From the NCBI GenBank assembly GCA_024742835.1, contig JANSXS010000003.1, positions 1 to 64,000 of the forward strand: 64,000 nt of DNA, written 5' to 3'. Below the pieces are notes generated by a model, which worked only from the letters and a program-made list of their open reading frames with translations, searched no databases and was not told the DNA's origin. Source of the stretch: Paracoccaceae bacterium (GTDB taxonomy: Bacteria; Pseudomonadota; Alphaproteobacteria; Rhodobacterales; Rhodobacteraceae). Positions 1 to 64,000 of the stretch are shown here, one piece after another. Numbering within the stretch: the first letter of the stretch is position 1; each line of letters begins with the position of its first letter. The position numbers and the translations under genes were made by a program.

Positions 1-222
1 AAACAGGTGAAGGGTAATCTCCTTTACAGGGTCAAATGCCCTAGCCAGCTCATACAGCCTGAAACCTATCCGCCTCTCCCAACACTGTAACAGAATCGGG
101 AACCTCGACCGTTCACGGGGCATTCATCCCATCTCCTTTGGGGTTCAGGGGTAGGTGCCGTCTGTTCTTGCGTCAATGCCGGGTGCTTGCCAGACTCCGC
201 GCAGCGGCGTAAGAGCGCGCCC
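1..222. other. non-coding leading segment
   Basis: No open frame with recognisable protein similarity was found upstream of the first gene. The stretch is moderately GC-rich and holds no clear terminator or RNA gene. It presumably carries the promoter of the rhodanese-family gene that follows, but no convincing -35/-10 pair could be assigned. Confidence 0.4.
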
Positions 223-1143
223 ATGTATACCATCGCCGCGCTCTATCACTTTACCCGCTTTGACGATCCCGACGCGATCCGGTCGCCGCTTCTGGCGCTG
301 TGCGAGGCGGGCAAGATCTCTGGCTCGCTTTTGCTGGCCCGTGAGGGAATCAACGGCACCATCGCCGGTCCGCGTGCGGGCGTGGATGCCGTGCTGGCGC
401 ATTTGCGCGCCCTGCCCGGCTGTGCCGATCTGGAGTGGAAGGAAAGCAGCAGTCAGGCACAGCCCTTTCGACGGCTCAAGGTGCGCGTCAAGCGAGAGAT
501 CGTGACGATGGGCCAGCCGGACGTGGACCCGCGCGCGAAGGTGGGCCATTACGTGGAGCCAGCGGAGTGGAACGCGCTGATCCAAAGCCCGGATGTGGCC
601 GTGATCGACACCCGCAACGATTACGAGGTGGCGATCGGCAGCTTCGACGGCGCGGTCAACCCTGAAACCGCCAGCTTTCGGGACTTTCCCGCATGGTGGG
701 AGGCGAACAGGCACCGCTTTCACAACAAGCGCGTCGCCATGTTCTGCACCGGCGGAATCCGCTGTGAGAAATCCACGAATTACCTGCTCGGGCAGGGGGT
801 CGAGGAAGTGTATCATCTCAAGGGCGGTATCCTGAAATATCTTGAAGAAGTGCCCGAAGACGACAGCACATGGCAGGGGGCGTGTTTTGTCTTCGACGGG
901 CGCGTCTCTGTCGGGCACGGGCTGCGCGAGGGGCCGCACAGGCTTTGCCATGCGTGTCGGCGTCCCATCCTGCCGCAGGACACCGCGCGCCCCGAATACG
1001 AAGACGGCGTTGCCTGTCATCACTGCATCCATGAGACGACCGAGGCCGACAAGACCCGGTTCCGCGAGCGGCAGAAACAGATGGCTTTGGCCAAAGCGCG
1101 TGGCGAAAACCATATCCGTATCGTCCACGAAGACGGGTCTTGA
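223..1143 (+). CDS. trhO: tRNA uridine(34) hydroxylase TrhO (YceA/rhodanese family)
   Basis: This 306-residue protein belongs to the YceA/TrhO family, which hydroxylates uridine 34 in the tRNA wobble position, a step toward 5-methoxy- or 5-carboxymethoxyuridine. The N-terminal UPF0176-type domain (YTIAALYHFTRF, LLLAREGINGTI) precedes a rhodanese domain whose catalytic loop reads FCTGGIRCEKST. The C-terminal part has paired cysteines (CHACRRPI, CHHC) typical of the family. A start 36 nt upstream is possible, but the ATG at 223 begins at the conserved MYTIAALY and was preferred. The TGA stop at 1141-1143 coincides with the start of a decayed dispersed repeat. The family assignment is firm; the reaction is known from E. 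coli and B. subtilis homologues. Confidence 0.93.
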   Translation: MYTIAALYHFTRFDDPDAIRSPLLALCEAGKISGSLLLAREGINGTIAGPRAGVDAVLAHLRALPGCADLEWKESSSQAQPFRRLKVRVKREIVTMGQPDVDPRAKVGHYVEPAEWNALIQSPDVAVIDTRNDYEVAIGSFDGAVNPETASFRDFPAWWEANRHRFHNKRVAMFCTGGIRCEKSTNYLLGQGVEEVYHLKGGILKYLEEVPEDDSTWQGACFVFDGRVSVGHGLREGPHRLCHACRRPILPQDTARPEYEDGVACHHCIHETTEADKTRFRERQKQMALAKARGENHIRIVHEDGS

Positions 1144-1249
1144 GCGCAAGGCACCCAGGCCGGTACGCGCCTTGCGGCGGAAACGAATTGCGCCTGCTTG
1201 AATGCGTTCCACGAAAGGCCGTGATGGAGGTTTTTCGCAAAACGCTTCG
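1141..1249. repeat. decayed full-length copy of the dispersed two-hairpin repeat
   Basis: The segment after the trhO stop aligns by eye with the 116-bp repeat at 23826-23941. The right half (about 1202-1249) matches module B, with shared blocks such as GGTTTTTCGC and AAACGCTT. The left half is strongly diverged but keeps GGCGGAAACG. Its first three bases are the trhO stop codon. Alignment is by eye only. Confidence 0.55.
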
Positions 1250-1558
1250 GCTGACAAGAAACGGGCCGTGAACAACACAGGCGGCCGACGATAAATGGAT
1301 CTGGCTTCAAATGCAGCAGCAGCTTGAAGCGCTTTCGGCCCTTGTATTTGCGACATGCGCGCTATCCGCCTGTCCGCTGCAAACCAAGGTGGTGCCCCAG
1401 TTCGAAAGTAAGAGGCGTTGACAAGCCGCAACCACAGGCTCGCGGTAATGGAATTTCAACACGCAGAGCAGATGAACATCCGCGACCCGGTGCCCGTCAC
1501 GCCATGTCTAAATGGATAAATTGTCCACATACAGCGACTGGTATCTTGGATGACGCGT

Positions 1559-1609
1559 CAAGGCGTTTCACCTTTAACCGGCGGCCTCGATTGAAGGCGA
1601 AACGCTTTA
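1559..1609. repeat. single-module (A) copy of the dispersed repeat
   Basis: Inverted arms GCGTTTCACCTT (1563-1574) and AAGGCGAAACGC (1594-1605) pair with one mismatch, followed by TTTA. Arm sequence and the internal TTTAACC match module A of the full repeats at 23.8, 35.6 and 57.4 kb. It lies next to the decayed transposase, in a gene-free stretch. Confidence 0.7.
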
Positions 1610-1624
1610 GCGGTTTTCCAAATC

Positions 1625-1962
1625 GGCATTTGTTTGATTCAAGATCGCCTCCGTTGTCGATCTTGAGCAGACGAACCTTGAGCGAGGTGCAATGGGCGCG
1701 GATTGAGCGGCTTGTTCCGGGCAAGAAGGGCCATCATCCGCGCGAAGATGCCTTTCTCGCTCCAACGCTGCTCATGGATATGACGCGTCTTGTGAAGGCT
1801 ATAGGCGGCAGGCGCATCATACCAGCGCAAACCATTGCGGCTGATCAAGATAATCCTGCTCAAAACTCGCCTGTCGTTGCCCCTGAACTTACCGTGCGGC
1901 TTTGGAAAGTGGAATTCCAAACGTGCCATCTGCGCGCCGGTCAGTCAGAAAAGAACGCGCAT
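1625..1962 (-). pseudogene. IS5-family transposase remnant, N-terminal part
   Basis: Reading the minus strand from an ATG at 1962 gives MRVLF, a TGA in the position where the family normally has Trp, then LTGAQMARLEFHFPKPHGK and later RRVLSRIILISRNGLRW, DAPAAY and EKGIFARMMA. This is the N-terminal region of IS5/IS427-type transposases. After about 1730 the similarity moves to another frame (RAHCTSLKVRLLKI, resembling the family's KAHRTATSLRVKKG), so there is at least one frameshift. The DDE catalytic core and both terminal inverted repeats are missing. It is a dead fragment, and no partner fragment was found in the window. Confidence 0.75.
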
Positions 1963-2194
1963 TTCCCCGCTCTGTTTCCGGAGCCGTGACCCACCAAGCG
2001 CTCGGGAAATCAATGCGTCCTGACCCTAAGGCGTCGCGCGACAAAGCTGAATTCCCGATTTTGCAAAATGCGGCGCGCCCGGACGATGCCCGCCGCGACG
2101 TCGGCGAAAGGCCGCCAACCAGCGGGGGAGGCAGGCTGTTCCAATTTCATCACAGAATGTTAGACTTGCCATAAGTCATTTCAGGTACGGACCC

Positions 2195-3220
2195 GTGGAT
2201 CGCAAGACATCTTTCAATGGCGGCGACATCAGCGAAGAGGACGCAGCGGCAATTTTCAATGCCTCGGGCGTGTCAATGGTGCTGACCAATCCACGGCTGG
2301 ATGACAATCCGATCGTTTACGTCAATCACGCGTTTGAAAAGCTGACCGGCTATTCCGCGGCCATGGCCGTGGGGCGAAATTGCCGCTTTCTTCAGGCCGG
2401 ACACAATGATCAACCGGGGCTGGATGCCCTGCGCAGGGCGGTTGCGCGACAAGAGCAAATCTCGGTTGTACTTGAAAACTACCGCGCGGATGGAGCGCCT
2501 TTTTGCAACGCACTTCTGATTTCCCCGGTTGTCGAGGAACAATCTGGCGGCGTGGGGTATTTCATCGGATTGCAAAGTGAGATCGACCCGAACTATCAGG
2601 CCGAAGCCTTGCAACGTTTCGAAGCGATCGTGGCGGAACTTCAGCATCGGGTGAAAAATCACCTGTCGATGATCATCGGCCTGATCCGCATGAAAGCGCG
2701 TGAAAGCGACCAGGACGACGGGTTGCATGATCTGTCCCGGCGTATTGAAAGCCTGCAATTGCTGTACGAGGAAATGGCCAGCGCACGCGCCCAAAGCAAC
2801 GAGGACAAGATCCAGCTTGGATCCTATCTTGGCCGGGTCGCGAATGCGATCGCGCATCTTGACGGGCGGCCCGGTGTGCGGATGAATATCAACGTCGAGC
2901 CATTGATGATGCAGACAGAAACAGCCGTGCGTGTCGGATTGGTTGTCTCTGAAATTCTGACAAACGCGATGCAACATGCCTTTCGAGATCAGAATTCCGG
3001 TTTGGTGGAATTGCGGGTCACGCGGACAGATGGCGGGGGAATGCGTGCGATCATCACCGACGATGGTGTGGGTCTGCCGAAAGATGTGGAATGGCCGAAT
3101 ATGAAGGGTCTGGGCGGGCGGATCGTGTCCGGCCTGTGCGAGGGCCTGCGCGCCACGCTGCACGTTTCACGCGGGGCAGTAGGGACAATCGTCACGCTGG
3201 ATGTCCCCAACGCGGATTAA
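2195..3220 (+). CDS. LOV-domain blue-light sensor histidine kinase (HisKA_2/HWE type)
   Basis: A 341-residue soluble kinase starting at GTG. Residues about 20-130 form a LOV-type PAS domain with the canonical flavin-binding motif GRNCRFLQ at 60-67. Cys63 would form the photo-adduct with FMN. Residues 147-200 form a HisKA_2 dimerisation domain with ELQHRVKNHL (His151 as phospho-acceptor). The HATPase domain shows the N box around Asn257 (SEILTNAMQHAF), then DDGVGLP and a glycine-rich lid (MKGLGGRI). No transmembrane segment is visible. Related LOV kinases in alphaproteobacteria work in light-dependent stress signalling. No response regulator lies in the neighbourhood, so its partner is unknown. 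The TAA stop is the first three bases of a palindromic repeat. Confidence 0.93.
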   Translation: MDRKTSFNGGDISEEDAAAIFNASGVSMVLTNPRLDDNPIVYVNHAFEKLTGYSAAMAVGRNCRFLQAGHNDQPGLDALRRAVARQEQISVVLENYRADGAPFCNALLISPVVEEQSGGVGYFIGLQSEIDPNYQAEALQRFEAIVAELQHRVKNHLSMIIGLIRMKARESDQDDGLHDLSRRIESLQLLYEEMASARAQSNEDKIQLGSYLGRVANAIAHLDGRPGVRMNINVEPLMMQTETAVRVGLVVSEILTNAMQHAFRDQNSGLVELRVTRTDGGGMRAIITDDGVGLPKDVEWPNMKGLGGRIVSGLCEGLRATLHVSRGAVGTIVTLDVPNAD

Positions 3221-3268
3221 AGCGTTCCGCCCTGCGCTGATATCTTGGATCAAGGGCGGAACGCTTTG
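3218..3268. repeat. single-module (A) repeat, perfect 15-bp hairpin between convergent genes
   Basis: Arms AAAGCGTTCCGCCCT (3219-3233) and AGGGCGGAACGCTTT (3253-3267) are perfectly complementary over 15 bp with a 19-base loop. The loop keeps CGCTGAT, as in module A of the full repeats. It lies between the converging LOV kinase and hns-like genes, so it could act as a terminator in both directions, although it lacks a real U-tract. The left end TAA is the stop codon of the LOV kinase. Confidence 0.85.
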
Positions 3269-3280
3269 ATTGCCATTGGC

Positions 3281-3619
3281 TTAGGCGATCAGGAAGTCTT
3301 CGATGGGTTGCCCCTTTTCCAGGCCTTCCTTGATCCAGTTCGGCTTGCGCCCGCGCCCTGTCCACGTGATGGATGGATCCTCGGGGTGGCGATACTTGGG
3401 TTCGGCCGGGGCGCGCGGCTTGCCGGTTTTGCGCCCGCCGCCTTCCTTCATCGACAGAAGCTCCGACAGGGTGAAGCCCATGTCGCGCGCCTGTTCTTCA
3501 AGCTTTTCAAGAGCTTCTTTTCGCTCTCTTTTTTCTGCGCGATCAATGGCCAGGTCGAGATCTTTTTGGAGCTCTTTCAAATCAGCCAGGCTGTGAGCGT
3601 CTAGATCTATCTTTACCAT
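3281..3619 (-). CDS. H-NS/HvrA-like nucleoid-associated DNA-binding protein
   Basis: A 112-residue protein with an N-terminal coiled-coil oligomerisation segment (about 5-50, alternating charged and leucine residues, LKELQKDLDLAIDRAEKRE). A linker leads to the H-NS core motif near the C terminus: YRHPEDPSITWTGRGRKPNW, in which the TWTGRGRKP loop contacts the AT-rich minor groove. HvrA/Spb-type relatives in Rhodobacter regulate photosynthesis and nitrogen fixation genes. The ATG at 3619 has a good ribosome site (AAAGGACG) and was preferred to an upstream in-frame start. The upstream region is unusually AT-rich, consistent with autoregulation, but that is inference. Confidence 0.9.
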   Translation of the reverse strand: MVKIDLDAHSLADLKELQKDLDLAIDRAEKRERKEALEKLEEQARDMGFTLSELLSMKEGGGRKTGKPRAPAEPKYRHPEDPSITWTGRGRKPNWIKEGLEKGQPIEDFLIA

Positions 3620-3858
3620 GTTACGTCCTTTGTGATGGTATTTTGGTAACTGTTTTTGCGATTTTGTTACTGTACCCGGTTTTAAGCGGGGCGCTTGACC
3701 CACTTCAATATGCTATCACAAGGGAAACTATGTTTTTATGGTCTATTTTGTGTCTACTTTCCCCAGATCATATGAGTGATAGTGTCATTTCCATATCAAA
3801 AGATATTGAATAACGGCTTTTCGCTCTTTCGAGCATCTGGGTGCGATGTGGCATTTCG
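3620..3858. other. AT-rich upstream region of the H-NS-like gene
   Basis: This 239-base intergenic stretch is clearly more AT-rich than its surroundings, with runs such as TATGTTTTTATGGTCTATTT and ATATCAAAAGATATTGAATA. It must contain the promoter of the H-NS-like gene on the minus strand and is a plausible self-binding site. No gene is supported in it. Confidence 0.5.
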
Positions 3859-4440
3859 TCAATAGGGGGCTTTTGGACTCCGGTCTGATGACAGGCTTTG
3901 CTGACGGTCTTTCACCAGTTTTTCTATCGCGTCCGCAAGATGTATTTCCGCGATATTGTAATCACCCCGCTCAACCCGAATGCGATGTGCGGTGATCATG
4001 ACATCCGCATGGGTGCAGCCGGTTGGCGGCTCAAAGCGGTAGCAGGCCAGTTCAATCAAAAACCCAAGCGGGTCGGTGAAATAAATCGAATCCATGAATC
4101 CGCGATCTGTGGGACCGGAATGTTTTATGCCGCGTTCATCCAACCTTTCGACCGCCTGTGAAAAGGTCGCCTTGCTGACTGCAAGGGCGAGGTGATGCAC
4201 ACAGCCCGTGTCCATGGGTGTGCGGCGATAGGATGGCTTGCGATTTTCATTACAGAAAATCGTGATCAAACGGCCATCGCCGGGATCGAAATACAGATGC
4301 GTTTCGTCGGGATCGTCCAGATTGGGCTGATCGAAAATGAACGGCATTCCAAGAACGCCCTCCCAGAAATCAATACTGGTCTGACGGTCTGCGCCGGTCA
4401 GGGTGATGTGATGGATGCCCTGGGTTTGCAGCTTTCGCAT
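3859..4440 (-). CDS. VOC-family metalloenzyme (glyoxalase/ring-cleavage dioxygenase-like)
   Basis: A 193-residue protein with two vicinal-oxygen-chelate motifs. The first half starts with GIHHITLTG (first His ligand) and the second has CVHHLALAV. The C-terminal half ends with the FLIELACYRFE strand that supplies the Glu ligand. The order and spacing match ring-cleaving dioxygenase or glyoxalase-like proteins annotated in Rhodobacterales, which bind a divalent metal. The substrate cannot be deduced. The gene is transcribed divergently from cysK, and a short AAAGG ribosome site precedes the ATG at 4440. Family confidence is high; function is open. Confidence 0.85.
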   Translation of the reverse strand: MRKLQTQGIHHITLTGADRQTSIDFWEGVLGMPFIFDQPNLDDPDETHLYFDPGDGRLITIFCNENRKPSYRRTPMDTGCVHHLALAVSKATFSQAVERLDERGIKHSGPTDRGFMDSIYFTDPLGFLIELACYRFEPPTGCTHADVMITAHRIRVERGDYNIAEIHLADAIEKLVKDRQQSLSSDRSPKAPY

Positions 4441-4526
4441 GGGGAGGCCTTTCTCGTGTCTGTGCGGAACGGGTTCTGCATGTTACGGTAAGGCATATTG
4501 CGCAGGTGCAAAGAGGAAGCGACGAC

Positions 4527-5597
4527 ATGACCGGAAGAACGACAGCGGGACGCGGCAGGCTTTATGCCAGTATCCTGGACACGATCGGCGATACGCCCGC
4601 GATCCGGGTCAACAATCTCGGACCCGAGGGTGTGGAGGTTTACGTCAAGGCCGAGGCGTTCAACCCCGCGGCCTCGGTCAAGGACCGGCTGGCGCTGTCC
4701 ATCATCGAAACCGCCGAAGCGAACGGCACGCTCAAGCCCGGGCAGACGGTAGTGGAGGCGACAAGCGGCAATACCGGCATCGGGCTGGCGATGGTCTGCG
4801 CGCAGAAGGGCTATCCGCTTGTGGTGACGATGGCGGAAAGCTTTTCCATCGAGCGGCGGCGCCTGATGCGGATGCTTGGGGCGAAAGTGGTGCTGACGCC
4901 CAAGGCCGAAAAGGGCTTTGGCATGTACAAGAAGGCGGTGGAACTGGCCGAGGCGCATGGCTGGTTCCTTGCTCATCAGTTCGAGACAGAGGCGAACGCC
5001 GCCATTCACGAGGCCACCACCGGACCCGAGATCGTGGCGGATTTCGCCGGGCATCGGCTGGATTATGTCGTGACGGGCTATGGCACGGGCGGCACGGTGA
5101 CGGGCATTGGTCGGGTGCTGCGCCGGGAGCGGCCCGAGACAAGGATCGTGCTGTCAGAGCCCGCCAACGCGCAGCTTATCGCCAGCGGACACGCGCAGGT
5201 GCGCAATGACAAGGGAGAGCCGGACCAGAGCCACCCGGCCTTCGAGCCGCACCCGATTCAGGGCTGGACGCCGGATTTCATCCCGCTGGTGTTGCAGGAA
5301 GCGATTGATCACAATCTTTATGATGAGTTGATCCCGGTGGCGGGAGCCGATGGCATCACATGGGCGCGGCGGCTGGCGGCGGAAGAGGGGATCTTCACCG
5401 GCGTGTCGGGCGGATCGACTTTTGCGGTGTCGATGGATCTGGCCGAAAAGGCCGCGCCGGGCACGGTGATCCTGTGCATGTTGCCAGATACGGGCGAGCG
5501 GTATCTGAGCACGCCCTTGTTCGAGGGAATCGAGGAAGGCATGAACGCCGAAGAGCAGGAGATTTCAGGCTCTACGCCGGGCTATCAGGTAAGCTGA
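4527..5597 (+). CDS. cysK: cysteine synthase A (O-acetylserine sulfhydrylase)
   Basis: A 356-residue PLP enzyme that makes cysteine from O-acetylserine and sulfide. Visible features are the PLP-lysine motif ASVKDRLAL, the substrate-binding loop EATSGNTGIGLA and the phosphate-binding loop GTGGTVTGIGR, with a serine-type PLP ring contact near GVSGGST. The start was set at ATG 4527 because AGAGGAAG lies 8-15 nt upstream; a GTG at 4506 is an alternative. The C-terminal 30-40 residues extend past the core as in many alphaproteobacterial CysK proteins. It converges on trpS. Confidence 0.93.
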   Translation: MTGRTTAGRGRLYASILDTIGDTPAIRVNNLGPEGVEVYVKAEAFNPAASVKDRLALSIIETAEANGTLKPGQTVVEATSGNTGIGLAMVCAQKGYPLVVTMAESFSIERRRLMRMLGAKVVLTPKAEKGFGMYKKAVELAEAHGWFLAHQFETEANAAIHEATTGPEIVADFAGHRLDYVVTGYGTGGTVTGIGRVLRRERPETRIVLSEPANAQLIASGHAQVRNDKGEPDQSHPAFEPHPIQGWTPDFIPLVLQEAIDHNLYDELIPVAGADGITWARRLAAEEGIFTGVSGGSTFAVSMDLAEKAAPGTVILCMLPDTGERYLSTPLFEGIEEGMNAEEQEISGSTPGYQVS

Positions 5598-5648
5598 GGG
5601 GCGCTGTCCCGGGTCAGGCCCGCGACGCGTGGCGCTCATTCTCGTGGG

Positions 5649-6668
5649 TCAGGCCCCGACCATGCCAACGATCTTGTAGGTCTCTTTCAAGATCGGGGCG
5701 GCGATGGCGCGGGCGCGCTCTGCGCCATTGGCAAGGATGCGGTCGATCTCTGCGGGGTCCTGCATCAGGCGCGACATTTCGGTGGAAATCGGCGCGATCT
5801 TGTCCACGGCGAGATCCGCAAGCAGCGGCTTGAACTCGGAAAAAGGCTTGCCGCCCATCTCGGCCATCACCTGCGCGACACTCTGGTCAGACAGGGCCGC
5901 ATAGATGTTCACGAGGTTGCGCGCCTCTGGCCGCGCCTCAAGCCCGTCGATATCCTCGGGCAGCGGCTCGGGGTCTGTCTTGGCCTTGCGGATCTTTTTG
6001 GCGATGGTGTCGGCGTCATCGGTCAGGTTGATGCGGCTCATGTCCGACGGATCGGATTTCGACATCTTCTTGGACCCGTCGCGCAGGCTCATGACCCGCG
6101 TCGCCGCGCCCTCGATCACCGGGGCGGTGACGGGAAAGAAATCGACGCCGTAATCATTGTTGAACTTTATCGCGATGTCGCGGGTCAGTTCGATATGCTG
6201 TTTCTGATCCTCGCCAACCGGCACATGCGTGGCGTGATAGGTCAGGATATCGGCGGCCATCAGCGCAGGATAGGCGAACAGCCCAAGCGAGGCGTTCTGC
6301 GCGTTCTTGCCCGCCTTGTCCTTGAACTGCGTCATGCGCTGCATCCAGCCCATGCGCGCCACGCAGTTGAAGACCCACGCCATCTGCGTGTGCTCGGGCA
6401 CCTGGGACTGGTTGAACAGGATCGACCGCGCCGGATCGAGACCCGAGGCGATGAACCCCGCGCAAAGTTCGCGCGTGGCGTTTGCCAGTTTCGCAGGGTC
6501 TTGCCAGACGGTGATCGCGTGCAGATCGACCATGCAATAGATCGAAGAAATGCCGTTGTCCTGCGCCTGGGCAAAGCGCTTGAGCGCGCCAAGGTAGTTG
6601 CCGAGCGTCAGGTTGCCCGAGGGCTGGATGCCCGAGAAGACGCGGGGTGTGTGGACCACCTCACTCAT
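5649..6668 (-). CDS. trpS: tryptophanyl-tRNA synthetase
   Basis: A 339-residue class I aminoacyl-tRNA synthetase that charges tRNA-Trp. The N terminus has the TrpRS signature [19 protein letters not shown], in which GNYLG corresponds to the HIGH motif. Later come the tryptophan-binding segment [22 protein letters not shown] and the KMSKS loop ([10 protein letters not shown]). Length is normal for a bacterial TrpRS. It diverges from the rhomboid-like gene across a 71-base gap. Confidence 0.97.
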
Positions 6669-6739
6669 GGGTTTCTCCGTCTGGTTTTTCGTGTCCGCCT
6701 CGCTTACTGGTGGGTCGCAGCGCCGTCAAGGAGAGCCGC

Positions 6740-7438
6740 ATGACCGACGATGAGGACCATCCCCGCGAACCAAGCCCGTTCAATGCGGTGCCGCCGCTGG
6801 TCGCGGTGCTTGCCTTGGCGATCTTCGCCATCGAATGCGTTTTCGCGATGGGTACCAATGGCATGATCGGCGGTCCACAAGCGGTGGGCTGGCGCGCCGA
6901 GGCGATCCAGAGTTTTGCCTTTTCCAACCGTGCGCAGGCGTGGATGGTGGAAAACAGCGCGTTTCGGCCCGAATTCCTGTGGCGCTACGTCACCTACCCG
7001 TTCGTGCACGCGAATTTCATCCATGCCTGCTTTGCCGCCGTGATGGTGCTGGCGCTTGGCAAGTTCGTGGCAGAGCGGATGCCCGGCTGGGCGGTGCTGG
7101 GTGTGTTCTTCGGGGCAAGCATCCTTGGCGCACTGGTCTACGGCCTGCTATTCCCCGAAGGTCCGGGCTATTACGGGGCCTATCCCGGCGTTTACGGGCT
7201 GATCGGCGGATTCACCTATCTGGTGTGGCTGCGGCTGGGGCAGATGGGCGAGAACCAGATCCGGGCTTTCACGATGATCGGCTTTCTGCTGGCGATCCAG
7301 CTTGTGTTTGGGCTGATGTATGGCGGTGGCAGCGGCTGGGTTGCCGATGTGGCGGGGTTCGCTGCCGGTTTCGGCCTGTCCTTCATGCTGGCCCCCGGTG
7401 GCTGGGCCAAGATCCGCGCGCGTTTGCGCCAACGCTGA
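6740..7438 (+). CDS. rhomboid-like membrane protein lacking the catalytic dyad
   Basis: A 232-residue polytopic membrane protein with about six hydrophobic segments and rhomboid landmarks: WRYVTYPFVHANFIHACF (loop L1/TM2), a loop corresponding to the active-site GxSG, and WVADVAGFAAGF (TM6). Compared with GlpG, the active-site Ser position reads YPGVYG, so Ser is replaced by Pro. The TM6 His in AHIAGL is Asp (ADVAGF), and the oxyanion Asn is Ala. It is therefore probably a non-proteolytic rhomboid relative that binds membrane proteins. ATG 6740 follows an AAGGAG site; the upstream in-frame extension overlaps trpS and is unlikely. Confidence 0.8.
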   Translation: MTDDEDHPREPSPFNAVPPLVAVLALAIFAIECVFAMGTNGMIGGPQAVGWRAEAIQSFAFSNRAQAWMVENSAFRPEFLWRYVTYPFVHANFIHACFAAVMVLALGKFVAERMPGWAVLGVFFGASILGALVYGLLFPEGPGYYGAYPGVYGLIGGFTYLVWLRLGQMGENQIRAFTMIGFLLAIQLVFGLMYGGGSGWVADVAGFAAGFGLSFMLAPGGWAKIRARLRQR

Positions 7439-7449
7439 CAGGCGCGGCT

Positions 7450-8988
7450 TTACCGTTTGAAGCTGCGTTTCAGCTCGCGCAGGCGGAACGCGCCGACAAG
7501 CTGACCGGCAATCCCGTAGGCAAGCGTGCCCGCGACCAGCAGGACCAGCAGCGCAAGCCAGCGAATGCCGCCCATCCCGAAAAACGGGGCCAACAGGACC
7601 GATCCGCCCCAAAGCGCCGCGCCCATCATGGCCGAAGCCAGCAAAATGCGCCAGATCCTGCGGCGAAAACGGCTGTCGAAACGCGCCGTGTCGCCAAAGC
7701 CGCGCGCGCCATATGCCAGTTGCCACACCATGATCCACGCCGCGACCGAGGTGGCGATCGCGGCTGCGATCCAGCCGATTGCAACGGCCAGCCCGACCGC
7801 GATTGCGGCATTGATCACCATCGCTACAAGTGCGTAATGAAACGGGCGGCGGGTGTCTTCGCGCGCGAAAAAGACCGGTTGCAAGATCTTTTGCAGCACA
7901 AAGGCGGGCAGCCCCAGGCCGTAGATCGCCACGGCCATAGCGGTGGCGGCGGCATCATCGGCGCCAAAAGCACCGCGTTCGAACAGGACAGAGATCAGCG
8001 GCAGCGGGATCACCACCAGCGCCACGGCGCAAGGCACGGTCAGCGCCAGCGACATCTCTCCGGCGCGCGACAGCGCTTCGCGCGCGCCACTGTCGTCGCT
8101 GGCCTTCAGGCGGCGCGACAGGTCGGGCAGCAAAACAATGCCGACGGCGATGCCCACCACGCCAAGCGGCAGTTGGTACAGCCTGTCGGCGGCGTATAGC
8201 CAGCTGACCGCGCCTTGAGTGTTCGACGCCACCAATTGCCCCACCAGCAGGTTCACTTGCACCACCCCGCCTGCCAGCGCGGCGGGCACCGCCACGCGTA
8301 CCAGCCGCGCCATGGCGGGCGTCCAGCGGGGCCGTGTGGGCCTAATGCGCAGCCCGGCCCGATCCGCGGCGATCCATACCAGCGCCAGTTGCGCGGCCCC
8401 CGCCACCGGGATCGTCCAGACCAGCGCGGTGGCGATATCGGTGCCAAGCCACCATGCGAGCGACATGGCCGCGACCAGCAGGATATTCAGCACCACCGGC
8501 GCGGCGGCGGCGGCGGCAAAGCGCCCGGCGGAATTCAGCACGCCGGAAAACAGCGCGGCCAGCGAAATGAACAGGATATAGGGAAATACGATGCGCCCGA
8601 AATCCACCGCCAGATCGAACCGCGCATCCCCGACAAACCCCTCTGCCGTGGCCCAGACCAGCGCCGGCATGAAGACCATCGCCAGCCCGGTTAGCGCCAA
8701 CAGCACCAGCGCCAGCCCCGACAGCGCCAGCCGGGCAAAGCCGATCGGGTCGTCTCCCGCTTCCAGCCGCTTTGAAAACATCGGCACGAAAGCCGCGTTG
8801 AACGCACCCTCGGCAAAGAAGCGGCGAAACATGTTGGGCAGGCGAAAGGCCGCGACAAAGGCATCCATCAACAGGCCCGGCCCCAGAAAGGCCGCGATCA
8901 GCACGTCGCGCACAAAGCCCAGGATCCGGCTCAAAAGGGTCCATCCGCCAACGGTCAGGATGCCGGAAAGCAGTCGGACGGGTCTCAT
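7450..8988 (-). CDS. murJ: lipid II flippase MurJ
   Basis: A 512-residue MOP-superfamily transporter with about 13-14 transmembrane helices that flips lipid II across the inner membrane for peptidoglycan synthesis. The MurJ N-terminal signature is clear: LLSRILGFVRDVLIAAFLG and then MFRRFFAEGAFNAAFVPMF with its conserved arginines and the AEGAF motif. The start was set at ATG 8988 (MRPVRLLSG), where family members begin; ATG 8997 and TTG 9006 are also in frame. It lies 97 bp downstream of glnD on the same strand, an arrangement common in alphaproteobacteria. Confidence 0.95.
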   Translation of the reverse strand: MRPVRLLSGILTVGGWTLLSRILGFVRDVLIAAFLGPGLLMDAFVAAFRLPNMFRRFFAEGAFNAAFVPMFSKRLEAGDDPIGFARLALSGLALVLLALTGLAMVFMPALVWATAEGFVGDARFDLAVDFGRIVFPYILFISLAALFSGVLNSAGRFAAAAAAPVVLNILLVAAMSLAWWLGTDIATALVWTIPVAGAAQLALVWIAADRAGLRIRPTRPRWTPAMARLVRVAVPAALAGGVVQVNLLVGQLVASNTQGAVSWLYAADRLYQLPLGVVGIAVGIVLLPDLSRRLKASDDSGAREALSRAGEMSLALTVPCAVALVVIPLPLISVLFERGAFGADDAAATAMAVAIYGLGLPAFVLQKILQPVFFAREDTRRPFHYALVAMVINAAIAVGLAVAIGWIAAAIATSVAAWIMVWQLAYGARGFGDTARFDSRFRRRIWRILLASAMMGAALWGGSVLLAPFFGMGGIRWLALLVLLVAGTLAYGIAGQLVGAFRLRELKRSFKR

Positions 8989-9085
8989 GCGGGGCATATA
9001 CTCCAAGGGGTGGCCCGATCAGTAGCCCAAAGACCGGCGGCGTGAAAGGGTGCGCTGCGGGTCGTGCCGCGCGCGGTCCGCAGGC

Positions 9086-11851
9086 TCAGTCGCGGGCGCG
9101 TGCGGCCCCTTGCGCGATGGCGTCGCGCAGCTTGCGTTCCAGCGCCTTTTGCTTGGACTCGGAATAGAATTTCAGCCCGAACATGTCCTTGACATAAAAG
9201 GTATCGACAACCTGCTCGCCATATGTCGCGATCACGGCGGAATTGATGTAGACGTGATGATCCGCCAGCGTGCGGGTCAGATCGTAAAGCAGGCCGGGCC
9301 GGTCGCGGGTGTCGACCTCGATGATCGTGTAGATTTCCGACCCGGTATTGTCGAAGGTGATATGCGTTGGCACGCGGAAGGCGCGTTCGCGTTTCTTGAT
9401 CTTGTCGCGCGATTTGATCGCCTCGGTCGCCTTCACCTCACCTTTCAGGGTCTTGGTGATCATCTGGCTCAGGCGCGGCAGGCGCGACGCCTCGAACGGG
9501 CTGCCATCGGCATCCTGGATCCAGAAGGCCGCTGTGGCGAAGCCGTCCTTGGTGGTATAGGTGCGCGCGTCCACCACATTTGCGCCCACCAGCGCCAGCG
9601 CACCGGCCAGCCGTGAAAAGATGCCCGGATGATCGGCCAGCGCGAAACAGGCGCGGGTCGCGTCGCGGTCCTCGTCTATGGCAAGGTCAATGGCGATGTC
9701 GTCATTGTCCAGATCGCGCAGCAGCCGGGCGAACACCTCGTGCGCAGTGACATGCAGGCCCTGCCAGTAGGGTGGGTAATGCCGTGCGGTTTCCGTCTTT
9801 AGCGTCTTGCTGTCCCAATCTGACAGGGCGGCGCGCAGGTTGCGCTTGGCATCCGCGCCGCGTTGCTCGCGGTTCAATGCCTCAAGCCCGCCTTCCATGG
9901 CGCGGCGCGTTTGGCGATAGAGCGCCCGGATCAGAGAGGCTTTCCAGTTGTTCCACACATTCGGGCCCACGCCCCTGATGTCGCAGACGGTAAGCACGCA
10001 TAGCAGGTCCAACCGCTCGCGCGTCTGCACCGCCTTGGCGAAATCGCGCACCGTGCGCGGGTCGGCGATATCGCGCTTCTGCGCCATGTCCGACATCAGC
10101 AGATGATAGCGCACCAGCCATTCCACCGTGTCGCATTCCGCCTGTTTCAGCCCCAGCCGGGGTGCCACCACCCGCGCGATCTGTGCGCCGAGGATCGAAT
10201 GATCCTCGTTGCGGCCCTTGCCGATGTCATGCAGCAGCAGCGCCACGTAAAGCACCCGGCGATTGATCCCCTCGTCAAGGATCGAGGACGCCACGGGCAG
10301 ATCCTCTGTCAGTTCGCGGCGTTCGATCCTGGCCAGTTGGCTGATGCACTGGATGATATGCTCGTCCACGGTATAGCTGTGATACATGTTGAACTGCATC
10401 ATGGCGCGGATCGCTTCGAATTCTGGGATGACCACCGACAGGACGCCCAATTCGTTCATCCGCCTGAGCGCGCGTTCGGGATTGCCGTGCTTGAGCAGCA
10501 GGTCAAGAAACAGCTTGCGCGCTGCGGGCAGGTTGCGAAAGCGGTCGTCGATCAGGTGCAGATGCGCGGTGACCATCCGCATCGCGTCGGGATGAATCAA
10601 AAGCCCGGTGCGCAGCGCCTCTTCAAAGACCCGCAACAGGTTCAGCGGATCGGCAAAAAATGTCTCTTCATCCGCGATTGCCAGTCGGCCATGCACCTCG
10701 ACATAGCCTTGCTTGAGCTTTCGCTTGCGCCCGAACAGGCGCTGCAACAGCGGCTCTGACTTGACGTGATCGGCCTCCAGCTTGGTCAGCAGGATGCGGG
10801 TCAGATCGCCGACGGCGGTGGCGTGGCGGAAATAATCCTGCATGAACACCTCGACCGCGCGTTGCCCGGATCTGTCGGCATAGCCCATGCGCTCGGCCAC
10901 ATCGACCTGAAGATCGAAGCTCAGTTGCTCGGTGGCGCGGTTTGTCGCCAGATGCAGGTGACAGCGCGTGGCCCACAAAAAGGTTTCCGCCTTTGCGAAT
11001 GTCGTGAATTCATCCTCGGTGAACAGGCCCCGCGCCACCAGATCGTGCACATTGTCGACGTGGTAGACATATTTGGCGATCCAGAACAGCGATTGCATGT
11101 CGCGCAGCCCGCCCTTGCCCTCCTTGATGTTGGGCTCGACCATGTAGCGTTCGCCGTATTTCTCGTGGCGGCTGTCGCGCTCTTCCAGCTTGGCCTCGAC
11201 AAAGGCCTTTTCGGACCCGGCGAACAGGTCCTTGCGCAGGCGGCTGTCCAGCTCCTGGGCCAGCGCCGTGTCGCCAAACAGGAAACGCTTTTCCAAAAGC
11301 GCGGTGCGGATCGTGAAATCCTCGCCGCCAAGCCGCAGGCAATCGCGGATCGTACGGCTGGAATGACCGACCTTCAGCTTGAGATCCCACAGGATGTAAA
11401 GTGTGCTTTCGATCACGCTTTCGGCCCATGCGGTGATCTTGTAGGGCGTCAGGAACAGCAAATCGACATCCGAGTGCGGGGCCATCTCGCCGCGCCCGTA
11501 ACCGCCCACGGCCAGTACCGAGATGCGTTCGGCATCTGTCGGATTGGGCAACGGGTGCAGGTAACGGCTGGCGATATCCAGCGCCGTGATCACCGCGCAA
11601 TCGGTCAGCCAGCTATAGGCGCGGGTGGCGGGCCGGGCGGCAAAGGGATCCGCGGCAAGACCCTCCGCGATGGCCGCGCGGCCTTGGCGCAACATGCCCC
11701 CCAGCACCGAGACGGTGGCCTTGCGCAGGGCCATTGCCTCGCCGCCCGAAGCATCATTGGCTGCTTCGATCGCCTCTGTCACGGCGGCCGCGTCAAAAAT
11801 GTGGTCGGCCGGGCAGATCAGGTCATCCGGATAGGGAAGTGTGTCTTTCAT
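9086..11851 (-). CDS. glnD: [protein-PII] uridylyltransferase / uridylyl-removing enzyme GlnD
   Basis: A 921-residue bifunctional nitrogen sensor that uridylylates PII when glutamine is low and removes UMP when glutamine is high. Domain order is complete. A nucleotidyltransferase domain carries VGGYGRGEMAPHSDVDLLF. It is followed by the helical GlnD linker, an HD phosphohydrolase domain (LLLHDIGKGRNEDHS), and two C-terminal ACT domains (GIFSRLAGALALVGANVVDA and RPGLLYDLTRTLADHHVYI) that bind glutamine. Length agrees with alphaproteobacterial GlnD. It is followed by murJ and preceded by a lipoprotein gene, all on the minus strand. Confidence 0.97.
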   Translation of the reverse strand: MKDTLPYPDDLICPADHIFDAAAVTEAIEAANDASGGEAMALRKATVSVLGGMLRQGRAAIAEGLAADPFAARPATRAYSWLTDCAVITALDIASRYLHPLPNPTDAERISVLAVGGYGRGEMAPHSDVDLLFLTPYKITAWAESVIESTLYILWDLKLKVGHSSRTIRDCLRLGGEDFTIRTALLEKRFLFGDTALAQELDSRLRKDLFAGSEKAFVEAKLEERDSRHEKYGERYMVEPNIKEGKGGLRDMQSLFWIAKYVYHVDNVHDLVARGLFTEDEFTTFAKAETFLWATRCHLHLATNRATEQLSFDLQVDVAERMGYADRSGQRAVEVFMQDYFRHATAVGDLTRILLTKLEADHVKSEPLLQRLFGRKRKLKQGYVEVHGRLAIADEETFFADPLNLLRVFEEALRTGLLIHPDAMRMVTAHLHLIDDRFRNLPAARKLFLDLLLKHGNPERALRRMNELGVLSVVIPEFEAIRAMMQFNMYHSYTVDEHIIQCISQLARIERRELTEDLPVASSILDEGINRRVLYVALLLHDIGKGRNEDHSILGAQIARVVAPRLGLKQAECDTVEWLVRYHLLMSDMAQKRDIADPRTVRDFAKAVQTRERLDLLCVLTVCDIRGVGPNVWNNWKASLIRALYRQTRRAMEGGLEALNREQRGADAKRNLRAALSDWDSKTLKTETARHYPPYWQGLHVTAHEVFARLLRDLDNDDIAIDLAIDEDRDATRACFALADHPGIFSRLAGALALVGANVVDARTYTTKDGFATAAFWIQDADGSPFEASRLPRLSQMITKTLKGEVKATEAIKSRDKIKKRERAFRVPTHITFDNTGSEIYTIIEVDTRDRPGLLYDLTRTLADHHVYINSAVIATYGEQVVDTFYVKDMFGLKFYSESKQKALERKLRDAIAQGAARARD

Positions 11852-11914
11852 GCTGTCCTTGTTTCATGTCTGGGCATGTTGCCTTGGCGCGTTGTTCTGT
11901 CACGCGGGTCAGGG

Positions 11915-13099
11915 TCAAAGCCCGACACGGCCAAAGCTTTGCGGGGCAGGGGACAGGATCACGACCTGCCTGTCGCGGATCGTGGCCACGGCCAGCCCGC
12001 GTTCCGTGGTGCCGTCCTCGCGCAGGCGAAAGACGCCGTTGACTCCCTGAAACCCGGCCTGTTGCGTCAGCGAGGTCCGTGACAGCGCATCGTTGCGGCC
12101 CGACTGCGCCAAAGCTCCGATGGCGGCGATGGCGTCATAGGAAAGCCCGGCCAGGGCGTGGGGCGCTTCGCCATTGGCCGCCTCGAAGCGGCTGCGGAAC
12201 TGCGCCGAGCGCGCCGGATCGGGCAGCGCGAACCAGCCCCCCTGCACGCCCGGAAGGTCCAGCGTCTGGCGCGGCGTGTCCCAACGCGCCAGCCCGATAT
12301 ACTGTGTGTCCTCCGGGCTCAGGCCCGCCTCGGGCAGCATCTGCGTGAACAGCGGCAGCGCCCCGGCGGCGTTCGCGGTCATGAAGATCGCATTGGCGCT
12401 GTTGGTTTCGGCCATTGTCTTGATCCGGGGGATGGTGTTGACAACGCCCTGCTGCGAGAACTCGTAAGCGACGCTGCCCGCGGGAGTTGCGCCCGTCGCG
12501 GCAATCGCGCCCGTGATCGCGTCCTTGCCCAGCCGCCCGGCCAGATTGTTCGAATGGACCGTCAGGATGCGGTCGCGCCCCTGCCCGACGGCATAGCGCA
12601 TCAGCCGGTCAGCGGTGTTGCGGAACGTCTGACCCATCACGAACAGGTTGCCGCCTGCGATGGTGGGATTGTTGGAAAAGGCCAGAACATTGATGTTTTT
12701 TGGTTCCATGACGACGGCAACGGCATTGGCCGATTCCGCATGTAGCGGCCCCACGATGATCCGCGCACCATCGGCGGCGGCGTTCAGAGCGGATTGCTGC
12801 GCCTGCGCGGCATTGCCGGCGGTGCCATAAACGCGCAGATCGATCTTCACGTTGCCAAGATCCGCCACCGCGAGACGCGCCGCGTTCTCAAGGTCGCGCG
12901 CCAGTTTCTGTTCGTCGGGGCTGCCAGAGCCATGCGGCACCAAAAGGGCGACGGGCACCGCGGCCGACCGGTCCATGCCCTGTCCCGTGCCGCCGCCGGG
13001 GACCGGCAGTGTCGCGTTGCAGGCTGCGAGCGTCAGAAAGGACGCAACGACGGCAAATATGCGCATCGGCTTGCGGATAGCGGAAAAAACGGCAACCAT
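11915..13099 (-). CDS. LpoA-type periplasmic lipoprotein (Peripla_BP_6 fold, penicillin-binding protein activator)
   Basis: A lipoprotein of about 394 residues. The signal peptide RIFAVVASFLTLAAC carries the lipobox (LAAC). The mature part follows the type I periplasmic binding fold used by branched-chain amino-acid receptors (VPVALLVPHGSGSPDEQ, IIVGPLHAESANAVA, RILTVHSNN, ALAGLSYDAIAAIGALA). In alphaproteobacteria such proteins are annotated as penicillin-binding protein activators of the LpoA family; a ligand-binding role is equally possible. ATG 13099 was chosen; ATG 13066 would give a shorter signal peptide. It is transcribed divergently from rsmI, as in E. coli where lpoA and rsmI are also neighbours. 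That synteny supports the assignment. Confidence 0.8.
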   Translation of the reverse strand: MVAVFSAIRKPMRIFAVVASFLTLAACNATLPVPGGGTGQGMDRSAAVPVALLVPHGSGSPDEQKLARDLENAARLAVADLGNVKIDLRVYGTAGNAAQAQQSALNAAADGARIIVGPLHAESANAVAVVMEPKNINVLAFSNNPTIAGGNLFVMGQTFRNTADRLMRYAVGQGRDRILTVHSNNLAGRLGKDAITGAIAATGATPAGSVAYEFSQQGVVNTIPRIKTMAETNSANAIFMTANAAGALPLFTQMLPEAGLSPEDTQYIGLARWDTPRQTLDLPGVQGGWFALPDPARSAQFRSRFEAANGEAPHALAGLSYDAIAAIGALAQSGRNDALSRTSLTQQAGFQGVNGVFRLREDGTTERGLAVATIRDRQVVILSPAPQSFGRVGL

Positions 13100-13185
13100 T
13101 GGCAAAATAACTCCCTTTTCGGCGCGGCGCTGGTCTGCCGCCGTGTCAGGGTCAATCATAAACGTCCAGAGAGGCGGGTCCAGCG

Positions 13186-14082
13186 ATGAATCCGGAGAAG
13201 GCCAAACTCGGCTCGGGGCTTTACCTCGTGGCAACGCCGATCGGAACGGCGCGCGATATCACGTTGCGCGCGCTGGATATCCTGCGCGATGCCGATGTGA
13301 TCGCCGCCGAAGATACTCGCAGCCTGCGTCGGCTGCTGGAGATCCACGCCGTCCCGTTGGACGGGCGCGAGATGCTGGCCTATCACGATCACAATGGCGC
13401 GCGGGCGCGCCCGCGCATCATGGCTGCGCTTGCGGCGGGGAAATCAGTGGTTTATGCCTCCGAGGCGGGCACGCCCATGGTCGCCGATCCGGGGTTTGAT
13501 CTGGTGCGCGCAGTGGTCGAGGCGGGCTATCCGCTGATCTCCGCGCCCGGACCTTCGGCGGTGATCACGGCGCTGACGGTGGCGGGCCTGCCGACAGACA
13601 GGTTCTTTTTCGCGGGCTTTCTGCCACCCGCCGCGTCCAAGCGGAAAACCGCGTTGCGCGAATTGGCCGCTGTGCCCGGAACGCTGGTCTTTTACGAATC
13701 GCCCAAACGGGTCGCCGCCATGCTGGCGGATGCCGCCGAGGTTCTGGGCCCGGTGCGACAGGCGGCGCTGTGCCGGGAATTGACCAAGAAATTCGAAGAG
13801 GTGCTGCGCGCGCCGCTGGGCGATCTGGCCACCATATCCGCCGGGCGAAGTTTCAAGGGCGAGATTGTCGTACTTGTGGAAAAAGGCGATTCAGAAAGTA
13901 TTAGGGAATTTGATCTAGACCGGGCGTTGCGGGTTGCGCTGAACGGTAGCACGGTGCGCGACGCGGCGGATCGGGTCGCGGCAGCTTCGGGGCTGAAACG
14001 GCGGATGGTCTATCAGCGCGCGCTTGAGCTGGAGAACAAGGCCGAGCCGGCAGAAGATGACGGGCAAAGGAGCGGCGAATGA
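13186..14082 (+). CDS. rsmI: 16S rRNA (cytidine(1402)-2'-O)-methyltransferase RsmI
   Basis: A 298-residue SAM-dependent methyltransferase of the tetrapyrrole methylase fold that modifies C1402 in the ribosomal P site. It has the N-terminal LYLVATPIGTARDITLRAL, the AAEDTRSLRRLL segment, SEAGTPMVADPGF and the APGPSAVITAL loop, all diagnostic. The C-terminal extension (SGLKRRMVYQRAL) is the usual RsmI tail. Its stop overlaps the start of yraN by four bases (ATGA), indicating translational coupling. Confidence 0.96.
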   Translation: MNPEKAKLGSGLYLVATPIGTARDITLRALDILRDADVIAAEDTRSLRRLLEIHAVPLDGREMLAYHDHNGARARPRIMAALAAGKSVVYASEAGTPMVADPGFDLVRAVVEAGYPLISAPGPSAVITALTVAGLPTDRFFFAGFLPPAASKRKTALRELAAVPGTLVFYESPKRVAAMLADAAEVLGPVRQAALCRELTKKFEEVLRAPLGDLATISAGRSFKGEIVVLVEKGDSESIREFDLDRALRVALNGSTVRDAADRVAAASGLKRRMVYQRALELENKAEPAEDDGQRSGE

Positions 14083-14483
14083 CGCAGGATGTTATGGAGG
14101 CGGGCCATGTCGGGCTTCGTGAAAGACAACGTGGCCAGCGCGCATATTTAAGTGGTGCCGCGGCGGAGGCGTCGGTTGCAGCGCAATATGCCCGACAAGG
14201 GCTGCGGTTGCGCGATCTGCGCTGGCGTGGCCAGGGCGGCGAGATTGACCTGATTCTTCAAGATGCCGATGAGATCGTCTTTTGCGAGGTGAAATGCGGC
14301 CCCACCCATGACGCGGCGACGGCACGGCTACGCCCGGCGCAGGTGCGCCGGATCATGTCGGCCGCTTCGGAATACATGGCGTGTCTGCCGCAAGGGCAGC
14401 TTGCCGAGGTGCGGTTCGATCTGGCGACCGTGTCGGGCACCGGCGAGGTGCGGATCGTCGAGGCCGCGTTCGGACATTTCTGA
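14079..14483 (+). CDS. yraN: YraN family protein (UPF0102, endonuclease-like fold)
   Basis: A 134-residue protein of the UPF0102 family, predicted to share the restriction-endonuclease-like fold. The core motif is visible: GEIDLILQDADEIVFCEVKC, with the acidic residue and the E-x-K pair expected of the nuclease-like site, after an N-terminal helix (EASVAAQYARQGLRLRDLRW). Its cellular role is not established. The four-base overlap with rsmI is a very common bacterial gene pair. Confidence 0.92.
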   Translation: MTQDVMEAGHVGLRERQRGQRAYLSGAAAEASVAAQYARQGLRLRDLRWRGQGGEIDLILQDADEIVFCEVKCGPTHDAATARLRPAQVRRIMSAASEYMACLPQGQLAEVRFDLATVSGTGEVRIVEAAFGHF

Positions 14484-14542
14484 TTTGCGCTCTTGCCGGG
14501 CATGGCGCATGAAGGGGCAGGACGCAGCCTCGGGGGAGTTCG

Positions 14543-15478
14543 ATGAAGATTGCATTCCAGATGGACCCTATCGGGCCCATCGACATCAAAGGCGACAGTA
14601 CGTTCCGGCTTGCCGAAGAGGCGCAGGCACGCGGTCACGAGCTGTTTTACTACACGCCTGACAGGCTTGCCTATGACGATGGGCGCGTGACGGCGCGGGG
14701 CTGGCCCCTTGAGGTGCGTCGCGTCGAGGGAGATCATTACAGCCTTGGTGCGGAAACCACCGTTGATCTTAGCAGTTTCGATGTGGTGTGGCTGCGGCAA
14801 GATCCGCCCTTTGACATGTTCTATATTACCACCACGCATCTGTTGCAGCGGCTTGCACCGGGCACGCTTGTGGTCAACGATCCGTTTTGGGTCCGCAACT
14901 ACCCTGAAAAGCTGCTGATCCTCGATTTTCCCGAATTGACGCCGCCGACCGCCATTGCGCGCGACCTTGACACGATCAAGGCGTTCCGCGCCCGCCATGG
15001 CGATGTGATCCTCAAGCCGCTTTACGGCAATGGCGGCGCGGGCGTGTTCCATCTGCCCGAGTCGGACCGTAACCTCAGCAGTCTTCACGAAATGTTCACG
15101 GGCTTCAGCCGTGAGCCGCTGATCGTGCAGAAATACCTCCCCGAGATTGCGCAGGGCGACAAGCGCGTGATTCTTGTCGATGGCGAGCCCGTGGGCGCGA
15201 TCAACCGGGTGCCCGGCGCGGGTGAGACGCGCTCGAACATGCATGTGGGCGGCCGCCCCGAGAAGATCGCGCTGAGCGCGCGCGACCGCGAAATCTGTGC
15301 CCTGATCGGCCCGCTTTTGCGCGAAAAGGGCCAGGTTTTTGTCGGGATCGATGTGATCGGCAGTTACCTGACGGAGATCAACGTCACGTCTCCTACCGGC
15401 CTGCAAGAGTTGGAACGCTTTGACGGGACCAACGCCGCGGGCCTGATATGGGACGCGATCGGATCGCGTCTGGCATGA
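14543..15478 (+). CDS. gshB: glutathione synthetase
   Basis: A 311-residue ATP-grasp enzyme that joins gamma-glutamylcysteine and glycine. Recognisable segments are the N-terminal [20 protein letters not shown], the substrate region [19 protein letters not shown] and the ATP-grasp motifs [32 protein letters not shown] and the C-terminal [15 protein letters not shown]. Length is normal for proteobacterial GshB. It follows yraN by 59 bases, and its stop overlaps the start of the esterase gene (ATGA at 15475-15478). Confidence 0.97.
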
Positions 15479-16386
15479 GCCTGCGTTGCGGCTTGCTGAA
15501 CTGGTATCTGCGGCGCACGGAAAAACCCTATCTCGCGCGGGTCAGCGATCCTGAAACGGTTCGGCGGTCGTGCGAGAAAAACGCGCGGCGCTTTTTTCAT
15601 GGTCCGCGTGGCGCGGCTTATGCGTCCGGCGAAATCGCGGGCCTGCGCGTGTTATCGGTGCGTGGACCCGGTGTGGCTGAAGGTGACGGGCCGCTGATCC
15701 TTTATTTTCATGGTGGTGGCTACGTGTTCGGCTCGCCGCGCACGCACCGTGCGATGCTCGCCTTCCTGTCCCGCGAGGCGGCCTGCCCCGCCTGTCTGCC
15801 CGATTATCCAAAGGCCCCCGAAGCGCCGTTTCCCGCTGCGTTCGAGGCCGCGTTGGCCGTCTACCGCGCTATGATGGATCGGCCCGGCGGCATCGTTCTG
15901 GGTGGGGACAGCGCCGGTGGCGGGCTTGCGCTTGCCCTTTTGGGAGAGATCTGTCGGTTGGATCTGCCCCGGCCGAGGGGCTGCTTCGCCATGTCGCCGC
16001 TGACCGACCTGACCGGCTCGGGGGAGAGTCTGACGCGCAACGCGGCTTTGGACGCGCTTTTGCCGGCAGAGCGGGCGGCAGAGCTGCTGGACCTGTATTT
16101 GCAGGGGGCCGCGCCGGACGATCCGCGCGCGTCGCCGCTATGCGCGGAGTTCAGGGGGGCGTGCCCGGTCTGGCTCTGCGCCGGGGATACCGAGATCATG
16201 CTGGACGACACCCGCAGGATGGCGGCCCATCTGCGCGACCATGGCGCGCCGGTGACAGAGGTCATCGCCCACGATTTGCCGCATGTCTGGCCAATCTTTC
16301 ACAACATCCTGCCGGAGGCGCGACACACGCTGGCCGATATCGCCGCATGGATCACGTCTCTGCCGCGAGAGACAAGCGATAACTGA
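15475..16386 (+). CDS. alpha/beta hydrolase of the hormone-sensitive-lipase family
   Basis: A 303-residue esterase-like protein. It has the HSL-type oxyanion motif [10 protein letters not shown], the nucleophile elbow [10 protein letters not shown] (Ser), a likely acid in [11 protein letters not shown] and a catalytic His in HDLPHVWP. No signal peptide is visible, so it is probably cytoplasmic. It is translationally coupled to gshB through an ATGA overlap. The last 35 bases overlap the 3' end of convergent comM. The natural substrate is unknown; short-chain esters are typical of the family. Confidence 0.88.
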
Positions 16387-17866
16387 CCGCCTCGGCGATG
16401 TGAGGATGGCGCATCTCCGCCGAACCGTCCATGTCGGCGATAGTACGCGCCACGCGCAGGATGCGGTGATAGCCGCGCGCGGACAGGCCGAAACGCTCTG
16501 CCACCTTGGTCAGGAATGCGCGCCCCTCGGCGTCGGGCGTGGCGATCCGTTCGAGCGCCTCGCCTTCGGCATCGGCGTTCAGGCGCATACCCGTCTGCCG
16601 CTCAAAGCGTGCCTGCTGCACTGACCGCGCTGCCGCGACCCGCGTCGCCACCTGTGCGGATGTTTCGCCGGAGGCGGGCAGGTCGAGATCGGTGAAGGCG
16701 ACGGGCGGCACCTCGACGCGCAGATCGAAGCGATCCATCAGCGGGCCGGAAATGCGGCCCATGTAATCCGCGCCGCATTGCGGCGCACGGGCACAGGCGC
16801 GGGCAGGGTCGGGCAGATAGCCGCATTTGCACGGATTCGCGGCGGCCACCAGCATGAAGCGGCAGGGGTATTTCACATGCGCATTGGCCCGCGCGACCAC
16901 GACCTCGCCGGTCTCGATGGGTTGGCGCAGGGTTTCCAGCACGGCGCGGGGATATTCCGGGAACTCGTCCATGAAAAGCACGCCGTTATGCGCGAGACTG
17001 ATCTCTCCCGGTCCGGCGCGCCGCCCACCGCCGACGATGGCGGCCATCGAGGCGGTGTGGTGCGGTTCGCGAAAGGGGCGCGTGCGGTTGATGCCGCCCT
17101 CGTCCAGCAGCCCGGCCAGCGAATGGATCATCGAGGTTTCCAGCGCCTCGGGCGCGGTCAGCGGGGGCAGGATGCCGGGCAGTCGGGCGGCCAGCATGGA
17201 TTTGCCGGAACCGGGCGTGCCCACCATCATCAGGTGATGCCGCCCTGCCGCCGCGATTTCCAGCGCCCTTTTCGCACGTTCCTGGCCCTTGACATCGCGC
17301 AGGCAGCGCCCGCCGGGATCGGTGATCACCTCACCCGGTTTGGCCGGGGGCAGGGGGGATTGGCCGGTATAATGCCGCACCACATCGGCAAGCGTGGCCG
17401 CGCCGATGACCTGCGTGGCCCCGACCCACGCCGCCTCGGCGCCTGATCCCTGCGGGCAAAGCAGCGTGCGATCCGCGCGGGCGGCGGCCATTGCAGCGGG
17501 CAGGGCACCGATCACCGGGATCAGCGTGCCATCCAGCGACAACTCGCCCAGGGAACAGGTGCTCTCGACCGCGTCGTGGGGGATGATCTCCAGCGCCGCG
17601 AGCAGCGCCAGCGCGATGGGCAGATCGAAATGACTGCCCTCCTTGGGCAGGTCGGCGGGAGAAAGATTGATCGTGATCCGCTTGGAGGGCAGCGCGATGG
17701 CCATTGAGGTGAGCGCGGTGCGGACCCTGTCGCGCGCCTCTGACACCGCCTTGTCGGGAAGGCCCACCAGCGAAAAGGCGGGCAGGCCGGGCGTGACGGC
17801 GCATTGCACCTCGACGCTGCGCGCCTCGACCCCTTCGAAAGCGACGGTATAGGCGCGCGCGACCAT
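16352..17866 (-). CDS. comM: ComM/YifB family magnesium-chelatase-like AAA+ ATPase
   Basis: A 504-residue protein homologous to ComM, the hexameric helicase that drives branch migration during natural transformation. Domain order is an N-terminal Lon-protease-like region (VQCAVTPGLPAFSLVGLPDKAV), the AAA+ core with Walker A GTPGSGKSML, Walker B-like NGVLFMDEFPE, a cysteine cluster (CKCGY, CARAPQC) and the C-terminal Mg_chelatase_C segment (ARGYHRILRVARTIADM). In Rhodobacter capsulatus, com-type genes are needed by recipients of gene transfer agent and are controlled by CtrA. A near-consensus CtrA box lies upstream here. Confidence 0.95.
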   Translation of the reverse strand: MVARAYTVAFEGVEARSVEVQCAVTPGLPAFSLVGLPDKAVSEARDRVRTALTSMAIALPSKRITINLSPADLPKEGSHFDLPIALALLAALEIIPHDAVESTCSLGELSLDGTLIPVIGALPAAMAAARADRTLLCPQGSGAEAAWVGATQVIGAATLADVVRHYTGQSPLPPAKPGEVITDPGGRCLRDVKGQERAKRALEIAAAGRHHLMMVGTPGSGKSMLAARLPGILPPLTAPEALETSMIHSLAGLLDEGGINRTRPFREPHHTASMAAIVGGGRRAGPGEISLAHNGVLFMDEFPEYPRAVLETLRQPIETGEVVVARANAHVKYPCRFMLVAAANPCKCGYLPDPARACARAPQCGADYMGRISGPLMDRFDLRVEVPPVAFTDLDLPASGETSAQVATRVAAARSVQQARFERQTGMRLNADAEGEALERIATPDAEGRAFLTKVAERFGLSARGYHRILRVARTIADMDGSAEMRHPHIAEAVSYRLSLAAET

Positions 17867-17893
17867 GGCGTCTCCGAGTTCCTGCTGAAATGC

Positions 17894-17911
17894 AGCGTTT
17901 GGCGAAACGCT
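17894..17911. promoter_or_regulatory. palindrome AGCGTTT-GGCG-AAACGCT upstream of comM
   Basis: Perfect 7-bp inverted arms around a 4-base centre, starting 28 bases upstream of the comM start codon. The sequence resembles the arms of repeat module B and a similar palindrome at 39966-39981. It may be an operator, an RNA hairpin in the leader, or a leftover of the dispersed repeat. Confidence 0.45.
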
Positions 17912-17936
17912 TTGGTTAACGGATAGCGCGGAACTG

Positions 17937-17952
17937 GTTATGAAATGGTTAA
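17937..17952 (-). promoter_or_regulatory. candidate CtrA-binding site before comM
   Basis: Read on the comM strand the sequence is TTAACCATTTCATAAC, which fits TTAA-N7-TTAA with one mismatch and contains the half site TTAACCAT. A further TTAACC lies at about 17913-17920. The box is about 70-85 bases upstream of the start codon. CtrA control of comM is established in Rhodobacter capsulatus; the site here is inferred from sequence only. Confidence 0.6.
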
Positions 17953-18078
17953 AGCCTGTCGCGAAACGGGGTGCTCCGCCCGATCGTTGCCCGGAATGCC
18001 TTGCCGCCGGACCGGAGGGCTGGCCGGGGGATTCGAGTATTGTGCCAAGAAGAAGCCGGGATCAGTGTTCCCCCTATG

Positions 18079-18654
18079 TCAGGCAGGGTGGTGATTGATC
18101 GCGGCGGCATGCCAGCCGGTGTCGCGCAGGTGCAATTCGGTGACCGAGAGATTGTCGATGCGATGTGCGAATGTGTCATAGGCCGACAGGCGCAGCGCCT
18201 TTTGCAGCTGCGTCAGGATCGCGCCCATATGGGCCACGACGATCAGGTCGCCACCGTGATTTGCCTGCGTGAGGCGGGTCACGGCGCGATCCACGCGGGC
18301 GGAAATGTCGTGCCAGCTTTCGCCGCCGGGTGGGCAGATATCGCCCGGTTTCTCCCAGAAGGCGCGCAGGTGGTCCTGATCGCTGATCGTGTCGAAGCCC
18401 TGCAATTCCCATGCGCCGAAATGGATTTCGCGCAGATCGGGATCATGGGGCAGCCGCGGGCGTGCGCCGGCAATGGCATCGGCGGTGGCGCGGGCGCGGA
18501 TCAGGTCCGAGGAGATCACGGGCGCGGTTTGTGGCAGGTGGTCATGCAGCCGCAGTAGCGCCGCCTTGTCCGACAGATCGGCGGGCAGATCGGACCAGCC
18601 GACCATGGATTTCGCATGGGTCGGCCCGTGACGGACCCAGAACAGCCGGGTCAT
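18079..18654 (-). CDS. histidine phosphatase family protein (CobC-like)
   Basis: A 191-residue phosphoglycerate-mutase-like phosphatase. The N-terminal catalytic motif is VRHGPTHAKSM, with the phospho-accepting His. The second conserved segment (LREIHFGAWELQGFD) supplies the acid, and VVAHMGAILTQL carries the second His. Its start overlaps the stop of the cobalamin gene cobP by four bases, so it may be alpha-ribazole phosphatase (CobC) acting late in nucleotide-loop assembly. A general phosphatase role cannot be excluded. Confidence 0.85.
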   Translation of the reverse strand: MTRLFWVRHGPTHAKSMVGWSDLPADLSDKAALLRLHDHLPQTAPVISSDLIRARATADAIAGARPRLPHDPDLREIHFGAWELQGFDTISDQDHLRAFWEKPGDICPPGGESWHDISARVDRAVTRLTQANHGGDLIVVAHMGAILTQLQKALRLSAYDTFAHRIDNLSVTELHLRDTGWHAAAINHHPA

Positions 18655-19175
18655 GCGGGCAGATCGCCCTTAAGCACCTGCGGCAGGCCGCAGATCACAT
18701 GCACCACCAGCCCGGCCTTGGCGGCGAGCCGTTGATTGAGCCGGCCCTGCGCGTTGCGGAATCGGCGGGCGAGGGCGTTTTCGGGCACCACGCAATGCCC
18801 GACCTCGTTGGTCACCAGGACCACCGGCGCCGCGCATAGCGCCAGCCCGGCCATCAGCTCGGCCTCGATCTCGTCGGGGTCGTTCTCGGCCAGCAGGTGG
18901 TTGCTGAGCCACATTGTGACGCAATCCACCAGCACGGTGTTGTCGCCACCGATCGCGGCGAGCCTGCGCCCCAGGTCCAGCGGCTCTTCGATGGTGCGCC
19001 ATTCGGGCCCGCGCCTGTCCTTGTGGAGCGCCAGCTTTTCGCGCATTTCCGCGTCAAAGGCCTGTGCCGTGGCTAGGTAAACGAGGTTGCGCCCGGTGCC
19101 GCGCACAAGCTCCTCCGCGAAAACGGATTTTCCAGAGGCGGCACCGCCGGTGACAAGGGTAAGACCGGGCAACAT
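18651..19175 (-). CDS. cobP: bifunctional adenosylcobinamide kinase / adenosylcobinamide-phosphate guanylyltransferase
   Basis: A 174-residue CobU/CobP protein that phosphorylates adenosylcobinamide and then transfers GMP to it in cobalamin biosynthesis. It has the Walker A loop GGAASGKSVFAEEL, the GTP-site segment around HKDRRGPEWRTIEEPLD and the DCVTMWLSN and TNEVG motifs. It is the first gene of a two-gene unit with the phosphatase. No cobalamin riboswitch (B12 box) was seen in the 100 bases upstream, which are shared with the divergent rpoH gene. Confidence 0.95.
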   Translation of the reverse strand: MLPGLTLVTGGAASGKSVFAEELVRGTGRNLVYLATAQAFDAEMREKLALHKDRRGPEWRTIEEPLDLGRRLAAIGGDNTVLVDCVTMWLSNHLLAENDPDEIEAELMAGLALCAAPVVLVTNEVGHCVVPENALARRFRNAQGRLNQRLAAKAGLVVHVICGLPQVLKGDLPA

Positions 19176-19277
19176 TATTTCACGGATGCATTTTTTTTGG
19201 ATCCAGTCTCAGACGCCATGCGTATCCCTCACCAAATGACCTAGAAGCGCAAGCCGCTTTGCCCAGGGGGATAACGT

Positions 19278-20156
19278 ATGGCACTGGACGGAAGTTACAA
19301 TACGGATATGTCGCGCGCCGCGATGAAAGCGGAACTTCTGGATGCGGACACCGAACGGGAACTGGCCTATGCATGGCGCGACCAACGCTGTGAGGAGTCG
19401 TTGCATCGCTTGATCACGGCCTACATGCGGCTGGCGATTTCGATGGCCGCGAAGTATCGCCGGTATGGCGCGCCGATGAATGACTTGATCCAGGAGGCCG
19501 GGCTTGGCCTGATGAAGGCGGCGGACAAGTTCGATCCCGACCGCGGCGTGCGGTTTTCGACCTACGCGGTGTGGTGGATCAAGGCCAGCATTCAGGATTA
19601 CGTGATGCGGAACTGGTCGATGGTGCGGACCGGCTCTACCAGCAGTCAGAAATCGCTTTTCTTCAACATGCGCCGGGTACAGGCACGGCTGGAGCGTGAG
19701 GCGATGTCGCGCGGGCAAGAGCTTGATCGGCATCAGCTGCGCGAGATGATCGCGGTCGAGGTCGGCGTTCCGCTGCGCGATGTCGAGATGATGGAAGGGC
19801 GGCTGTCGGGAACGGATTTTTCGCTCAATGCCACGCAGGCGGCCGATGAGGATGGGCGCGAATGGATCGACACCATCGAGGATGAAGGCAAGCGCGGCGA
19901 TGAGTTGGTCGAGGATGACCGCGACCGCAACACGCTGCGCAGCTGGCTGACCGGGGCGATGTCGAACCTGAACGAGCGTGAACGGTTCATCGTCGCCGAG
20001 CGCAAGCTGCGCGATGAGGCCCGCACGCTGGAAAGTCTTGGCGAGGAATTGAACCTGTCCAAGGAGCGCGTGCGCCAGATCGAGGCAGCCGCGTTTCAGA
20101 AGATGCGCAAATTTCTTGAACAGCAGGGTGGCGAGGTGGAAAGCCTGTTGGCATGA
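19278..20156 (+). CDS. rpoH: RNA polymerase sigma-32 factor, RpoHII type
   Basis: A 292-residue sigma-70-family factor with region 2 (LAISMAAKYRRYGAPMNDLIQEAGLGLMKAADKFDP, YAVWWIKASIQDYVMRNWSMV), the RpoH-box region (SQKSLFFNMRRV) and region 4.2 (TLESLGEELNLSKERVRQIEAAAF). The N terminus MALDGSY and the AISMAAKYRRYGAPM segment resemble the RpoHII paralogue of Rhodobacter sphaeroides rather than RpoHI; RpoHII controls singlet-oxygen and photo-oxidative stress genes there. The paralogue assignment rests on remembered sequence, so it is moderately certain. It overlaps chaN by four bases. Confidence 0.93.
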   Translation: MALDGSYNTDMSRAAMKAELLDADTERELAYAWRDQRCEESLHRLITAYMRLAISMAAKYRRYGAPMNDLIQEAGLGLMKAADKFDPDRGVRFSTYAVWWIKASIQDYVMRNWSMVRTGSTSSQKSLFFNMRRVQARLEREAMSRGQELDRHQLREMIAVEVGVPLRDVEMMEGRLSGTDFSLNATQAADEDGREWIDTIEDEGKRGDELVEDDRDRNTLRSWLTGAMSNLNERERFIVAERKLRDEARTLESLGEELNLSKERVRQIEAAAFQKMRKFLEQQGGEVESLLA

Positions 20157-20971
20157 CACGGCTTTTCGCACTGATCGCCTTGACAATGACATGTGGCCGC
20201 GCCTTTGCAGGGGATGCGGCCGCTGGTTTGCAGGCGGCGGATTGGGCCATGCTGGACAAGGCCCGGATCGTGATCGTGGGCGAGGTGCATGACAATCCGC
20301 AGCACCACGAAACGCAGGCCCAAATCGTGGATCGGCTTCAGCCCGAATCGGTTGTTTTCGAAATGCTGAGCCCGCAGCAGGTGGTCCGGATCACGCCGGA
20401 GAGTCGCCGCGACGAACAGGCGCTGCGCGAGGCGCTGGACTGGGAAAGCTCGGGCTGGCCTGATTTCGCGATGTATTATCCGATCTTTGCCGCCGCGCCC
20501 GAGGCCGCGATCCATCCCGCGCTGTTATCGCGCGACGCGGCGCGCGCGGTGATGCAGGACGGGACCGAGACGGTATTCGGGGACGAGGCCGGACTTTACG
20601 GGCTGACAGAGCCGCTTGACGCTGACCAGCAGACCGCGCGCGAAGCGATGCAGATGTCGGCCCATTGCGATGCGCTGCCTGCCGAGATGCTGCCGGCGAT
20701 GGTTCAGATCCAGCGCCTGCGCGACGCGGTGCTGGCGCGCGCGGCGCTGACCGCGCTGGACGAAACCGATGGAACGGTCGTGGTGATCACAGGTAACGGC
20801 CACGCGCGCGCTGATTGGGGTGTGCCGGTGTATCTTGAGGCGGCGCGGCCCGGTTTGCCGATCGTCACCATCGGGCAGGGCGAGGACGGTCGCGCACCGG
20901 ACGGGCGTTATGACATCGTTCTGACCGCTCCCGCGCCGACGCGGGGCGATCCCTGCGACGCGTTTCAATAA
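20153..20971 (+). CDS. ChaN family haem-regulated/haem-binding protein
   Basis: A 272-residue exported protein. The N-terminal signal peptide RLFALIALTMTCGRAFA ends in an AFA-type cleavage site. The mature part matches the ChaN fold: RIVIVGEVHDNPQHHETQAQIV with the conserved GE-HDN motif, VVFEMLSPQQV, and VVVITGNGHARADWGVP near the C terminus. Campylobacter ChaN binds haem pairs; the role here is not known. Translational coupling to the RpoHII-type sigma factor suggests stress-linked expression. Confidence 0.85.
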   Translation: MTRLFALIALTMTCGRAFAGDAAAGLQAADWAMLDKARIVIVGEVHDNPQHHETQAQIVDRLQPESVVFEMLSPQQVVRITPESRRDEQALREALDWESSGWPDFAMYYPIFAAAPEAAIHPALLSRDAARAVMQDGTETVFGDEAGLYGLTEPLDADQQTAREAMQMSAHCDALPAEMLPAMVQIQRLRDAVLARAALTALDETDGTVVVITGNGHARADWGVPVYLEAARPGLPIVTIGQGEDGRAPDGRYDIVLTAPAPTRGDPCDAFQ

Positions 20972-21043
20972 GCGCCGGGCGCGCTCTTGTCTCGGCGCGG
21001 CGTGGGGAATAGGGTCTGCGCTGGCGCAAGGGAGGCGGTGCTC

Positions 21044-22237
21044 ATGCTGGCATCCAGACGGATTTTGCTGATCATCGGCGGGGGGATCGCGGCCTACAAG
21101 GCGCTGGATCTGATCCGACGGCTGCGCGAACGTGGCGCATCGGTGACGCCGGTTCTGACGCGGGCAGGCGCGCAATTCGTCACGCCGCTTTCGGTGTCGG
21201 CGCTGGCAGGGTCCAAGGTGTTCGGCGACCTCTTCGATCTGACCGACGAGGCGGATATGGGCCATATCCAGCTCAGCCGCAGTGCGGATCTGATCGTGGT
21301 GGCCCCGGCGACCGCCGATCTGATGGCCAAGATGGCAGGTGGCCATGCCGATGATCTGGCCTCGACCCTGCTTTTGGCGACCGATACGCCCGTGCTGCTG
21401 GCCCCGGCGATGAATGTGCGCATGTGGGATCATCCGGCGACGCAGCGCAATATCGCGGTGCTGCGTGCGGATGGAATCGGCATGGTCGGTCCCGAGTCCG
21501 GCGATATGGCCTGCGGGGAATACGGCCCCGGCCGCATGGCCGAACCGATGGAGATCGTGGCCGCCATCGAGCAAAAGCTGGCCGCCGGGCCGCTGGCGGG
21601 CAAGCGGATTGTCGTGACCTCTGGCCCGACGCATGAACCCATTGACCCGGTGCGGTATATCGCCAACCGCTCGTCCGGGGCGCAGGGTACGGCGATTGCC
21701 CATGCGCTGGCTGCGAAGGGGGCAGAGGTGGTGTTCGTGACGGGCCCGGCGGATGTGACGCCACCCCAGGGCGTGCAGGTGGTCCGCGTGCAAAGCGCGC
21801 GCGAGATGCTGGATGCGGTTCAGGGCGCATTGCCCGCCGATGCGGCGATCTTTGCGGCGGCGGTGGCGGATTGGCGCGTGGCCTCTGCCTCTGACCGCAA
21901 GCTGAAAAAGGACAAGGGGGCGTTGCCGGTGCTGGAATTCGCAGAAAATCCCGACATCCTTGCCACCGTGGCGCAGATGGGCGCGGGCCGCCCCGGTCTG
22001 GTGGTGGGCTTTGCCGCCGAAACCGATGACGTGACCGCCAATGCCACCGCGAAGCGCGCGCGCAAGGGCTGTGACTGGATTATTGCCAATGATGTTAGCC
22101 CCGATACCGGGATCATGGGCGGGCCGGAAAACGCGGTGACCCTGATCACCGCCGACGGGGCCGAGGATTGGCCGCGCATGACCAAGACCGAGGTGGCCGC
22201 GCGTCTGGTGGGGCGGGTGGCGGCGGCGCTGGGCTGA
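21044..22237 (+). CDS. coaBC: bifunctional phosphopantothenoylcysteine decarboxylase / phosphopantothenate-cysteine ligase
   Basis: A 397-residue coenzyme A biosynthesis enzyme. The N-terminal CoaC flavoprotein half shows [37 protein letters not shown] and the catalytic Cys region [16 protein letters not shown]. The C-terminal CoaB half has [22 protein letters not shown], the AAAVADWR region and the lysine motif [10 protein letters not shown] 21044 follows a strong AAGGGAGG site and was preferred over an in-frame start 57 nt upstream. It begins a run with dut and moeB. Confidence 0.96.
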
Positions 22238-22284
22238 TCCAGGGGCAATGCGGGCCGTGTCGCAAAAATGAAAGAGCACAAGCC

Positions 22285-22740
22285 ATGGTGACGATCTCTG
22301 TTCAATGGGAGGATGCGGCGGACCGGTCGTTTGGCCTGCCGTCCTACGCGACGCCGGGGGCGGCGGGGGCCGATCTGCGGGCGAATTTTCCCGACCGGCG
22401 CGCCGTGGCGCTGCCCTCCGGTGCGCGGGTGCTGGTGCCCACGGGCCTGCGGCTTGCCGTTCCAGAAGGCTTCGAGGTGCAGTTGCGGCCACGCTCCGGC
22501 CTTGCGCTGAAACACGGGATTACCCTGCCCAACAGCCCCGGTACGATCGACAGTGATTACCGTGGCCCGCTGGGCGTGATCGTGATGAATGCCGGGGCCG
22601 AGCCGTTCGAGATCTCTCATGGTATGCGGATCGCGCAGATGGTGGTTGCCCCCGTGGTGCAGGCGCGCCTGCAAGAGGTGGAAACGCTGGAGACCACCGC
22701 GCGCGGCGCGGGCGGTTTCGGATCGACAGGGGTAAGCTGA
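22285..22740 (+). CDS. dut: deoxyuridine 5'-triphosphate nucleotidohydrolase (dUTPase)
   Basis: A 151-residue trimeric dUTPase that removes dUTP and supplies dUMP for thymidylate synthesis. The five family motifs are all visible: GAAGADLRA (1), [12 protein letters not shown] (2), the uracil-specific hairpin [12 protein letters not shown] (3), HGMRIAQMV (4) and the C-terminal P-loop-like GAGGFGSTG (5). Length is standard. It sits next to coaBC, as in many proteobacteria, and its stop overlaps the moeB start (TGATG). Confidence 0.97.
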
Positions 22741-23822
22741 TGCTTTTGGTGCTGTTTTTGGCCGCGATGCTTTGGGGGATCGGCGCGCTTCTTGGTACGC
22801 CGCGCCGGATGCGTTGGACGATGATCGGCGTGCTTTGGCTGGGCGTGGTGCTGTTGCACCTGATCCTGCCGGGGGGGCATCCCTTGCGGCTGGCCACGGG
22901 CGCGTCGGCGGCACCGTGGCTGTTGCTGGGCGGGTTCGCCGCGATTTTCATGGGGTACCGGGCCGTTCTGGGCCGGGTGAAAGACCGCGCCGACGCCAGC
23001 CAGAAAACGCCGCCTGCCGCTCGCGCCATGGCCGCGACGTTCAGCGACGCAGAGCTTGACCGCTACGCCCGCCATATCGTCCTGCGCGAGATCGGCGGAC
23101 CGGGGCAGAAACGCCTGAAGGATGCCAAGGTGCTGGTCATCGGCGCGGGCGGGCTTGGATCGCCTGCGATCCTGTATCTGGCGGCGGCGGGCGTGGGGCG
23201 CATCGGTATCGTGGATGATGACGTGGTGGACAATTCCAATCTGCAACGTCAGGTGATCCACACCGACACGCGCATCGGAATGCCCAAGGTGTTTTCCGCG
23301 CAAGAGGCGATCACAGCGCAGAATCCGCATGTGGACATACGCCCCTATAACCGCCGGCTGGAGCCGGAGGCGGCCGCGGCGCTGTTCGGGGACTATGACG
23401 TGATCCTTGACGGCACCGATAATTTCGCGACGCGCTATCTGGCCAACAAGGTGGCGCATGATCTGAACAAGCCGCTGATTTCCGGCGCGCTGTCGCAATG
23501 GGAAGGACAGCTGAGCGTGTTCGACCCGGCCTATGGCACGCCCTGCTATCAATGCATCTTTCCCGAGGCTCCGGCAGAGGGGCTTGCCCCAAGCTGTGCC
23601 GAGGCGGGCGTTCTTGGCCCCTTGCCGGGGGTTGTGGGCGCGATGATGGCGGTCGAGGCGATCAAGCTGATCACCGATGCGGGCACGGTGCTGCGTGGCG
23701 AGATGCTGATCTATGACGCGCTTTACGGCGAAAGCCGCAAGATCGCCCTGTCGAGGCGCGCCGATTGCCCGGTCTGCGGGGGCGCAGAGGCGCCGAATGC
23801 CATTGTCGCGGAACAAGCATGA
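22740..23822 (+). CDS. moeB: MoeB/ThiF-type adenylyltransferase with N-terminal membrane anchor
   Basis: A 360-residue E1-like enzyme that adenylates the C terminus of a sulfur-carrier protein (MoaD or ThiS). Residues about 1-78 form three hydrophobic helices (1-18, 27-45, 57-75), and the catalytic domain starts near residue 100 with the family helix LDRYARHIVLREIGGPGQ. Key motifs are the nucleotide loop GAGGLGS (135-141), DDDVVDNSNLQRQ, the substrate strand DVILDGTDNFATRYL and two zinc CxxC pairs (PCYQC, CPVC). No rhodanese domain follows. Whether it serves molybdopterin or thiamine cannot be decided here. Confidence 0.88.
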   Translation: MLLVLFLAAMLWGIGALLGTPRRMRWTMIGVLWLGVVLLHLILPGGHPLRLATGASAAPWLLLGGFAAIFMGYRAVLGRVKDRADASQKTPPAARAMAATFSDAELDRYARHIVLREIGGPGQKRLKDAKVLVIGAGGLGSPAILYLAAAGVGRIGIVDDDVVDNSNLQRQVIHTDTRIGMPKVFSAQEAITAQNPHVDIRPYNRRLEPEAAAALFGDYDVILDGTDNFATRYLANKVAHDLNKPLISGALSQWEGQLSVFDPAYGTPCYQCIFPEAPAEGLAPSCAEAGVLGPLPGVVGAMMAVEAIKLITDAGTVLRGEMLIYDALYGESRKIALSRRADCPVCGGAEAPNAIVAEQA

Positions 23823-23825
23823 CCC

Positions 23826-23941
23826 TAAAACGTTCCGCCTTTAACCTGAGACATCAGCGAAAGGCGGAACGCGTGCAACGACTGGACAGATTACTGCGTT
23901 TCGCGAAAATCTGTGATTCAGGTTTTTCGCGAAACGCTTTA
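23826..23941. repeat. full-length (116 bp) dispersed two-hairpin repeat, A-B orientation
   Basis: Module A has arms CGTTCCGCCTTT (23831-23842) and AAAGGCGGAACG (23860-23871). Module B has arms GCGTTTCGCGAAAA (23896-23909) and TTTTCGCGAAACGC (23924-23937). The outer ends are TAAAACG and CGCTTTA, so the element as a whole has imperfect terminal inverted repeats. It starts three bases after the moeB stop and ends 27 bases before the M3 peptidase start. Its reverse complement is nearly identical, base for base and in length, to 35626-35741. Confidence 0.9.
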
Positions 23942-23968
23942 GGTTGAGGCCAAAGGAGACACCCCCCT

Positions 23969-25981
23969 ATGACAAACCCGCTGCTGACCGCCTGGACCAC
24001 GCCCTTTGACATCGCCCCGTTTGACCAGATCCAGGATGCGCATTTCGAACCCGCGCTGGACGCCGCTTTGACACAGGCCCGCGCCGAGATCGACGCGATC
24101 GCCACCAATGACGCCGCGCCCACATTCGCCAACACCATCGAGGCGCTGGAACAGGCGGGCAAATCTCTGGACCTGGTGCTGTCGGTCTTCTTTACCGTGG
24201 CCGGGGCCGATACCAATCCTGAACGGCAGCAATTGCAGCGCGCCTTTTCACCCAAACTGGCCGCTTATTCCTCGGAAATATATGGCAACAAGACGCTTTT
24301 CGCGCGGATCGAGACGCTGTGGCAGGATCGCGACATGCTGGACCTGACCGACGAACAGGCGCGGCTCTTGATGCTCACACGGCGCTCTTTCGTGCGCGCT
24401 GGTGCGGCGCTCACGGGCGCGGCGGACGCCCGGATGCGCGAGATCCGCGCGCGACTGGCCGAACTTGGCACGGCGTTCACGCAAAACCTGCTGGCGGACG
24501 AAGCGGGCTGGTTCATGGAATTGACCGAGGCCGATCTTGAGGGCCTGCCCGATTTCCTGATCCGGTCCGCACGGTCGGCGGGCGAAGAAAAAGGCACGGA
24601 TGGCCCGGTCATCACGCTGTCGCGGTCGCTTATCGTGCCGTTCCTGCAATTTTCGCCGCGCCGCGACCTGCGCGAAAAGGCGTTCCGCGCCTGGACATCG
24701 CGCGGGGCGAATGGCGGCGAGACGGACAACCGCGCTATCGCCACCGAAACGCTTGCCTTGCGCAAGGAGCGCGCCAAGCTGCTGGGATACGACAATTTCG
24801 CGGCCTTCAAGCTGGAAACGGAAATGGCCAAGACGCCAGAGGCCGTGCGCAAGCTGTTGCTGGATGTGTGGGAGCCCGCCAAGGCACAGGCAGAGGCGGA
24901 TGCCGCGACGATGACGGACATGATGCAGGCTGACGGTGTCAACGGCCCGCTGGAGCCTTGGGATTGGCGCTACTACGCGGAAAAACGGCGCAAGGCGGAG
25001 CATGATCTGGATGAGGCCGGTCTGAAGCCATACCTGCAACTTGACCGGATGATCGAGGCGGCGTTTGCCTGTGCCAACCGCCTGTTCGGGCTGCAATTCA
25101 CACCCATTGACGTGCCGCTCTATCACCCCGATTGCCGCGCGTGGGAGGTCACGCGCGAGGGCCGTCACGTGGCGGTCTTCATCGGCGATTATTTCGCACG
25201 TGGGGCCAAACGGTCCGGTGCTTGGTGCAGCGCGATGCGGGGTCAGGCGAAATTCCCCGATGCACAGGGACCTGTCGTCATCAATGTGTGCAACTTCGCC
25301 AAGGGCGACCCCGCCCTGCTCAGCTATGATGACGCGCGCACGCTGTTTCACGAGTTCGGTCATGCGCTGCACCAGATGCTGTCGGACGTGACCTACGAAT
25401 CCATGTCCGGCACCAGTGTGGCGCGCGATTTCGTGGAACTGCCCAGCCAGCTTTACGAGCATTGGCTGGAAGTGCCCGAGGTGCTTGCCGAATTCGCCAC
25501 CCATGTCGACACTGGCGAACCGATGCCGCAAGACATGCTAGACAAGGTGTTGGGCGCGGCCAATTTCGACATGGGGTTCCAGACGGTGGAATACGTGGCC
25601 TCGGCGCTGGTGGATCTGGAGTTTCACGACGGCGCGCCGCCTGCCGATGCGATGGCGAAACAGGCCGAGCTGCTGCAAGGCCTGGATATGCCCCGCGCCA
25701 TCGTGATGCGCCATGCGACGCCACATTTCGCGCATGTGTTCTCGGGCGACGGTTATTCGTCGGGCTATTACAGCTACATGTGGTCCGAGGTGATGGATGC
25801 CGATGCCTTCGCTTCGTTCGAAGAGGCAGGCGGCGCGTTCGACGCCACGCGCGCCCGCGCGCTGGAGGAGAACATCCTGTCCAGGGGCGGCACGCAAGAG
25901 GCGCGGGATCTTTACCTTGCCTTCCGCGGCAAGATGCCAGGCGTCGAGGCGTTGCTCAAGGGCCGGGGGCTGGCGGCATGA
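23969..25981 (+). CDS. M3 family zinc metallopeptidase (oligopeptidase A / dipeptidyl carboxypeptidase type)
   Basis: A 670-residue cytoplasmic thimet-type oligopeptidase that degrades short peptides. The zinc motif [10 protein letters not shown] lies near residue 460, followed by the second-ligand Glu region [15 protein letters not shown]. The N-terminal half is the all-helical M3 neurolysin-like part ([22 protein letters not shown]). Length and N terminus suit the Dcp/PrlC group; carboxydipeptidase versus endopeptidase activity cannot be settled. A GGAG ribosome site precedes ATG 23969. The stop overlaps the rppH start by four bases. Confidence 0.92.
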
Positions 25982-26460
25982 CGCCGGACGAGATCGCAAA
26001 CCTGCCCTATCGCCCCTGCGTGGGGGTGATGCTGGTGAACGCGGCGGGCCATGTCTTTGTCGGGCAGCGCATCGACAATGACACCGCCGCCTGGCAGATG
26101 CCACAGGGCGGCGTGGACGCGGGCGAAGCCCCGCGCGAGGCCGCTTTGCGCGAGCTGTGGGAAGAAACCGGCGTGACCGCCGATCTTGTCACGGTCGAGG
26201 CCGAAACCGCCGATTGGGTGACATATGATCTGCCCCATGATCTGGTGCCCAAACTGTGGAAAGGCCGGTTTCGGGGGCAAAAGCAGAAATGGTTCCTGCT
26301 GCGCTTTCACGGCTCCGACGATCAGGTGAACATCGCCACCGATCACCCCGAGTTTTCCGAATGGCGCTGGTTGCCGCCCGCCGATCTGCCCGCCGCCATC
26401 GTGCCCTTCAAGCGCGCGGTCTACGAGAGTGTTCTCAAAGAGCTGGCAGACCGGATCTGA
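25978..26460 (+). CDS. rppH: RNA pyrophosphohydrolase RppH (Nudix)
   Basis: A 160-residue Nudix hydrolase that removes pyrophosphate from 5' ends of mRNA or hydrolyses dinucleoside polyphosphates (IalA/NudH type). The complete Nudix box is [20 protein letters not shown] followed by TGV. The N terminus [23 protein letters not shown] and the later WFLLRF and EFSEWRW segments are typical of RppH. Its start lies inside the ATGA overlap with the M3 peptidase gene. Confidence 0.95.
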
Positions 26461-26500
26461 CGATTTTTCCGGCCTGCCATCAGTCTTTCGACTCGAAAAG

Positions 26501-26515
26501 GAACAAAAGGTGAAT
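26501..26515. promoter_or_regulatory. candidate LexA (SOS) box before dnaE2
   Basis: The sequence GAACAAAAGGTGAAT fits the alphaproteobacterial LexA direct repeat GAAC-N7-GAAC (reverse complement GTTC-N7-GTTC) with one mismatch in the last base. It ends 16 bases before the ATG of dnaE2, a gene of a family that is SOS-induced in alphaproteobacteria. The site is inferred from sequence. Confidence 0.65.
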
Positions 26516-26531
26516 ATAATGGTGACTCGCC

Positions 26532-29435
26532 ATGTATGCCGAACTGTCCATCACCTCCAACTTCACCTTTCTCACCGGGGCCTCCCACCCCGAGGAATAT
26601 GTCGAGCGTGCGGCATGGCTGGGTCTGGATGCGCTGGCCATCGCCGATGACAACACCGTGGCCGGGATCGTGCGCGCCCATACCCGCCTGCGCGACATTG
26701 CCCGCCAGGTGGCCGAGCGCCAAAGACAGGAGGCCGCCCACGGGCTGATCGGCCCGCCCGCGCCTTCGTCCGCATCTGCGCCGCAAGGCCCGGCCTGGGC
26801 GCATGTGCCCCGATTGCTGCCCGCCGCCCGGCTGGTTCTGGCCGAGGGCGTGACGCTGACCGCGCTGCCGCGCAGCCGCGCGGGCTGGGGCCGGTTGTGC
26901 CGGTTGATCAGCACCGGACGGCTGCGCGCCCGGAAGGGGGCCTGTGATCTGGGCGTCGCGGACGTGCTGGACGGGGCCGGGGATATCGCGCTTTTGTTGC
27001 ACCCGCCCGAACCGGTGGATGACGCGTGGCGGGATCAGGTGAGGCGGCTGGTGGCGGGGCGGGGCCACGACATGCATCTTGTCATGGCCCCGCGTTATGA
27101 CGGGCGCGATCCGCAGCGCTACGATTGGCTGGCGCGGCTGGCCGCGGATCTGGGCCTGCCCACCGTGGCGGCCGCCTGTCCGATGATGCACCATGCGCGC
27201 CGCCGTCGTCTGGCCGATGTGCTGACTGCCATTCGCCTTGGGCTTCGCGTCGATACGCTGGGTCGCGCCGCGCTGGCCAACGGCGAACGCCGCCTGCGCC
27301 GCGAACCCGAGATGCGCCGCCTGTTCAAGGGGCATGAGGGCGCGATCGACCGCGCCGGCGCGCTGGCCGCCAGCCTTGATTTTTCGCTTGATGCGCTGCG
27401 CTATGAATACCCCTCCGAGGTCGCCAATGGCGAAAGCCCCGATGAACGCCTGCGCCGCCTGGCCCATGAGGGGCTGGCATGGCGTTATCCCGACGGGGCC
27501 AGCGACCGGGTGCACAAGCTGATGGCGCATGAACTGCAACTGATCGCCAAGCTGAAATATGCGCCTTACTTCCTGACCGTGCGCGACGTGGTGCAGTTCG
27601 CCCGGTCGCGCGGCATCCTGTGCCAGGGGCGCGGATCGGCGGCCAATTCCGTGGTCTGCTACTGCTTGGGTGTGACCAGCGTCAGCCCCGAGATGGGCAC
27701 CATGGTGTTTGAACGCTTCGTCTCGGAGGCGCGTGACGAGCCGCCCGATATCGACGTGGATTTCGAACATGAACGCCGCGAAGAGGTGATCCAGCACATC
27801 TATGAACGCTATGGCCGGCATCGCGCAGGGCTGTGCGCGACGGTGATCCATTACCGAGGCAAGCGTGCGATCCGCGAGGTGGGCATGGTCATGGGCCTCA
27901 GCCAGGACACGATCGGCGCGTTGTCGTCACAGCTTTGGGGCTTCTTTTCCTCGGGACAGGTGGTACGCAGCCGCCTGCGCGAGATCGGGCTTGATCCCGA
28001 CGACCGGCGCTTGCAACAGGTGCTGGAGCTGGTCGAGGAGATCGAGGGCTTTCCCCGCCATCTCAGCCAGCATGTCGGCGGTTTCGTCATCACCGAAGGG
28101 CGGCTGGACGAGCTGGTGCCGATCGAGAACGCCACGATGGAGGGGCGAACCGTCATCTGCTGGGACAAGGACGATATCGACAGTCTTGGGATTCTCAAGG
28201 TCGATGTGCTGGCGCTGGGCATGTTGACCTGCCTGCGCAAATCCTTTGATCTGCTGCGCCAGCATCATGGCATCGACCATACGCTGGCCAGCCTGCCGCC
28301 AGAGGATGCGGCGGTGTATGACATGCTGTGCCGCGCCGACAGCGTGGGGGTGTTTCAGGTGGAAAGCCGGGCGCAGATGAATTTCCTGCCACGGATGCGC
28401 CCGCGCACCTTTTACGATCTGGTGATCGAGGTGGCGATCATCCGGCCCGGCCCCATTCAGGGCGACATGGTGCATCCCTATATCCGCCGCCGCAATGGCG
28501 AGGAGCCGGTGGACTTTCCCTCCGACGAGCTAGGCCGCGTGCTGGGCAAGACGCTGGGCGTACCGCTGTTTCAGGAACAGGCGATGCAGATCGCCATCAT
28601 CGGCGCGGGCTTCACCCCCGAAGAGGCGGACCGCCTGCGCCGTGCGCTGGCCACCTTCAAGAAGCATGGTCACGTGGGCGAGTTCCGCACGCGCTTTCTG
28701 CGCGGCATGGCGCGAAACGGCTATGCGCCCGAGTTCGCCGAGCGTTGTTTCGCGCAGATCGAGGGGTTCGGCAGCTACGGCTTTCCCGAAAGCCACGCGG
28801 CGTCCTTTGCGCTGCTGGTCTATGCCAGCGCATGGGTCAAGCGCCACCATCCCGGCCTTTTTGCCTGCGCGCTGCTCAATTCGCAGCCGATGGGTTTCTA
28901 TGCCCCCGCCCAGATCGTGCGCGACGCGCGCGAACACGGGGTCACGGTGCGCCCGGTCTGCATCAATGCCAGCTTTTGGGACAACGTGATGGAACCGGAC
29001 GGGCGCGGCGGTCTGGCGGTGCGGCTGGGGTTCCGGCAGGTCAAGGGCATCGGCGAAGAGGATGCAGGCTGGATCGCGGCGGCGCGGGGCAATGGCTACC
29101 GTGAGGTGCGCGACGTGTGGCGGCGCGCCGGGGTTGCCCCCGCCACGATGGCGCGGCTGGCAGAGGCGGATGCCTTTGCCGCGCTGGGGCTGTCCCGGCG
29201 GCAGGCGCTGTGGGAGGCGCGCGCGCTGGAAGGCGACCGGCCCTTGCCGTTGTTCGCCCGCGATATGGAGGGCGAGGGCATCAATGAGCCGGCCTTTCAC
29301 CTGCCCGACATGACATTGGGCGAACAGGTGGTCGAGGATTACGTCGCCACGAAACTGTCCCTCAGGGCGCACCCGCTGGCCTTGCTGCGCGACGTGCTGA
29401 CCCCGCCCGCCAAGGTGCAGGGCAACCGGCGCTGA
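26532..29435 (+). CDS. dnaE2: error-prone DNA polymerase DnaE2 (ImuC) with shortened C terminus
   Basis: A 967-residue C-family polymerase used in damage-induced mutagenesis. The PHP domain opens with AELSITSNFTFLTGASHPEEYVERAA. The palm carries RSRGILCQGRGSAANS and PDIDVDFEHERREEV (about residue 403 onward), and the fingers region has ESRAQMNFLPRMRPRTFYDL and FQEQAMQIAI. The helix-hairpin-helix region (RQVKGIGEEDA) is present. DnaE2 proteins usually run past 1,050 residues and end in an OB fold; this one stops soon after LSLRAHPLALLR and lacks it. No imuA or imuB lies beside it. Confidence 0.9.
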   Translation: MYAELSITSNFTFLTGASHPEEYVERAAWLGLDALAIADDNTVAGIVRAHTRLRDIARQVAERQRQEAAHGLIGPPAPSSASAPQGPAWAHVPRLLPAARLVLAEGVTLTALPRSRAGWGRLCRLISTGRLRARKGACDLGVADVLDGAGDIALLLHPPEPVDDAWRDQVRRLVAGRGHDMHLVMAPRYDGRDPQRYDWLARLAADLGLPTVAAACPMMHHARRRRLADVLTAIRLGLRVDTLGRAALANGERRLRREPEMRRLFKGHEGAIDRAGALAASLDFSLDALRYEYPSEVANGESPDERLRRLAHEGLAWRYPDGASDRVHKLMAHELQLIAKLKYAPYFLTVRDVVQFARSRGILCQGRGSAANSVVCYCLGVTSVSPEMGTMVFERFVSEARDEPPDIDVDFEHERREEVIQHIYERYGRHRAGLCATVIHYRGKRAIREVGMVMGLSQDTIGALSSQLWGFFSSGQVVRSRLREIGLDPDDRRLQQVLELVEEIEGFPRHLSQHVGGFVITEGRLDELVPIENATMEGRTVICWDKDDIDSLGILKVDVLALGMLTCLRKSFDLLRQHHGIDHTLASLPPEDAAVYDMLCRADSVGVFQVESRAQMNFLPRMRPRTFYDLVIEVAIIRPGPIQGDMVHPYIRRRNGEEPVDFPSDELGRVLGKTLGVPLFQEQAMQIAIIGAGFTPEEADRLRRALATFKKHGHVGEFRTRFLRGMARNGYAPEFAERCFAQIEGFGSYGFPESHAASFALLVYASAWVKRHHPGLFACALLNSQPMGFYAPAQIVRDAREHGVTVRPVCINASFWDNVMEPDGRGGLAVRLGFRQVKGIGEEDAGWIAAARGNGYREVRDVWRRAGVAPATMARLAEADAFAALGLSRRQALWEARALEGDRPLPLFARDMEGEGINEPAFHLPDMTLGEQVVEDYVATKLSLRAHPLALLRDVLTPPAKVQGNRR

Positions 29436-29446
29436 CGCGCTGTGCC

Positions 29447-30943
29447 TCAGATCTTCTGGTCGTACTCGCCCACCGACGGCTCGGTGCGGATCACCGCGTC
29501 GAGTTCGGCAAAGATCGCGCGCATTTCGTCCTCGGACTGGGCGCTTTCACAGACCACGACAAGGTTGGGCGTGTTGGACGAGGCGCGCACCAGCCCCCAG
29601 GAGCCGTTTTCAAGAATGACGCGGGCCCCGTTCACGGTGACGACCTCCTTGACCTTCTGCCCGGCAAAGCTGTCTCCGGCCTCATGCTTGGCGACGAGTT
29701 TTGCCACCAGCCGCGCCAGCACGTCGTATTTTTCCTCGTCCGGGCAATGCGGCGACATGGTGGGGGTCGACCATGTCACGGGCAGGGCGCGGCGCAGATC
29801 GGACATCGACATGTCGGGGTTGCGATCCATCAGCTTGCAGATCTCGACCGCGACGCGCATCCCGCAATCGTACCCACGGCCCACCGGCTCGGCGAGGAAG
29901 TAATGCCCCGATTTCTCGAACCCCGCCAGCGCGCCGATTTCCTTGACCCGGCGTTTCATGTGGCTGTGCCCGGTCTTCCAGTAATCGGCCTTGACGCCGT
30001 TTTTTTGCAACTCGGGATCGGCGGCGAAAAGCCCGGTGGATTTCACATCCGCCACGAAGGTGGCGTTGGGATAGATCTTGGACAGGTCGCGCGCCATGAT
30101 CACGCCTACCTTGTCGGCGAAGATCTCTTCTCCCTCGTCATCGACCACGCCGCAGCGGTCGCCGTCGCCGTCAAAGCCAAGCGCGAAATCCGCGCCCGAC
30201 GCTTTGACCGAGGCGGCCATGTCATGCAGCATTTCCATCGCTTCGGGGTTCGGGTTGTAATGCGGGAAGGTGTAGTCGAGCGTGTTATGCGAAGGCACGA
30301 CCTCTACGCCGATGCGCTCGAACAGGTCCGGCGCAAAGGCCGACGCGGTGCCGTTGCCGGTGGCGCAGACCACCTTGAGCTTGCGCGTCATGCGGAAATC
30401 GCCCACCAGATCGTCAAGATACGCCTCGCGGACACCATCCACGAATTCATAGGATCCGCCCGCGCGTGGCTCGCCACGCCCTTGCAGGACGATGTCTCGC
30501 AATTCACCCATCTCGTCCGGCCCATGGGTCAGCGGACGCTCGAATCCCATCTTGACCCCGGTCCAGCCATTGGGGTTATGCGACGCGGTCACCATCGCCA
30601 CGGCGGGGGCATCAAGGTGGAACTGCGCGAAATAGGCCATTGGCGACAGCGCCGGGCCGATATCCTTGACCTGGATCCCGGCCTGCATCAGCCCCAGCAT
30701 CAGCGCGTTCTTGATGGCCAGAGAATAATCGCGGTAGTCGTTGCCTACCGCGATCACCGGCTCGATCCCGCGGCGGTGCATCTGCGTGCCAAGCCCAAGG
30801 CCAAGCGCGGTCATGCCGGGCAGGTTGATTTCACCGGGATATTTCCAGCGCGCGTCATATTCGCGAAAGCCCGTGGGCTTGATCATCGGATCGCGCAGAA
30901 AGGACCAGGTGTTGGGCGTCACGGCGGGGGCGGGTTTGGTCAC
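29447..30943 (-). CDS. phosphomannomutase/phosphoglucomutase (AlgC-type alpha-D-phosphohexomutase)
   Basis: A 498-residue phosphohexomutase that interconverts hexose 1- and 6-phosphates for surface polysaccharide precursors. The phosphoserine loop is VTASHNPNGWTG, the magnesium loop is GFDGDGDRCGVV, the sugar-specificity loop lies near EKSGHYF, and the phosphate-binding segment is near the C terminus (RASSNTPNLVV). It stands on the same strand upstream of kdsA and the capsule-export genes, which fits a glycan role. The stop is 11 bases from the dnaE2 stop, with no obvious terminator between them. Confidence 0.92.
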   Translation of the reverse strand: MTKPAPAVTPNTWSFLRDPMIKPTGFREYDARWKYPGEINLPGMTALGLGLGTQMHRRGIEPVIAVGNDYRDYSLAIKNALMLGLMQAGIQVKDIGPALSPMAYFAQFHLDAPAVAMVTASHNPNGWTGVKMGFERPLTHGPDEMGELRDIVLQGRGEPRAGGSYEFVDGVREAYLDDLVGDFRMTRKLKVVCATGNGTASAFAPDLFERIGVEVVPSHNTLDYTFPHYNPNPEAMEMLHDMAASVKASGADFALGFDGDGDRCGVVDDEGEEIFADKVGVIMARDLSKIYPNATFVADVKSTGLFAADPELQKNGVKADYWKTGHSHMKRRVKEIGALAGFEKSGHYFLAEPVGRGYDCGMRVAVEICKLMDRNPDMSMSDLRRALPVTWSTPTMSPHCPDEEKYDVLARLVAKLVAKHEAGDSFAGQKVKEVVTVNGARVILENGSWGLVRASSNTPNLVVVCESAQSEDEMRAIFAELDAVIRTEPSVGEYDQKI

Positions 30944-30962
30944 GGGGATAATCCTTTTGGGG

Positions 30963-31796
30963 TCAAATTCTTATGGGATGTCTTTTTGCCAGCCTGTCAA
31001 AGGCGACCAATGTGTCGATCAAAGCGGGCATTTGGGTCAGGGGAATCATGTTCGGCCCGTCCGAGGGGGCCGCGTCGGGGTGCTCATGGGTTTCGATAAA
31101 GACCGCCGCGATCCCAAGGCTGACGGCGGCGCGGGCCATCACGGGCGCGAATTCGCGCTGGCCACCGCTGCTGCCGCCCATGCCGCCGGGCTGTTGCACG
31201 GAATGGGTTGCGTCCATCACCACCGGATAGCCGGTCGCAGCCATCTGTGGCAGGGCGCGCATATCAGTAACAAGGGTATTATAGCCAAAGGATGTGCCGC
31301 GTTCGGTCAGCAAAAGACGCGTGTTGCCGGTGCTTTCCAGCTTGGCGATGACATTGGGCATGTCCCAGGGGGCCAGGAACTGCCCTTTCTTGACGTTGAT
31401 TGCGGCCCCGGTTTGACCGGCTGCGATCAAAAGGTCGGTCTGCCGGCACAAAAAGGCCGGTATTTGCAGCACGTCCACCACCTCGGCCACCGTGGCACAA
31501 TGCTCTGGCAGGTGAACATCCGTCAGAACGGGCAGGCCAAGCGCCTCCTTGACGGATTGCAGGACCGTCAGCCCCGCCTCCAGCCCCAGACCGCGCTGGC
31601 CCGACAGCGAGGTGCGGTTGGCCTTGTCGAACGAGCCCTTGAAGATCAGCTGCGCCCCGGCCGCCGCGCAGGCCTCTTGCAGGGTGCCCGCGATCATTTG
31701 CGCGTGATCGGCGCTTTCAAGCTGGCAGGGGCCTGCGATCAGCGTGAGGGGCCGGTCATTGCCAACCTGCAAATCGGAGATATCAACGGTTTTCAT
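30963..31796 (-). CDS. kdsA: 3-deoxy-8-phosphooctulonate synthase (Kdo-8-phosphate synthase)
   Basis: A 277-residue aldolase that condenses phosphoenolpyruvate and arabinose 5-phosphate to Kdo-8-phosphate, the precursor of Kdo in lipopolysaccharide and capsule linkers. Visible landmarks are LIAGPCQLES, FKGSFDKANRTS, LTDVHLPEHC, DVLQIPAFLCRQTDLL and the VMDATHSVQQPGG loop. ATG 31796 was preferred over GTG 31799. The gene is four bases downstream of the KpsE-like gene in the same direction, suggesting one operon for capsule export and Kdo supply. Confidence 0.96.
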   Translation of the reverse strand: MKTVDISDLQVGNDRPLTLIAGPCQLESADHAQMIAGTLQEACAAAGAQLIFKGSFDKANRTSLSGQRGLGLEAGLTVLQSVKEALGLPVLTDVHLPEHCATVAEVVDVLQIPAFLCRQTDLLIAAGQTGAAINVKKGQFLAPWDMPNVIAKLESTGNTRLLLTERGTSFGYNTLVTDMRALPQMAATGYPVVMDATHSVQQPGGMGGSSGGQREFAPVMARAAVSLGIAAVFIETHEHPDAAPSDGPNMIPLTQMPALIDTLVAFDRLAKRHPIRI

Positions 31797-31800
31797 CACG

Positions 31801-33486
31801 TCAAGACGAGACCTGTTCCCTGAGTACGGAGGCGGTGAGCGACAACAGCAGGTAGATACCTGCGAAGATCAGGAACGCAAGCAAAGTGTTTTCGAAGGAC
31901 CGCGGATAAGAGGGATCCTGCGACGCGACGGGCTGCACCGACACGGTCAGATACCGAACCTGCTTGTTCGCCTCGATCTCGGATGCGCGCTTGGTTTCGA
32001 GGGCGGCTTGCAGCACCATGTCGGCGGTGGCCAGATCGGCCTGCGCCATCTGGATTTCCGCCGCCTGCGAGGCGAGCGACGTGCTGGTTTCAGTGGCTTG
32101 GTTCAGCCGGGCGTTCTGCTTGTCGAGTTCGGATTGCAGGATCGCGATTTCACTGCCGAGCGCATCGACACGCGCCTGATTGGGGCGGGCGTTGCCCATC
32201 AGGGTCTGAAGTGCGATCTGCTTTTCTTGAAGCTGCACTTCGACATTGCCGATCAGCTGCCGGATATTGGCAACCTCGCCCTCGGGGTCGAGAATCGAGC
32301 TTTCCTGCAATTCGACCAGCCGACGCTGTGCCGCGCGGCGTTCGTCCTTGGCATCCTGAAGGCTTTCTTCGGCGGTTTTGACCGCGTCCTGCCGCTTTTC
32401 CTGGCTCAGCTCGTCGACCCGTTCCTCGGCATAGTCGATCAGCTTTTCGGAAAAGACCTGGCTGATTTCGGGGTCGGCCGTGGCCAGTTCCATCCGGATC
32501 ACGCCCTCTGTCGGATCATAGCCAAGCTTCACGTATTTCTTGTAGACCTTGTAGGCGGCTTCATTCGAGGCATCCGGATCCAGTCGCTGAATCGGGTCGA
32601 TGCTGTCCTGGCTGAAATGGGCGCGAAAGCCCACATCGCGGTCCAGCCGCAGCATGGCGTCCTTGGATTGCAGGTAGGATTGCGTCGCGATCGAATCCTG
32701 TCCCGTGGCGAACTGGCTGGGCAGCAATCCGCCAAGACCCCCGCCACCCCCGCCACCGCCGCCATCGGCGGTCAGGATCAGGAATTCCGATTTGGTCGAA
32801 TACATCGGCGTTGCAATGGCATAGAAATAATAGCCAGCTATCAGCGTGGGCAGAAACACGAAGGCGGCCAGACGTGACAACAACAGCAGCAGCTTGCGCC
32901 GCCGACGCGCTGCGATATCGCGCTGAATGGACTGAATTTCGCGGGCGCGGCGATCTGCCGGGCTGCTTTCGGTCGTGGGCAGCGCCACTTTGCCCGTCTG
33001 GACGGTCTGCGGCAATTGCACCTTGCCCGCAGCCGGGTCGGGATGGGCGTTGGCCTGTGCGGATTGGCCGGACGAGACCAGCTCGACAATATTGGATCGT
33101 TGGAAGGGGTCCACGCCACGTGCGCGCAACAGGCGCACCGCATCGAAATCCGAGGTCGGGGCAAGCCCGTGTTTCTGCGCCATGCGCCGCGCCATGCGCA
33201 ATTGCCGCCCGGTCAGGCCCTCTTTGCGGATCTCGTCGATATTTTGCGACGCTGACATCTCGCGGGCCGAACTGACCTCCCCCTCGCGCAGGGCCTCTTC
33301 GATGCTTTCCGCGTCCGGGTCCGGCGCGTCGGCCCCTGTCCAGCGGGGTGGCACGTGCTGGCTGTCCAGGGGGTGCGTTTGGCTGCCCTGCTCTGGCGTG
33401 TCAGCCTGTGCGCCCTGTGCCGCTGGCGCGGCATGGGGCGTCGTGCGACGGATGCGAAATCGTCTAGCCTTGGGTTTCGTAGTCAT
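31801..33486 (-). CDS. kpsE: capsule polysaccharide export protein, KpsE/CtrB-like
   Basis: A protein of about 561 residues of the polysaccharide co-polymerase/KpsE group. A long charged N-terminal cytoplasmic region (about 1-195) precedes the first membrane segment (LLLLSRLAAFVFLPTLIAGY). The periplasmic part holds a glycine tract directly after YSTKSEFLILTADGG, then long coiled coils (QDAVKTAEESLQDAKDERRA, EIAILQSELDKQNARLNQ). A PSYPRSFENTLLAFLIF segment leads to the C-terminal helix. Such proteins bridge the inner membrane ABC transporter and the outer membrane channel in group 2 capsule export. The start at 33486 overlaps the end of kpsT by 23 bases. Confidence 0.87.
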   Translation of the reverse strand: MTTKPKARRFRIRRTTPHAAPAAQGAQADTPEQGSQTHPLDSQHVPPRWTGADAPDPDAESIEEALREGEVSSAREMSASQNIDEIRKEGLTGRQLRMARRMAQKHGLAPTSDFDAVRLLRARGVDPFQRSNIVELVSSGQSAQANAHPDPAAGKVQLPQTVQTGKVALPTTESSPADRRAREIQSIQRDIAARRRRKLLLLLSRLAAFVFLPTLIAGYYFYAIATPMYSTKSEFLILTADGGGGGGGGGLGGLLPSQFATGQDSIATQSYLQSKDAMLRLDRDVGFRAHFSQDSIDPIQRLDPDASNEAAYKVYKKYVKLGYDPTEGVIRMELATADPEISQVFSEKLIDYAEERVDELSQEKRQDAVKTAEESLQDAKDERRAAQRRLVELQESSILDPEGEVANIRQLIGNVEVQLQEKQIALQTLMGNARPNQARVDALGSEIAILQSELDKQNARLNQATETSTSLASQAAEIQMAQADLATADMVLQAALETKRASEIEANKQVRYLTVSVQPVASQDPSYPRSFENTLLAFLIFAGIYLLLSLTASVLREQVSS

Positions 33487-34123
33487 AAAGCTGCTTTGCC
33501 TCTTCCAAGGTATCGAACATATATAATTTGCCATTCATGAGAACGGCGGCTTCGCGCACGAATTTTTCCAGCACCTGTGCCTGATGCGACACGATTACGA
33601 CCGTGGTGGTGCGCAAACGTTCCTTCAGGATATCACCCGCGCGGCGGTTGAATTCCGCATCCGTGGAATTGGGCATCCCCTCGTCGATGAGATACATGTC
33701 GAAATCAAGCGCCAGCATCAGGGCAAAGGTAAAGCGCGATTTCATCCCCGACGAGTACGTGCCGAGCGGCTGGTCGAAATATTCCCCCAGATTGCACACA
33801 TACCGACAATAGGCTTCGACATAATCCGGGTCCAGCCCGTATAGTTTCGCGATGTAGCGGGCGTTTTCCTTGGCCGAGACGCGCGGCACGACCCCGCCCA
33901 TGAACCCCAGTGGAAAGCTGATCCGGCACCCGCGGCGGATCTCGCCCTCGTCGGGCTTTTCCAGACCGGCCATCATCTTGATCACGGTGGTCTTGCCGGT
34001 GCCGTTGGGTGCCAGAATGCCAAGGCTGCGGCCAAGCTCGACGCGGAATGACACCTGGTCAAGGATGACCTTGCGCTGCGTTCCGGTCCAGAACGATTTG
34101 CTCACATTGTCGAATTCGAGCAT
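33464..34123 (-). CDS. kpsT: capsule polysaccharide ABC transporter ATP-binding protein, KpsT-like
   Basis: A 219-residue ABC ATPase of the KpsT/CtrD group that powers polysaccharide export. Walker A reads GILAPNGTGKTT, the signature is TYSSGMKSRFTFAL and Walker B is MYLIDEGMPNSTD. The SSGMK signature and the short length are characteristic of the polysaccharide exporters. It is the first gene of the kpsT-kpsE-kdsA-phosphohexomutase run on the minus strand. No KpsM-type permease gene is adjacent, so the transmembrane partner must be elsewhere. Confidence 0.93.
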   Translation of the reverse strand: MLEFDNVSKSFWTGTQRKVILDQVSFRVELGRSLGILAPNGTGKTTVIKMMAGLEKPDEGEIRRGCRISFPLGFMGGVVPRVSAKENARYIAKLYGLDPDYVEAYCRYVCNLGEYFDQPLGTYSSGMKSRFTFALMLALDFDMYLIDEGMPNSTDAEFNRRAGDILKERLRTTTVVIVSHQAQVLEKFVREAAVLMNGKLYMFDTLEEAKQLYDYETQG

Positions 34124-34446
34124 CGGTAGGCTCCAGCACTGCTCTGCTTTGCCCTCTTTACCGGGGCTTGTTTAAGACGGTGTTAGCCGTGATCATCGGC
34201 AACATGTCCTGTTCTGTGTTACTGTGACGGCAAAACGGGGCAATTTTATGCCCATTTTCAAAAATACCCTGAAAAACCATTCCGTGCCAGTCCCGGCGCA
34301 TGACATATCCACAGAATGATCGGGCCCTGCGCTGCATGTGGCGAAAGGTTTCGGTGATGGAGGCTCCGCCCGCGCCGGCCCTTTCATATCCGCCGGGCCT
34401 GCGGTAAGGACGCGGCACCGAAACCTTTACGGAAGGATTCCCTGAA
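34124..34446. other. 323-bp divergent intergenic region between kpsT and asd
   Basis: No gene is supported here. The half next to kpsT is AT-richer (GGCAATTTTATGCCCATTTT, AAAATACCCTGAAAAACC) and probably carries promoters. The half next to asd holds the 13-bp inverted repeat described separately. Confidence 0.55.
34344..34428 (+). promoter_or_regulatory. candidate structured leader of asd (13-bp perfect closing stem)
   Basis: AAAGGTTTCGGTG (34344-34356) and CACCGAAACCTTT (34416-34428) are perfectly complementary over 13 bp and enclose 59 bases. Inside, GGCCC (about 34376-34380) and GGGCC (about 34395-34399) could form a second hairpin. The 3' arm ends only a few bases before the GGAAGGA ribosome site and 18 bases before the asd ATG, so folding could affect translation. 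It matches no riboswitch class I recognise. Confidence 0.5.
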
Positions 34447-35469
34447 ATGGGTTATAAAGTCGTCATCGCCGGCGCCACGGGCAATGTGGGCCGTGAAATG
34501 CTGAACATCCTGGCCGAGCGCCAGTTTCCGGTCGACGAGATCGCGGTGCTTGCCAGCCGCCGGTCGCTGGGAACCGAGGTCAGCTTTGGCGACACGACGC
34601 TCAAGACCAGGGATCTGGACACGTTCGATTTTACCGGCTGGGATATCGCGCTGTTCGCCATCGGCTCGGAGGCGACCCGCAAATATGCCCCCATCGCCGC
34701 CAAGGCGGGGTGTGTGGTGATCGATAACAGCTCGCTTTACCGCTACGATTCCGAGGTGCCGCTGGTGGTGCCCGAAGTGAACCCGGAGGCGGTGGACGGC
34801 TACGCCCGGAAGAACATCATCGCCAACCCGAACTGCTCGACCGCGCAGATGGTCGTCGCGCTCAAGCCGCTGCATGACCGGGCGCGCATCAAGCGTGTGG
34901 TGGTCTCGACCTATCAATCCGTGTCCGGCGCGGGCAAGGAAGGGATGGACGAGCTTTGGGAACAGACGAAATCGGTCTACAACCCCACCTCCGATGTGCC
35001 GCCCTCCAAGTTCCAGAAGGAAATCGCGTTCAACGTGATTCCGCATATCGACGTCTTCATGGAAGACGGCTCTACCAAGGAAGAGTGGAAGATGGTGGTG
35101 GAAACCAAGAAGATCATCGATGCGTCGATCAAGGTCACGGCGACCTGCGTGCGCGTGCCGGTCTTCGTGGGCCATGCCGAGTCGATCAATATCGAGTTCG
35201 AAGACTTTCTTGACGAGGACGAGGCCCGCGACATCCTGCGCGAGGCACCGGGCATCATGGTCGTCGACAAGCGCGAAAGCGGTGGCTACGTCACGCCCAA
35301 GGAATGCGTCGGCGATTACGCCACGTTCATCAGCCGGATCCGTCAGGACGGCACGATCGAGAATGGCCTGAACCTGTGGTGCGTAAGCGATAACCTGCGC
35401 AAGGGTGCGGCGCTTAACGCGGTGCAGATCGCCGAGACGCTGGGCAACCGTATGCTCAAGAAGGGCTGA
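34447..35469 (+). CDS. asd: aspartate-semialdehyde dehydrogenase
   Basis: A 340-residue NADPH-dependent enzyme that reduces aspartyl phosphate to aspartate semialdehyde, the branch point for lysine/diaminopimelate, threonine and methionine. The nucleotide loop is VVIAGATGNVGREML, the catalytic cysteine lies in ANPNCSTAQM and the phosphate/substrate region is STYQSVSGAGKEGMDEL. Length is standard for the bacterial class. A GGAAGGA site precedes the ATG. dapD and dapE, later enzymes of the same pathway, also lie in this window but in separate units. Confidence 0.97.
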   Translation: MGYKVVIAGATGNVGREMLNILAERQFPVDEIAVLASRRSLGTEVSFGDTTLKTRDLDTFDFTGWDIALFAIGSEATRKYAPIAAKAGCVVIDNSSLYRYDSEVPLVVPEVNPEAVDGYARKNIIANPNCSTAQMVVALKPLHDRARIKRVVVSTYQSVSGAGKEGMDELWEQTKSVYNPTSDVPPSKFQKEIAFNVIPHIDVFMEDGSTKEEWKMVVETKKIIDASIKVTATCVRVPVFVGHAESINIEFEDFLDEDEARDILREAPGIMVVDKRESGGYVTPKECVGDYATFISRIRQDGTIENGLNLWCVSDNLRKGAALNAVQIAETLGNRMLKKG

Positions 35470-35625
35470 GCGGGTCAGAACCGCTCGATCACGTCGAATG
35501 CCCCATCGGCACCGCCTGTGGCATCGGGCGGTTCCGTGTCGTTTGGGGCATCCGGCAGGCCCCTTGCCGGAATTCCATGCGCATGGCCTGGAAAAGGCAC
35601 GCGAAAGCGGTGCATCAGCCGGGCA

Positions 35626-35741
35626 TAAAGCGTTTCGCGAAAAACCTGAATCACAGATTTTCGAGAAACGCAGTACTCCGTCCAGTCGTTGCACGCGTTC
35701 CGCCTTTCGCTGATGTCGCAGGTTAAAGGCGGAACGCTTTA
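35626..35741. repeat. full-length (116 bp) dispersed repeat, B-A orientation
   Basis: It begins TAAAGCGTTTCGCG and ends GGCGGAACGCTTTA. Its arms are module B (GCGTTTCGCGAAAA with TTTTCGAGAAACGC) and module A (GCGTTCCGCCTTT with AAAGGCGGAACGC). Aligned to the reverse complement of 23826-23941 it has the same length and only a handful of differences. The final TTA is the complement of the TAA stop codon of the minus-strand gene ending at 35739. Confidence 0.9.
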
Positions 35742-36089
35742 GCTGAACTCCAGTTCAGAGGCCTTGCAGATTCGGCGTCCGTCTGGCCACATATGCAGGG
35801 CCAGCCCGCCCCCGGCAGCGCGAAGGACATAGCCCTTGGTTTTCAACCGGCTGTCCAGATCCGCCCAGCCAGTGGCAAAGGCAAGATCCCGTGCGAGCCG
35901 CGCCCGCAAGGGCGCGACGAGCCGCTCATCCGCCCTGATGGGCGGTTTCGCATTGGTGTGGCGCGACACTTCACGCGCCAGCAGGTCGCGGATCAACTGC
36001 CCAAGGGTGATGTCGCGCTCCCGCGCGATGGCGGCGGCGGCATCCCGTAATTCTATGGGCTAGCGGAGATGGGCTTTTTCGTGGGTCAT
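35739..36089 (-). pseudogene. broken small gene: amber stop at codon 10, 3' end at the repeat
   Basis: From ATG 36089 the frame reads MTHEKAHLR, a TAG (36062-36060), then PIELRDAAAAIARERDITLG, QLIRDLLAREV and on to DLDSRLKTKGYVLRAAGGGL and RRICKASELEFS, ending at the TAA formed by the repeat. The segment after the stop resembles small Rhodobacterales proteins whose C-terminal part (WADL-RL--GF-LR-AGGGLAL, CKASELGF) also occurs in relaxase-associated proteins, which usually continue beyond this point. The amber codon and early end suggest a decayed gene. A downstream restart at TTG 35996 would give 85 residues. Confidence 0.6.
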
Positions 36090-36205
36090 GCAACCGAGAT
36101 GACATGAAAATCATTAAAAATGTTTCAATTCCGTCGCGCAAACGGCCCTTGCGCCAACGGGTGCGAATGCCCGATGATCGCATGACCTTTTCCCGGAGCC
36201 TGTTC

Positions 36206-37831
36206 ATGCGCCTGTTTCTGTTGAGTCTGCTTTTCCTGCCGGTCACGGCTCTCGCCGAAGATTTCACCCGGTCCAGCGATATCACCGCCGTGACCCTTTA
36301 TCCGCAGGGGGCCGCGATCCGGCGCGAGACGGTGTTCGACCTGCCGGCGGGCCAGCATCGCGTGATCCTGAACGACCTGCCCCGCGCCACCCCCTTGGAG
36401 CAGGTCCGTGTGGATCTGCGCGGTGCCACCTTGGGTGCGGTCACCGGGCGGCGCGATGCGGTCCCTCCGCGAACCGACGCCGATCGCGCCGAGATCGTCG
36501 CCGCCCGCGCCCGGCTGGAGAGCATCGAAACACGGTTGCGCAGCGCGCGCGCCGACATCCGTGCCATCCGGCTGGAGGCCGACGCGGCGCAGGCGCGCAT
36601 ACGCTTTCTCGACCGTCTGGGGGCCGGGGCCGCGCAAATGGATGTGCCCGATTTGCGCGCCCTGTCAGAGATGATCGGCGAGGATACGCTGACCGCCCTG
36701 CAACAGGCGCAGGCGGCCAATCTGCGCGCCGAGGATGCGACACGGAATCTGGCCGATCTCGAACAGGCGCGCAGCCGTGCCGAACAGGCGCTTGATGCCT
36801 TGTTGACAGAGGATGAGGCCCGCGCCGCGCTTTTCATCCATGTAAGCGCCGACACCGCGACCCGTGTCCGGCTCCGGGTAAGCTATGTCACCGACACGGC
36901 CTCCTGGACGCCGGTTTACGATCTGCGCCTGACGCGCGAAACCGGCGCGCTTGATCTTGAACGTGGCGCGTTCGTGGCGCAGTCCACCGGCGAGGACTGG
37001 CGCGATGTGGCGGTCACGCTGTCCACGGCGCGCCCAACCGGGCAAACCGCGCCCGGCACGCTTTACCCGCGCGGTTTGCGCATCTTCGAGGAAGACAAGC
37101 TGCCAAGGCCGCTCACGATGCAGCGCAGCGCGGACATGGCGGCAGAGGCCACCGCGCCCCAGACACCCATGATGGAAGCCTCCAGCGTCACCCAGGCCAC
37201 CGCGCGCTTTGACGGCCTGGAGGTCAGCTACGACTATCCCGCGCCCGTCACCATCGCCAGCGGCGCGGATCGCACCCGGCTGTCCCTGGGAACGATCGTC
37301 TTGCAGGCCGATCTGCGCGCCCGCGCGGTGCCGATGCAGGACGACACGGCCTTTCTGATGGCCGCTTTCACCAATGACGGGCAGGACGTGATCCTGCCCA
37401 CCGACGAGGCGAGCTTTTATCTTGATGGCCGTTACGTCGGCCAACGCCCGCTTGCCCTGATCCCGGTGGGGGCGCGGGCGGATCTGTCCTTTGGTCCGAT
37501 CGACGGGCTGCGCCTCGCGCGCCGCGTGCTGGAGCGTACGGGCGGCGATCGCGGGGTGATCACGCGCTCCAACGAACTACGTGAAACCCTGCGTCTGGAG
37601 ATCGAGAACCTGACCTCGGAGACATGGCCGGTCGAGCTGATCGACCGTGTGCCCTATTCAGAGCAAGAGGATCTCAAGATCGACTGGCGCGCGACGCCCG
37701 CGCCCGATGAGCGCAACATCGACGATCAGCGCGGCCTGCTGGCATGGCGTTTCGATCTTGCGCCGGGGGCAGGTCAGGACATCCGCCTGTCCAAGACCAT
37801 CACATGGCCGGAAGGGTGGGTCTTGCGGTAA
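36206..37831 (+). CDS. exported DUF4139/DUF4140 (mucoidy inhibitor A-like) protein
   Basis: A 541-residue secreted protein with a clear signal peptide (RLFLLSLLFLPVTALAED). The N-terminal DUF4140 segment (SSDITAVTLYPQGAAIRRE) is followed by a long alanine- and arginine-rich coiled coil (about residues 90-210). The DUF4139 domain includes VSYVTDTASWTPVYDLRLT, FVAQSTGEDWRDVAVTLSTA and a C-terminal LEIENLTSETWPVELIDRVP. ATG 36206 has GGAG seven bases upstream and starts the signal peptide; earlier in-frame ATGs would bury it. The function of the family is unknown. It converges on the PII-like gene. Confidence 0.85.
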   Translation: MRLFLLSLLFLPVTALAEDFTRSSDITAVTLYPQGAAIRRETVFDLPAGQHRVILNDLPRATPLEQVRVDLRGATLGAVTGRRDAVPPRTDADRAEIVAARARLESIETRLRSARADIRAIRLEADAAQARIRFLDRLGAGAAQMDVPDLRALSEMIGEDTLTALQQAQAANLRAEDATRNLADLEQARSRAEQALDALLTEDEARAALFIHVSADTATRVRLRVSYVTDTASWTPVYDLRLTRETGALDLERGAFVAQSTGEDWRDVAVTLSTARPTGQTAPGTLYPRGLRIFEEDKLPRPLTMQRSADMAAEATAPQTPMMEASSVTQATARFDGLEVSYDYPAPVTIASGADRTRLSLGTIVLQADLRARAVPMQDDTAFLMAAFTNDGQDVILPTDEASFYLDGRYVGQRPLALIPVGARADLSFGPIDGLRLARRVLERTGGDRGVITRSNELRETLRLEIENLTSETWPVELIDRVPYSEQEDLKIDWRATPAPDERNIDDQRGLLAWRFDLAPGAGQDIRLSKTITWPEGWVLR

Positions 37832-37845
37832 CGCGGCGCGCGCGG

Positions 37846-38157
37846 TCAGAACCGTTCGGCGCGCAGCACTTCGCAATCGGTGACGCAGACCACCCCGATA
37901 TGCCGCTCGACCACGGCAAAGGCGGCCTCCAGCAGCGTGTCAAGCCGGTCAGGACGAATGATGCAGACGACCTGTACCATGCCCTCCGCCCGGCTGACCT
38001 GACCAGCGCGGGACCATTCCCCCGATTTGCCCGATCCCGCCCGCACCGGCAGTACGGTATAGCCGGTCACGCCAGCCCCTCGCAGTGCCCCTGTCAGGCG
38101 GTTCTCCATGACCTGTTCGATGGTGATCTCAACGCGTTTTGCCTTGTGGGTCTGCAT
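37846..38157 (-). CDS. PII-like regulatory protein of the SbtA/bicarbonate unit (SbtB-like)
   Basis: A 103-residue protein with PII-like ferredoxin-fold elements: KRVEITIEQVMENRLTGALR, GVTGYTVLPVRAGSGKSGEW (T-loop region) and MVQVVCIIRPDRLDTLLEAA. The C-terminal strand contains a CVTDC pair in the region of the nucleotide-binding B-loop. It follows sbtA by one base. In cyanobacteria SbtB binds adenine nucleotides, including cAMP, and inhibits the bicarbonate transporter SbtA, so a matching role is inferred. It is not a GlnB-type PII: the uridylylation tyrosine motif is absent. Confidence 0.82.
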   Translation of the reverse strand: MQTHKAKRVEITIEQVMENRLTGALRGAGVTGYTVLPVRAGSGKSGEWSRAGQVSRAEGMVQVVCIIRPDRLDTLLEAAFAVVERHIGVVCVTDCEVLRAERF

Positions 38158-38158
38158 G

Positions 38159-39136
38159 TCAGCCTCCGGTCACGGCCTGTGCGACCGCAAGATAGATGGG
38201 AATGCCCAGCGTCAGGTTGAACGGGAACGTCACGCCCAGCGAAAGGGTCAGGTAGATCGACGGGTTCGCCTCGGGCAGGGCGACGCGCATCGCGGCGGGC
38301 ACGGCGATATAGCTGGCCGATGCCGACAGCGTCATCAACAGCACCGTCCCCCCGGTGGACAGCCCCAGCAGCAGCGCCGCGACCAGCCCCGCCGCGCCCC
38401 CGACCAGCGGCATCAACAGGCCAAAGCTTACCGCGCCCATATTCAGCGCGCCGCGCCCCTTTTGCATCCCGCGCCCGGCCACAAGACCCATGTCCAGCAG
38501 GAACAGGCACAGCACGCCCTTGAAGGGCGCCACGATGAAACTGTCGATCTCCGACAGGCCCTCGGCCCCGGTGACCATGCCTATCAGAAACGCACCCACC
38601 AGCAGCACGATGGAGCCGTTCAGCAAGATCTCGCGCCACAGGCCGGAATCCATCCGCGCCTTGCTCTCGCCGCGCGAGATCAGCCAGAGCGCCGACAGGA
38701 TCGCGGGGGCCTCCATCGCGGCGGCCACGGCCACCATGTAGCCCTCTGCGGCGATCCCGCTGCTTTCCAGAACCGAAGTAGCGGCCACGAATGTGACGAT
38801 GGAAATAGAGCCGTAATGCCCGGCCACCGCCGCCGCGTTCAGCCGGTCCATCCCCGACATCGTGCGCAACAGCCCAAAGGCCAGAAGCGGCAACAGTGCC
38901 GACAGAACCACGCCCGCCAAAAGCGTCAGGCCAAGTTTCAGGTCGATCCCGTGATCCGCCACGCTGACCCCGCCCTTGAAGCCGATGGCAAAGAGCAGGT
39001 AGATCGACAGCGCCTTTGCGGCGGCCTCCGGGATGGCCAGATCAGACCGCGCAAGCGCAGCGGCCAGACCAAGCGCAAAGGATAGAACGATCGGCGAAAT
39101 CAGGTTGTCGGCGGCAAGCGCAAGGATCTCGGTCAT
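38159..39136 (-). CDS. sbtA: SbtA-type sodium-dependent bicarbonate transporter
   Basis: A 325-residue membrane protein with about ten helices, matching the SbtA/DUF897 family. Landmarks are LAIPEAAAKALSIYLLFAIGFKGG near the N terminus, then AGHYGSISIVTFVAATSVLE, and near the C terminus ASASYIAVPAAMRVALPEAN and PSIYLTLSLGVTFPFNLTLG. It contains the two-fold inverted arrangement seen in cyanobacterial SbtA. Its neighbours, a PII-like regulator and a beta-carbonic anhydrase on the same strand, support bicarbonate uptake. Confidence 0.9.
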   Translation of the reverse strand: MTEILALAADNLISPIVLSFALGLAAALARSDLAIPEAAAKALSIYLLFAIGFKGGVSVADHGIDLKLGLTLLAGVVLSALLPLLAFGLLRTMSGMDRLNAAAVAGHYGSISIVTFVAATSVLESSGIAAEGYMVAVAAAMEAPAILSALWLISRGESKARMDSGLWREILLNGSIVLLVGAFLIGMVTGAEGLSEIDSFIVAPFKGVLCLFLLDMGLVAGRGMQKGRGALNMGAVSFGLLMPLVGGAAGLVAALLLGLSTGGTVLLMTLSASASYIAVPAAMRVALPEANPSIYLTLSLGVTFPFNLTLGIPIYLAVAQAVTGG

Positions 39137-39184
39137 ACGGGTTCCAAAGGGTTGGGCCAGGGGCCGTTTGCGGCGCGGGGGCGA

Positions 39185-39835
39185 TCAGACAGGCACAAAT
39201 CTGTCATCCTGCGCACTGTAATGTTCGATGATGCCCTCGCCGATATCGTGCCACAGGCCATGCACGGTCAGGTTGCCCGCCGCGATCGCCTCCTTGACGA
39301 AGGGAAAGGACATCAGGTTTTCAAGGCTGACGATGACCGCTTGCTTTTCCAGGGCGGCAATGCGCGTTTCCTCGTCCTCGATGTCCTTCACACGCTCAAA
39401 GCCGGGACGCAGGATATCCATCCAGCGGCCCACGAAACTGGTGGGGTCCTCCAACTCGGGGGCATGGCCCGCGCACATCTCGGCACAGCCGCGCACCCCG
39501 CCGCAATTGGAATGACCCAGTACGATCACATGCGCGACCTTTAGCGCGGTGACTGCGTATTCCACGGCCGCAGAGGTGCCATGCTGCAACCCGTCGGGGG
39601 TAAAGGACGGCACAAGGTTGGCGATGTTACGATGCAGGAAAAACTCGCCCTGGTCGGCCCCGAAGATCGCCGTGACATGCACGCGGCTGTCGCAACAACA
39701 GATGACCATCGCGCGCGGATGCTGCCCTTCATGGGCCAGATGGCGATACCAGGCCTGGTTGTCCTTGTATTTCGTCGCCTTCCATCCCTGGTAGCGCTGT
39801 ACAAGGTAGCTTGGAAGGGGACGAACCCTTTTCAT
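39185..39835 (-). CDS. beta-class carbonic anhydrase
   Basis: A 216-residue zinc enzyme that interconverts CO2 and bicarbonate. The zinc and active-site residues are visible in ICCCDSRV (Cys, Asp-Arg dyad) and LGHSNCGG (His, Cys). The FLHRNIANLVP segment and the C-terminal LTVHGLWHDIG are typical. The ATG at 39835 was chosen at MKRVRPLPSYL, two codons after another in-frame ATG. It is the first gene of a probable can-sbtA-PII operon with a 48-base gap to sbtA. Confidence 0.95.
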   Translation of the reverse strand: MKRVRPLPSYLVQRYQGWKATKYKDNQAWYRHLAHEGQHPRAMVICCCDSRVHVTAIFGADQGEFFLHRNIANLVPSFTPDGLQHGTSAAVEYAVTALKVAHVIVLGHSNCGGVRGCAEMCAGHAPELEDPTSFVGRWMDILRPGFERVKDIEDEETRIAALEKQAVIVSLENLMSFPFVKEAIAAGNLTVHGLWHDIGEGIIEHYSAQDDRFVPV

Positions 39836-39965
39836 GGGCATTCTCGCGTCTGCGGTGGAGCTTCGACCCTGTGATAGTCCGTATTCGCCGAGAATTCGAG
39901 ACAGAAAATCGGGGTGCGGCAATCAATTGGGAAGGAAGCGCGCCCATAGTCGCCACGGGTACAGG

Positions 39966-39981
39966 GCGTTTTGCGAAACGC
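39966..39981. promoter_or_regulatory. palindrome GCGTTT-TGCG-AAACGC before the Hpt-like gene
   Basis: Perfect 6-bp arms and a 4-base centre, immediately upstream of the ATG at 39985 and about 130 bases from the divergent carbonic anhydrase start. It is nearly the same as the palindrome upstream of comM (17894-17911). It may be an operator or a fragment of repeat module B. Confidence 0.4.
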
Positions 39982-39984
39982 ATC

Positions 39985-40395
39985 ATGAGGGGGCGGAACG
40001 CAGTGGGTGAAAGAGTGGAACAGATTACGCTTTTGGAACAACGGGAATCGGTGACGCTCGATTCCGACAGGTTGCAGCAACTTTATACGCAACTGGGCGA
40101 AAGCGGCGCCGAGGATGTCGTGTGCCGCGCGCTCGAAGAACTGGCCGCGCGCCTGACGCTGACCGAACGTTTTTACCGCGAGGGCCGGGTGGACGACATG
40201 CGCAAAAGCGCCCGCAGCCTGATCGCCATCGCCGATCAGATCGGGATGGGGGCCTTGACGCGTGTGGCGCGCGACGTGACCCTTTGCATCGACCATCACG
40301 ACGCTGTCGCGCTGGCCGCGACCCTGTCGCGCCTGCTGCGGATTGGCGAGCGGTCGTTGCAGGAAATCTGGGGTGTTCAGGATCATTCCGTCTGA
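39985..40395 (+). CDS. Hpt-like four-helix protein without the phospho-histidine
   Basis: A 136-residue helical protein resembling Hpt domains. The segment SARSLIAIADQIGMGALTRV aligns with the Hpt core AHRLKG---LG--AL, but the phospho-acceptor His position is Arg and the usual KG is IA. The N-terminal ITLLEQRESVTLDSDRLQQLY is a conserved opening I associate with Rhodobacterales relatives. ATG 39985 or GTG 40003 (with AGGGGG upstream) could be the start. It may act as a phosphotransfer decoy or binding protein. The TGA stop adjoins a decayed repeat copy. Confidence 0.6.
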   Translation: MRGRNAVGERVEQITLLEQRESVTLDSDRLQQLYTQLGESGAEDVVCRALEELAARLTLTERFYREGRVDDMRKSARSLIAIADQIGMGALTRVARDVTLCIDHHDAVALAATLSRLLRIGERSLQEIWGVQDHSV

Positions 40396-40490
40396 CGGAA
40401 CGCCGCTCCGCAGCAGGGTGAAACCGGGGCGTGGACATCGCGGCGCATTGCGCCAAATCTGTGATTCAGGTTTGCCGCAAAAGGCTTTAG
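40393..40490. repeat. decayed copy of the dispersed repeat
   Basis: Bases about 40446-40490 match module B, with the shared block AAATCTGTGATTCAGGTTT, then CGCAAAAGGCTTTA. The left half (from the Hpt-like stop TGA) is too diverged to fold as module A but keeps CGGAACGCC. It lies between the Hpt-like gene and the aminopeptidase gene. Confidence 0.6.
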
Positions 40491-40524
40491 ACTGCGCGCA
40501 ACGTCCCACAAACCGGAGAGTGTC

Positions 40525-41904
40525 ATGCCCCCCAAATTCGCGCCCGCCGCCGCGCCCGCCATTCCGCTGCACATCGTGGCGCAACCGGCCTGCGACGCGT
40601 GGCTGACCGCGCAACAGCCGCAAACCGCACAATGGGTGCGCGCGGCCGGATTTACGGGGGGGTTGGGGCAGGTGGTGACGGTCCCCGACCCGACCGGCGG
40701 CATCGCGATGGCCGTCGCGGGCTATGGCACGCCCGCCACCCGTGCGCGTGGTCGCTTTCACCTTGCCGCCGCCGCCGCCAAACTGCCCGAAGGCGACTGG
40801 CGGATCGAAGGGCTGACCGACCCGGACCTGTCAACCGAGGCGCTGGGCTGGCTTTTCGCCGCCTACAGCTTTGACCGCTACCGTGATCAGACCCCGCTCA
40901 AGGCGCGGCTGGTGGCGCCCGACGGTGTCGATGCCCCCCGGCTGGAAGCGCTGGCCAGCGGCGAGGCTCTGACCCGCGATCTGATCAACACGCCCGCGTC
41001 CGACATGGGCCCGGTCGAGCTTGAAGCGGCCTGTTCCGGCCTGGCCGAACGCTTTGGCGCGCGGTTCGATGTCATCCGGGGCGAGGCGCTGCTGGAACAG
41101 AATTTACCGATGATCCACACCGTGGGCCGCGCTGCGGCGCAGGCCCCGCGCCTGATTGACATGGCGTGGGGCAATACCGGGCCGAAACTCACGCTGGTGG
41201 GCAAGGGCGTGTGCTTTGATACCGGCGGGCTGAACCTCAAGCCGGGCAATAGCATGGGGCTGATGAAAAAGGACATGGGCGGCGCGGCCACGGTGCTGGG
41301 GCTGGCGCATATGATCATGTCGCTGAACCTTCCGGTGCAATTGCGGGTGCTGATCCCGGCGGTGGAAAACGCCGTGTCCGCCAACGCCTTCCGCCCCGGT
41401 GATATCCTGACCGCGCGCAACGGCAAGACGGTCGAGATCAACAATACCGATGCCGAGGGGCGGCTTGTGCTGGCCGATGCGCTGGTCTTGGGGGCCGAGG
41501 ATGCACCCGATCTGATGGTGTCCATGGCCACGCTGACCGGGGCCGCGCGGGTGGCCGTCGGCCCCGATATCGCACCCTATTTCACCGATGATGCGGCCCT
41601 TGCCACCGCGCTGGATACCGCCGGCGCGGCGATGGCCGATCCGGTCTGGCGGCTGCCCTTGCACAGCCCCTACGAAACGATGATCGAGCCGGGCATCGCC
41701 GATCTCGACAACGCGCCCTCGGGCGGGTTCGCCGGCGCGATCACAGCCGCGCTTTTCCTGCGCCGCTTTGCCGGGGACACGCGCTATGCCCATTTCGACA
41801 TCTACGGATGGAGCACCGGAAACGGCCCGGCGCGGCCCAAGGGCGGGGTTGGCATGGGCGCGCGCGCGCTGCTGGAGGCGCTGCCAAAGGTGCTTGCCCT
41901 GTGA
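40525..41904 (+). CDS. M17 family leucyl aminopeptidase
   Basis: A 459-residue dinuclear zinc/manganese aminopeptidase. The family signature NNTDAEGRLVLADAL is present, along with the metal/active-site lysine segment VGKGVCFDTGGLNLKPG and MKKDMGGAATVLG. The N-terminal domain is the non-catalytic macro-like part. Length is a little shorter than E. coli PepA and closer to PepB-like enzymes. It starts a tightly overlapping run with the NlpC/P60, ureohydrolase and methyltransferase genes. Confidence 0.93.
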   Translation: MPPKFAPAAAPAIPLHIVAQPACDAWLTAQQPQTAQWVRAAGFTGGLGQVVTVPDPTGGIAMAVAGYGTPATRARGRFHLAAAAAKLPEGDWRIEGLTDPDLSTEALGWLFAAYSFDRYRDQTPLKARLVAPDGVDAPRLEALASGEALTRDLINTPASDMGPVELEAACSGLAERFGARFDVIRGEALLEQNLPMIHTVGRAAAQAPRLIDMAWGNTGPKLTLVGKGVCFDTGGLNLKPGNSMGLMKKDMGGAATVLGLAHMIMSLNLPVQLRVLIPAVENAVSANAFRPGDILTARNGKTVEINNTDAEGRLVLADALVLGAEDAPDLMVSMATLTGAARVAVGPDIAPYFTDDAALATALDTAGAAMADPVWRLPLHSPYETMIEPGIADLDNAPSGGFAGAITAALFLRRFAGDTRYAHFDIYGWSTGNGPARPKGGVGMGARALLEALPKVLAL

Positions 41905-42755
41905 CCGACCACCGCCGTCTTCATGCCAATGGGCGCGTGGCGCATTCTGCATTGGTTGGTCGGGTCGAAGCGGATCTTTTCACAGACGGCGGGGACCGGC
42001 AGGTGAGGGTTCCTGTCACCACGCTTTGGAATGACCCCGGCGGCAGGCGCGAACGCGAATTGCTTTTGGGCGACGGGTTCTGCCTGTTGGAGGAACGTGA
42101 CGGTTTCGTCTTCGGCTATGCGCTGCGCGACGATCACGCGGGCTATATCGACGCGGCGCATCTGGCGCGACCCACGCAGCCCGTGACCCACGTGGTCCGC
42201 GCCCGCATGACCCACGCTCTGCCGGAACCGGATTTCAAGACGCGCGGGGCGCATCTGCCCCTCAGCCTTGGGGCGCGTCTTGCCGTTACCGGGATTACGG
42301 GCCAATGGGCCGAGGTGCGGATCGCGGGCACGATCCATCATATCCCCGCCATCCATCTGCGCGCTGTGGACAGCCCGGAAACCGACCCCGTCACGGTTGC
42401 CGAACGCCTGATCGGCACGCCCTATGTCTGGGGCGGTAATTCCGCGCTTGGCATCGACTGTTCCGGTCTTGTCACCGCCGCCTGCCTTGCCTGCGGCATC
42501 CCGTGCCCCGGTGACAGCGACCTGCAACAGGCCGAACTTGGGCACCCTTTGCCCGATGACGCGCCTTTGCAACGTGGTGATTTGCTGTTCTGGAAAGGGC
42601 ATGTTGCCTGGGTGGCCGACCCGCACAGGATAATCCACGCAAATGCCTATCACATGGCCGTCGCCCATGAACCGCTGCAAGACGCCATCGCACGCATCAA
42701 CGCCCAGGGCGACGGCCCCGTGACCGCCCGAAAACGACTGGAGTTCCCCGCATGA
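41901..42755 (+). CDS. NlpC/P60 family cell-wall endopeptidase with SH3-like N-terminal domains
   Basis: A 284-residue protein starting at GTG 41901, which overlaps the aminopeptidase stop (GTGA). The C-terminal NlpC/P60 domain has the catalytic Cys in LGIDCSGLVTAACLACG, the His in WKGHVAWVAD and a third polar residue near IIHANAYH. Upstream lie SH3-like strands (VTTLWNDPGGRRERELLLGD, and LGARLAVTGITGQWAEVR). No signal peptide was seen, as in many dipeptide-recycling NlpC/P60 enzymes (YkfC-like), so a cytoplasmic murein-peptide recycling role beside an aminopeptidase is plausible. Confidence 0.88.
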   Translation: MTDHRRLHANGRVAHSALVGRVEADLFTDGGDRQVRVPVTTLWNDPGGRRERELLLGDGFCLLEERDGFVFGYALRDDHAGYIDAAHLARPTQPVTHVVRARMTHALPEPDFKTRGAHLPLSLGARLAVTGITGQWAEVRIAGTIHHIPAIHLRAVDSPETDPVTVAERLIGTPYVWGGNSALGIDCSGLVTAACLACGIPCPGDSDLQQAELGHPLPDDAPLQRGDLLFWKGHVAWVADPHRIIHANAYHMAVAHEPLQDAIARINAQGDGPVTARKRLEFPA

Positions 42756-43711
42756 CCGACACTTTCTTTCACCCCGTCTCGGGCTTTGACCTGCCCCGCT
42801 TCGCGGGTGTGCCCACTTTCATGCGCCTGCCGCTGGTGCAGCCCGATCACCCGCGCTATGGGGATGTGGATGTGGGCCTTGTCGGCGTGCCATGGGACAG
42901 CGGCACCACCAACCGCCCCGGCCCCCGTCACGGTCCGCGCCAGTTGCGCGACGCCTCCACCATGATCCGCGCGCAGCACGCCACCAGCGGAATGCGCCCG
43001 TTCGAGGCGCTCAATTGCGCCGATCTGGGCGATGTCGGCCCGAATCCGGCGGATATCATGGACAGCATGGCCCGCATCACCACCTTCTACGAAGGCATGA
43101 AAAAGGCCGGTATCCGGCCCCTTACAGCGGGCGGCGATCACCTGACCTCGCTGCCGGTGCTGCGCGCGCTGGCCAATGACGCGGCCCTTGGCATGGTGCA
43201 TTTCGACAGCCACACGGATCTTTTCCACAGCTATTTCAACGGCACCATGTACACCCACGGCACCCCCTTCCGCCGCGCGGTGGAAGAAGGGCTGCTTGAC
43301 CCCAAGCGCGTGGTGCAAATCGGCATTCGCGGCACGATGTACGATGCCGAAGACCGCGATTTCGCCGCCGCCAACGGCATCCGCCTGATCCTGATCGAGG
43401 AATTCCACGCCCGCGGCGTCGCCGACGTGATGGCCGAGGCGCGCGAGATCGTGGGCACCGCGCCCACCTATGTCAGCTACGATATCGACTTTGTCGATCC
43501 GACCTTCGCGCCCGGCACCGGCACGCCAGAGGTGGGCGGCCCGAACTCGTATCAGGCGTTGCAGGTGTGCCGCGAACTGGCCGGGCTGAACATCGTCGGC
43601 GCGGATATGGTCGAGGTCTCGCCGCCGTTCGACACATCGGGCGGCACTGCGTTTCTGGGCGTGTCGATCATGTTCGAGATCCTGTGCATCATGGCAGGGC
43701 AGGGCCGATGA
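42752..43711 (+). CDS. speB: agmatinase/ureohydrolase family protein
   Basis: A 319-residue binuclear manganese ureohydrolase. Metal-binding motifs are GGDHLTSLP, FDSHTDLFHSYF and SYDIDFVDPTFAPGTGTPEVGG. The second motif has Ser where arginase and agmatinase usually have Ala (DAHTD). Agmatine hydrolysis to putrescine and urea is the likely reaction, but guanidinobutyrase-type activity cannot be excluded. It is coupled by an ATGA overlap to the genes on both sides. Confidence 0.88.
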   Translation: MTDTFFHPVSGFDLPRFAGVPTFMRLPLVQPDHPRYGDVDVGLVGVPWDSGTTNRPGPRHGPRQLRDASTMIRAQHATSGMRPFEALNCADLGDVGPNPADIMDSMARITTFYEGMKKAGIRPLTAGGDHLTSLPVLRALANDAALGMVHFDSHTDLFHSYFNGTMYTHGTPFRRAVEEGLLDPKRVVQIGIRGTMYDAEDRDFAAANGIRLILIEEFHARGVADVMAEAREIVGTAPTYVSYDIDFVDPTFAPGTGTPEVGGPNSYQALQVCRELAGLNIVGADMVEVSPPFDTSGGTAFLGVSIMFEILCIMAGQGR

Positions 43712-44562
43712 GCGACCACCCGAACGCCGATCAGGTCGCGTTCTGGTCTGGCCGGGCCGGGGCCGCATGGGTCGCGCGTCAGGCGCAGTTCGACGGCATG
43801 ATGACCCCAATTCTGGAGATGTTGCTGGAAACGGCCCGGCCCGCCACGGGCGAGCGTGTGCTTGATCTGGGATGCGGCACGGGCGCCAGCCTGTTGCGGG
43901 TGGCGGAGGCGGTCGGGCCTCGGGGCCATGTCACCGGCGTCGATATCTCCGTCCCGATGCTGGGCCTTGCCCGCCACCGCGTGGCCGAAGCGGGGCTTGG
44001 ACATGTCGAGCCGCTGAACGCCGACGCGCAGATCCACCCGTTTGATCAAGGTTTCGATCTGGCGCTGTCGCGCTTTGGCGTGATGTTCTTTGCCGATCCG
44101 GTCGCCGCCTTCGCCAATATCCGTGGCGCGATGCGCCCCGGCGGGCGGCTGGCCTTTGTGACATGGGCGGGCATGGCCGACAATCCGTGGTTCAGGATCC
44201 CGTCCGAGGTAGCGCAGGCGCGTCTTGGCCCGGTGCCGCGCCCTGATCCGCGCGCGCCCGGTCCGATGGCCTTTGCCGAGTCTGACTACGTGTCCGACAT
44301 CCTTGCCCGCGCCGGATGGCGCGCCGCAGAATTCCGGGCCGAGGCGCTGGAGCTGACCCCGCCCGGCACGTTGCCCGAGGTCGCGGATTTCATGGGTCGC
44401 GAAGGCCCCGCCAGCCGGATCGTCACCCATCACGACGGGTCCGAGGCGGATGTCACGGCCATTATCGCGGGCATCGCTGACCGGATCGCGGACCACGCCA
44501 CGCCCGAGGGGGTGCGTATCCCGGCAAGGCTGAACGTCTTTACCGCTGTCGCAACTGATTGA
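43708..44562 (+). CDS. class I SAM-dependent methyltransferase
   Basis: A 284-residue methyltransferase with SAM motif I VLDLGCGTGASLLRVAEAVG, motif II GHVTGVDISVPMLGLAR and later LALSRFGVMFFADP. The segment FANIRGAMRPGGRLAFVTWAG is the usual motif III region of UbiE-like enzymes. The substrate is unknown. It is the last gene of the aminopeptidase run, and its final 23 bases overlap the end of the convergent lytic transglycosylase gene. Confidence 0.88.
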   Translation: MSDHPNADQVAFWSGRAGAAWVARQAQFDGMMTPILEMLLETARPATGERVLDLGCGTGASLLRVAEAVGPRGHVTGVDISVPMLGLARHRVAEAGLGHVEPLNADAQIHPFDQGFDLALSRFGVMFFADPVAAFANIRGAMRPGGRLAFVTWAGMADNPWFRIPSEVAQARLGPVPRPDPRAPGPMAFAESDYVSDILARAGWRAAEFRAEALELTPPGTLPEVADFMGREGPASRIVTHHDGSEADVTAIIAGIADRIADHATPEGVRIPARLNVFTAVATD

Positions 44563-45871
44563 GCAGGGTGCGCGACGGGAAACCGTCGGGCGCGACCCCG
44601 ATGCTTTTCTGAAAGCCCATGATAGACCGCTGCGTGTTCGGCCCGATGATGCCGTCGATCTTTTCCAACGGATAGCCCTTGCGCTTCAACCGGCGCTGGA
44701 TTTCCTTGCGCTCGTCAAAGCTGACCGGCTCGTATCCGCGCGGCCAACTGGCCTGAATGGGCGGACCGCCCCCGATGCGGTCGGCCAGATGCCCCACGCC
44801 AAGCGCATAGGCATCGGCGTTGTTGTATCGCTTGATGACGTCGAAATTGGCGAACAGCATGAAGGAAGCGCCCGCCGGTCCCGCCGGTTGCAGGATGCGG
44901 GCAGAGCCGTAATCGCGCACCGGTTTCCCGTCGACACCCACAACGCCCCGCGCTGCCCACTCCGACGGCATCCGGGAACCGCCGACCGACGCGCCGCGCG
45001 GTACTTGCACTTCCACCCCCCAGGGCATCCCCTTGCGCCAGCCGAACCGCTTGAGATAGGCCGCCGTGGACGCCAGCGCATCGGTGGGGTCGTCCGACCA
45101 GATGTCGCGCTTGCCATCGCCGGTGAAATCCACCGCGTAAGCCTCGTAAGAGGTGGGGATGAACTGCGTATGCCCCATCGCTCCTGCCCAGGAACCAAGA
45201 AAGTTGCGCGGGCTGACATCGCCCGATTGCAGGATCTTGAGCGCCGCGATCAGTTGCTTTTCAAAGAAGGCCCCGCGCCGCCCGTCAAAGGCCAGGGTCG
45301 AGACGGCCTCGATCACAGGGATGTCGCCCGTCCGCGTGCCGAACCGGCTTTCCAGCCCCCAGACGGCGGTGACGACTTCCTTTTCGACGCCGTAATGCTG
45401 TTCGATCGCGCGTAGCGCCCGGTCATGCCGCCGCAGCGCGCGCTGCCCCATGTCCACCCGCTCGGGCGAGGCGGCGCTGTCAAGGTAATCCCAGATCTCG
45501 CGCTTGAATTCCGCCTGATTGCGATCCTTGTTCACCACATCCGGGTTGTACCCGATGCCCTGAAATGCCCGGTCATAAACCGTACCGCTGATGCCGTTGG
45601 CGATGGCGCGTGCGCGGAACCCGCGCACCCAGCGGTCATAGGCCGGGTTCGAGACAGAGGCGCGGGTGACCACCGCCTCTGACGCGGCGGTCAGGTTGTC
45701 GGGCCGAAGTTGCGGGCGCAAAGAACGCGAGGTGGCGGTCAACACCTCGACCGGCGGCGTTACCGCGACTGCGGGCCGCAATTTGGGCCGCAGGGATGTG
45801 TCCGGAGACGCGGCAGCCGCCGGGCCGGATACGGCAAGGCAGCAGATGGCAAGACAGGTTGCGCGGATCAT
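44540..45871 (-). CDS. MltB-type lytic murein transglycosylase with peptidoglycan-binding domain
   Basis: A 443-residue exported enzyme that cleaves the glycan strand of murein. It has a signal peptide (TCLAICCLAVSGPAAAAS), a proline-rich stretch containing LRPKLRP and LRPQLRP repeats, and an SLT_2 domain with the catalytic Glu in VWGLESRFG. MGHTQFIPTSYEAYAVDFTG is a further conserved segment. The C-terminal PG_binding_1 domain is clear (IQRRLKRKGYPLEKIDGIIG, then NTQRSIMGFQKSIG). It is preceded by rnr on the same strand with a 95-base gap. Confidence 0.93.
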   Translation of the reverse strand: MIRATCLAICCLAVSGPAAAASPDTSLRPKLRPAVAVTPPVEVLTATSRSLRPQLRPDNLTAASEAVVTRASVSNPAYDRWVRGFRARAIANGISGTVYDRAFQGIGYNPDVVNKDRNQAEFKREIWDYLDSAASPERVDMGQRALRRHDRALRAIEQHYGVEKEVVTAVWGLESRFGTRTGDIPVIEAVSTLAFDGRRGAFFEKQLIAALKILQSGDVSPRNFLGSWAGAMGHTQFIPTSYEAYAVDFTGDGKRDIWSDDPTDALASTAAYLKRFGWRKGMPWGVEVQVPRGASVGGSRMPSEWAARGVVGVDGKPVRDYGSARILQPAGPAGASFMLFANFDVIKRYNNADAYALGVGHLADRIGGGPPIQASWPRGYEPVSFDERKEIQRRLKRKGYPLEKIDGIIGPNTQRSIMGFQKSIGVAPDGFPSRTLLNQLRQR

Positions 45872-45966
45872 GGTTGCTCGGCCCCTTATGCTGGGTTTTA
45901 TCCAATTCTACCCGGAAAACGCCACTTTCGGAAGCGTGTTCATACGGGGTCGCGGGGCCTTGCCGA

Positions 45967-48243
45967 TCATGTCTGCCGGCGCTGCCGCTGGACCTTGCGT
46001 TTCACCTTGTCCGCCTTTTTCTTGGCGCGGGTCAGCTTGCGCTTGACGGGCTTGCCAGCACTGCCGCGCCCGCGTCGGCCCGAATGCCCGGCGGGCATCG
46101 CCTTGCCGTCGATGCTGATCAGGTCAAGCGCAAGACCACCGGTCACCGGCGCGGCCTCTGCCAGCCGCACGGTCACGCGCTGGCCAAGCGTGATCACCGT
46201 GCCGGTATCGGCCCCCATCAACGTGGCATTATCGCGGTCGAAATGGAAATATTCCCGCCCGATGGCCCGCATCGGGATCAGCCCGTCGGCGCCGGTCTCG
46301 TCCAGTCGCACGAAGGCGCCGAATTTCGCCACGCCGCTGATCCGCCCGGTGAATTCCTCGCCCACCCGCTCCGACAGGAACGCGGCAAGATAGCGATCAT
46401 TCGTGTCGCGCTCTGCGGTCATGGAACGGCGCTCTGTCTCGGAAATATGCTGTCCGGTGCCCTCCAGCCGCTCCTCGTCGGCCTTTGACAGGCCGTCCTC
46501 GCCCCAGCCATGCGCCGAAATCAGCGCGCGGTGCACGATCAGGTCCGCATAGCGCCGAATCGGCGAGGTGAAATGCGCGTAAGCCCGCAACGCCAGTCCG
46601 AAATGCCCGAAATTCGCGGGCGCGTAATAGGCCTGCGTCATGGACCGCAGGGTGGCCATATTGACCACCTCGGCATGATCCGTGCCCGCCGCCCCGCGCA
46701 ACAGCATGTTGAGGTGCTCGGTCCGCAGCACCTGCCCCTTGGCCAGCGTCAGCCCGGCGCTTTCGGCCACGTCGCGAAGGGTTTCCAGCTTTTCGGGCGG
46801 CGGTTCCTCATGCACCCGGAACAGCAGCGGTGATTTCTTTGCGATCAGCGTCTCGGCGGCGGCCACATTGGCCAGCACCATGAAATCCTCGATCAGCCGA
46901 TGCGCCTGCAAGCGGTCGGCGAAGTTGACCGACAGCACCTTGCCCTCGTCCGATAGCACGACCTTGCGTTCCGGCAGGTCCAGATCCAGCGGTTGCCGCC
47001 GTTCGCGCGCCGCCATCAGCGCGCCATGCGCGGCGTAAAGCGGCGTGATCACCTCGTCCATCAGCGGCTCGGTCTTGTCGTCGGGCGCACCGTCCTGCGC
47101 GGTTTGCACCTGTTGATAGCTCAGCGACGCGGCAGAGCGCATCAGCCCCCGCACAAACCTGTGCCCGATCTTCTCGCCCGCCTCGTTGATCTGCATCCGC
47201 ACCGCCAGACATGCGCGCGGCACGCCTTCGTGCAGGGAACACAGATCCCCCGACAGCCGGTCAGGCAGCATCGGCACCACCCGGTCGGGAAAATAGCTGG
47301 AATTGCCCCGCTTGCGCGCCTCCGAATCCAGCGCAGAGCCGGGGCGCACATAGGCGGCCACATCGGCAATGGCGACCCAGATCACATGGCCGCCTTCGTT
47401 CTTGGGATCGTCATCTTCATGCGCCCACACGGCGTCGTCATGATCGCGCGCGTCGCTTGGGTCGATGGTGACAAGCGGCAGGTCGCGCATGTCGTCGCGC
47501 CCCTTCAGGCCAACAGGCTTTTGCTTGTCTGCCTCTGCCACGACCTCGTCGGGGAAATCATCGGGGATGCCGTGCTGATGGATCGCGATGAGCGACACAG
47601 CCTTGGGCGCGGAGGGGTCGCCAAGCCTGTCAAGCACGCGGGCACGCGGCAGGCCCATTCGGTCCTTTGGGCCGGCCTGTTCGGCCTCCACCAATTCGCC
47701 ATCCAAGGCGCCGCCCGTGGCCTTTTCGGCTACCAGCCATTCCTTGTTGTCGCCCTTGTCGATGGGCAGGATGCGGCCGCCCTCGGCACTTTTGCGGAAA
47801 ATGCCCAGCACCTTGCGCGGGTTCGTCCCGATCCGCCGGATCAGCCGTGCCTCGTAATGATGCGCCTCGCCTTTGACCTCTTGCAGCCGCGCAAGAATGC
47901 GGTCGCCTTCGCCCAACGCCGGATCGCTGGCGCGCGGCATCATCAGAACCACCGGCTCCACGCCTTCGCCATGCCATTCCAGTGGCTTGGCCAGAAGCTC
48001 GCCATCCGGGGTCTGTCCGTTGATCTGCAACACGCTCACAGGCGGCAGCCTGTCGGGGTCGCGATAGGTCTTCTTGCGCTTTTCCAGATGGCCCTCGGTC
48101 TCCAGCTCCTTGAGGATGCGCTTGAGGTCGATCCGCGCCGCCCCCTTGATCCCAAAGGCTTTGGCGATATCGCGTTTCGAGGTGAGGGTCGGGTTATCCT
48201 CGATCCATTTCAGGATGTCGGATTTCTGGGGCAGCTTGCTCAT
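45967..48243 (-). CDS. rnr: ribonuclease R
   Basis: A 758-residue 3'-5' exoribonuclease that degrades structured RNA. Order of parts: an N-terminal helix-turn-helix (TLTSKRDIAKAFGIKGAARI), cold-shock-type RNA-binding regions, the RNB catalytic domain (LPLVTIDPSDARDHDDAVWA with metal-binding aspartates; NSSYFPDRVVPMLPDRLS), an S1 domain (RISGVAKFGAFVRLDETGADGL) and a lysine-rich tail. ATG 48243 (MSKLPQKSDIL) was preferred over an upstream in-frame start. Length is normal. Confidence 0.96.
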   Translation of the reverse strand: MSKLPQKSDILKWIEDNPTLTSKRDIAKAFGIKGAARIDLKRILKELETEGHLEKRKKTYRDPDRLPPVSVLQINGQTPDGELLAKPLEWHGEGVEPVVLMMPRASDPALGEGDRILARLQEVKGEAHHYEARLIRRIGTNPRKVLGIFRKSAEGGRILPIDKGDNKEWLVAEKATGGALDGELVEAEQAGPKDRMGLPRARVLDRLGDPSAPKAVSLIAIHQHGIPDDFPDEVVAEADKQKPVGLKGRDDMRDLPLVTIDPSDARDHDDAVWAHEDDDPKNEGGHVIWVAIADVAAYVRPGSALDSEARKRGNSSYFPDRVVPMLPDRLSGDLCSLHEGVPRACLAVRMQINEAGEKIGHRFVRGLMRSAASLSYQQVQTAQDGAPDDKTEPLMDEVITPLYAAHGALMAARERRQPLDLDLPERKVVLSDEGKVLSVNFADRLQAHRLIEDFMVLANVAAAETLIAKKSPLLFRVHEEPPPEKLETLRDVAESAGLTLAKGQVLRTEHLNMLLRGAAGTDHAEVVNMATLRSMTQAYYAPANFGHFGLALRAYAHFTSPIRRYADLIVHRALISAHGWGEDGLSKADEERLEGTGQHISETERRSMTAERDTNDRYLAAFLSERVGEEFTGRISGVAKFGAFVRLDETGADGLIPMRAIGREYFHFDRDNATLMGADTGTVITLGQRVTVRLAEAAPVTGGLALDLISIDGKAMPAGHSGRRGRGSAGKPVKRKLTRAKKKADKVKRKVQRQRRQT

Positions 48244-48285
48244 GCGCGTGAGGTAACACGAAGTGGGCGGCGGCACCATCCGGTT

Positions 48286-48876
48286 TCACCGCATCCCGAG
48301 CCGGTCCAGATCGACCTTTGTGTCCACATCCTCCAGCGTTGCCACGCGGGCGACCGACAGCCCCGGCAGGGTGGCAAGACTATCGGCCAGCGCGTGCCGC
48401 GTGGACCAGCGCACGCCCGCAAACAACGTGACCGGCGGCGGGGCTGTCCGCTTCAACCCCACCAGCCAGAACCCTCCGTCCGGGGCCGGACCAAAGACCG
48501 CGTCATGGCGCCCCAGCGTGTCAAAGGCCCGCGCGACATGGGCGCGGCTCACGCCCGGAATATCCCCGCCGATCACGCAGACCGGCCCGTGCGGCGCGCC
48601 CCGCATCAGCCGCGCCATGCGCGCGCCCAGATCGCCGCGCCCCTGCGGCACACGGGGCAGATGCGCGGGCCAGACCCGGCTTTGCAGCCCTTCGCGGTCG
48701 GGCGACACGGCCAGCCACAGCCTCCAGCGCGGATCTTCCACCCGCCGCAAAAGCCGCGCTGTCTGATGCCGAAACCACCACGCCGCCGCGACCGGCCCGA
48801 TGCCGCGGCCCAGCCGTGTCTTGACCCGGCCCGGATGCGGCTCCTTGACCATCACGATCAGGTGGCGCTGCCGCAT
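48286..48876 (-). CDS. DUF2064 / TIGR04282-type glycosyltransferase-like protein
   Basis: A 196-residue protein with the GT-A-like nucleotide-binding start HLIVMVKEPHPGRVKTRLG, a PVCVIGGDIPGVSRAHV segment (metal-binding Asp) and FGPAPDGGFWLVGLK. These match the DUF2064 family, which is predicted to transfer sugars or nucleotides; the substrate is unknown. It begins two bases after the dapE stop, so the two are probably cotranscribed. Confidence 0.82.
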   Translation of the reverse strand: MRQRHLIVMVKEPHPGRVKTRLGRGIGPVAAAWWFRHQTARLLRRVEDPRWRLWLAVSPDREGLQSRVWPAHLPRVPQGRGDLGARMARLMRGAPHGPVCVIGGDIPGVSRAHVARAFDTLGRHDAVFGPAPDGGFWLVGLKRTAPPPVTLFAGVRWSTRHALADSLATLPGLSVARVATLEDVDTKVDLDRLGMR

Positions 48877-48878
48877 GG

Positions 48879-50033
48879 TCAGGCGAAATAATCGCGCAGG
48901 ATGCGGGCGTAGATCGCCTTGAGTTGCCCGATCTGCGCGACCTCCACATGCTCGTCGACCTGGTGCATGGATTGGCCGACAAGACCCACCTCCACCACCG
49001 GGCAATGATCCTTGACGAACCGCGCATCCGACGTGCCGCCAGAGGTGGACAGCGCCGGGCGCAGGCCCGTTTCCGCCTCGACCGCGCACACAACCATGTC
49101 CGACAGCGCGCCGGGCGGGGTCACAAAGCTTTCGCCGGAATTCTTCACCCGCATCTCGGCTGTCACGCCGAACTCTTGCGCAATCTCGTCCAACCGGGTT
49201 TGCAGCCAGTCGGTCAGGCTTTGGCCGCTATGGGTGTCGTTATACCGGATATTCACCGTGGCGCGGCAACTGGCGGGAATGACATTCGTTGTCGGGTTGC
49301 CGGTGTCGATATTGACCACGGCCAGCGTCGAGGGATCGAAATGCGCGGTCCCCTTGTCCAGTTCATGCGCCGCCAGCCGGTCAATCAGCCGCGCCATCGC
49401 CGGAAGCGGGTTCACCGCGCGATGCGGATAGGCCGCATGGCCCTGCACACCGGTAAGGGTGATCCACGCCGACAGCGACCCGCGCCGCCCGATCTTTATC
49501 ATCTCGCCCATGACCTTGGGGCAGGTGGGTTCACCGACAAGGCAAACATCCATCGTCTCGCCCATCCTGTCCATCCAGTCCAGGATCGCGCGTGTGCCGT
49601 CCAGCGCGTCGCCTTCCTCATCCCCGGTGATCGTCAGGATCACGGCACCGTCCTCGGGTGGGGTCTGGGTCACGAAATCAATCGCGGCGGCGGCAAAGGC
49701 GGCCACGCCGGATTTCATATCGACCGCGCCGCGCCCCCAGATCTTGCCATCGCGGGTGACGGCGGCAAAGGGCGGGTCTGTCCAATCGTCGAGATTGCCC
49801 ACGGGCACGACATCCGTATGCCCGTTGAAGCCGAACCTTCGCGCCGCGTCGCGCGCGCCCCAGCGGGCATATAAATTGGCGATGCCCGCCCTGTCCACGC
49901 GGGTGCATTCAAATCCCGCGGCTCCCAGCCTGTCCGCCAGCAGCCCAAGCGCGCCTCCCTCCTCCGGCGTGACAGAGGGGCAGCGGATCAAGTCTTCGGT
50001 CAGGGCGACCGGATCGGTCGGGACAGCGGGCAT
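48879..50033 (-). CDS. dapE: succinyl-diaminopimelate desuccinylase
   Basis: A 384-residue M20 metallopeptidase-fold enzyme that makes LL-diaminopimelate in the lysine and murein pathway. Metal ligands are visible in [25 protein letters not shown] and [16 protein letters not shown]. The dimerisation domain holds [15 protein letters not shown], and the C-terminal ligand region is [21 protein letters not shown] 50033 ([16 protein letters not shown]) matches the family's start. dapD lies 4.5 kb away on the same strand but in another unit. Confidence 0.95.
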
Positions 50034-50339
50034 GACAGACCTCTTTGTGATGGGTATTGGATGGGGTAGCGCGGAACAGGGTGATGCGCAAATGCCCATA
50101 TAGCGCCGCATCACCCGCCCAACGCGTCGGATGCGTGAATATTGCTTAACAGGGCACCCCGGCTCTGTTAATCTTTCGAGCAATAAAACAAAAAAGATCC
50201 GAGGCAGGTCACATAATACAGACTGGCAAAAGCCAGCGTTCGAGCGGCAGACGAAAATAACTTGGGCAACGCACGCCCAAGGCGTTCGCACATCTGTGTT
50301 TTGCGGACCGGCCTCGCATAAAAACGAGGTTGGCAGGAC
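50034..50339. other. intergenic region before the Hint genes, with inverted TTAACAG repeat
   Basis: No gene is supported in these 306 bases. An inverted repeat TTAACAG (50146-50152) / CTGTTAA (50165-50171) with a 12-base spacer is present and is followed by an A-rich stretch (AATAAAACAAAAAAGATCC). It may be an operator with CtrA-like TTAAC half sites or part of the promoter for the Hint genes. Confidence 0.5.
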
Positions 50340-51926
50340 ATGGTCAGAGGCGTCGAAATACCGATCGACAGAAATGCGTCTGCAACGCAGATGGCACAAA
50401 CGATATTCGGCGATGGCGTTACCATCGTCGACGCGTCCTATACGGGCGACAGGGATTCTTCGGGCATATACACCAGCGGCGATACGATTTCCCCCGGTGT
50501 GACCCCATCGGATACCGGGGTGATGTTCTCTACCGGGGATCTGCGCGGCTTCACCAATTCAACGCCCTGGTGGTCGACCAATTCCAACCAGTCGTCCAGC
50601 ACATCGACCAGTTCCGACGGCCCCGACAATCAGGCTGATTTCAACGCCGGTGCGGGTACCAACACCTTTGACGCGTCCTTTCTGGACGTGGATTTCATCC
50701 CCACCGGGGACGTGATGACGATGCAGTTCGTTTTCGCCTCCGAGGAATTCCCCGAATTCGCGACAGGCGCATATCAGGATTTCGTGGGCGTCTGGATCAA
50801 TGGCACGCAGGTAGAGCTGGGCGTGGGGGATGGCGATATCGACCCCAACAACCTGAATGCGGGGTCCAATGCCAACCTGTTTGTGGACAACACCAATGAC
50901 CAGTTCAACACAGAGATGGACGGCTTTACCGTCACCATGACACTGACCATTCCGGTGGTTTCGGGCGATCTCAATTCGATCCGCATCGGCATCGCCGATG
51001 TCACGGACTCCCAGTACGATTCCACGCTCCTCGTTGCCGCCGACAGCGTGCAGACAACGCTTGTCGCCAATGACGATAGCTCCAAGCTCTTTCCGACCGG
51101 GTCCAAGACGCTGGATGTTCTGGCCAATGATGCAAATTCCACCGGCGGCAGCCTGACCATCACCGCGATCAACGGCCAGGCGGTCAGCGCGGGCAGCACG
51201 GTCACGCTCAATACCGGCCAGCAGGTCACGTTGAATGCGGATGGCACGATCACCGTTGTCGGCGATGGCGACGAGGAAACCGTCAATTTCACCTATGAGG
51301 CCACAAGCGGCACGGGGGTCAGCGATACCGGCTTTGTCACGCTTGATTCCATTCCATGCTTTACGCGCGGCACGCATATCGAAACCGATGTCGGCCCCGT
51401 CGCGGTCGAGCATTTGCAGCCCGGAATGCGCATCCGGACCCGCGATGACGATATCCAGCCGCTGCGCTGGATCGGGAGCCGTCGCGTCACCGGCGAAGGC
51501 AAGTTCGCCCCGATCCGCATCCGCGCGGGCACCTTCGGCGATCATGGCGATCTGTGCCTGTCACCGCTGCACCGTGTCCTGATCGACGACCCGCTAGCCG
51601 AGCTTTTCTTTGGCGAGGCAGAAGTGCTGGTCGCAGCCCGCGATCTTGTTGACGGACGCCGCATCCGGCACGAGCCTTGCGAAACGGTCGAGTATTTCCA
51701 CCTGTTGTTCGACACGCACCAGATCGTCTTTTCCGAAGGTCTGGCCACCGAAAGTTTCCTGCCCGGCCCGCAGATCAACAACAGCTTCGAGGCCGGGATC
51801 GTCGCGGAAATCTGTGCGCTCTTCCCCGAAATCGACCCGCGCACCGGCCATGGCTACAGCCCGGCGGCCCGCACCATGCTCAAGCGCCACGAAGCCCGGC
51901 TTTTGTCTTTGCAATGGGTGGCCTGA
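50340..51926 (+). CDS. choice-of-anchor-L / Hint_2 domain secreted protein
   Basis: A 528-residue acidic protein without a standard signal peptide. Residues about 20-240 form a choice-of-anchor-L-type beta domain ([20 protein letters not shown] and an FVGVWING strand). A bacterial Ig/cadherin-like segment follows ([20 protein letters not shown]). From residue 340 a Hint_2 domain starts with [20 protein letters not shown], then [20 protein letters not shown]. Cys340 is the expected self-processing nucleophile. Such proteins are frequent in Rhodobacterales and are thought to be type I secreted and autoprocessed. The C terminus resembles the usual Hint_2 tail ([18 protein letters not shown]). 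Confidence 0.83.
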
Positions 51927-51927
51927 C

Positions 51928-53001
51928 ATGGGGTGGGTGTGTATCGCGACCCGGTCCAACGGATGCAAACGGCTGGGCACGCCGGATGAGGGCACCCGCC
52001 AGTGCGCCGACCTGATGCCGCGCGGCACCCTTGTGGTGGAAACCTATCTGTCGGGCCAGCAAGGCCCGCAAATCCTGCTGGGTTTCGATCGCACAGGCCC
52101 GCAGCCCGGCCGTTTCACCCTTCAGGCCCTGCCGACCGGCGGGATCGTTCTCGTTGATGCGCTTGGCGATGACATCAGGCACGCGACGCTGGCCTTTGTC
52201 GCCGATGGGCGGCTCGATGCGGTACGGATCAGCTATAGCTGGGACATCTCGGAGGGCTGGGGGCGGCTGACGCTCGAACATCCCGCGACCGAAACCATCC
52301 TGTCGCTGGCCGTGACCGCGCCCCGTGCCCTGCCGATGGATGACCTGACAGACACGCTGGAACATGCGCTCGACCACGAGACAACCGATGACCTTGTCTT
52401 TGTCGCGCTCTCCGACAAGATCGAGCCGGTCGGCCCGATGCCTGCCCTTACCGCGCAGGTGCCGGTCCTGACCCCCTCCGGAGAGCGTGACGCCGCAGAG
52501 ATCCGGCGCGGCGATATCGTGATCACCGACCAGGGCGAGCAGGTGCCGGTGCTTCAGGTCGTGTCGCGGACCGTGCCGGCGCTTGGCAGCTTTCAGCCGG
52601 TGCGCCTGCGCGCGCCGTTCTTCGGCCTTGCGCAGGATATCGTCGTCGCCCCCGCGCAACGTCTGGTCATGCATGGCAGCGAGGTGGAATACATGTTCGG
52701 CTGCGAGGCCGTTCTCGTGCCCGCCCGCCACCTGATCAACGAACGCTCTGCCTTTTATGCGCAGGGCGGCGATCTGGTCACCTACCATCACCTGCTTTTG
52801 CCGGGGCACGAGGTCATCCGGGCCGGTGGCTCTTCCCTTGAAAGCCTGTATGTGGGGCGCCTGCGCCGCCGTCCCGCCGAGCTGATCTGTAGCGTGCTTG
52901 CAGACTTCGACCGCAAGCGCCTGCCCGAACATGCCCGCCCCGCCTGGCCCGTGCTCAAACCCTTCGAGGCGGTCACACTTTCCGCCAGCCGCGCAGCCTG
53001 A
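51928..53001 (+). CDS. degenerate Hint_2-like protein
   Basis: A 357-residue protein starting one base after the previous stop. The C-terminal half aligns with Hint_2 domains (PSGERDAAEIRRGDIVITDQ, RLRAPFFGLAQDIVVAPAQR, MFGCEAVLVPARHL and a YHHLLLPGHEVIRA loop), but the start reads QVPVLTPSG, so the nucleophile Cys is replaced. The N-terminal half has beta-rich segments (RGTLVVETYLSGQQGPQILL) of unknown type. Coupling to the first Hint protein suggests a partner or chaperone-like role, which is inference. The ORF end is part of a 19-bp tandem duplication. Confidence 0.72.
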   Translation: MGWVCIATRSNGCKRLGTPDEGTRQCADLMPRGTLVVETYLSGQQGPQILLGFDRTGPQPGRFTLQALPTGGIVLVDALGDDIRHATLAFVADGRLDAVRISYSWDISEGWGRLTLEHPATETILSLAVTAPRALPMDDLTDTLEHALDHETTDDLVFVALSDKIEPVGPMPALTAQVPVLTPSGERDAAEIRRGDIVITDQGEQVPVLQVVSRTVPALGSFQPVRLRAPFFGLAQDIVVAPAQRLVMHGSEVEYMFGCEAVLVPARHLINERSAFYAQGGDLVTYHHLLLPGHEVIRAGGSSLESLYVGRLRRRPAELICSVLADFDRKRLPEHARPAWPVLKPFEAVTLSASRAA

Positions 53002-53034
53002 GCCTTACTCGAAAACCTGAGCCTTACTCGAAAA
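52997..53034. repeat. 19-bp perfect tandem duplication at convergent gene ends
   Basis: CCTGAGCCTTACTCGAAAA occurs twice in a row (52997-53015 and 53016-53034). The first copy contains the stop codon of the Hint-like gene and the second contains the TAA stop of the small minus-strand gene. It is probably a recent slippage or repair duplication. Confidence 0.9.
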
Positions 53035-53347
53035 ACGGGGTCATCTGCGCGACGATCACGGCGTTCTCGTCCAGTGCGCGCTGCATCAGCGCGCGATCCT
53101 CGTCGCTGATGTCATGCCCTTCGGCCTCGCGCTCTGCCAGCGTGCCATAGCCGCTCACATCCAGCGGCGCGGTGTCGGCCTGTTTCAGGATCGCCACCGT
53201 CTCGCGCACAGCCTCCGCTTCGTCCACGCCCGAGGCGTAGACGACCAGCGCCGCGCCGGTCGCCTTTTTCGGCAGCCCGTCACCGGCCTTGCGCCCGATC
53301 TCGACCAGAAGGGTAAAGACCTGTTGTCTGGAGGGTTTGTTCGACAT
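53024..53347 (-). CDS. conserved hypothetical protein, 107 residues
   Basis: A small acidic protein with an N-terminal helix (RQQVFTLLVEIGRKAGDGLP) and a VYASGVDEAEAVRETVAILK segment that looks like an alpha/beta unit. No catalytic motif is recognised. A similar short protein is, to my recollection, found in other Rhodobacterales, but I cannot name a family. Its start is 45 bases upstream of the cation exchanger stop on the same strand; the exchanger would be read first. Confidence 0.6.
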   Translation of the reverse strand: MSNKPSRQQVFTLLVEIGRKAGDGLPKKATGAALVVYASGVDEAEAVRETVAILKQADTAPLDVSGYGTLAEREAEGHDISDEDRALMQRALDENAVIVAQMTPFFE

Positions 53348-53392
53348 GCCGCTCCGATGCCCTTTGACCGCGCCAAAGTCAATCCACCCCGA

Positions 53393-54436
53393 TCACCCGC
53401 GCGCCCAGATTTCCACGCTGACAGCGGTGGCATAGACGAGGATCATCAACACCGATTCCCCACCGATCCGCGCCGGTCCCTCGCGCTGGCGCAGGATCAG
53501 CCCCGCCAACAGGATCACCGTCATCAACAGGCCCGTCGCCATCCAGAAAAGATCGTTCGCACCGGCGGCGTGATAGATCGACCCATCGCGATAGGCCAAG
53601 TCCGCAAACACCAGAAACAGCGTGTCGAAGGTGTTGCCGCCGATGATACCCCCCACGGCCAGTTGCAACGCCCCGCGCCGCACCGCCGTCAGTGTGGTGA
53701 CCAGCTCCGGCAAGGACGTCACCACCGCCGTGCCCAGCGCGCCCACAAGGCTCGATGACAGGCCGAACCGCGTGATGAACACCGTGCCCGCCTCGCTGAT
53801 GACCCAGCCGCTCAGCCCCATCAGCGCCACCAGCCCGGCAAAGCGCAGCGCGATCCACCGAACGGGCTTGCCCGCCTCGCCGTCGTTGTCCGGGGCATCC
53901 TCGCGCGTGGCCGTGGTCTTGACCGGGCGCCACATGGGCTGGTCGCGCATTGTCGTGGTCAGCCCGATACCCGCGATATACGCAATGACCATCACCACAG
54001 ACGCGGGATGAACCCCTGAAAAGGCCATGTCCGGCCCGGCCATCGCGGCGATGGGCAGGCTCAGGAAGCCGATCAAAAGGACCGTCTGGAACAGGTTGGC
54101 AGGCTCGGCGGCGGCGTGCTCAAGGTTCGGCCCCCGGTAATAAAGATCCGCCAGCGCCAGAAACAGCGTCTGCGCCGCGATCCCGCCCACGGCGTTGGAC
54201 ACCGCATAGCTGGCATCGCCCTGCCATGCCGCGCTGACCGACACCACGATCCCGGCCAGCGAAGTGGCCGCCCCCAGCACGACGGCCCCCGCCACGGCCT
54301 CGCCCATGCGGGTCCGGTCGGCGATTACATCGGCGAGCACCGTCGCGCGGATCGACGACAGCACCACGACGCTCGCCGCGCCCAGTGACACCACGATCAG
54401 CCAGCTCGTTGACAGCCCCGCCAGCATGTCAGCCAC
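53393..54436 (-). CDS. calcium/sodium:cation antiporter-like membrane protein (CaCA superfamily)
   Basis: A 347-residue membrane protein with about ten helices. The two alpha-repeats of the CaCA superfamily are visible: GAATSLAGIVVSVSAAWQGD and AVVTSLPELVTTLTAVRRGA, each followed by a conserved glycine- and asparagine-rich helix (AVSNAVGGIAAQTLF, AVGGIIGGNTFDTLF). A hydrophilic loop rich in Asp/Glu/Asn lies between the halves (TREDAPDNDGEAG). The first repeat lacks the acidic residue (PE motif) usual in the family, so the ion and direction of transport are uncertain. Confidence 0.8.
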   Translation of the reverse strand: MADMLAGLSTSWLIVVSLGAASVVVLSSIRATVLADVIADRTRMGEAVAGAVVLGAATSLAGIVVSVSAAWQGDASYAVSNAVGGIAAQTLFLALADLYYRGPNLEHAAAEPANLFQTVLLIGFLSLPIAAMAGPDMAFSGVHPASVVMVIAYIAGIGLTTTMRDQPMWRPVKTTATREDAPDNDGEAGKPVRWIALRFAGLVALMGLSGWVISEAGTVFITRFGLSSSLVGALGTAVVTSLPELVTTLTAVRRGALQLAVGGIIGGNTFDTLFLVFADLAYRDGSIYHAAGANDLFWMATGLLMTVILLAGLILRQREGPARIGGESVLMILVYATAVSVEIWARG

Positions 54437-54536
54437 GCCGCGACGGGTGCGCCCCGCGCGGCGTCCTGCCGGTTCGTGTCATGAATGCCCCCATGCGCCA
54501 TGAATTGCGCAAGGGCAACGCCGCCCGCTGCGGGAG

Positions 54537-54582
54537 GTTCCGCCTTTCGCTGATCTCTCAGGTCAAAGGCGGAACGCTTCAG
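54537..54582. repeat. single-module (A) copy of the dispersed repeat at the dapD stop
   Basis: Arms GTTCCGCCTTT (54537-54547) and AAAGGCGGAAC (54565-54575) are perfectly complementary over 11 bp with a 17-base loop (CGCTGATCTCTCAGGTC). Loop and arms match module A of the full copies in the same orientation as 35626-35741. The right end GCTTCA supplies the reverse-complement TGA stop codon of dapD (54579-54581). Confidence 0.85.
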
Positions 54583-55406
54583 TCGCGCAGCAGCTCGTTG
54601 ATGGCCGTCTTGGAGCGCGTCTGCGCGTCAACGCGCTTCACGATCACCGCGCAATACAGGTTGAGGTTGTTCTTGGTCGGCATCGACCCCGACACGACCA
54701 CGGAATAGGGCGGCACCTCCCCGATAAAGATCTCGCCGGTTTCCCGGTCCACGATCTTGGTGGATTTGCCGATATAGACGCCCATCCCCAGAACCGATCC
54801 CTCGCGCACGATGCAGCCCTCGACCACCTCCGAGCGCGCGCCGATAAAGCAGTTATCCTCGATGATCGTCGGCCCGGCCTGCATCGGCTCCAGCACGCCG
54901 CCGATGCCCACGCCGCCCGACAGGTGCACGCCGCGGCCGATCTGCGCACAGCTTCCAACCGTGGCCCATGTGTCCACCATCGTGCCCTCGTCCACATAGG
55001 CACCAAGATTGACGAATGACGGCATCAGCACCACGCCCGGCGCGATATAGGCCGATTTGCGCACCACGCAGTTCGGCACGGCGCGGAAACCGGCGGCTTT
55101 CCAGTCGGTCTCGCCCCAGCCCTTGAACTTGCTGTCCACCTTGTCCCACCAGCCCGCACCCTGCGGGCCGCCATCCTGCATTTCCATGTCCTTGATGCGG
55201 AACCCCAGCAGAACGGCCTTCTTGGCCCATTGGTTGACATGCCAGTCGCCGTTCTCCTGCCGTTCGGCCACGCGCAGCGTGCCGCTGTCCAGCGCGTTCA
55301 GCGTTTCCTCGATGGCCTCGCGCGTCTCACCGCCGGTCGAGGGCGTGATCTGGTCGCGGGTGTCCCATGCGGCTTCGATGGCGGATTCAAGGTGGTCGTT
55401 CGACAT
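54579..55406 (-). CDS. dapD: 2,3,4,5-tetrahydropyridine-2,6-dicarboxylate N-succinyltransferase
   Basis: A 275-residue left-handed beta-helix acyltransferase that adds succinyl groups in the diaminopimelate/lysine pathway. After an N-terminal helical domain the hexapeptide repeats are clear ([20 protein letters not shown], then [20 protein letters not shown]). ATG 55406 (MSNDHLESA) was chosen because GGAG lies eight bases upstream; ATG 55418 is in frame. The C terminus ...[11 protein letters not shown] is the usual end, and the TGA stop lies exactly at the edge of a palindromic repeat. Confidence 0.97.
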
Positions 55407-55573
55407 ATCATTCTCCATGACGTGAAAGCGGCGTTGCACGGGCTATAAAAGCGCAGCCGCCCGCGCGCAAGCGAGGTGCCCGCGCCAGCGGGCAAAGAGC
55501 CTCCCGCAACTGTCTCTGGCCAAGCGCGGCGCGAGCCTATACGCCAGTGCCAAAAGCAATGAAAGGACCGAGA

Positions 55574-56395
55574 ATGGACGACGATCGCCCCAGCCGGTTC
55601 CGCGACGCGACCGAGGATCGCACCACCGCGGAACAGATCCCGGACACGCCGCAAACGCGCGCCCCGGCCTATCGTCTCGCCTTCGCCGATCCCGATTTCC
55701 TGCTGCGGGACGAATTGCGCCCGGTGCGGCTGCAACTGGAACTGCTCAAGCCCGAGATGATCCTCGAAGAGCGCAGCATCCGCAGCACCATCGTCATGTT
55801 CGGCGGCGCGCGCATCCCGCGCCCCGAGGACAGCAAGAACGCCGCGACCAAGACGCTCTCCGACCTGTCGCGCTTTTACGATCAGGCGCTCGAATTCTCC
55901 CGCCTGATGACAGCCAGATCAATTGAGTCCTATGGCCGCGATTTCGTCATCGCCACCGGCGGCGGCCCCGGCGTGATGGAAGCGGGCAATCGTGGCGCGT
56001 CAGAGGTGGGCGGCACCTCCATCGGGCTCAACATCGTGCTGCCCCACGAACAGGCACCCAACGAATACGTCACGCCGGGCCTGTGCTTCAACTTCCACTA
56101 TTTCGCCATTCGCAAGATGCATTTCCTGATGCGCGCGCGGGCGATCTGCTGCTTTCCGGGTGGCTTCGGTACGCTGGACGAGATGTTCGAGGCGCTGACC
56201 CTGATCCAGACCGACCGCATGAACCGGATGCCGTTCCTGCTTTTCGGCGAAGCCTTCTGGCGCAGTATCATCAACTGGGAGGCGCTGGCCGATGCCGGCA
56301 CGATCTCGCCCGAGGATCTGGAGCTTTTCCAGTTCGTCGAAACCGCTGAAGAGGCAGTGGCGATCATCGACGCATGGTACGCGCCCGATCCCTGA
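55574..56395 (+). CDS. LOG family protein (TIGR00730-like)
   Basis: A 273-residue protein of the LOG/lysine-decarboxylase-like group, whose members hydrolyse nucleotide ribose 5'-phosphates such as cytokinin precursors. Diagnostic motifs are VIATGGGPGVMEAGNRGA and CCFPGGFGTLDEMFEALTL. The N terminus extends about 80 residues past the minimal domain. AAAGGA precedes ATG 55574. Substrate in this organism is unknown; older annotation as lysine decarboxylase is not supported. Confidence 0.9.
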   Translation: MDDDRPSRFRDATEDRTTAEQIPDTPQTRAPAYRLAFADPDFLLRDELRPVRLQLELLKPEMILEERSIRSTIVMFGGARIPRPEDSKNAATKTLSDLSRFYDQALEFSRLMTARSIESYGRDFVIATGGGPGVMEAGNRGASEVGGTSIGLNIVLPHEQAPNEYVTPGLCFNFHYFAIRKMHFLMRARAICCFPGGFGTLDEMFEALTLIQTDRMNRMPFLLFGEAFWRSIINWEALADAGTISPEDLELFQFVETAEEAVAIIDAWYAPDP

Positions 56396-56401
56396 GCGGC
56401 G

Positions 56402-56941
56402 TCACGCCCCCTCGAAGGCACATAGCGCATGTACATCCATGCCCAACGCCTCCAGCCGGGCACGCCCGCCCAGATCGGGCAGATCCACGACAAAGGCACA
56501 GCCCACGATCTCGCCGCCCAGCCGTTCGATCAGCTTGATCCCGGCCTCCGCCGTGCCGCCGGTGGCCAGAAGATCGTCCACGATCAGCACCTTTTCGCCG
56601 GGGGCGATGGCGTCGTCATGCAGCTCGACGATCGCTTCGCCATATTCCAGCTTATATTCTTCCGAAATCACCGTACCGGGCAGCTTGCCCTTCTTGCGCA
56701 CCGGCACGAACCCCACAGAAAGCTGATGCGCCACCGCCCCGCCAAGGATGAAACCACGCGCTTCCAGCCCCACCACCTTGTCGATCCGCAGCCCCGCATA
56801 GGGGTTCAGCAACTGGTCTATCGACATCCGAAACCCGCGCGGATCGGCGAACAGCGTGGTCACATCGCGAAACAGGATCCCCTCATGCGGGAAATCCACG
56901 ATGGTGCGGATATAGTCCTTGACGGTCTTGTGGTCTGGCAT
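56402..56941 (-). CDS. apt: adenine phosphoribosyltransferase
   Basis: A 179-residue purine salvage enzyme forming AMP from adenine and PRPP. The PRPP-binding motif [17 protein letters not shown] is present, with the adenine-binding loop [15 protein letters not shown] and [15 protein letters not shown] 56941 ([14 protein letters not shown]) is the conserved start. It converges on the LOG gene and lies two genes from mtnP, whose reaction releases adenine, so both could act in the same salvage route. Confidence 0.97.
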
Positions 56942-57161
56942 GACACGATCTCCGGCGCATAACACGGCTCTTGTGTGGCCCATGCGGGTGAATAGGGCAA
57001 GCATCTGTCGTTTTTCACGGCCATTCGGCTGCGGAACCTGTGTAAAATTTGCCTTTGAACGGACCCCGGAACGCCTGTTATGCGTTGGCTTGGGGTGTCT
57101 TGCCTGCGGGTGACATGTCAGGCGAAACGTGGCACGCGTCAAAGACCGAAAAGGAGCCTAA

Positions 57162-57416
57162 GTGGCCGCTCAAACGATTGCCTTTCTCATCCTGTTGCCC
57201 TTCACGCTGGCCTTCATCTACGCCGGTATCCATGAATATCTGCGCTACAAGTCAGAGGGCCGCGCGACCTACGGCCTTGTCTATGACCAAGACACAGGCA
57301 AGACCCACATCACCGGCATCCCAGAGGGCGAAGAGGCATACGATCCCGAAGAATTCGACCCCGACGACTTCAACAACGCCGAAAGCAGCGAGACGCCTGA
57401 CAAAGACAAGACCTGA
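57162..57416 (+). CDS. small single-span membrane protein, acidic C terminus
   Basis: An 84-residue protein starting at GTG behind an excellent AAGGAG site. One N-terminal membrane segment (AAQTIAFLILLPFTLAFIYAGI) is followed by a polar part ending in a strongly acidic region (EAYDPEEFDPDDFNNAESSE). I do not recognise a named family, although similar small genes are common beside apt/mtnP in Rhodobacterales. Its stop is ten bases from a repeat copy. Confidence 0.65.
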   Translation: MAAQTIAFLILLPFTLAFIYAGIHEYLRYKSEGRATYGLVYDQDTGKTHITGIPEGEEAYDPEEFDPDDFNNAESSETPDKDKT

Positions 57417-57426
57417 CCGCGCGCCT

Positions 57427-57538
57427 TGAAGCGTTTCGCGAAAAACCTGAATCACACCTCGTGAAACGCACGCAACAGACCAGCGTTGCACGCGTTCCGC
57501 CTTCAATTGATGCCTCAGGTTAAAGGCGAAACGCCTTA
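57427..57538. repeat. full-length (112 bp) dispersed repeat, B-A orientation
   Basis: It starts TGAAGCGTTTCGCGAAAA and ends GGCGAAACGCCTTA. Module B is partly lost (CTCGTGAAACGC), and module A has arms GCGTTCCGCCTT and AAAGGCGAAACGC. The central GTTGCACGCGTTCCGCCTT block is almost identical to 35626-35741. The last three bases TTA are the complement of the mtnP TAA stop codon. Confidence 0.85.
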
Positions 57539-58408
57539 ACCCAGAACCCGGCCCGCCACCGCGTCCAGTCGCTTCACGACCTCCGGATCGCGGGCCTCGG
57601 GCGCGGTCAGCACCGCGTGTTCCAGCGCGCGGTCGCAGCCATGCGGGCAAAGATCGCGCGCCGCGCCCAACAGGGCCGGCAAGCGGCGCACCAGTTCGCG
57701 CGCCTTGTCAGCATTGCCCAGCAAGGTGGCCACGATCTGTGTCACGTCGACCTCGCCATGCTCGGGATGCCAGCTGTCATAATCCGTGACCATAGCGATC
57801 GACGCATAGCAAAGCTCGGCTTCCCGCGCCAGCTTGGCCTCGGGCATGTTGGTCATCCCGATCACATCCGCGCCCCAGCTTTCGCGGTACATCCGCGATT
57901 CCGCCAGGGTGCTGAATTGCGGCCCTTCCATCGCCAGATAGGTGCCGCCCTCATGCAGCCGGATTTGTGCGTCGCGAGCCGCGGTGGCACAGGCGGTGCC
58001 CAGCCGGGGGCAGGTGGGATGCGCCACGCTGACATGCGCCACGCAGCCCGCGCCGAAAAAGCTTTTCTCGCGCGCAAAGGTCCGGTCGATAAACTGGTCC
58101 ACGATGACGAAATCGCCGGGTGCCATCTCTTCGCGGAACGACCCGCAGGCCGACATGCTGACCACATCGGTCACGCCAAGCCGCTTCAGCGCGTCGATAT
58201 TCGCGCGGTAGGGGATCGTTGAGGGGGCATGGACATGCCCCCGCCCGTGGCGCGGCAGAAAGGCGATCCGCGTACCTGCCAGCCACCCCGTCAGGATCGC
58301 GTCCGAAGGCGCGCCAAAGGGGCTGTCAACCTCGACCCATTCGGTCCCTTCAAGACCGTCGATCTCATACAAGCCGGATCCGCCGATAATGCCCAGATAG
58401 GTGTCCAT
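57536..58408 (-). CDS. mtnP: S-methyl-5'-thioadenosine phosphorylase
   Basis: A 290-residue phosphorylase that splits methylthioadenosine into adenine and methylthioribose 1-phosphate. Visible motifs are LGIIGGSGLYEIDG, IAFLPRHGRGHVHAPSTIPY, VVSMSACGSFREEM and GTYLAMEGPQFSTLAESRMY. ATG 58408 (MDTYLGIIGG) was preferred over an in-frame start 24 nt upstream. The TAA stop lies at the end of a repeat copy. Adenine produced would be handled by apt nearby. Confidence 0.95.
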   Translation of the reverse strand: MDTYLGIIGGSGLYEIDGLEGTEWVEVDSPFGAPSDAILTGWLAGTRIAFLPRHGRGHVHAPSTIPYRANIDALKRLGVTDVVSMSACGSFREEMAPGDFVIVDQFIDRTFAREKSFFGAGCVAHVSVAHPTCPRLGTACATAARDAQIRLHEGGTYLAMEGPQFSTLAESRMYRESWGADVIGMTNMPEAKLAREAELCYASIAMVTDYDSWHPEHGEVDVTQIVATLLGNADKARELVRRLPALLGAARDLCPHGCDRALEHAVLTAPEARDPEVVKRLDAVAGRVLG

Positions 58409-58498
58409 GTGCCTCGCCCCGCTGCAATACATGCACCCAACCCCGCCCGCGCGGCGAGTTCAAGGGCGAATGCGCGGCGCGCACCCCGTCCGGTGGTT

Positions 58499-58693
58499 TC
58501 AGGCGTGGAAACCGCCTAGGCGGCAAATCTCGCGACCACCCAGAAGCGACGTGACAACGCGCCCCTCGCTGGTGTCGCGGATGCCGTACCCGTAGCCGCG
58601 AAGCCGGAATTTCCATTCCCGGTCCGATACGGCGCGGCCGCGCTCTTGCATGACGAAATCGCGAATCTCGGTGGCTGTGCTGTTGCGTTCCAT
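58499..58693 (-). CDS. conserved small hypothetical protein, 64 residues
   Basis: A basic 64-residue protein (ATEIRDFVMQERGRAVSDRE, WKFRLRGYGYGIRDT). It has a good AGGAAACA ribosome site before ATG 58693. The pattern R-(G)-x-x-L/V-S-D-R-E-W-K-F-R-L-x-G-Y-G-Y-x-I-R-D-T is one I associate with a short Rhodobacterales-specific protein, but no function is known. No membrane segment or metal motif is seen. Confidence 0.6.
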   Translation of the reverse strand: MERNSTATEIRDFVMQERGRAVSDREWKFRLRGYGYGIRDTSEGRVVTSLLGGREICRLGGFHA

Positions 58694-58794
58694 TGTTTCC
58701 TGCCCTCTCACAGTGTTTCCTTAAGGCAGGGATAATTGACGGATGTGGCCATAATCCTGCGGAAAAGGGGCAGAGGTAAGAAACTTCCGTGGCG

Positions 58795-59523
58795 TCAGAT
58801 CTCTCGGTCCACGCGGGCAAGCTGTGGGGCTGCGTTGCGCGCCGCGCCCGCCGCCGTCACCAGCGCGCGGAAAAGCTGCTGCTGGCGATGCGCGTAGAAC
58901 AGATGCTCGGGATGCCACTGCACCCCGATGGCAAAGGGGTCGCGCACCCGTTCGATGGCCTGCACCATGCCGCCCGGATCTGTCGCCGCCACGCGCAGGC
59001 CGCGCCCCAGCCTGTTCACGGCTTGGGAATGCAGCGCGTTGACCCGCATTGGCGCGGTCCCCACCAGATCGGCCAGCCGCGTGCCCTGTTCGATGCACAC
59101 CGTCTTGCGTGGCAGGATCGTGCGGTAGTGGCGGCTGTCGCGGTGGGTGGCATAGGCATCCTGATGCAGCGATCCGCCCAGCGCCACGTTCAGCATCTGG
59201 CTGCCCCGGCAGATCCCCATAACCGGCATGTCCCGCTCAAAGGCGCGGGCAACGATGCCTTGCTCCATCGCGTCGCGCGCGGCGTCCATCCGGGCCGAAC
59301 GGATCAGCCGCCCGCCATAAAGCTCGGGCGATATATCGTCGCCACCGCCGATGATCACCGCATCCACCGCGCCCATGTCGATCTCGCGCGCGGTATCCCA
59401 GCGCATGGCGCGCCCGCCCGCCATCCACAGATTCAGCGCCACAAGCGGGAATATCCGCCAGCCCGACCGCCGCGACGTGGTCACTGCAATACGCGGGCGG
59501 TGTGTGTCAGAGTCCTGCATCCG
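58795..59523 (-). CDS. class I glutamine amidotransferase-like gamma-glutamyl hydrolase (peptidase C26)
   Basis: A 242-residue C26/PuuD-like protein. The catalytic triad is visible: nucleophile Cys in GICRGSQMLN, His and Glu in GVQWHPEHL. IGGGDDISPELYGG is the family's start-site segment. Its frame overlaps the amidoligase stop by 17 bases, showing cotranslation. Class I glutamine amidotransferase-type enzymes paired with amidoligases have been described as predicted gamma-glutamyl peptide processing systems (Iyer and co-workers). ATGs at 59532 and 59541 are alternatives. Confidence 0.85.
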   Translation of the reverse strand, partial: RMQDSDTHRPRIAVTTSRRSGWRIFPLVALNLWMAGGRAMRWDTAREIDMGAVDAVIIGGGDDISPELYGGRLIRSARMDAARDAMEQGIVARAFERDMPVMGICRGSQMLNVALGGSLHQDAYATHRDSRHYRTILPRKTVCIEQGTRLADLVGTAPMRVNALHSQAVNRLGRGLRVAATDPGGMVQAIERVRDPFAIGVQWHPEHLFYAHRQQQLFRALVTAAGAARNAAPQLARVDREI

Positions 59524-60484
59524 CCAGTTCATGACGTTCAAGTAGCGCGCCCGCGCAGCGCGCCCAGTGACCGCGCGTCAGGGTCACCGCGCCATGCTCG
59601 CGCTGCCACGCCTGTGACAGCTCTGCCAGAAGATCCGCATTCGCGGCCACCCGTTCGACAGTCAGCCAGCGCCGCCAGCCATGATCGAGCGACCAGTCGG
59701 CTTCGTCGATGCGGCAATCGGGCAGGCGGAAATGGAACGCCGGGCGCGCGTTTGTCGACCCTGACAGCGCGGGGGCGATGCGGTCGGGGGCCAGATGCGC
59801 AAAGATGGGCAGCATGTCCAGCCCGTGATTGCGGCTTGCGGCCAGTTCGCCATATGCATCCACCACCGCGGTCAGCGGCGCGTCCGGCCCCAGCGCGATC
59901 AGCGCGCGCACCAGCGCGGTGGGGTAGGGGGCGGTAAAGGGCAGGACGCGGCGGGTCTGGTCGATCGGATTGGCCGCGCGCAGCCAATCCTCGATCAGGG
60001 CATAGGCCAGCAGCGGGCGCACCACATGCGCCGCTGTCTCGCTGGCGATCTGCACGTTCAGATGCACGCCGAACCCAAAGAAAAGCCCGCCGCCGGATCC
60101 CAACGCACCCGCGCGGCGCAGCGCCTCGCGCAGGGTGTCCAGCGCGATCAGCCCGTCACGATCCAGCGGGTCGCTCACGATCTCGACCGGGATCACCTCG
60201 CGGCCCAGCGTCAGCGCGGCATCGCGCAGCGCCGTCTTGTCGGCCTTGCGCAGAAAGATATCCAGATACACCTTGAGCCGGCCCACCCGCGTGCCCGTGA
60301 CCTCCCAGATCACGCTGTCTTTCTGCACTGCCTCGCCGCCAAGGGTTTGCGCACAAATCTCGGCGCAGCGGTCCTCTGACAGCCCGCCCAATTCGATCTC
60401 GACGCCGGTCAGGCGCGGCGTGCCATCCGCCGCCAGCGGCCGGGGCAGCGGGGCAAAGCCCGACATGCCCGCAGCCTGCGTCAC
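59507..60484 (-). CDS. predicted amidoligase (glutamine-synthetase-like fold)
   Basis: A 325-residue protein of the predicted amidoligase family (PF12224-type). The N-terminal [19 protein letters not shown] gives the first metal-binding Glu pair, [11 protein letters not shown] the second, and [19 protein letters not shown] carries a further His/Asn pair of the glutamine-synthetase-like site. The start GTG 60484 overlaps the rlmN stop (GTGA). It would use ATP to make an amide bond on an unidentified substrate, with the C26 protein next to it acting on the product; this is inference. Confidence 0.8.
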
Positions 60485-61662
60485 AGCCCGGCCTCTGCCT
60501 CGATATCCTTGCGGGATTTGCGCGCGCGCTCGGTCGCGGATTTCAACTGTCCGCAGGCGGCCATGATATCCTCGCCGCGCGGGGTGCGGATGGGGCTGGC
60601 ATAGCCCGCCTTGTAGACGATATCGGCGAATCTTTCGATCCGCTCCCAATCGCTGCGCTGATGCGGTGCGCCCGGCCATTCGTTGAACGGGATCAGGTTG
60701 ATCTTGGCCGGGATGCCCTTGATCAACTTCACCAGACGTCGGGCATCCTCGTCGCTGTCATTCACGTCCTTGAGCATCACGTATTCAAACGTGATCCGCT
60801 CTGAATTGCTGGCCTTTGGATAGTCGCGCAACGCCTCCAGCAGCGCGGCGATGTTCCATTTGCGGTTGATCGGCACCAGCTTGTCGCGCACCTCGTCGGT
60901 GGTGGCGTGGAAACTTACCGCCAGCATACAGCCGATTTCCTCGGCTGTCTTGTGGATCTCGGGCACGATGCCGCTGGTGGACAGGGTGATGCGGCGACGG
61001 CTCAGCGCGATTCCCTCTCCATCCATGGCGATCTTCATCGCGTCGCGCACATTGTCGAAATTATACAGCGGCTCGCCCATGCCCATCAGCACGATGTTCG
61101 ACAACAGGCGCGGCCCCTCGGTGCCAAAGCCCTGACCCTTGGTTGGCCATTCATCCAGATCGTCGCGCGCCAGCATCACCTGCCCGATGATCTCGCCTGC
61201 GGTCAGGTTGCGCACCAGCTTTTGCGTGCCGGTATGGCAGAACGAACAGGTCAGCGTGCAGCCCACCTGAGAGGAAATGCACAGCGTGCCCCGGTCCGTT
61301 TCGGGGATATACACCACCTCCACCTCGTGCCCGCCGGCGATCCGCACAAGGTATTTGCGCGTGCCATCGGCGCTGATCTCGCGGTTCACGATCTCGGGGA
61401 TCTGGATGACAAACTTCTCGGCCAGTTCGGCGCGGTACGCCTTGGACAGGTTCGTCATCTCGGCAAAGTCGCGCACGCCCCAGCCATAAACCCACTGCCA
61501 GATCTGGTTGACCCGCATCCTGGCCTGTTTTTCCGGCGTGCCATGGGCAATCAGCACCTCGCGCAGCCTGTCGCGCGTCAGGCCCACGATATTGACCGGG
61601 CCCTCGGGCAGCTTGCGGGGGATCGTCAGAACGTCTTGCGTGATCGGCGCTGTATTGGTCAT
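60481..61662 (-). CDS. rlmN: 23S rRNA (adenine(2503)-C2)-methyltransferase RlmN
   Basis: A 393-residue radical SAM enzyme that methylates A2503 of 23S rRNA and A37 of some tRNAs. The 4Fe4S motif [11 protein letters not shown] is clear, with the N-terminal RNA-binding helical domain ([20 protein letters not shown]) and the C-terminal catalytic Cys region around [23 protein letters not shown] 61662 was preferred to GTG 61671. It is the first gene of an operon with the amidoligase and C26 genes. Confidence 0.96.
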
Positions 61663-61960
61663 GTGGCTCACATCGGGTCAGGGTAATGTGCCCTCATATA
61701 AGCAACAGGCGGTGATTCCAAAACATTCCTTGGGCACCGCGTCCGCGAGGGGCGCGCCAGCGCAACATTTCACGGGCGCGGATGCGGTCTATTTGTGCCC
61801 CGTCGCGCATTGACCTTGTAATCTGCGCGCAAAAGGCTCATGTGTACCGGGCGACGTTTCCGCTATCGACCACACTGCTCCTTTCGGCTCAGTTGATTCG
61901 ATCTTGCAACAACTTAGCCGACATGCCGCATTCCGCGGGCATCTAAACAGGAGAAATGAC

Positions 61961-62167
61961 ATGGCCACTGGCACAGTCAAATGGTTCAACGCAACTAAAG
62001 GTTTCGGCTTTATCGCACCCGACGGCGGCAGCAAGGATGTGTTCGTACACATCTCCGCAGTCGAGCGCGCGGGCCTGACCGGTCTCGCCGATGACCAGAA
62101 GGTTACCTTCGACATCGAAGCCGGCCGCGATGGCCGCGAAAGCGCCGCCAACCTCGCGCTGGCATAA
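61961..62167 (+). CDS. cold-shock domain protein (CspA-like)
   Basis: A 68-residue single CSD protein that binds single-stranded RNA or DNA. RNP1 is KGFGFIAP and RNP2 is VFVHIS, preceded by [14 protein letters not shown]. An AGGAG site precedes the ATG. It has a long upstream region (about 290 bases to rlmN) in which a structured leader is possible but not proven, and two hairpins follow the stop, the second a strong terminator. Confidence 0.95.
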
Positions 62168-62173
62168 GCTTTC

Positions 62174-62189
62174 GGTCCCTTCGGGGACC
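62174..62189. other. short hairpin after the cold-shock gene
   Basis: GGTCCC (62174-62179) and GGGACC (62184-62189) form a perfect 6-bp stem with a 4-base TTCG loop immediately after the TAA stop. It may protect the 3' end of the mRNA. Confidence 0.7.
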
Positions 62190-62205
62190 ACAACACGCAT
62201 TATCG

Positions 62206-62239
62206 AACGGGCGTCTCGGCAACGAAGCGCCCGTTTTTT
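62206..62239 (+). terminator. Rho-independent terminator of the cold-shock gene
   Basis: Stem AACGGGCG (62206-62213) / CGCCCGTT (62228-62235) with a 14-base loop is followed directly by a run of T (TTTTTTC). This is the clearest intrinsic terminator in the window. Confidence 0.9.
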
Positions 62240-62317
62240 CTTGCGGTGGCCCCATGGTGTGACCTGTCGCAAGACCCGGCGCAATGACGCCGCAACCAGC
62301 AACAGGAAGATATCAAC

Positions 62318-62563
62318 ATGGCAAGACTGACCAAGGACACCTTGTTCAAGGCCCAGCCGCCTCGCGCGGAAACCGCGATGGACAAGACCACCCGCGTCGT
62401 CCGCGAAATCATGGATGGCGAGGCCGAAAAACGTCAGGTCAAGATGCAGCGCCTGCGCGCCGCCCGCCTTGAGCGCGAGGCGAACACGCCGCCGCCAGAG
62501 CCCAAGACCCCGGCGACCCGCAGCCGCAAGAAGGCCCCGGTCAAGGCCGCCACGCAAAGCTGA
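62318..62563 (+). CDS. small basic conserved hypothetical protein
   Basis: An 81-residue protein with a helical, charged middle (TTRVVREIMDGEAEKRQVKM, then QRLRAARLERE) and a proline/lysine-rich C-terminal tail (TPATRSRKKAPVKAATQS). It resembles small Rhodobacterales proteins without assigned function. The basic tail could bind nucleic acid or a partner protein. It lies downstream of the cold-shock terminator and converges on tag. Confidence 0.65.
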   Translation: MARLTKDTLFKAQPPRAETAMDKTTRVVREIMDGEAEKRQVKMQRLRAARLEREANTPPPEPKTPATRSRKKAPVKAATQS

Positions 62564-62566
62564 CCA

Positions 62567-63163
62567 TCACGCGCGCCCCGGTTTTCCGGGCCGGGTCTGC
62601 CCCAGTTTCGCTACCGGGGCGTGACAGGGGCACGTCAACACGTGGTCGTTGACCATCCCCACCGCCTGCATGAAGGCGTAGACGATTGTGGGGCCGCAGA
62701 ACTTGAAACCCCGTTTCTTCAAATCCTTCGAAAGTTCGCGGGAAATTTCCGTCTCGGTCGGCACCTCCTCAAGGTGCTGCCAGCGGTTCTGAACGGGGCG
62801 CCCGCCGACCCTGTCCCACAGATATCTGTCAAACCCCTGTTCCGCCTCGATCGCCTGCCAGGCACGGGCGTTGGTGATCGCGGCCTCGATCTTGCCGCGA
62901 TGGCGGATGATGCCCTTGTTCTCCAGCAGGCGCGCCACCTCCGGTTCGCCCCAACCGGCAATGATATCTGGATCAAACCCCTGAAAAGCCGAACGAAAAT
63001 TCTCGCGCTTGCGCAGGATCGTGATCCAGCTCAACCCGGCCTGGAACCCGTCAAGAATAAGCTTTTCCCAAAGCGCGCGACTGTCGTGATCGGGCACGCC
63101 CCATTCGGTATCATGATAGGCTTCATAAAGCGGGTCCGCACCCACCCAACCGCATCTGTTCAT
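62567..63163 (-). CDS. tag: DNA-3-methyladenine glycosylase I
   Basis: A 198-residue base excision repair enzyme that removes 3-methyladenine. The N-terminal MNRCGWVGADPLYEAYHDTEWGVP carries the zinc-ligand Cys/His and the conserved Glu and Trp of the active site. GLSWITILRKRENFRSAF follows, and the C-terminal CPCHAP completes the zinc site. ATG 63163 was preferred to a start 45 nt upstream. Confidence 0.95.
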   Translation of the reverse strand: MNRCGWVGADPLYEAYHDTEWGVPDHDSRALWEKLILDGFQAGLSWITILRKRENFRSAFQGFDPDIIAGWGEPEVARLLENKGIIRHRGKIEAAITNARAWQAIEAEQGFDRYLWDRVGGRPVQNRWQHLEEVPTETEISRELSKDLKKRGFKFCGPTIVYAFMQAVGMVNDHVLTCPCHAPVAKLGQTRPGKPGRA

Positions 63164-63274
63164 CGCCCGAAGCCCCCTTTTTCCGCTGATGCACGCAATC
63201 TGACTCAACTTCGGTGTTTAACAGATAATTAGCCGCCGTGATCCAGTTTCGCCCTGTAGCGAGCGGAGAGATCC

Positions 63275-64000
63275 ATGGGGCAGAAACAGAAAAAATGGGC
63301 GGATGTCGAGGCGGGCCAGCACAATCCGCTGGCCTATGCCGTGACCGCGCGGGATCGCTCGGTGATCGAGATGGTGGACCACGCCGTGCGCCACAAGGAG
63401 GTGCTTCTGGCCTATCAGGCCGTGGTCCCGGCAGGCCGCCAGACGCGGCCCGCCTTTTACGAGGGGCTGGTGCGGGTGCTGGACGAAACCGGGCGCATCA
63501 TCCCCGCGCGCGATTTCATTCATCAGATCGAAACCACCGAAACAGGGCGCATAATTGATTGCCTGGCGCTGGAACAGGGGCTGCGCGCGCTGCAAAGGTT
63601 TCCTTTTCTGCGACTGTCGATCAACATGTCCGCGCGCTCCATCGGCTACGCGCGCTGGATGCGCGCGCTCAAACGCGGGCTGGGGCAGGATCCCACCATT
63701 GCCGAGCGGTTGATCCTCGAAATCACCGAAAGCTCGGCGATGCTGGTGCCGGAACTGGTGGTCAATTTCATGACTGATCTGCAACGCAAGGGGATCAGCT
63801 TTGCGATGGATGATTTCGGCGCGGGGTTCACCTCCTTTCGCTACTTGCGCGATTTCTATTTCGACATCGTCAAGATCGACGGGCAGTTCATCCGCGGCAT
63901 TGCCGACGATCCCGATAACCAGGTGCTGACGCGCGCGCTGGTGGCCATCGCCGAACAGTTCGATATGGTCACCGTGGCCGAAAGCGTCGAAAGGCCTCGT
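63275..64000 (+). CDS. EAL-domain cyclic-di-GMP phosphodiesterase-like protein (3' end outside window)
   Basis: The first 242 residues of an EAL-domain protein; the frame is open to the window edge. The EAL core motif reads YEGLVR in place of EALVR, retaining the Glu. Other metal and catalytic positions look intact: SINMSARS (Asn), EITES (Glu), MDDFGAGFTSF (Asp pair), KIDGQF (Lys) and AESVE (Glu) where AEGVE is usual. No sensory or GGDEF domain lies upstream within the gene. Phosphodiesterase activity is likely but not proven. A GAGAGATCC region precedes the ATG. Confidence 0.88.
   Translation, partial: MGQKQKKWADVEAGQHNPLAYAVTARDRSVIEMVDHAVRHKEVLLAYQAVVPAGRQTRPAFYEGLVRVLDETGRIIPARDFIHQIETTETGRIIDCLALEQGLRALQRFPFLRLSINMSARSIGYARWMRALKRGLGQDPTIAERLILEITESSAMLVPELVVNFMTDLQRKGISFAMDDFGAGFTSFRYLRDFYFDIVKIDGQFIRGIADDPDNQVLTRALVAIAEQFDMVTVAESVERPR

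Follow-up and report, generated by a model that had tools for sequence, protein, structure and literature searches.

A two-hairpin repeat family of Roseovarius with the probable character of an IS630-type MITE

The dispersed palindromic repeat analysed here is very probably a MITE, or non-autonomous DNA transposon, of the IS630/Tc1-mariner family. Its A and B ends would derive from the right and the left end, respectively, of an IS630-type element, and a transposase acting in trans would move it. Our confidence in the mobility of the repeat and in its IS630 kinship is high; it is low for the reason why the hairpins exist and for any role of methylation. MITEs of this kind are already known. 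New in detail is an IS630-type MITE family with an unusual build of two covarying hairpins, and a literature search limited to open-licence papers found, within the accessible parts of these, no earlier description of it. The host, a marine bacterium, is a Roseovarius in the GTDB sense, represented by a 3.03-Mb draft genome (76 contigs, 99.89% complete); this placement follows from loci of two of its congeners, which are identical to records of Roseovarius litoreus DSM 28249 and of a Roseovarius MAG.

In the window, i.e. the whole analysed stretch of 64,000 nucleotides, the sequence-only reading had listed eight copies. The family model recovered all of them, and the three full copies came out with exactly the boundaries proposed before (Table 1). 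All three belong to the 31 copies from which the covariance model R1 was made, so that their R1 E-values are partly given by construction. R3 was built from 43 rows, which comprise 42 foreign copies and a single window copy (23826). The latter copy lies between one gene of the ThiF family and one for a peptidase M3 (Pfam).

Table 1. Copies of the repeat in the window and parts of the copy at 23826
Feature	Position in the window	Strand	Model match and remarks
Full 116-bp element	23826..23941	+	R1 140.8 bits, E 1.9e-32; TA at both ends
Hairpin A of the 23826 copy	23830-23872	+	followed by the linker
Hairpin B of the 23826 copy	23896-23937	+	3' of the linker
A end of the 23826 copy	23826..23854	+	resembles an IS630-family right end
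B end of the 23826 copy	23913..23941	-	resembles an IS630-family left end
Full 116-bp element	35626..35741	-	R1 139.5 bits, E 4.1e-32
Full element, 112 bp	57427..57538	-	R1 86.9 bits, E 2.9e-19
Solo A hairpin	54537..54582	-	R3 E 1.8e-6 for 54501-54581
Solo A-type hairpin	3218..3268	-	R3 E 5.4e-7; one end TA, the other TG
Solo A-type hairpin	1559..1609	+	R3 E 7.9e-6
Decayed copy	1141..1249	+	R3 E 8.4e-4 for 1140-1249; R1 E 0.0018
Decayed copy	40393..40490	+	R3 E 0.0026 for 40396-40489; R1 only E 0.27; best-kept part is the B half

The expectation of a genome-wide family was borne out by a search of the whole genome with R1, which found 79 different places at E<1e-8 (140 matches at E<=1, some of which are both strands of one place). 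BLAST with one copy led to at least 42 places, with 40 of 158 candidates scored. Our copy tables take in 70 of the 79 places and leave out nine, one of them at a contig end. Among the tabulated copies, 59 measure 112-117 bp and five exactly 90 bp. The 90-bp form (loci L159, L168, L181, L184, L189 at 801-890) has lost the tip of hairpin B, which would fit a deletion between the two TTTCGCGAAA words of this hairpin; these words are palindromic and direct repeats at once. Since most nearest-neighbour scores of the copies lie between 0.80 and 0.98, the activity of the element may have ended; two copies are identical. At 116 bp, without coding capacity for a transposase and present in many copies, the element has the make-up of a MITE. 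One full copy (L016:1481-1618) stands directly behind the first 22 bases of another copy and has perhaps been inserted into an older element.

The consensus of 116 bp reads TA-AAGCG...CGCTT-TA. The two hairpin modules claimed from the sequence are there: hairpin A has 13 outer pairs with a CTGA/TCAG stem inside, hairpin B comprises 14 positions, one of which is mostly unpaired in the copies of the own genome, and a linker of 23 nt separates the two. The terminal inverted repeat TAAAGCG is also present, but it is longer than first described, the consensus ends agreeing at 21 of 29 positions. For the 23826 copy a fold of -52.6 kcal/mol is predicted (z -7.5), and the 35626 copy is likewise predicted to form both hairpins. 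The architecture of two arms and a linker was obtained in three of four folds; the exception is the 57427 copy, for which an end-to-end fold instead of two hairpins is predicted when it is folded alone. Inside the element, at window positions 23883-23910, there is a sigma-70-like promoter match (9 of 12 positions; 0.1 in shuffles), a match to the consensus only.

The element sits in YTAR targets. TA is outermost on both sides in 38 of the 70 tabulated copies (at the 5' end in 55, at the 3' end in 45), and in these 38 copies C or T precedes the TA in 32 cases (binomial p 2e-5) and A or G follows it in 33 (binomial p 4e-6), while positions beyond YTAR show no comparable preference. Whether the flanking TA is a two-letter duplication or belongs to the element is not separable by sequence alone.

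Empty sites, which the sequence-only reading had put forward as a check, were found in the genome G062, the closest congener identified and the best match at the 23826 locus among the 83 other genomes of the genus that were searched (80-83% identity). We used the joined flanks of 17 of 29 copies, of which three had no orthologous match, four did not cover the junction and ten could be aligned; many of the loci L199-L222 stem from an unrelated repeat in one flank. Together with the 23826 site, this gives 11 alignable junctions, and G062 lacks the element at all of them. At five (L010, L004, L021, L008 and 23826) a single TA is kept in matching context, L010 and L004 being the clearest cases; the other six have diverged too far to show the TA. 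R1 did not find any match at E<=0.1 in 31 loci of G062 (98 kb), and in 80 kb of G062 largely collinear with the window it gave a single match of 15 bits (E 0.12). The solo hairpin at 54537 is also absent from G062, whose flanks align there, and the region of the 40393 copy is about 50 bases shorter; the surroundings of the 3218 and 35626 copies are not alignable to this genome.

These empty sites bear directly on the idea that the copies are fixed transcription terminators or conserved regulatory RNAs that merely look dispersed. Such an explanation would suit the strong predicted folding at 23826 and the position of many copies near gene ends. However, it is at odds with the lack of the element at every aligned G062 site, with the missing T-rich tail at 23826 and with the Rfam search of the window, which yielded 0 matches above the gathering score. 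We therefore regard it as extremely improbable, and the doubt raised beforehand, that coincidence or fixed terminators might lie behind the family, does not hold. For the 23826 copy, a role as terminator was rejected, as a T tail is absent. A secondary role of the element in 3' ends is possible.

The tables of gene context rest on a crude ORF caller. Of 52 copies with both neighbours called, 23 lie between convergent, 11 between divergent and 18 between tandem genes; among the remaining tabulated copies, nine appear inside ORFs and nine have a neighbour missing. As background, 13 of 50 gene pairs in the window are convergent and hold about a tenth of its intergenic bases. In 20 of the 70 copies the TAA at the tip of the element is also the exact end of an adjacent ORF, compared to 2 of 46 YTAR sites in the element-free window that are stop codons; the sample behind this comparison is modest and the null rough. 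An example is the 57427 copy, whose first three letters serve as stop codon of the adjoining minus-strand gene (57536-58432). Five of the 20 cases were compared with G062: three genes (at 57427, L004 and L024) end at the same codon there and those at L018 and L013 one codon earlier; at L021, not flagged by the ORF caller, the gene ends at the same codon as well. The protein thus stays unchanged or almost so. Both ends of the element read TAA outwards. Where it inserts into a stop codon, TAA or TAG, a stop codon would consequently be left behind, which would make gene ends harmless sites. Ends that supply a stop codon on landing in one would be a simple way of being harmless.

An insertion sequence with matching ends, suggested as a further check, does exist: IS630-family elements of the same genus match both ends of the MITE. 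DDE_3 matches occur in 41 of 84 genomes of the genus. The best-matching IS among the 30 DDE_3 loci examined is L229 from a Roseovarius (G076), an element of 1,058 bp (971-2028) with the left end TAGAGCGTTTCTATGAAAACCTGAATCG and the right end TAAAGCGTTTCGGTTTTAACCTGCGAGAT, whose transposase is split over two ORFs, the second being the DDE_3 part (108 bits). The A-end consensus of the MITE agrees with the right end of L229 at 24 of 29 positions and the B-end consensus with its left end at 23 of 29, whereas the crossed comparisons are lower (A with left 17/29, B with right 19/29). Among 380 TA-starting 29-mers from three IS630 loci, the five most similar to the MITE ends are all IS ends; the sixth and weakest IS end ties with one unrelated 29-mer at 18/29. 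Since the two ends of the MITE match the right and the left end of IS630-family elements from the same genus, an IS630 transposase is the likely mover, a view that we hold with moderate confidence.

Such a transposase would recognise both ends, by TARAGCG at the tip and CTGAATC or CTGAGACAT further inside, excise the element and insert it into a YTAR target, so that TA comes to stand at each side; that an enzyme of this kind acts here, by cut-and-paste, appears probable. The own draft genome contains neither a DDE_3 match nor a match to the L229 transposase. A search with the latter in 21 chosen genomes gave matches in 11. Among the 16 element-bearing genomes found in the genus, a full-length L229-type transposase occurs only in G034 (75% identity), G011 has one at 54% and G021 one in two pieces; G022, G030, G017 and G002 have short or distant matches only, and the other nine, including the own genome, none. 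Conversely, G076, which bears the best-matching IS, has no match to the element at E<=1e-10. In G034 and G083 the L229-type transposase is located on contig 2, which is not the largest contig. The mover might have been lost, might be hidden in assembly gaps or might come and go with plasmids.

The initial label had been that of a REP/MITE-type element. Its MITE half is justified by a short, multicopy element with IS630-matching ends; its REP half finds no support, since no Y1 transposase was found and the preference for YTA/TAR holds on both sides. A REP/BIME or REPIN-type element would be a pair of palindromes in inverted orientation that a RAYT (Y1 HUH) transposase moves in single-stranded form, and the two inverted hairpin modules with their linker, the solo modules besides doublets and the roughly 80 copies, mostly between genes, would all be in line with this. 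But HUH transposases have a one-sided target and would not constrain both sides, as is seen here with Y and R, and the ends match IS630. Moreover, the own genome yielded 0 matches to Y1_Tnp (PF01797, RAYT-type) in a search that was positive in 5 of 14 control genomes, and with PF01797 not found in a draft of this completeness we rejected a RAYT origin. The modules also begin with TAAA and not with the GTAG tag named in PMC3733652. A REP or REPIN nature is accordingly very unlikely. What the Roseovarius element shares with REPIN/BIME and RAYT systems, as far as the available parts of their descriptions go, is the pair of inverted palindromic modules in solo and double forms; it differs from them by TA on both sides, IS630 ends and the lack of a detected RAYT (PMC3116915, PMC2817692).

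Returning to the IS630-type MITE, we examined how far the family reaches. R1 found the element in 16 of 60 relatives, own genome included; all of them are among the 36 members of the genus in this set, and the 24 genomes from outside the genus gave none. The copy number in the other congeners ranges from 0 to at least 57. Across the order, R1 identified at E<=1e-10 at least 18 of 390 genomes and at least 10 of 139 genera, and R2, a sequence-only model built from the alignment A4 described below, at E<=1e-5 at least 42 of 390 genomes and at least 23 of 139 genera. Nine candidates were scored per genome in these wide searches, and the counts are lower bounds. Kinship outside the order was rejected, as R3 matched only the own genome among 385 genomes sampled in the class (nine candidates scored in each). 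Carriers named by exact 31-mers include Roseovarius, Pelagivirga, Aliiroseovarius, Brevirhabdus, Yoonia and a Loktanella MAG. For this large alphaproteobacterial repeat family a mover, a target and an ancestor can now be suggested.

Some single occurrences deserve mention. On two plasmids of Aliiroseovarius crassostreae (NZ_CP080785, 86427-86541, and NZ_CP080777, 8472-8586), a copy with 72% identity is found under a gene annotated as putA. Another copy (L113) comes from a MAG with the label Verrucomicrobia, isolate GSL.Bin9, where it lies on a short contig; this is most likely a binning error, because the isolate name suggests the same sample set as that of an alphaproteobacterial MAG (L108, GSL.Bin4). 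Finally, relatives of 103-105 bp at L317, L355 and L356 have IS630-like tips, but their interior differs and does not form the A and B stems; they possibly represent a sister MITE family.

The arms of both hairpins change together across genera. A4 comprises 43 copies from many genera, most of them found by a model that rewards pairing. In this alignment 92.7% of the stem cells pair and 76 cells are double-changed, as compared to 13.0 after shuffling and to no more than 32 after sliding; double changes affect 18 of 27 pairs, with many pair types at one position, and RNAalifold arrives at the same two stems unaided. Pairing of the element end to end was rejected as a conserved fold: the four pairs in its middle do not form in 31 to 38 of the 43 rows, and its 22 double-changed cells are only a small excess over the 14.4 in shuffles. 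Copies of the own genome, taken by themselves, covary only slightly (8 vs 2.9 double-changed cells, 4 vs 2.6 pairs).

Because most of A4 had been found by the pairing-rewarding model, we repeated the test with copies from the sequence-only model R2, although some bias remains as R2 itself was built from A4. A5 is a MAFFT alignment of 48 R2-listed copies (40 taken by place, 8 from loci) that omits L307, L314, L315, L316 and several other R2 matches; L318 is in both alignments, and 9 of the 48 copies were also found by R1. It has 108 double-changed cells compared to 49.4 in shuffles and a covariation of 0.269 compared to 0.160. Two of the five measures do not rise above shuffles, namely pairs with double change (19 vs 16.6) and further pair types (54 vs 50.1), and sliding by one column leaves nearly as many double-changed cells (100) and a covariation of 0.228. 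Helix B is shifted by one column in many rows and 55.8% paired, and the evidence for the B arms is therefore taken from an alignment-free test. There, 33 of 48 copies for the A arms and 39 of 48 for the B arms show stronger pairing than shuffled regions do (p<0.05), and arms from within a copy score higher than arms combined across copies (A 10.94 vs 9.77, B 12.17 vs 10.32). Without the R1-found copies, 39 remain, with 10.69 vs 9.55 for A and 12.05 vs 10.19 for B, and with 23 of 39 (A) and 31 of 39 (B) better than shuffled at p<0.05.

The six ends of three IS630 elements do not form such a hairpin beyond chance. The stems hence seem to be a property of the MITE, and hairpins would not be needed for transposition of the IS, given that IS630 ends of the same group form none. 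Both selection and self-correction of palindromes fit the covariation. According to the second explanation, template switching during replication copies one arm onto the other, with the transposase constraining the outer arm only. This would agree well with outer arms that overlap the transposase ends and inner arms that do not, as well as with the hairpin-free IS630 ends. Copies found by the structure model in at least 10 of 139 genera, with many pair types at one position, and the small excess of end-to-end pairing speak rather against template switching, but self-correction still fits both observations. We consider this explanation a fair possibility, though one that we do not favour. Under selection, the most likely reason for keeping the stems would be that a folded strand, either of RNA or of single-stranded DNA, is important for the element or for the transcripts in which it lies. 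It now becomes testable whether a mobile element can carry hairpins kept by selection that its parent IS does without.

The nearest known architecture is that of the CIR repeats, which were reportedly described by Chen and Shapiro in 2003. In the available parts of the literature, they are CcrM-associated, intergenic repeats of Caulobacter, Brucella and other alphaproteobacteria (PMC2229807, PMC10969869), about 110 bp long, with two long inverted-repeat arms, a linker and TA termini, one arm bearing GANTC at its terminal loop or within it (PMC2229807). The accessible table of that review has '-' (with a footnote) for the terminal inverted repeat and '?' for the target duplication, and the mechanism is left open (PMC2229807). 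Judged by these descriptions, the Roseovarius element is alike in its length of about 110 bp, in its two arms with linker, its TA ends, its intergenic location and, in part of its copies, a GANTC at one hairpin tip. Unlike for CIR, its ends, its target and a likely transposase have been found, and GANTC is not present in all copies.

GANTC occurs in the B loop of 29 of the 59 own full copies, 25 times at one offset and four times one base away, as well as in 22 of 43 A4 rows and 14 of 49 A5 rows, the window copy being counted in both sets. In the B end of the 23826 copy it occupies positions 23-27 from the tip (window 23915-23919). At the same offset, GANTC is found at position 22 or 23 in 12 of 15 candidate IS630 left ends, or in 11 of 14 different ones as L226 and L227, from two genomes, have identical sequences, and in 0 of 10 candidate right ends. 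A tip motif served to pick the candidates; of the three left ends without GANTC, two look like false choices, and some right-end picks may be false too.

We do not file the Roseovarius repeat as a CIR but liken it to one by description; it appears to work like one, which suggests an origin for CIR. Put more broadly, CIR-type repeats of Alphaproteobacteria might be IS630 MITEs in which GANTC is a motif of the IS left end, placed such that cell-cycle methylation by CcrM could control when the transposase binds and couple transposition to replication, the covarying hairpins being an acquired and selected part that the IS lacks. This proposal is speculative, and we rather doubt it as a whole. Dam sites provide a comparable link of transposition to replication in other IS elements. 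Whether GANTC methylation controls IS630-type transposition can now be tested. If CIR repeats are kin, the mover, target and ancestor would also apply to an architecture described in 2003 whose mobility was unexplained in the accessible text of a 2007 review (PMC2229807).

Other small elements offer partial parallels, one in Streptococcus pneumoniae, a member of another phylum and host of RUP, and one in Paracoccus yeei, which belongs to the same order as Roseovarius. RUP is described in the available texts as a MITE of IS630-Spn1 with 107 bp, a TA target and 108-110 copies (PMC2229807, PMC3049150). It shares the TA target with our element, and both have ends like those of IS630 elements, the IS630 of RUP being in the same host (PMC2229807, PMC3049150). 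In contrast to RUP, whose ends are stated to hybridise to one another (PMC3049150), each end of the Roseovarius element pairs with its own inner arm. MITEPye1 of P. yeei, with ends matching IS1182-family elements and, in the accessible part of its description, 1-3 chromosomal copies, is likewise an alphaproteobacterial, preferentially intergenic MITE with a long stem-loop (PMC11578231).

A second dispersed repeat, around CCCCGAGGTATTTTCAGCCAGATGAAG, was noticed in the left flank of L005 (G000:C13 near 31197) and at more than 12 places of G062 (loci L199-L222), and a stretch similar to it flanks the copy in L028.
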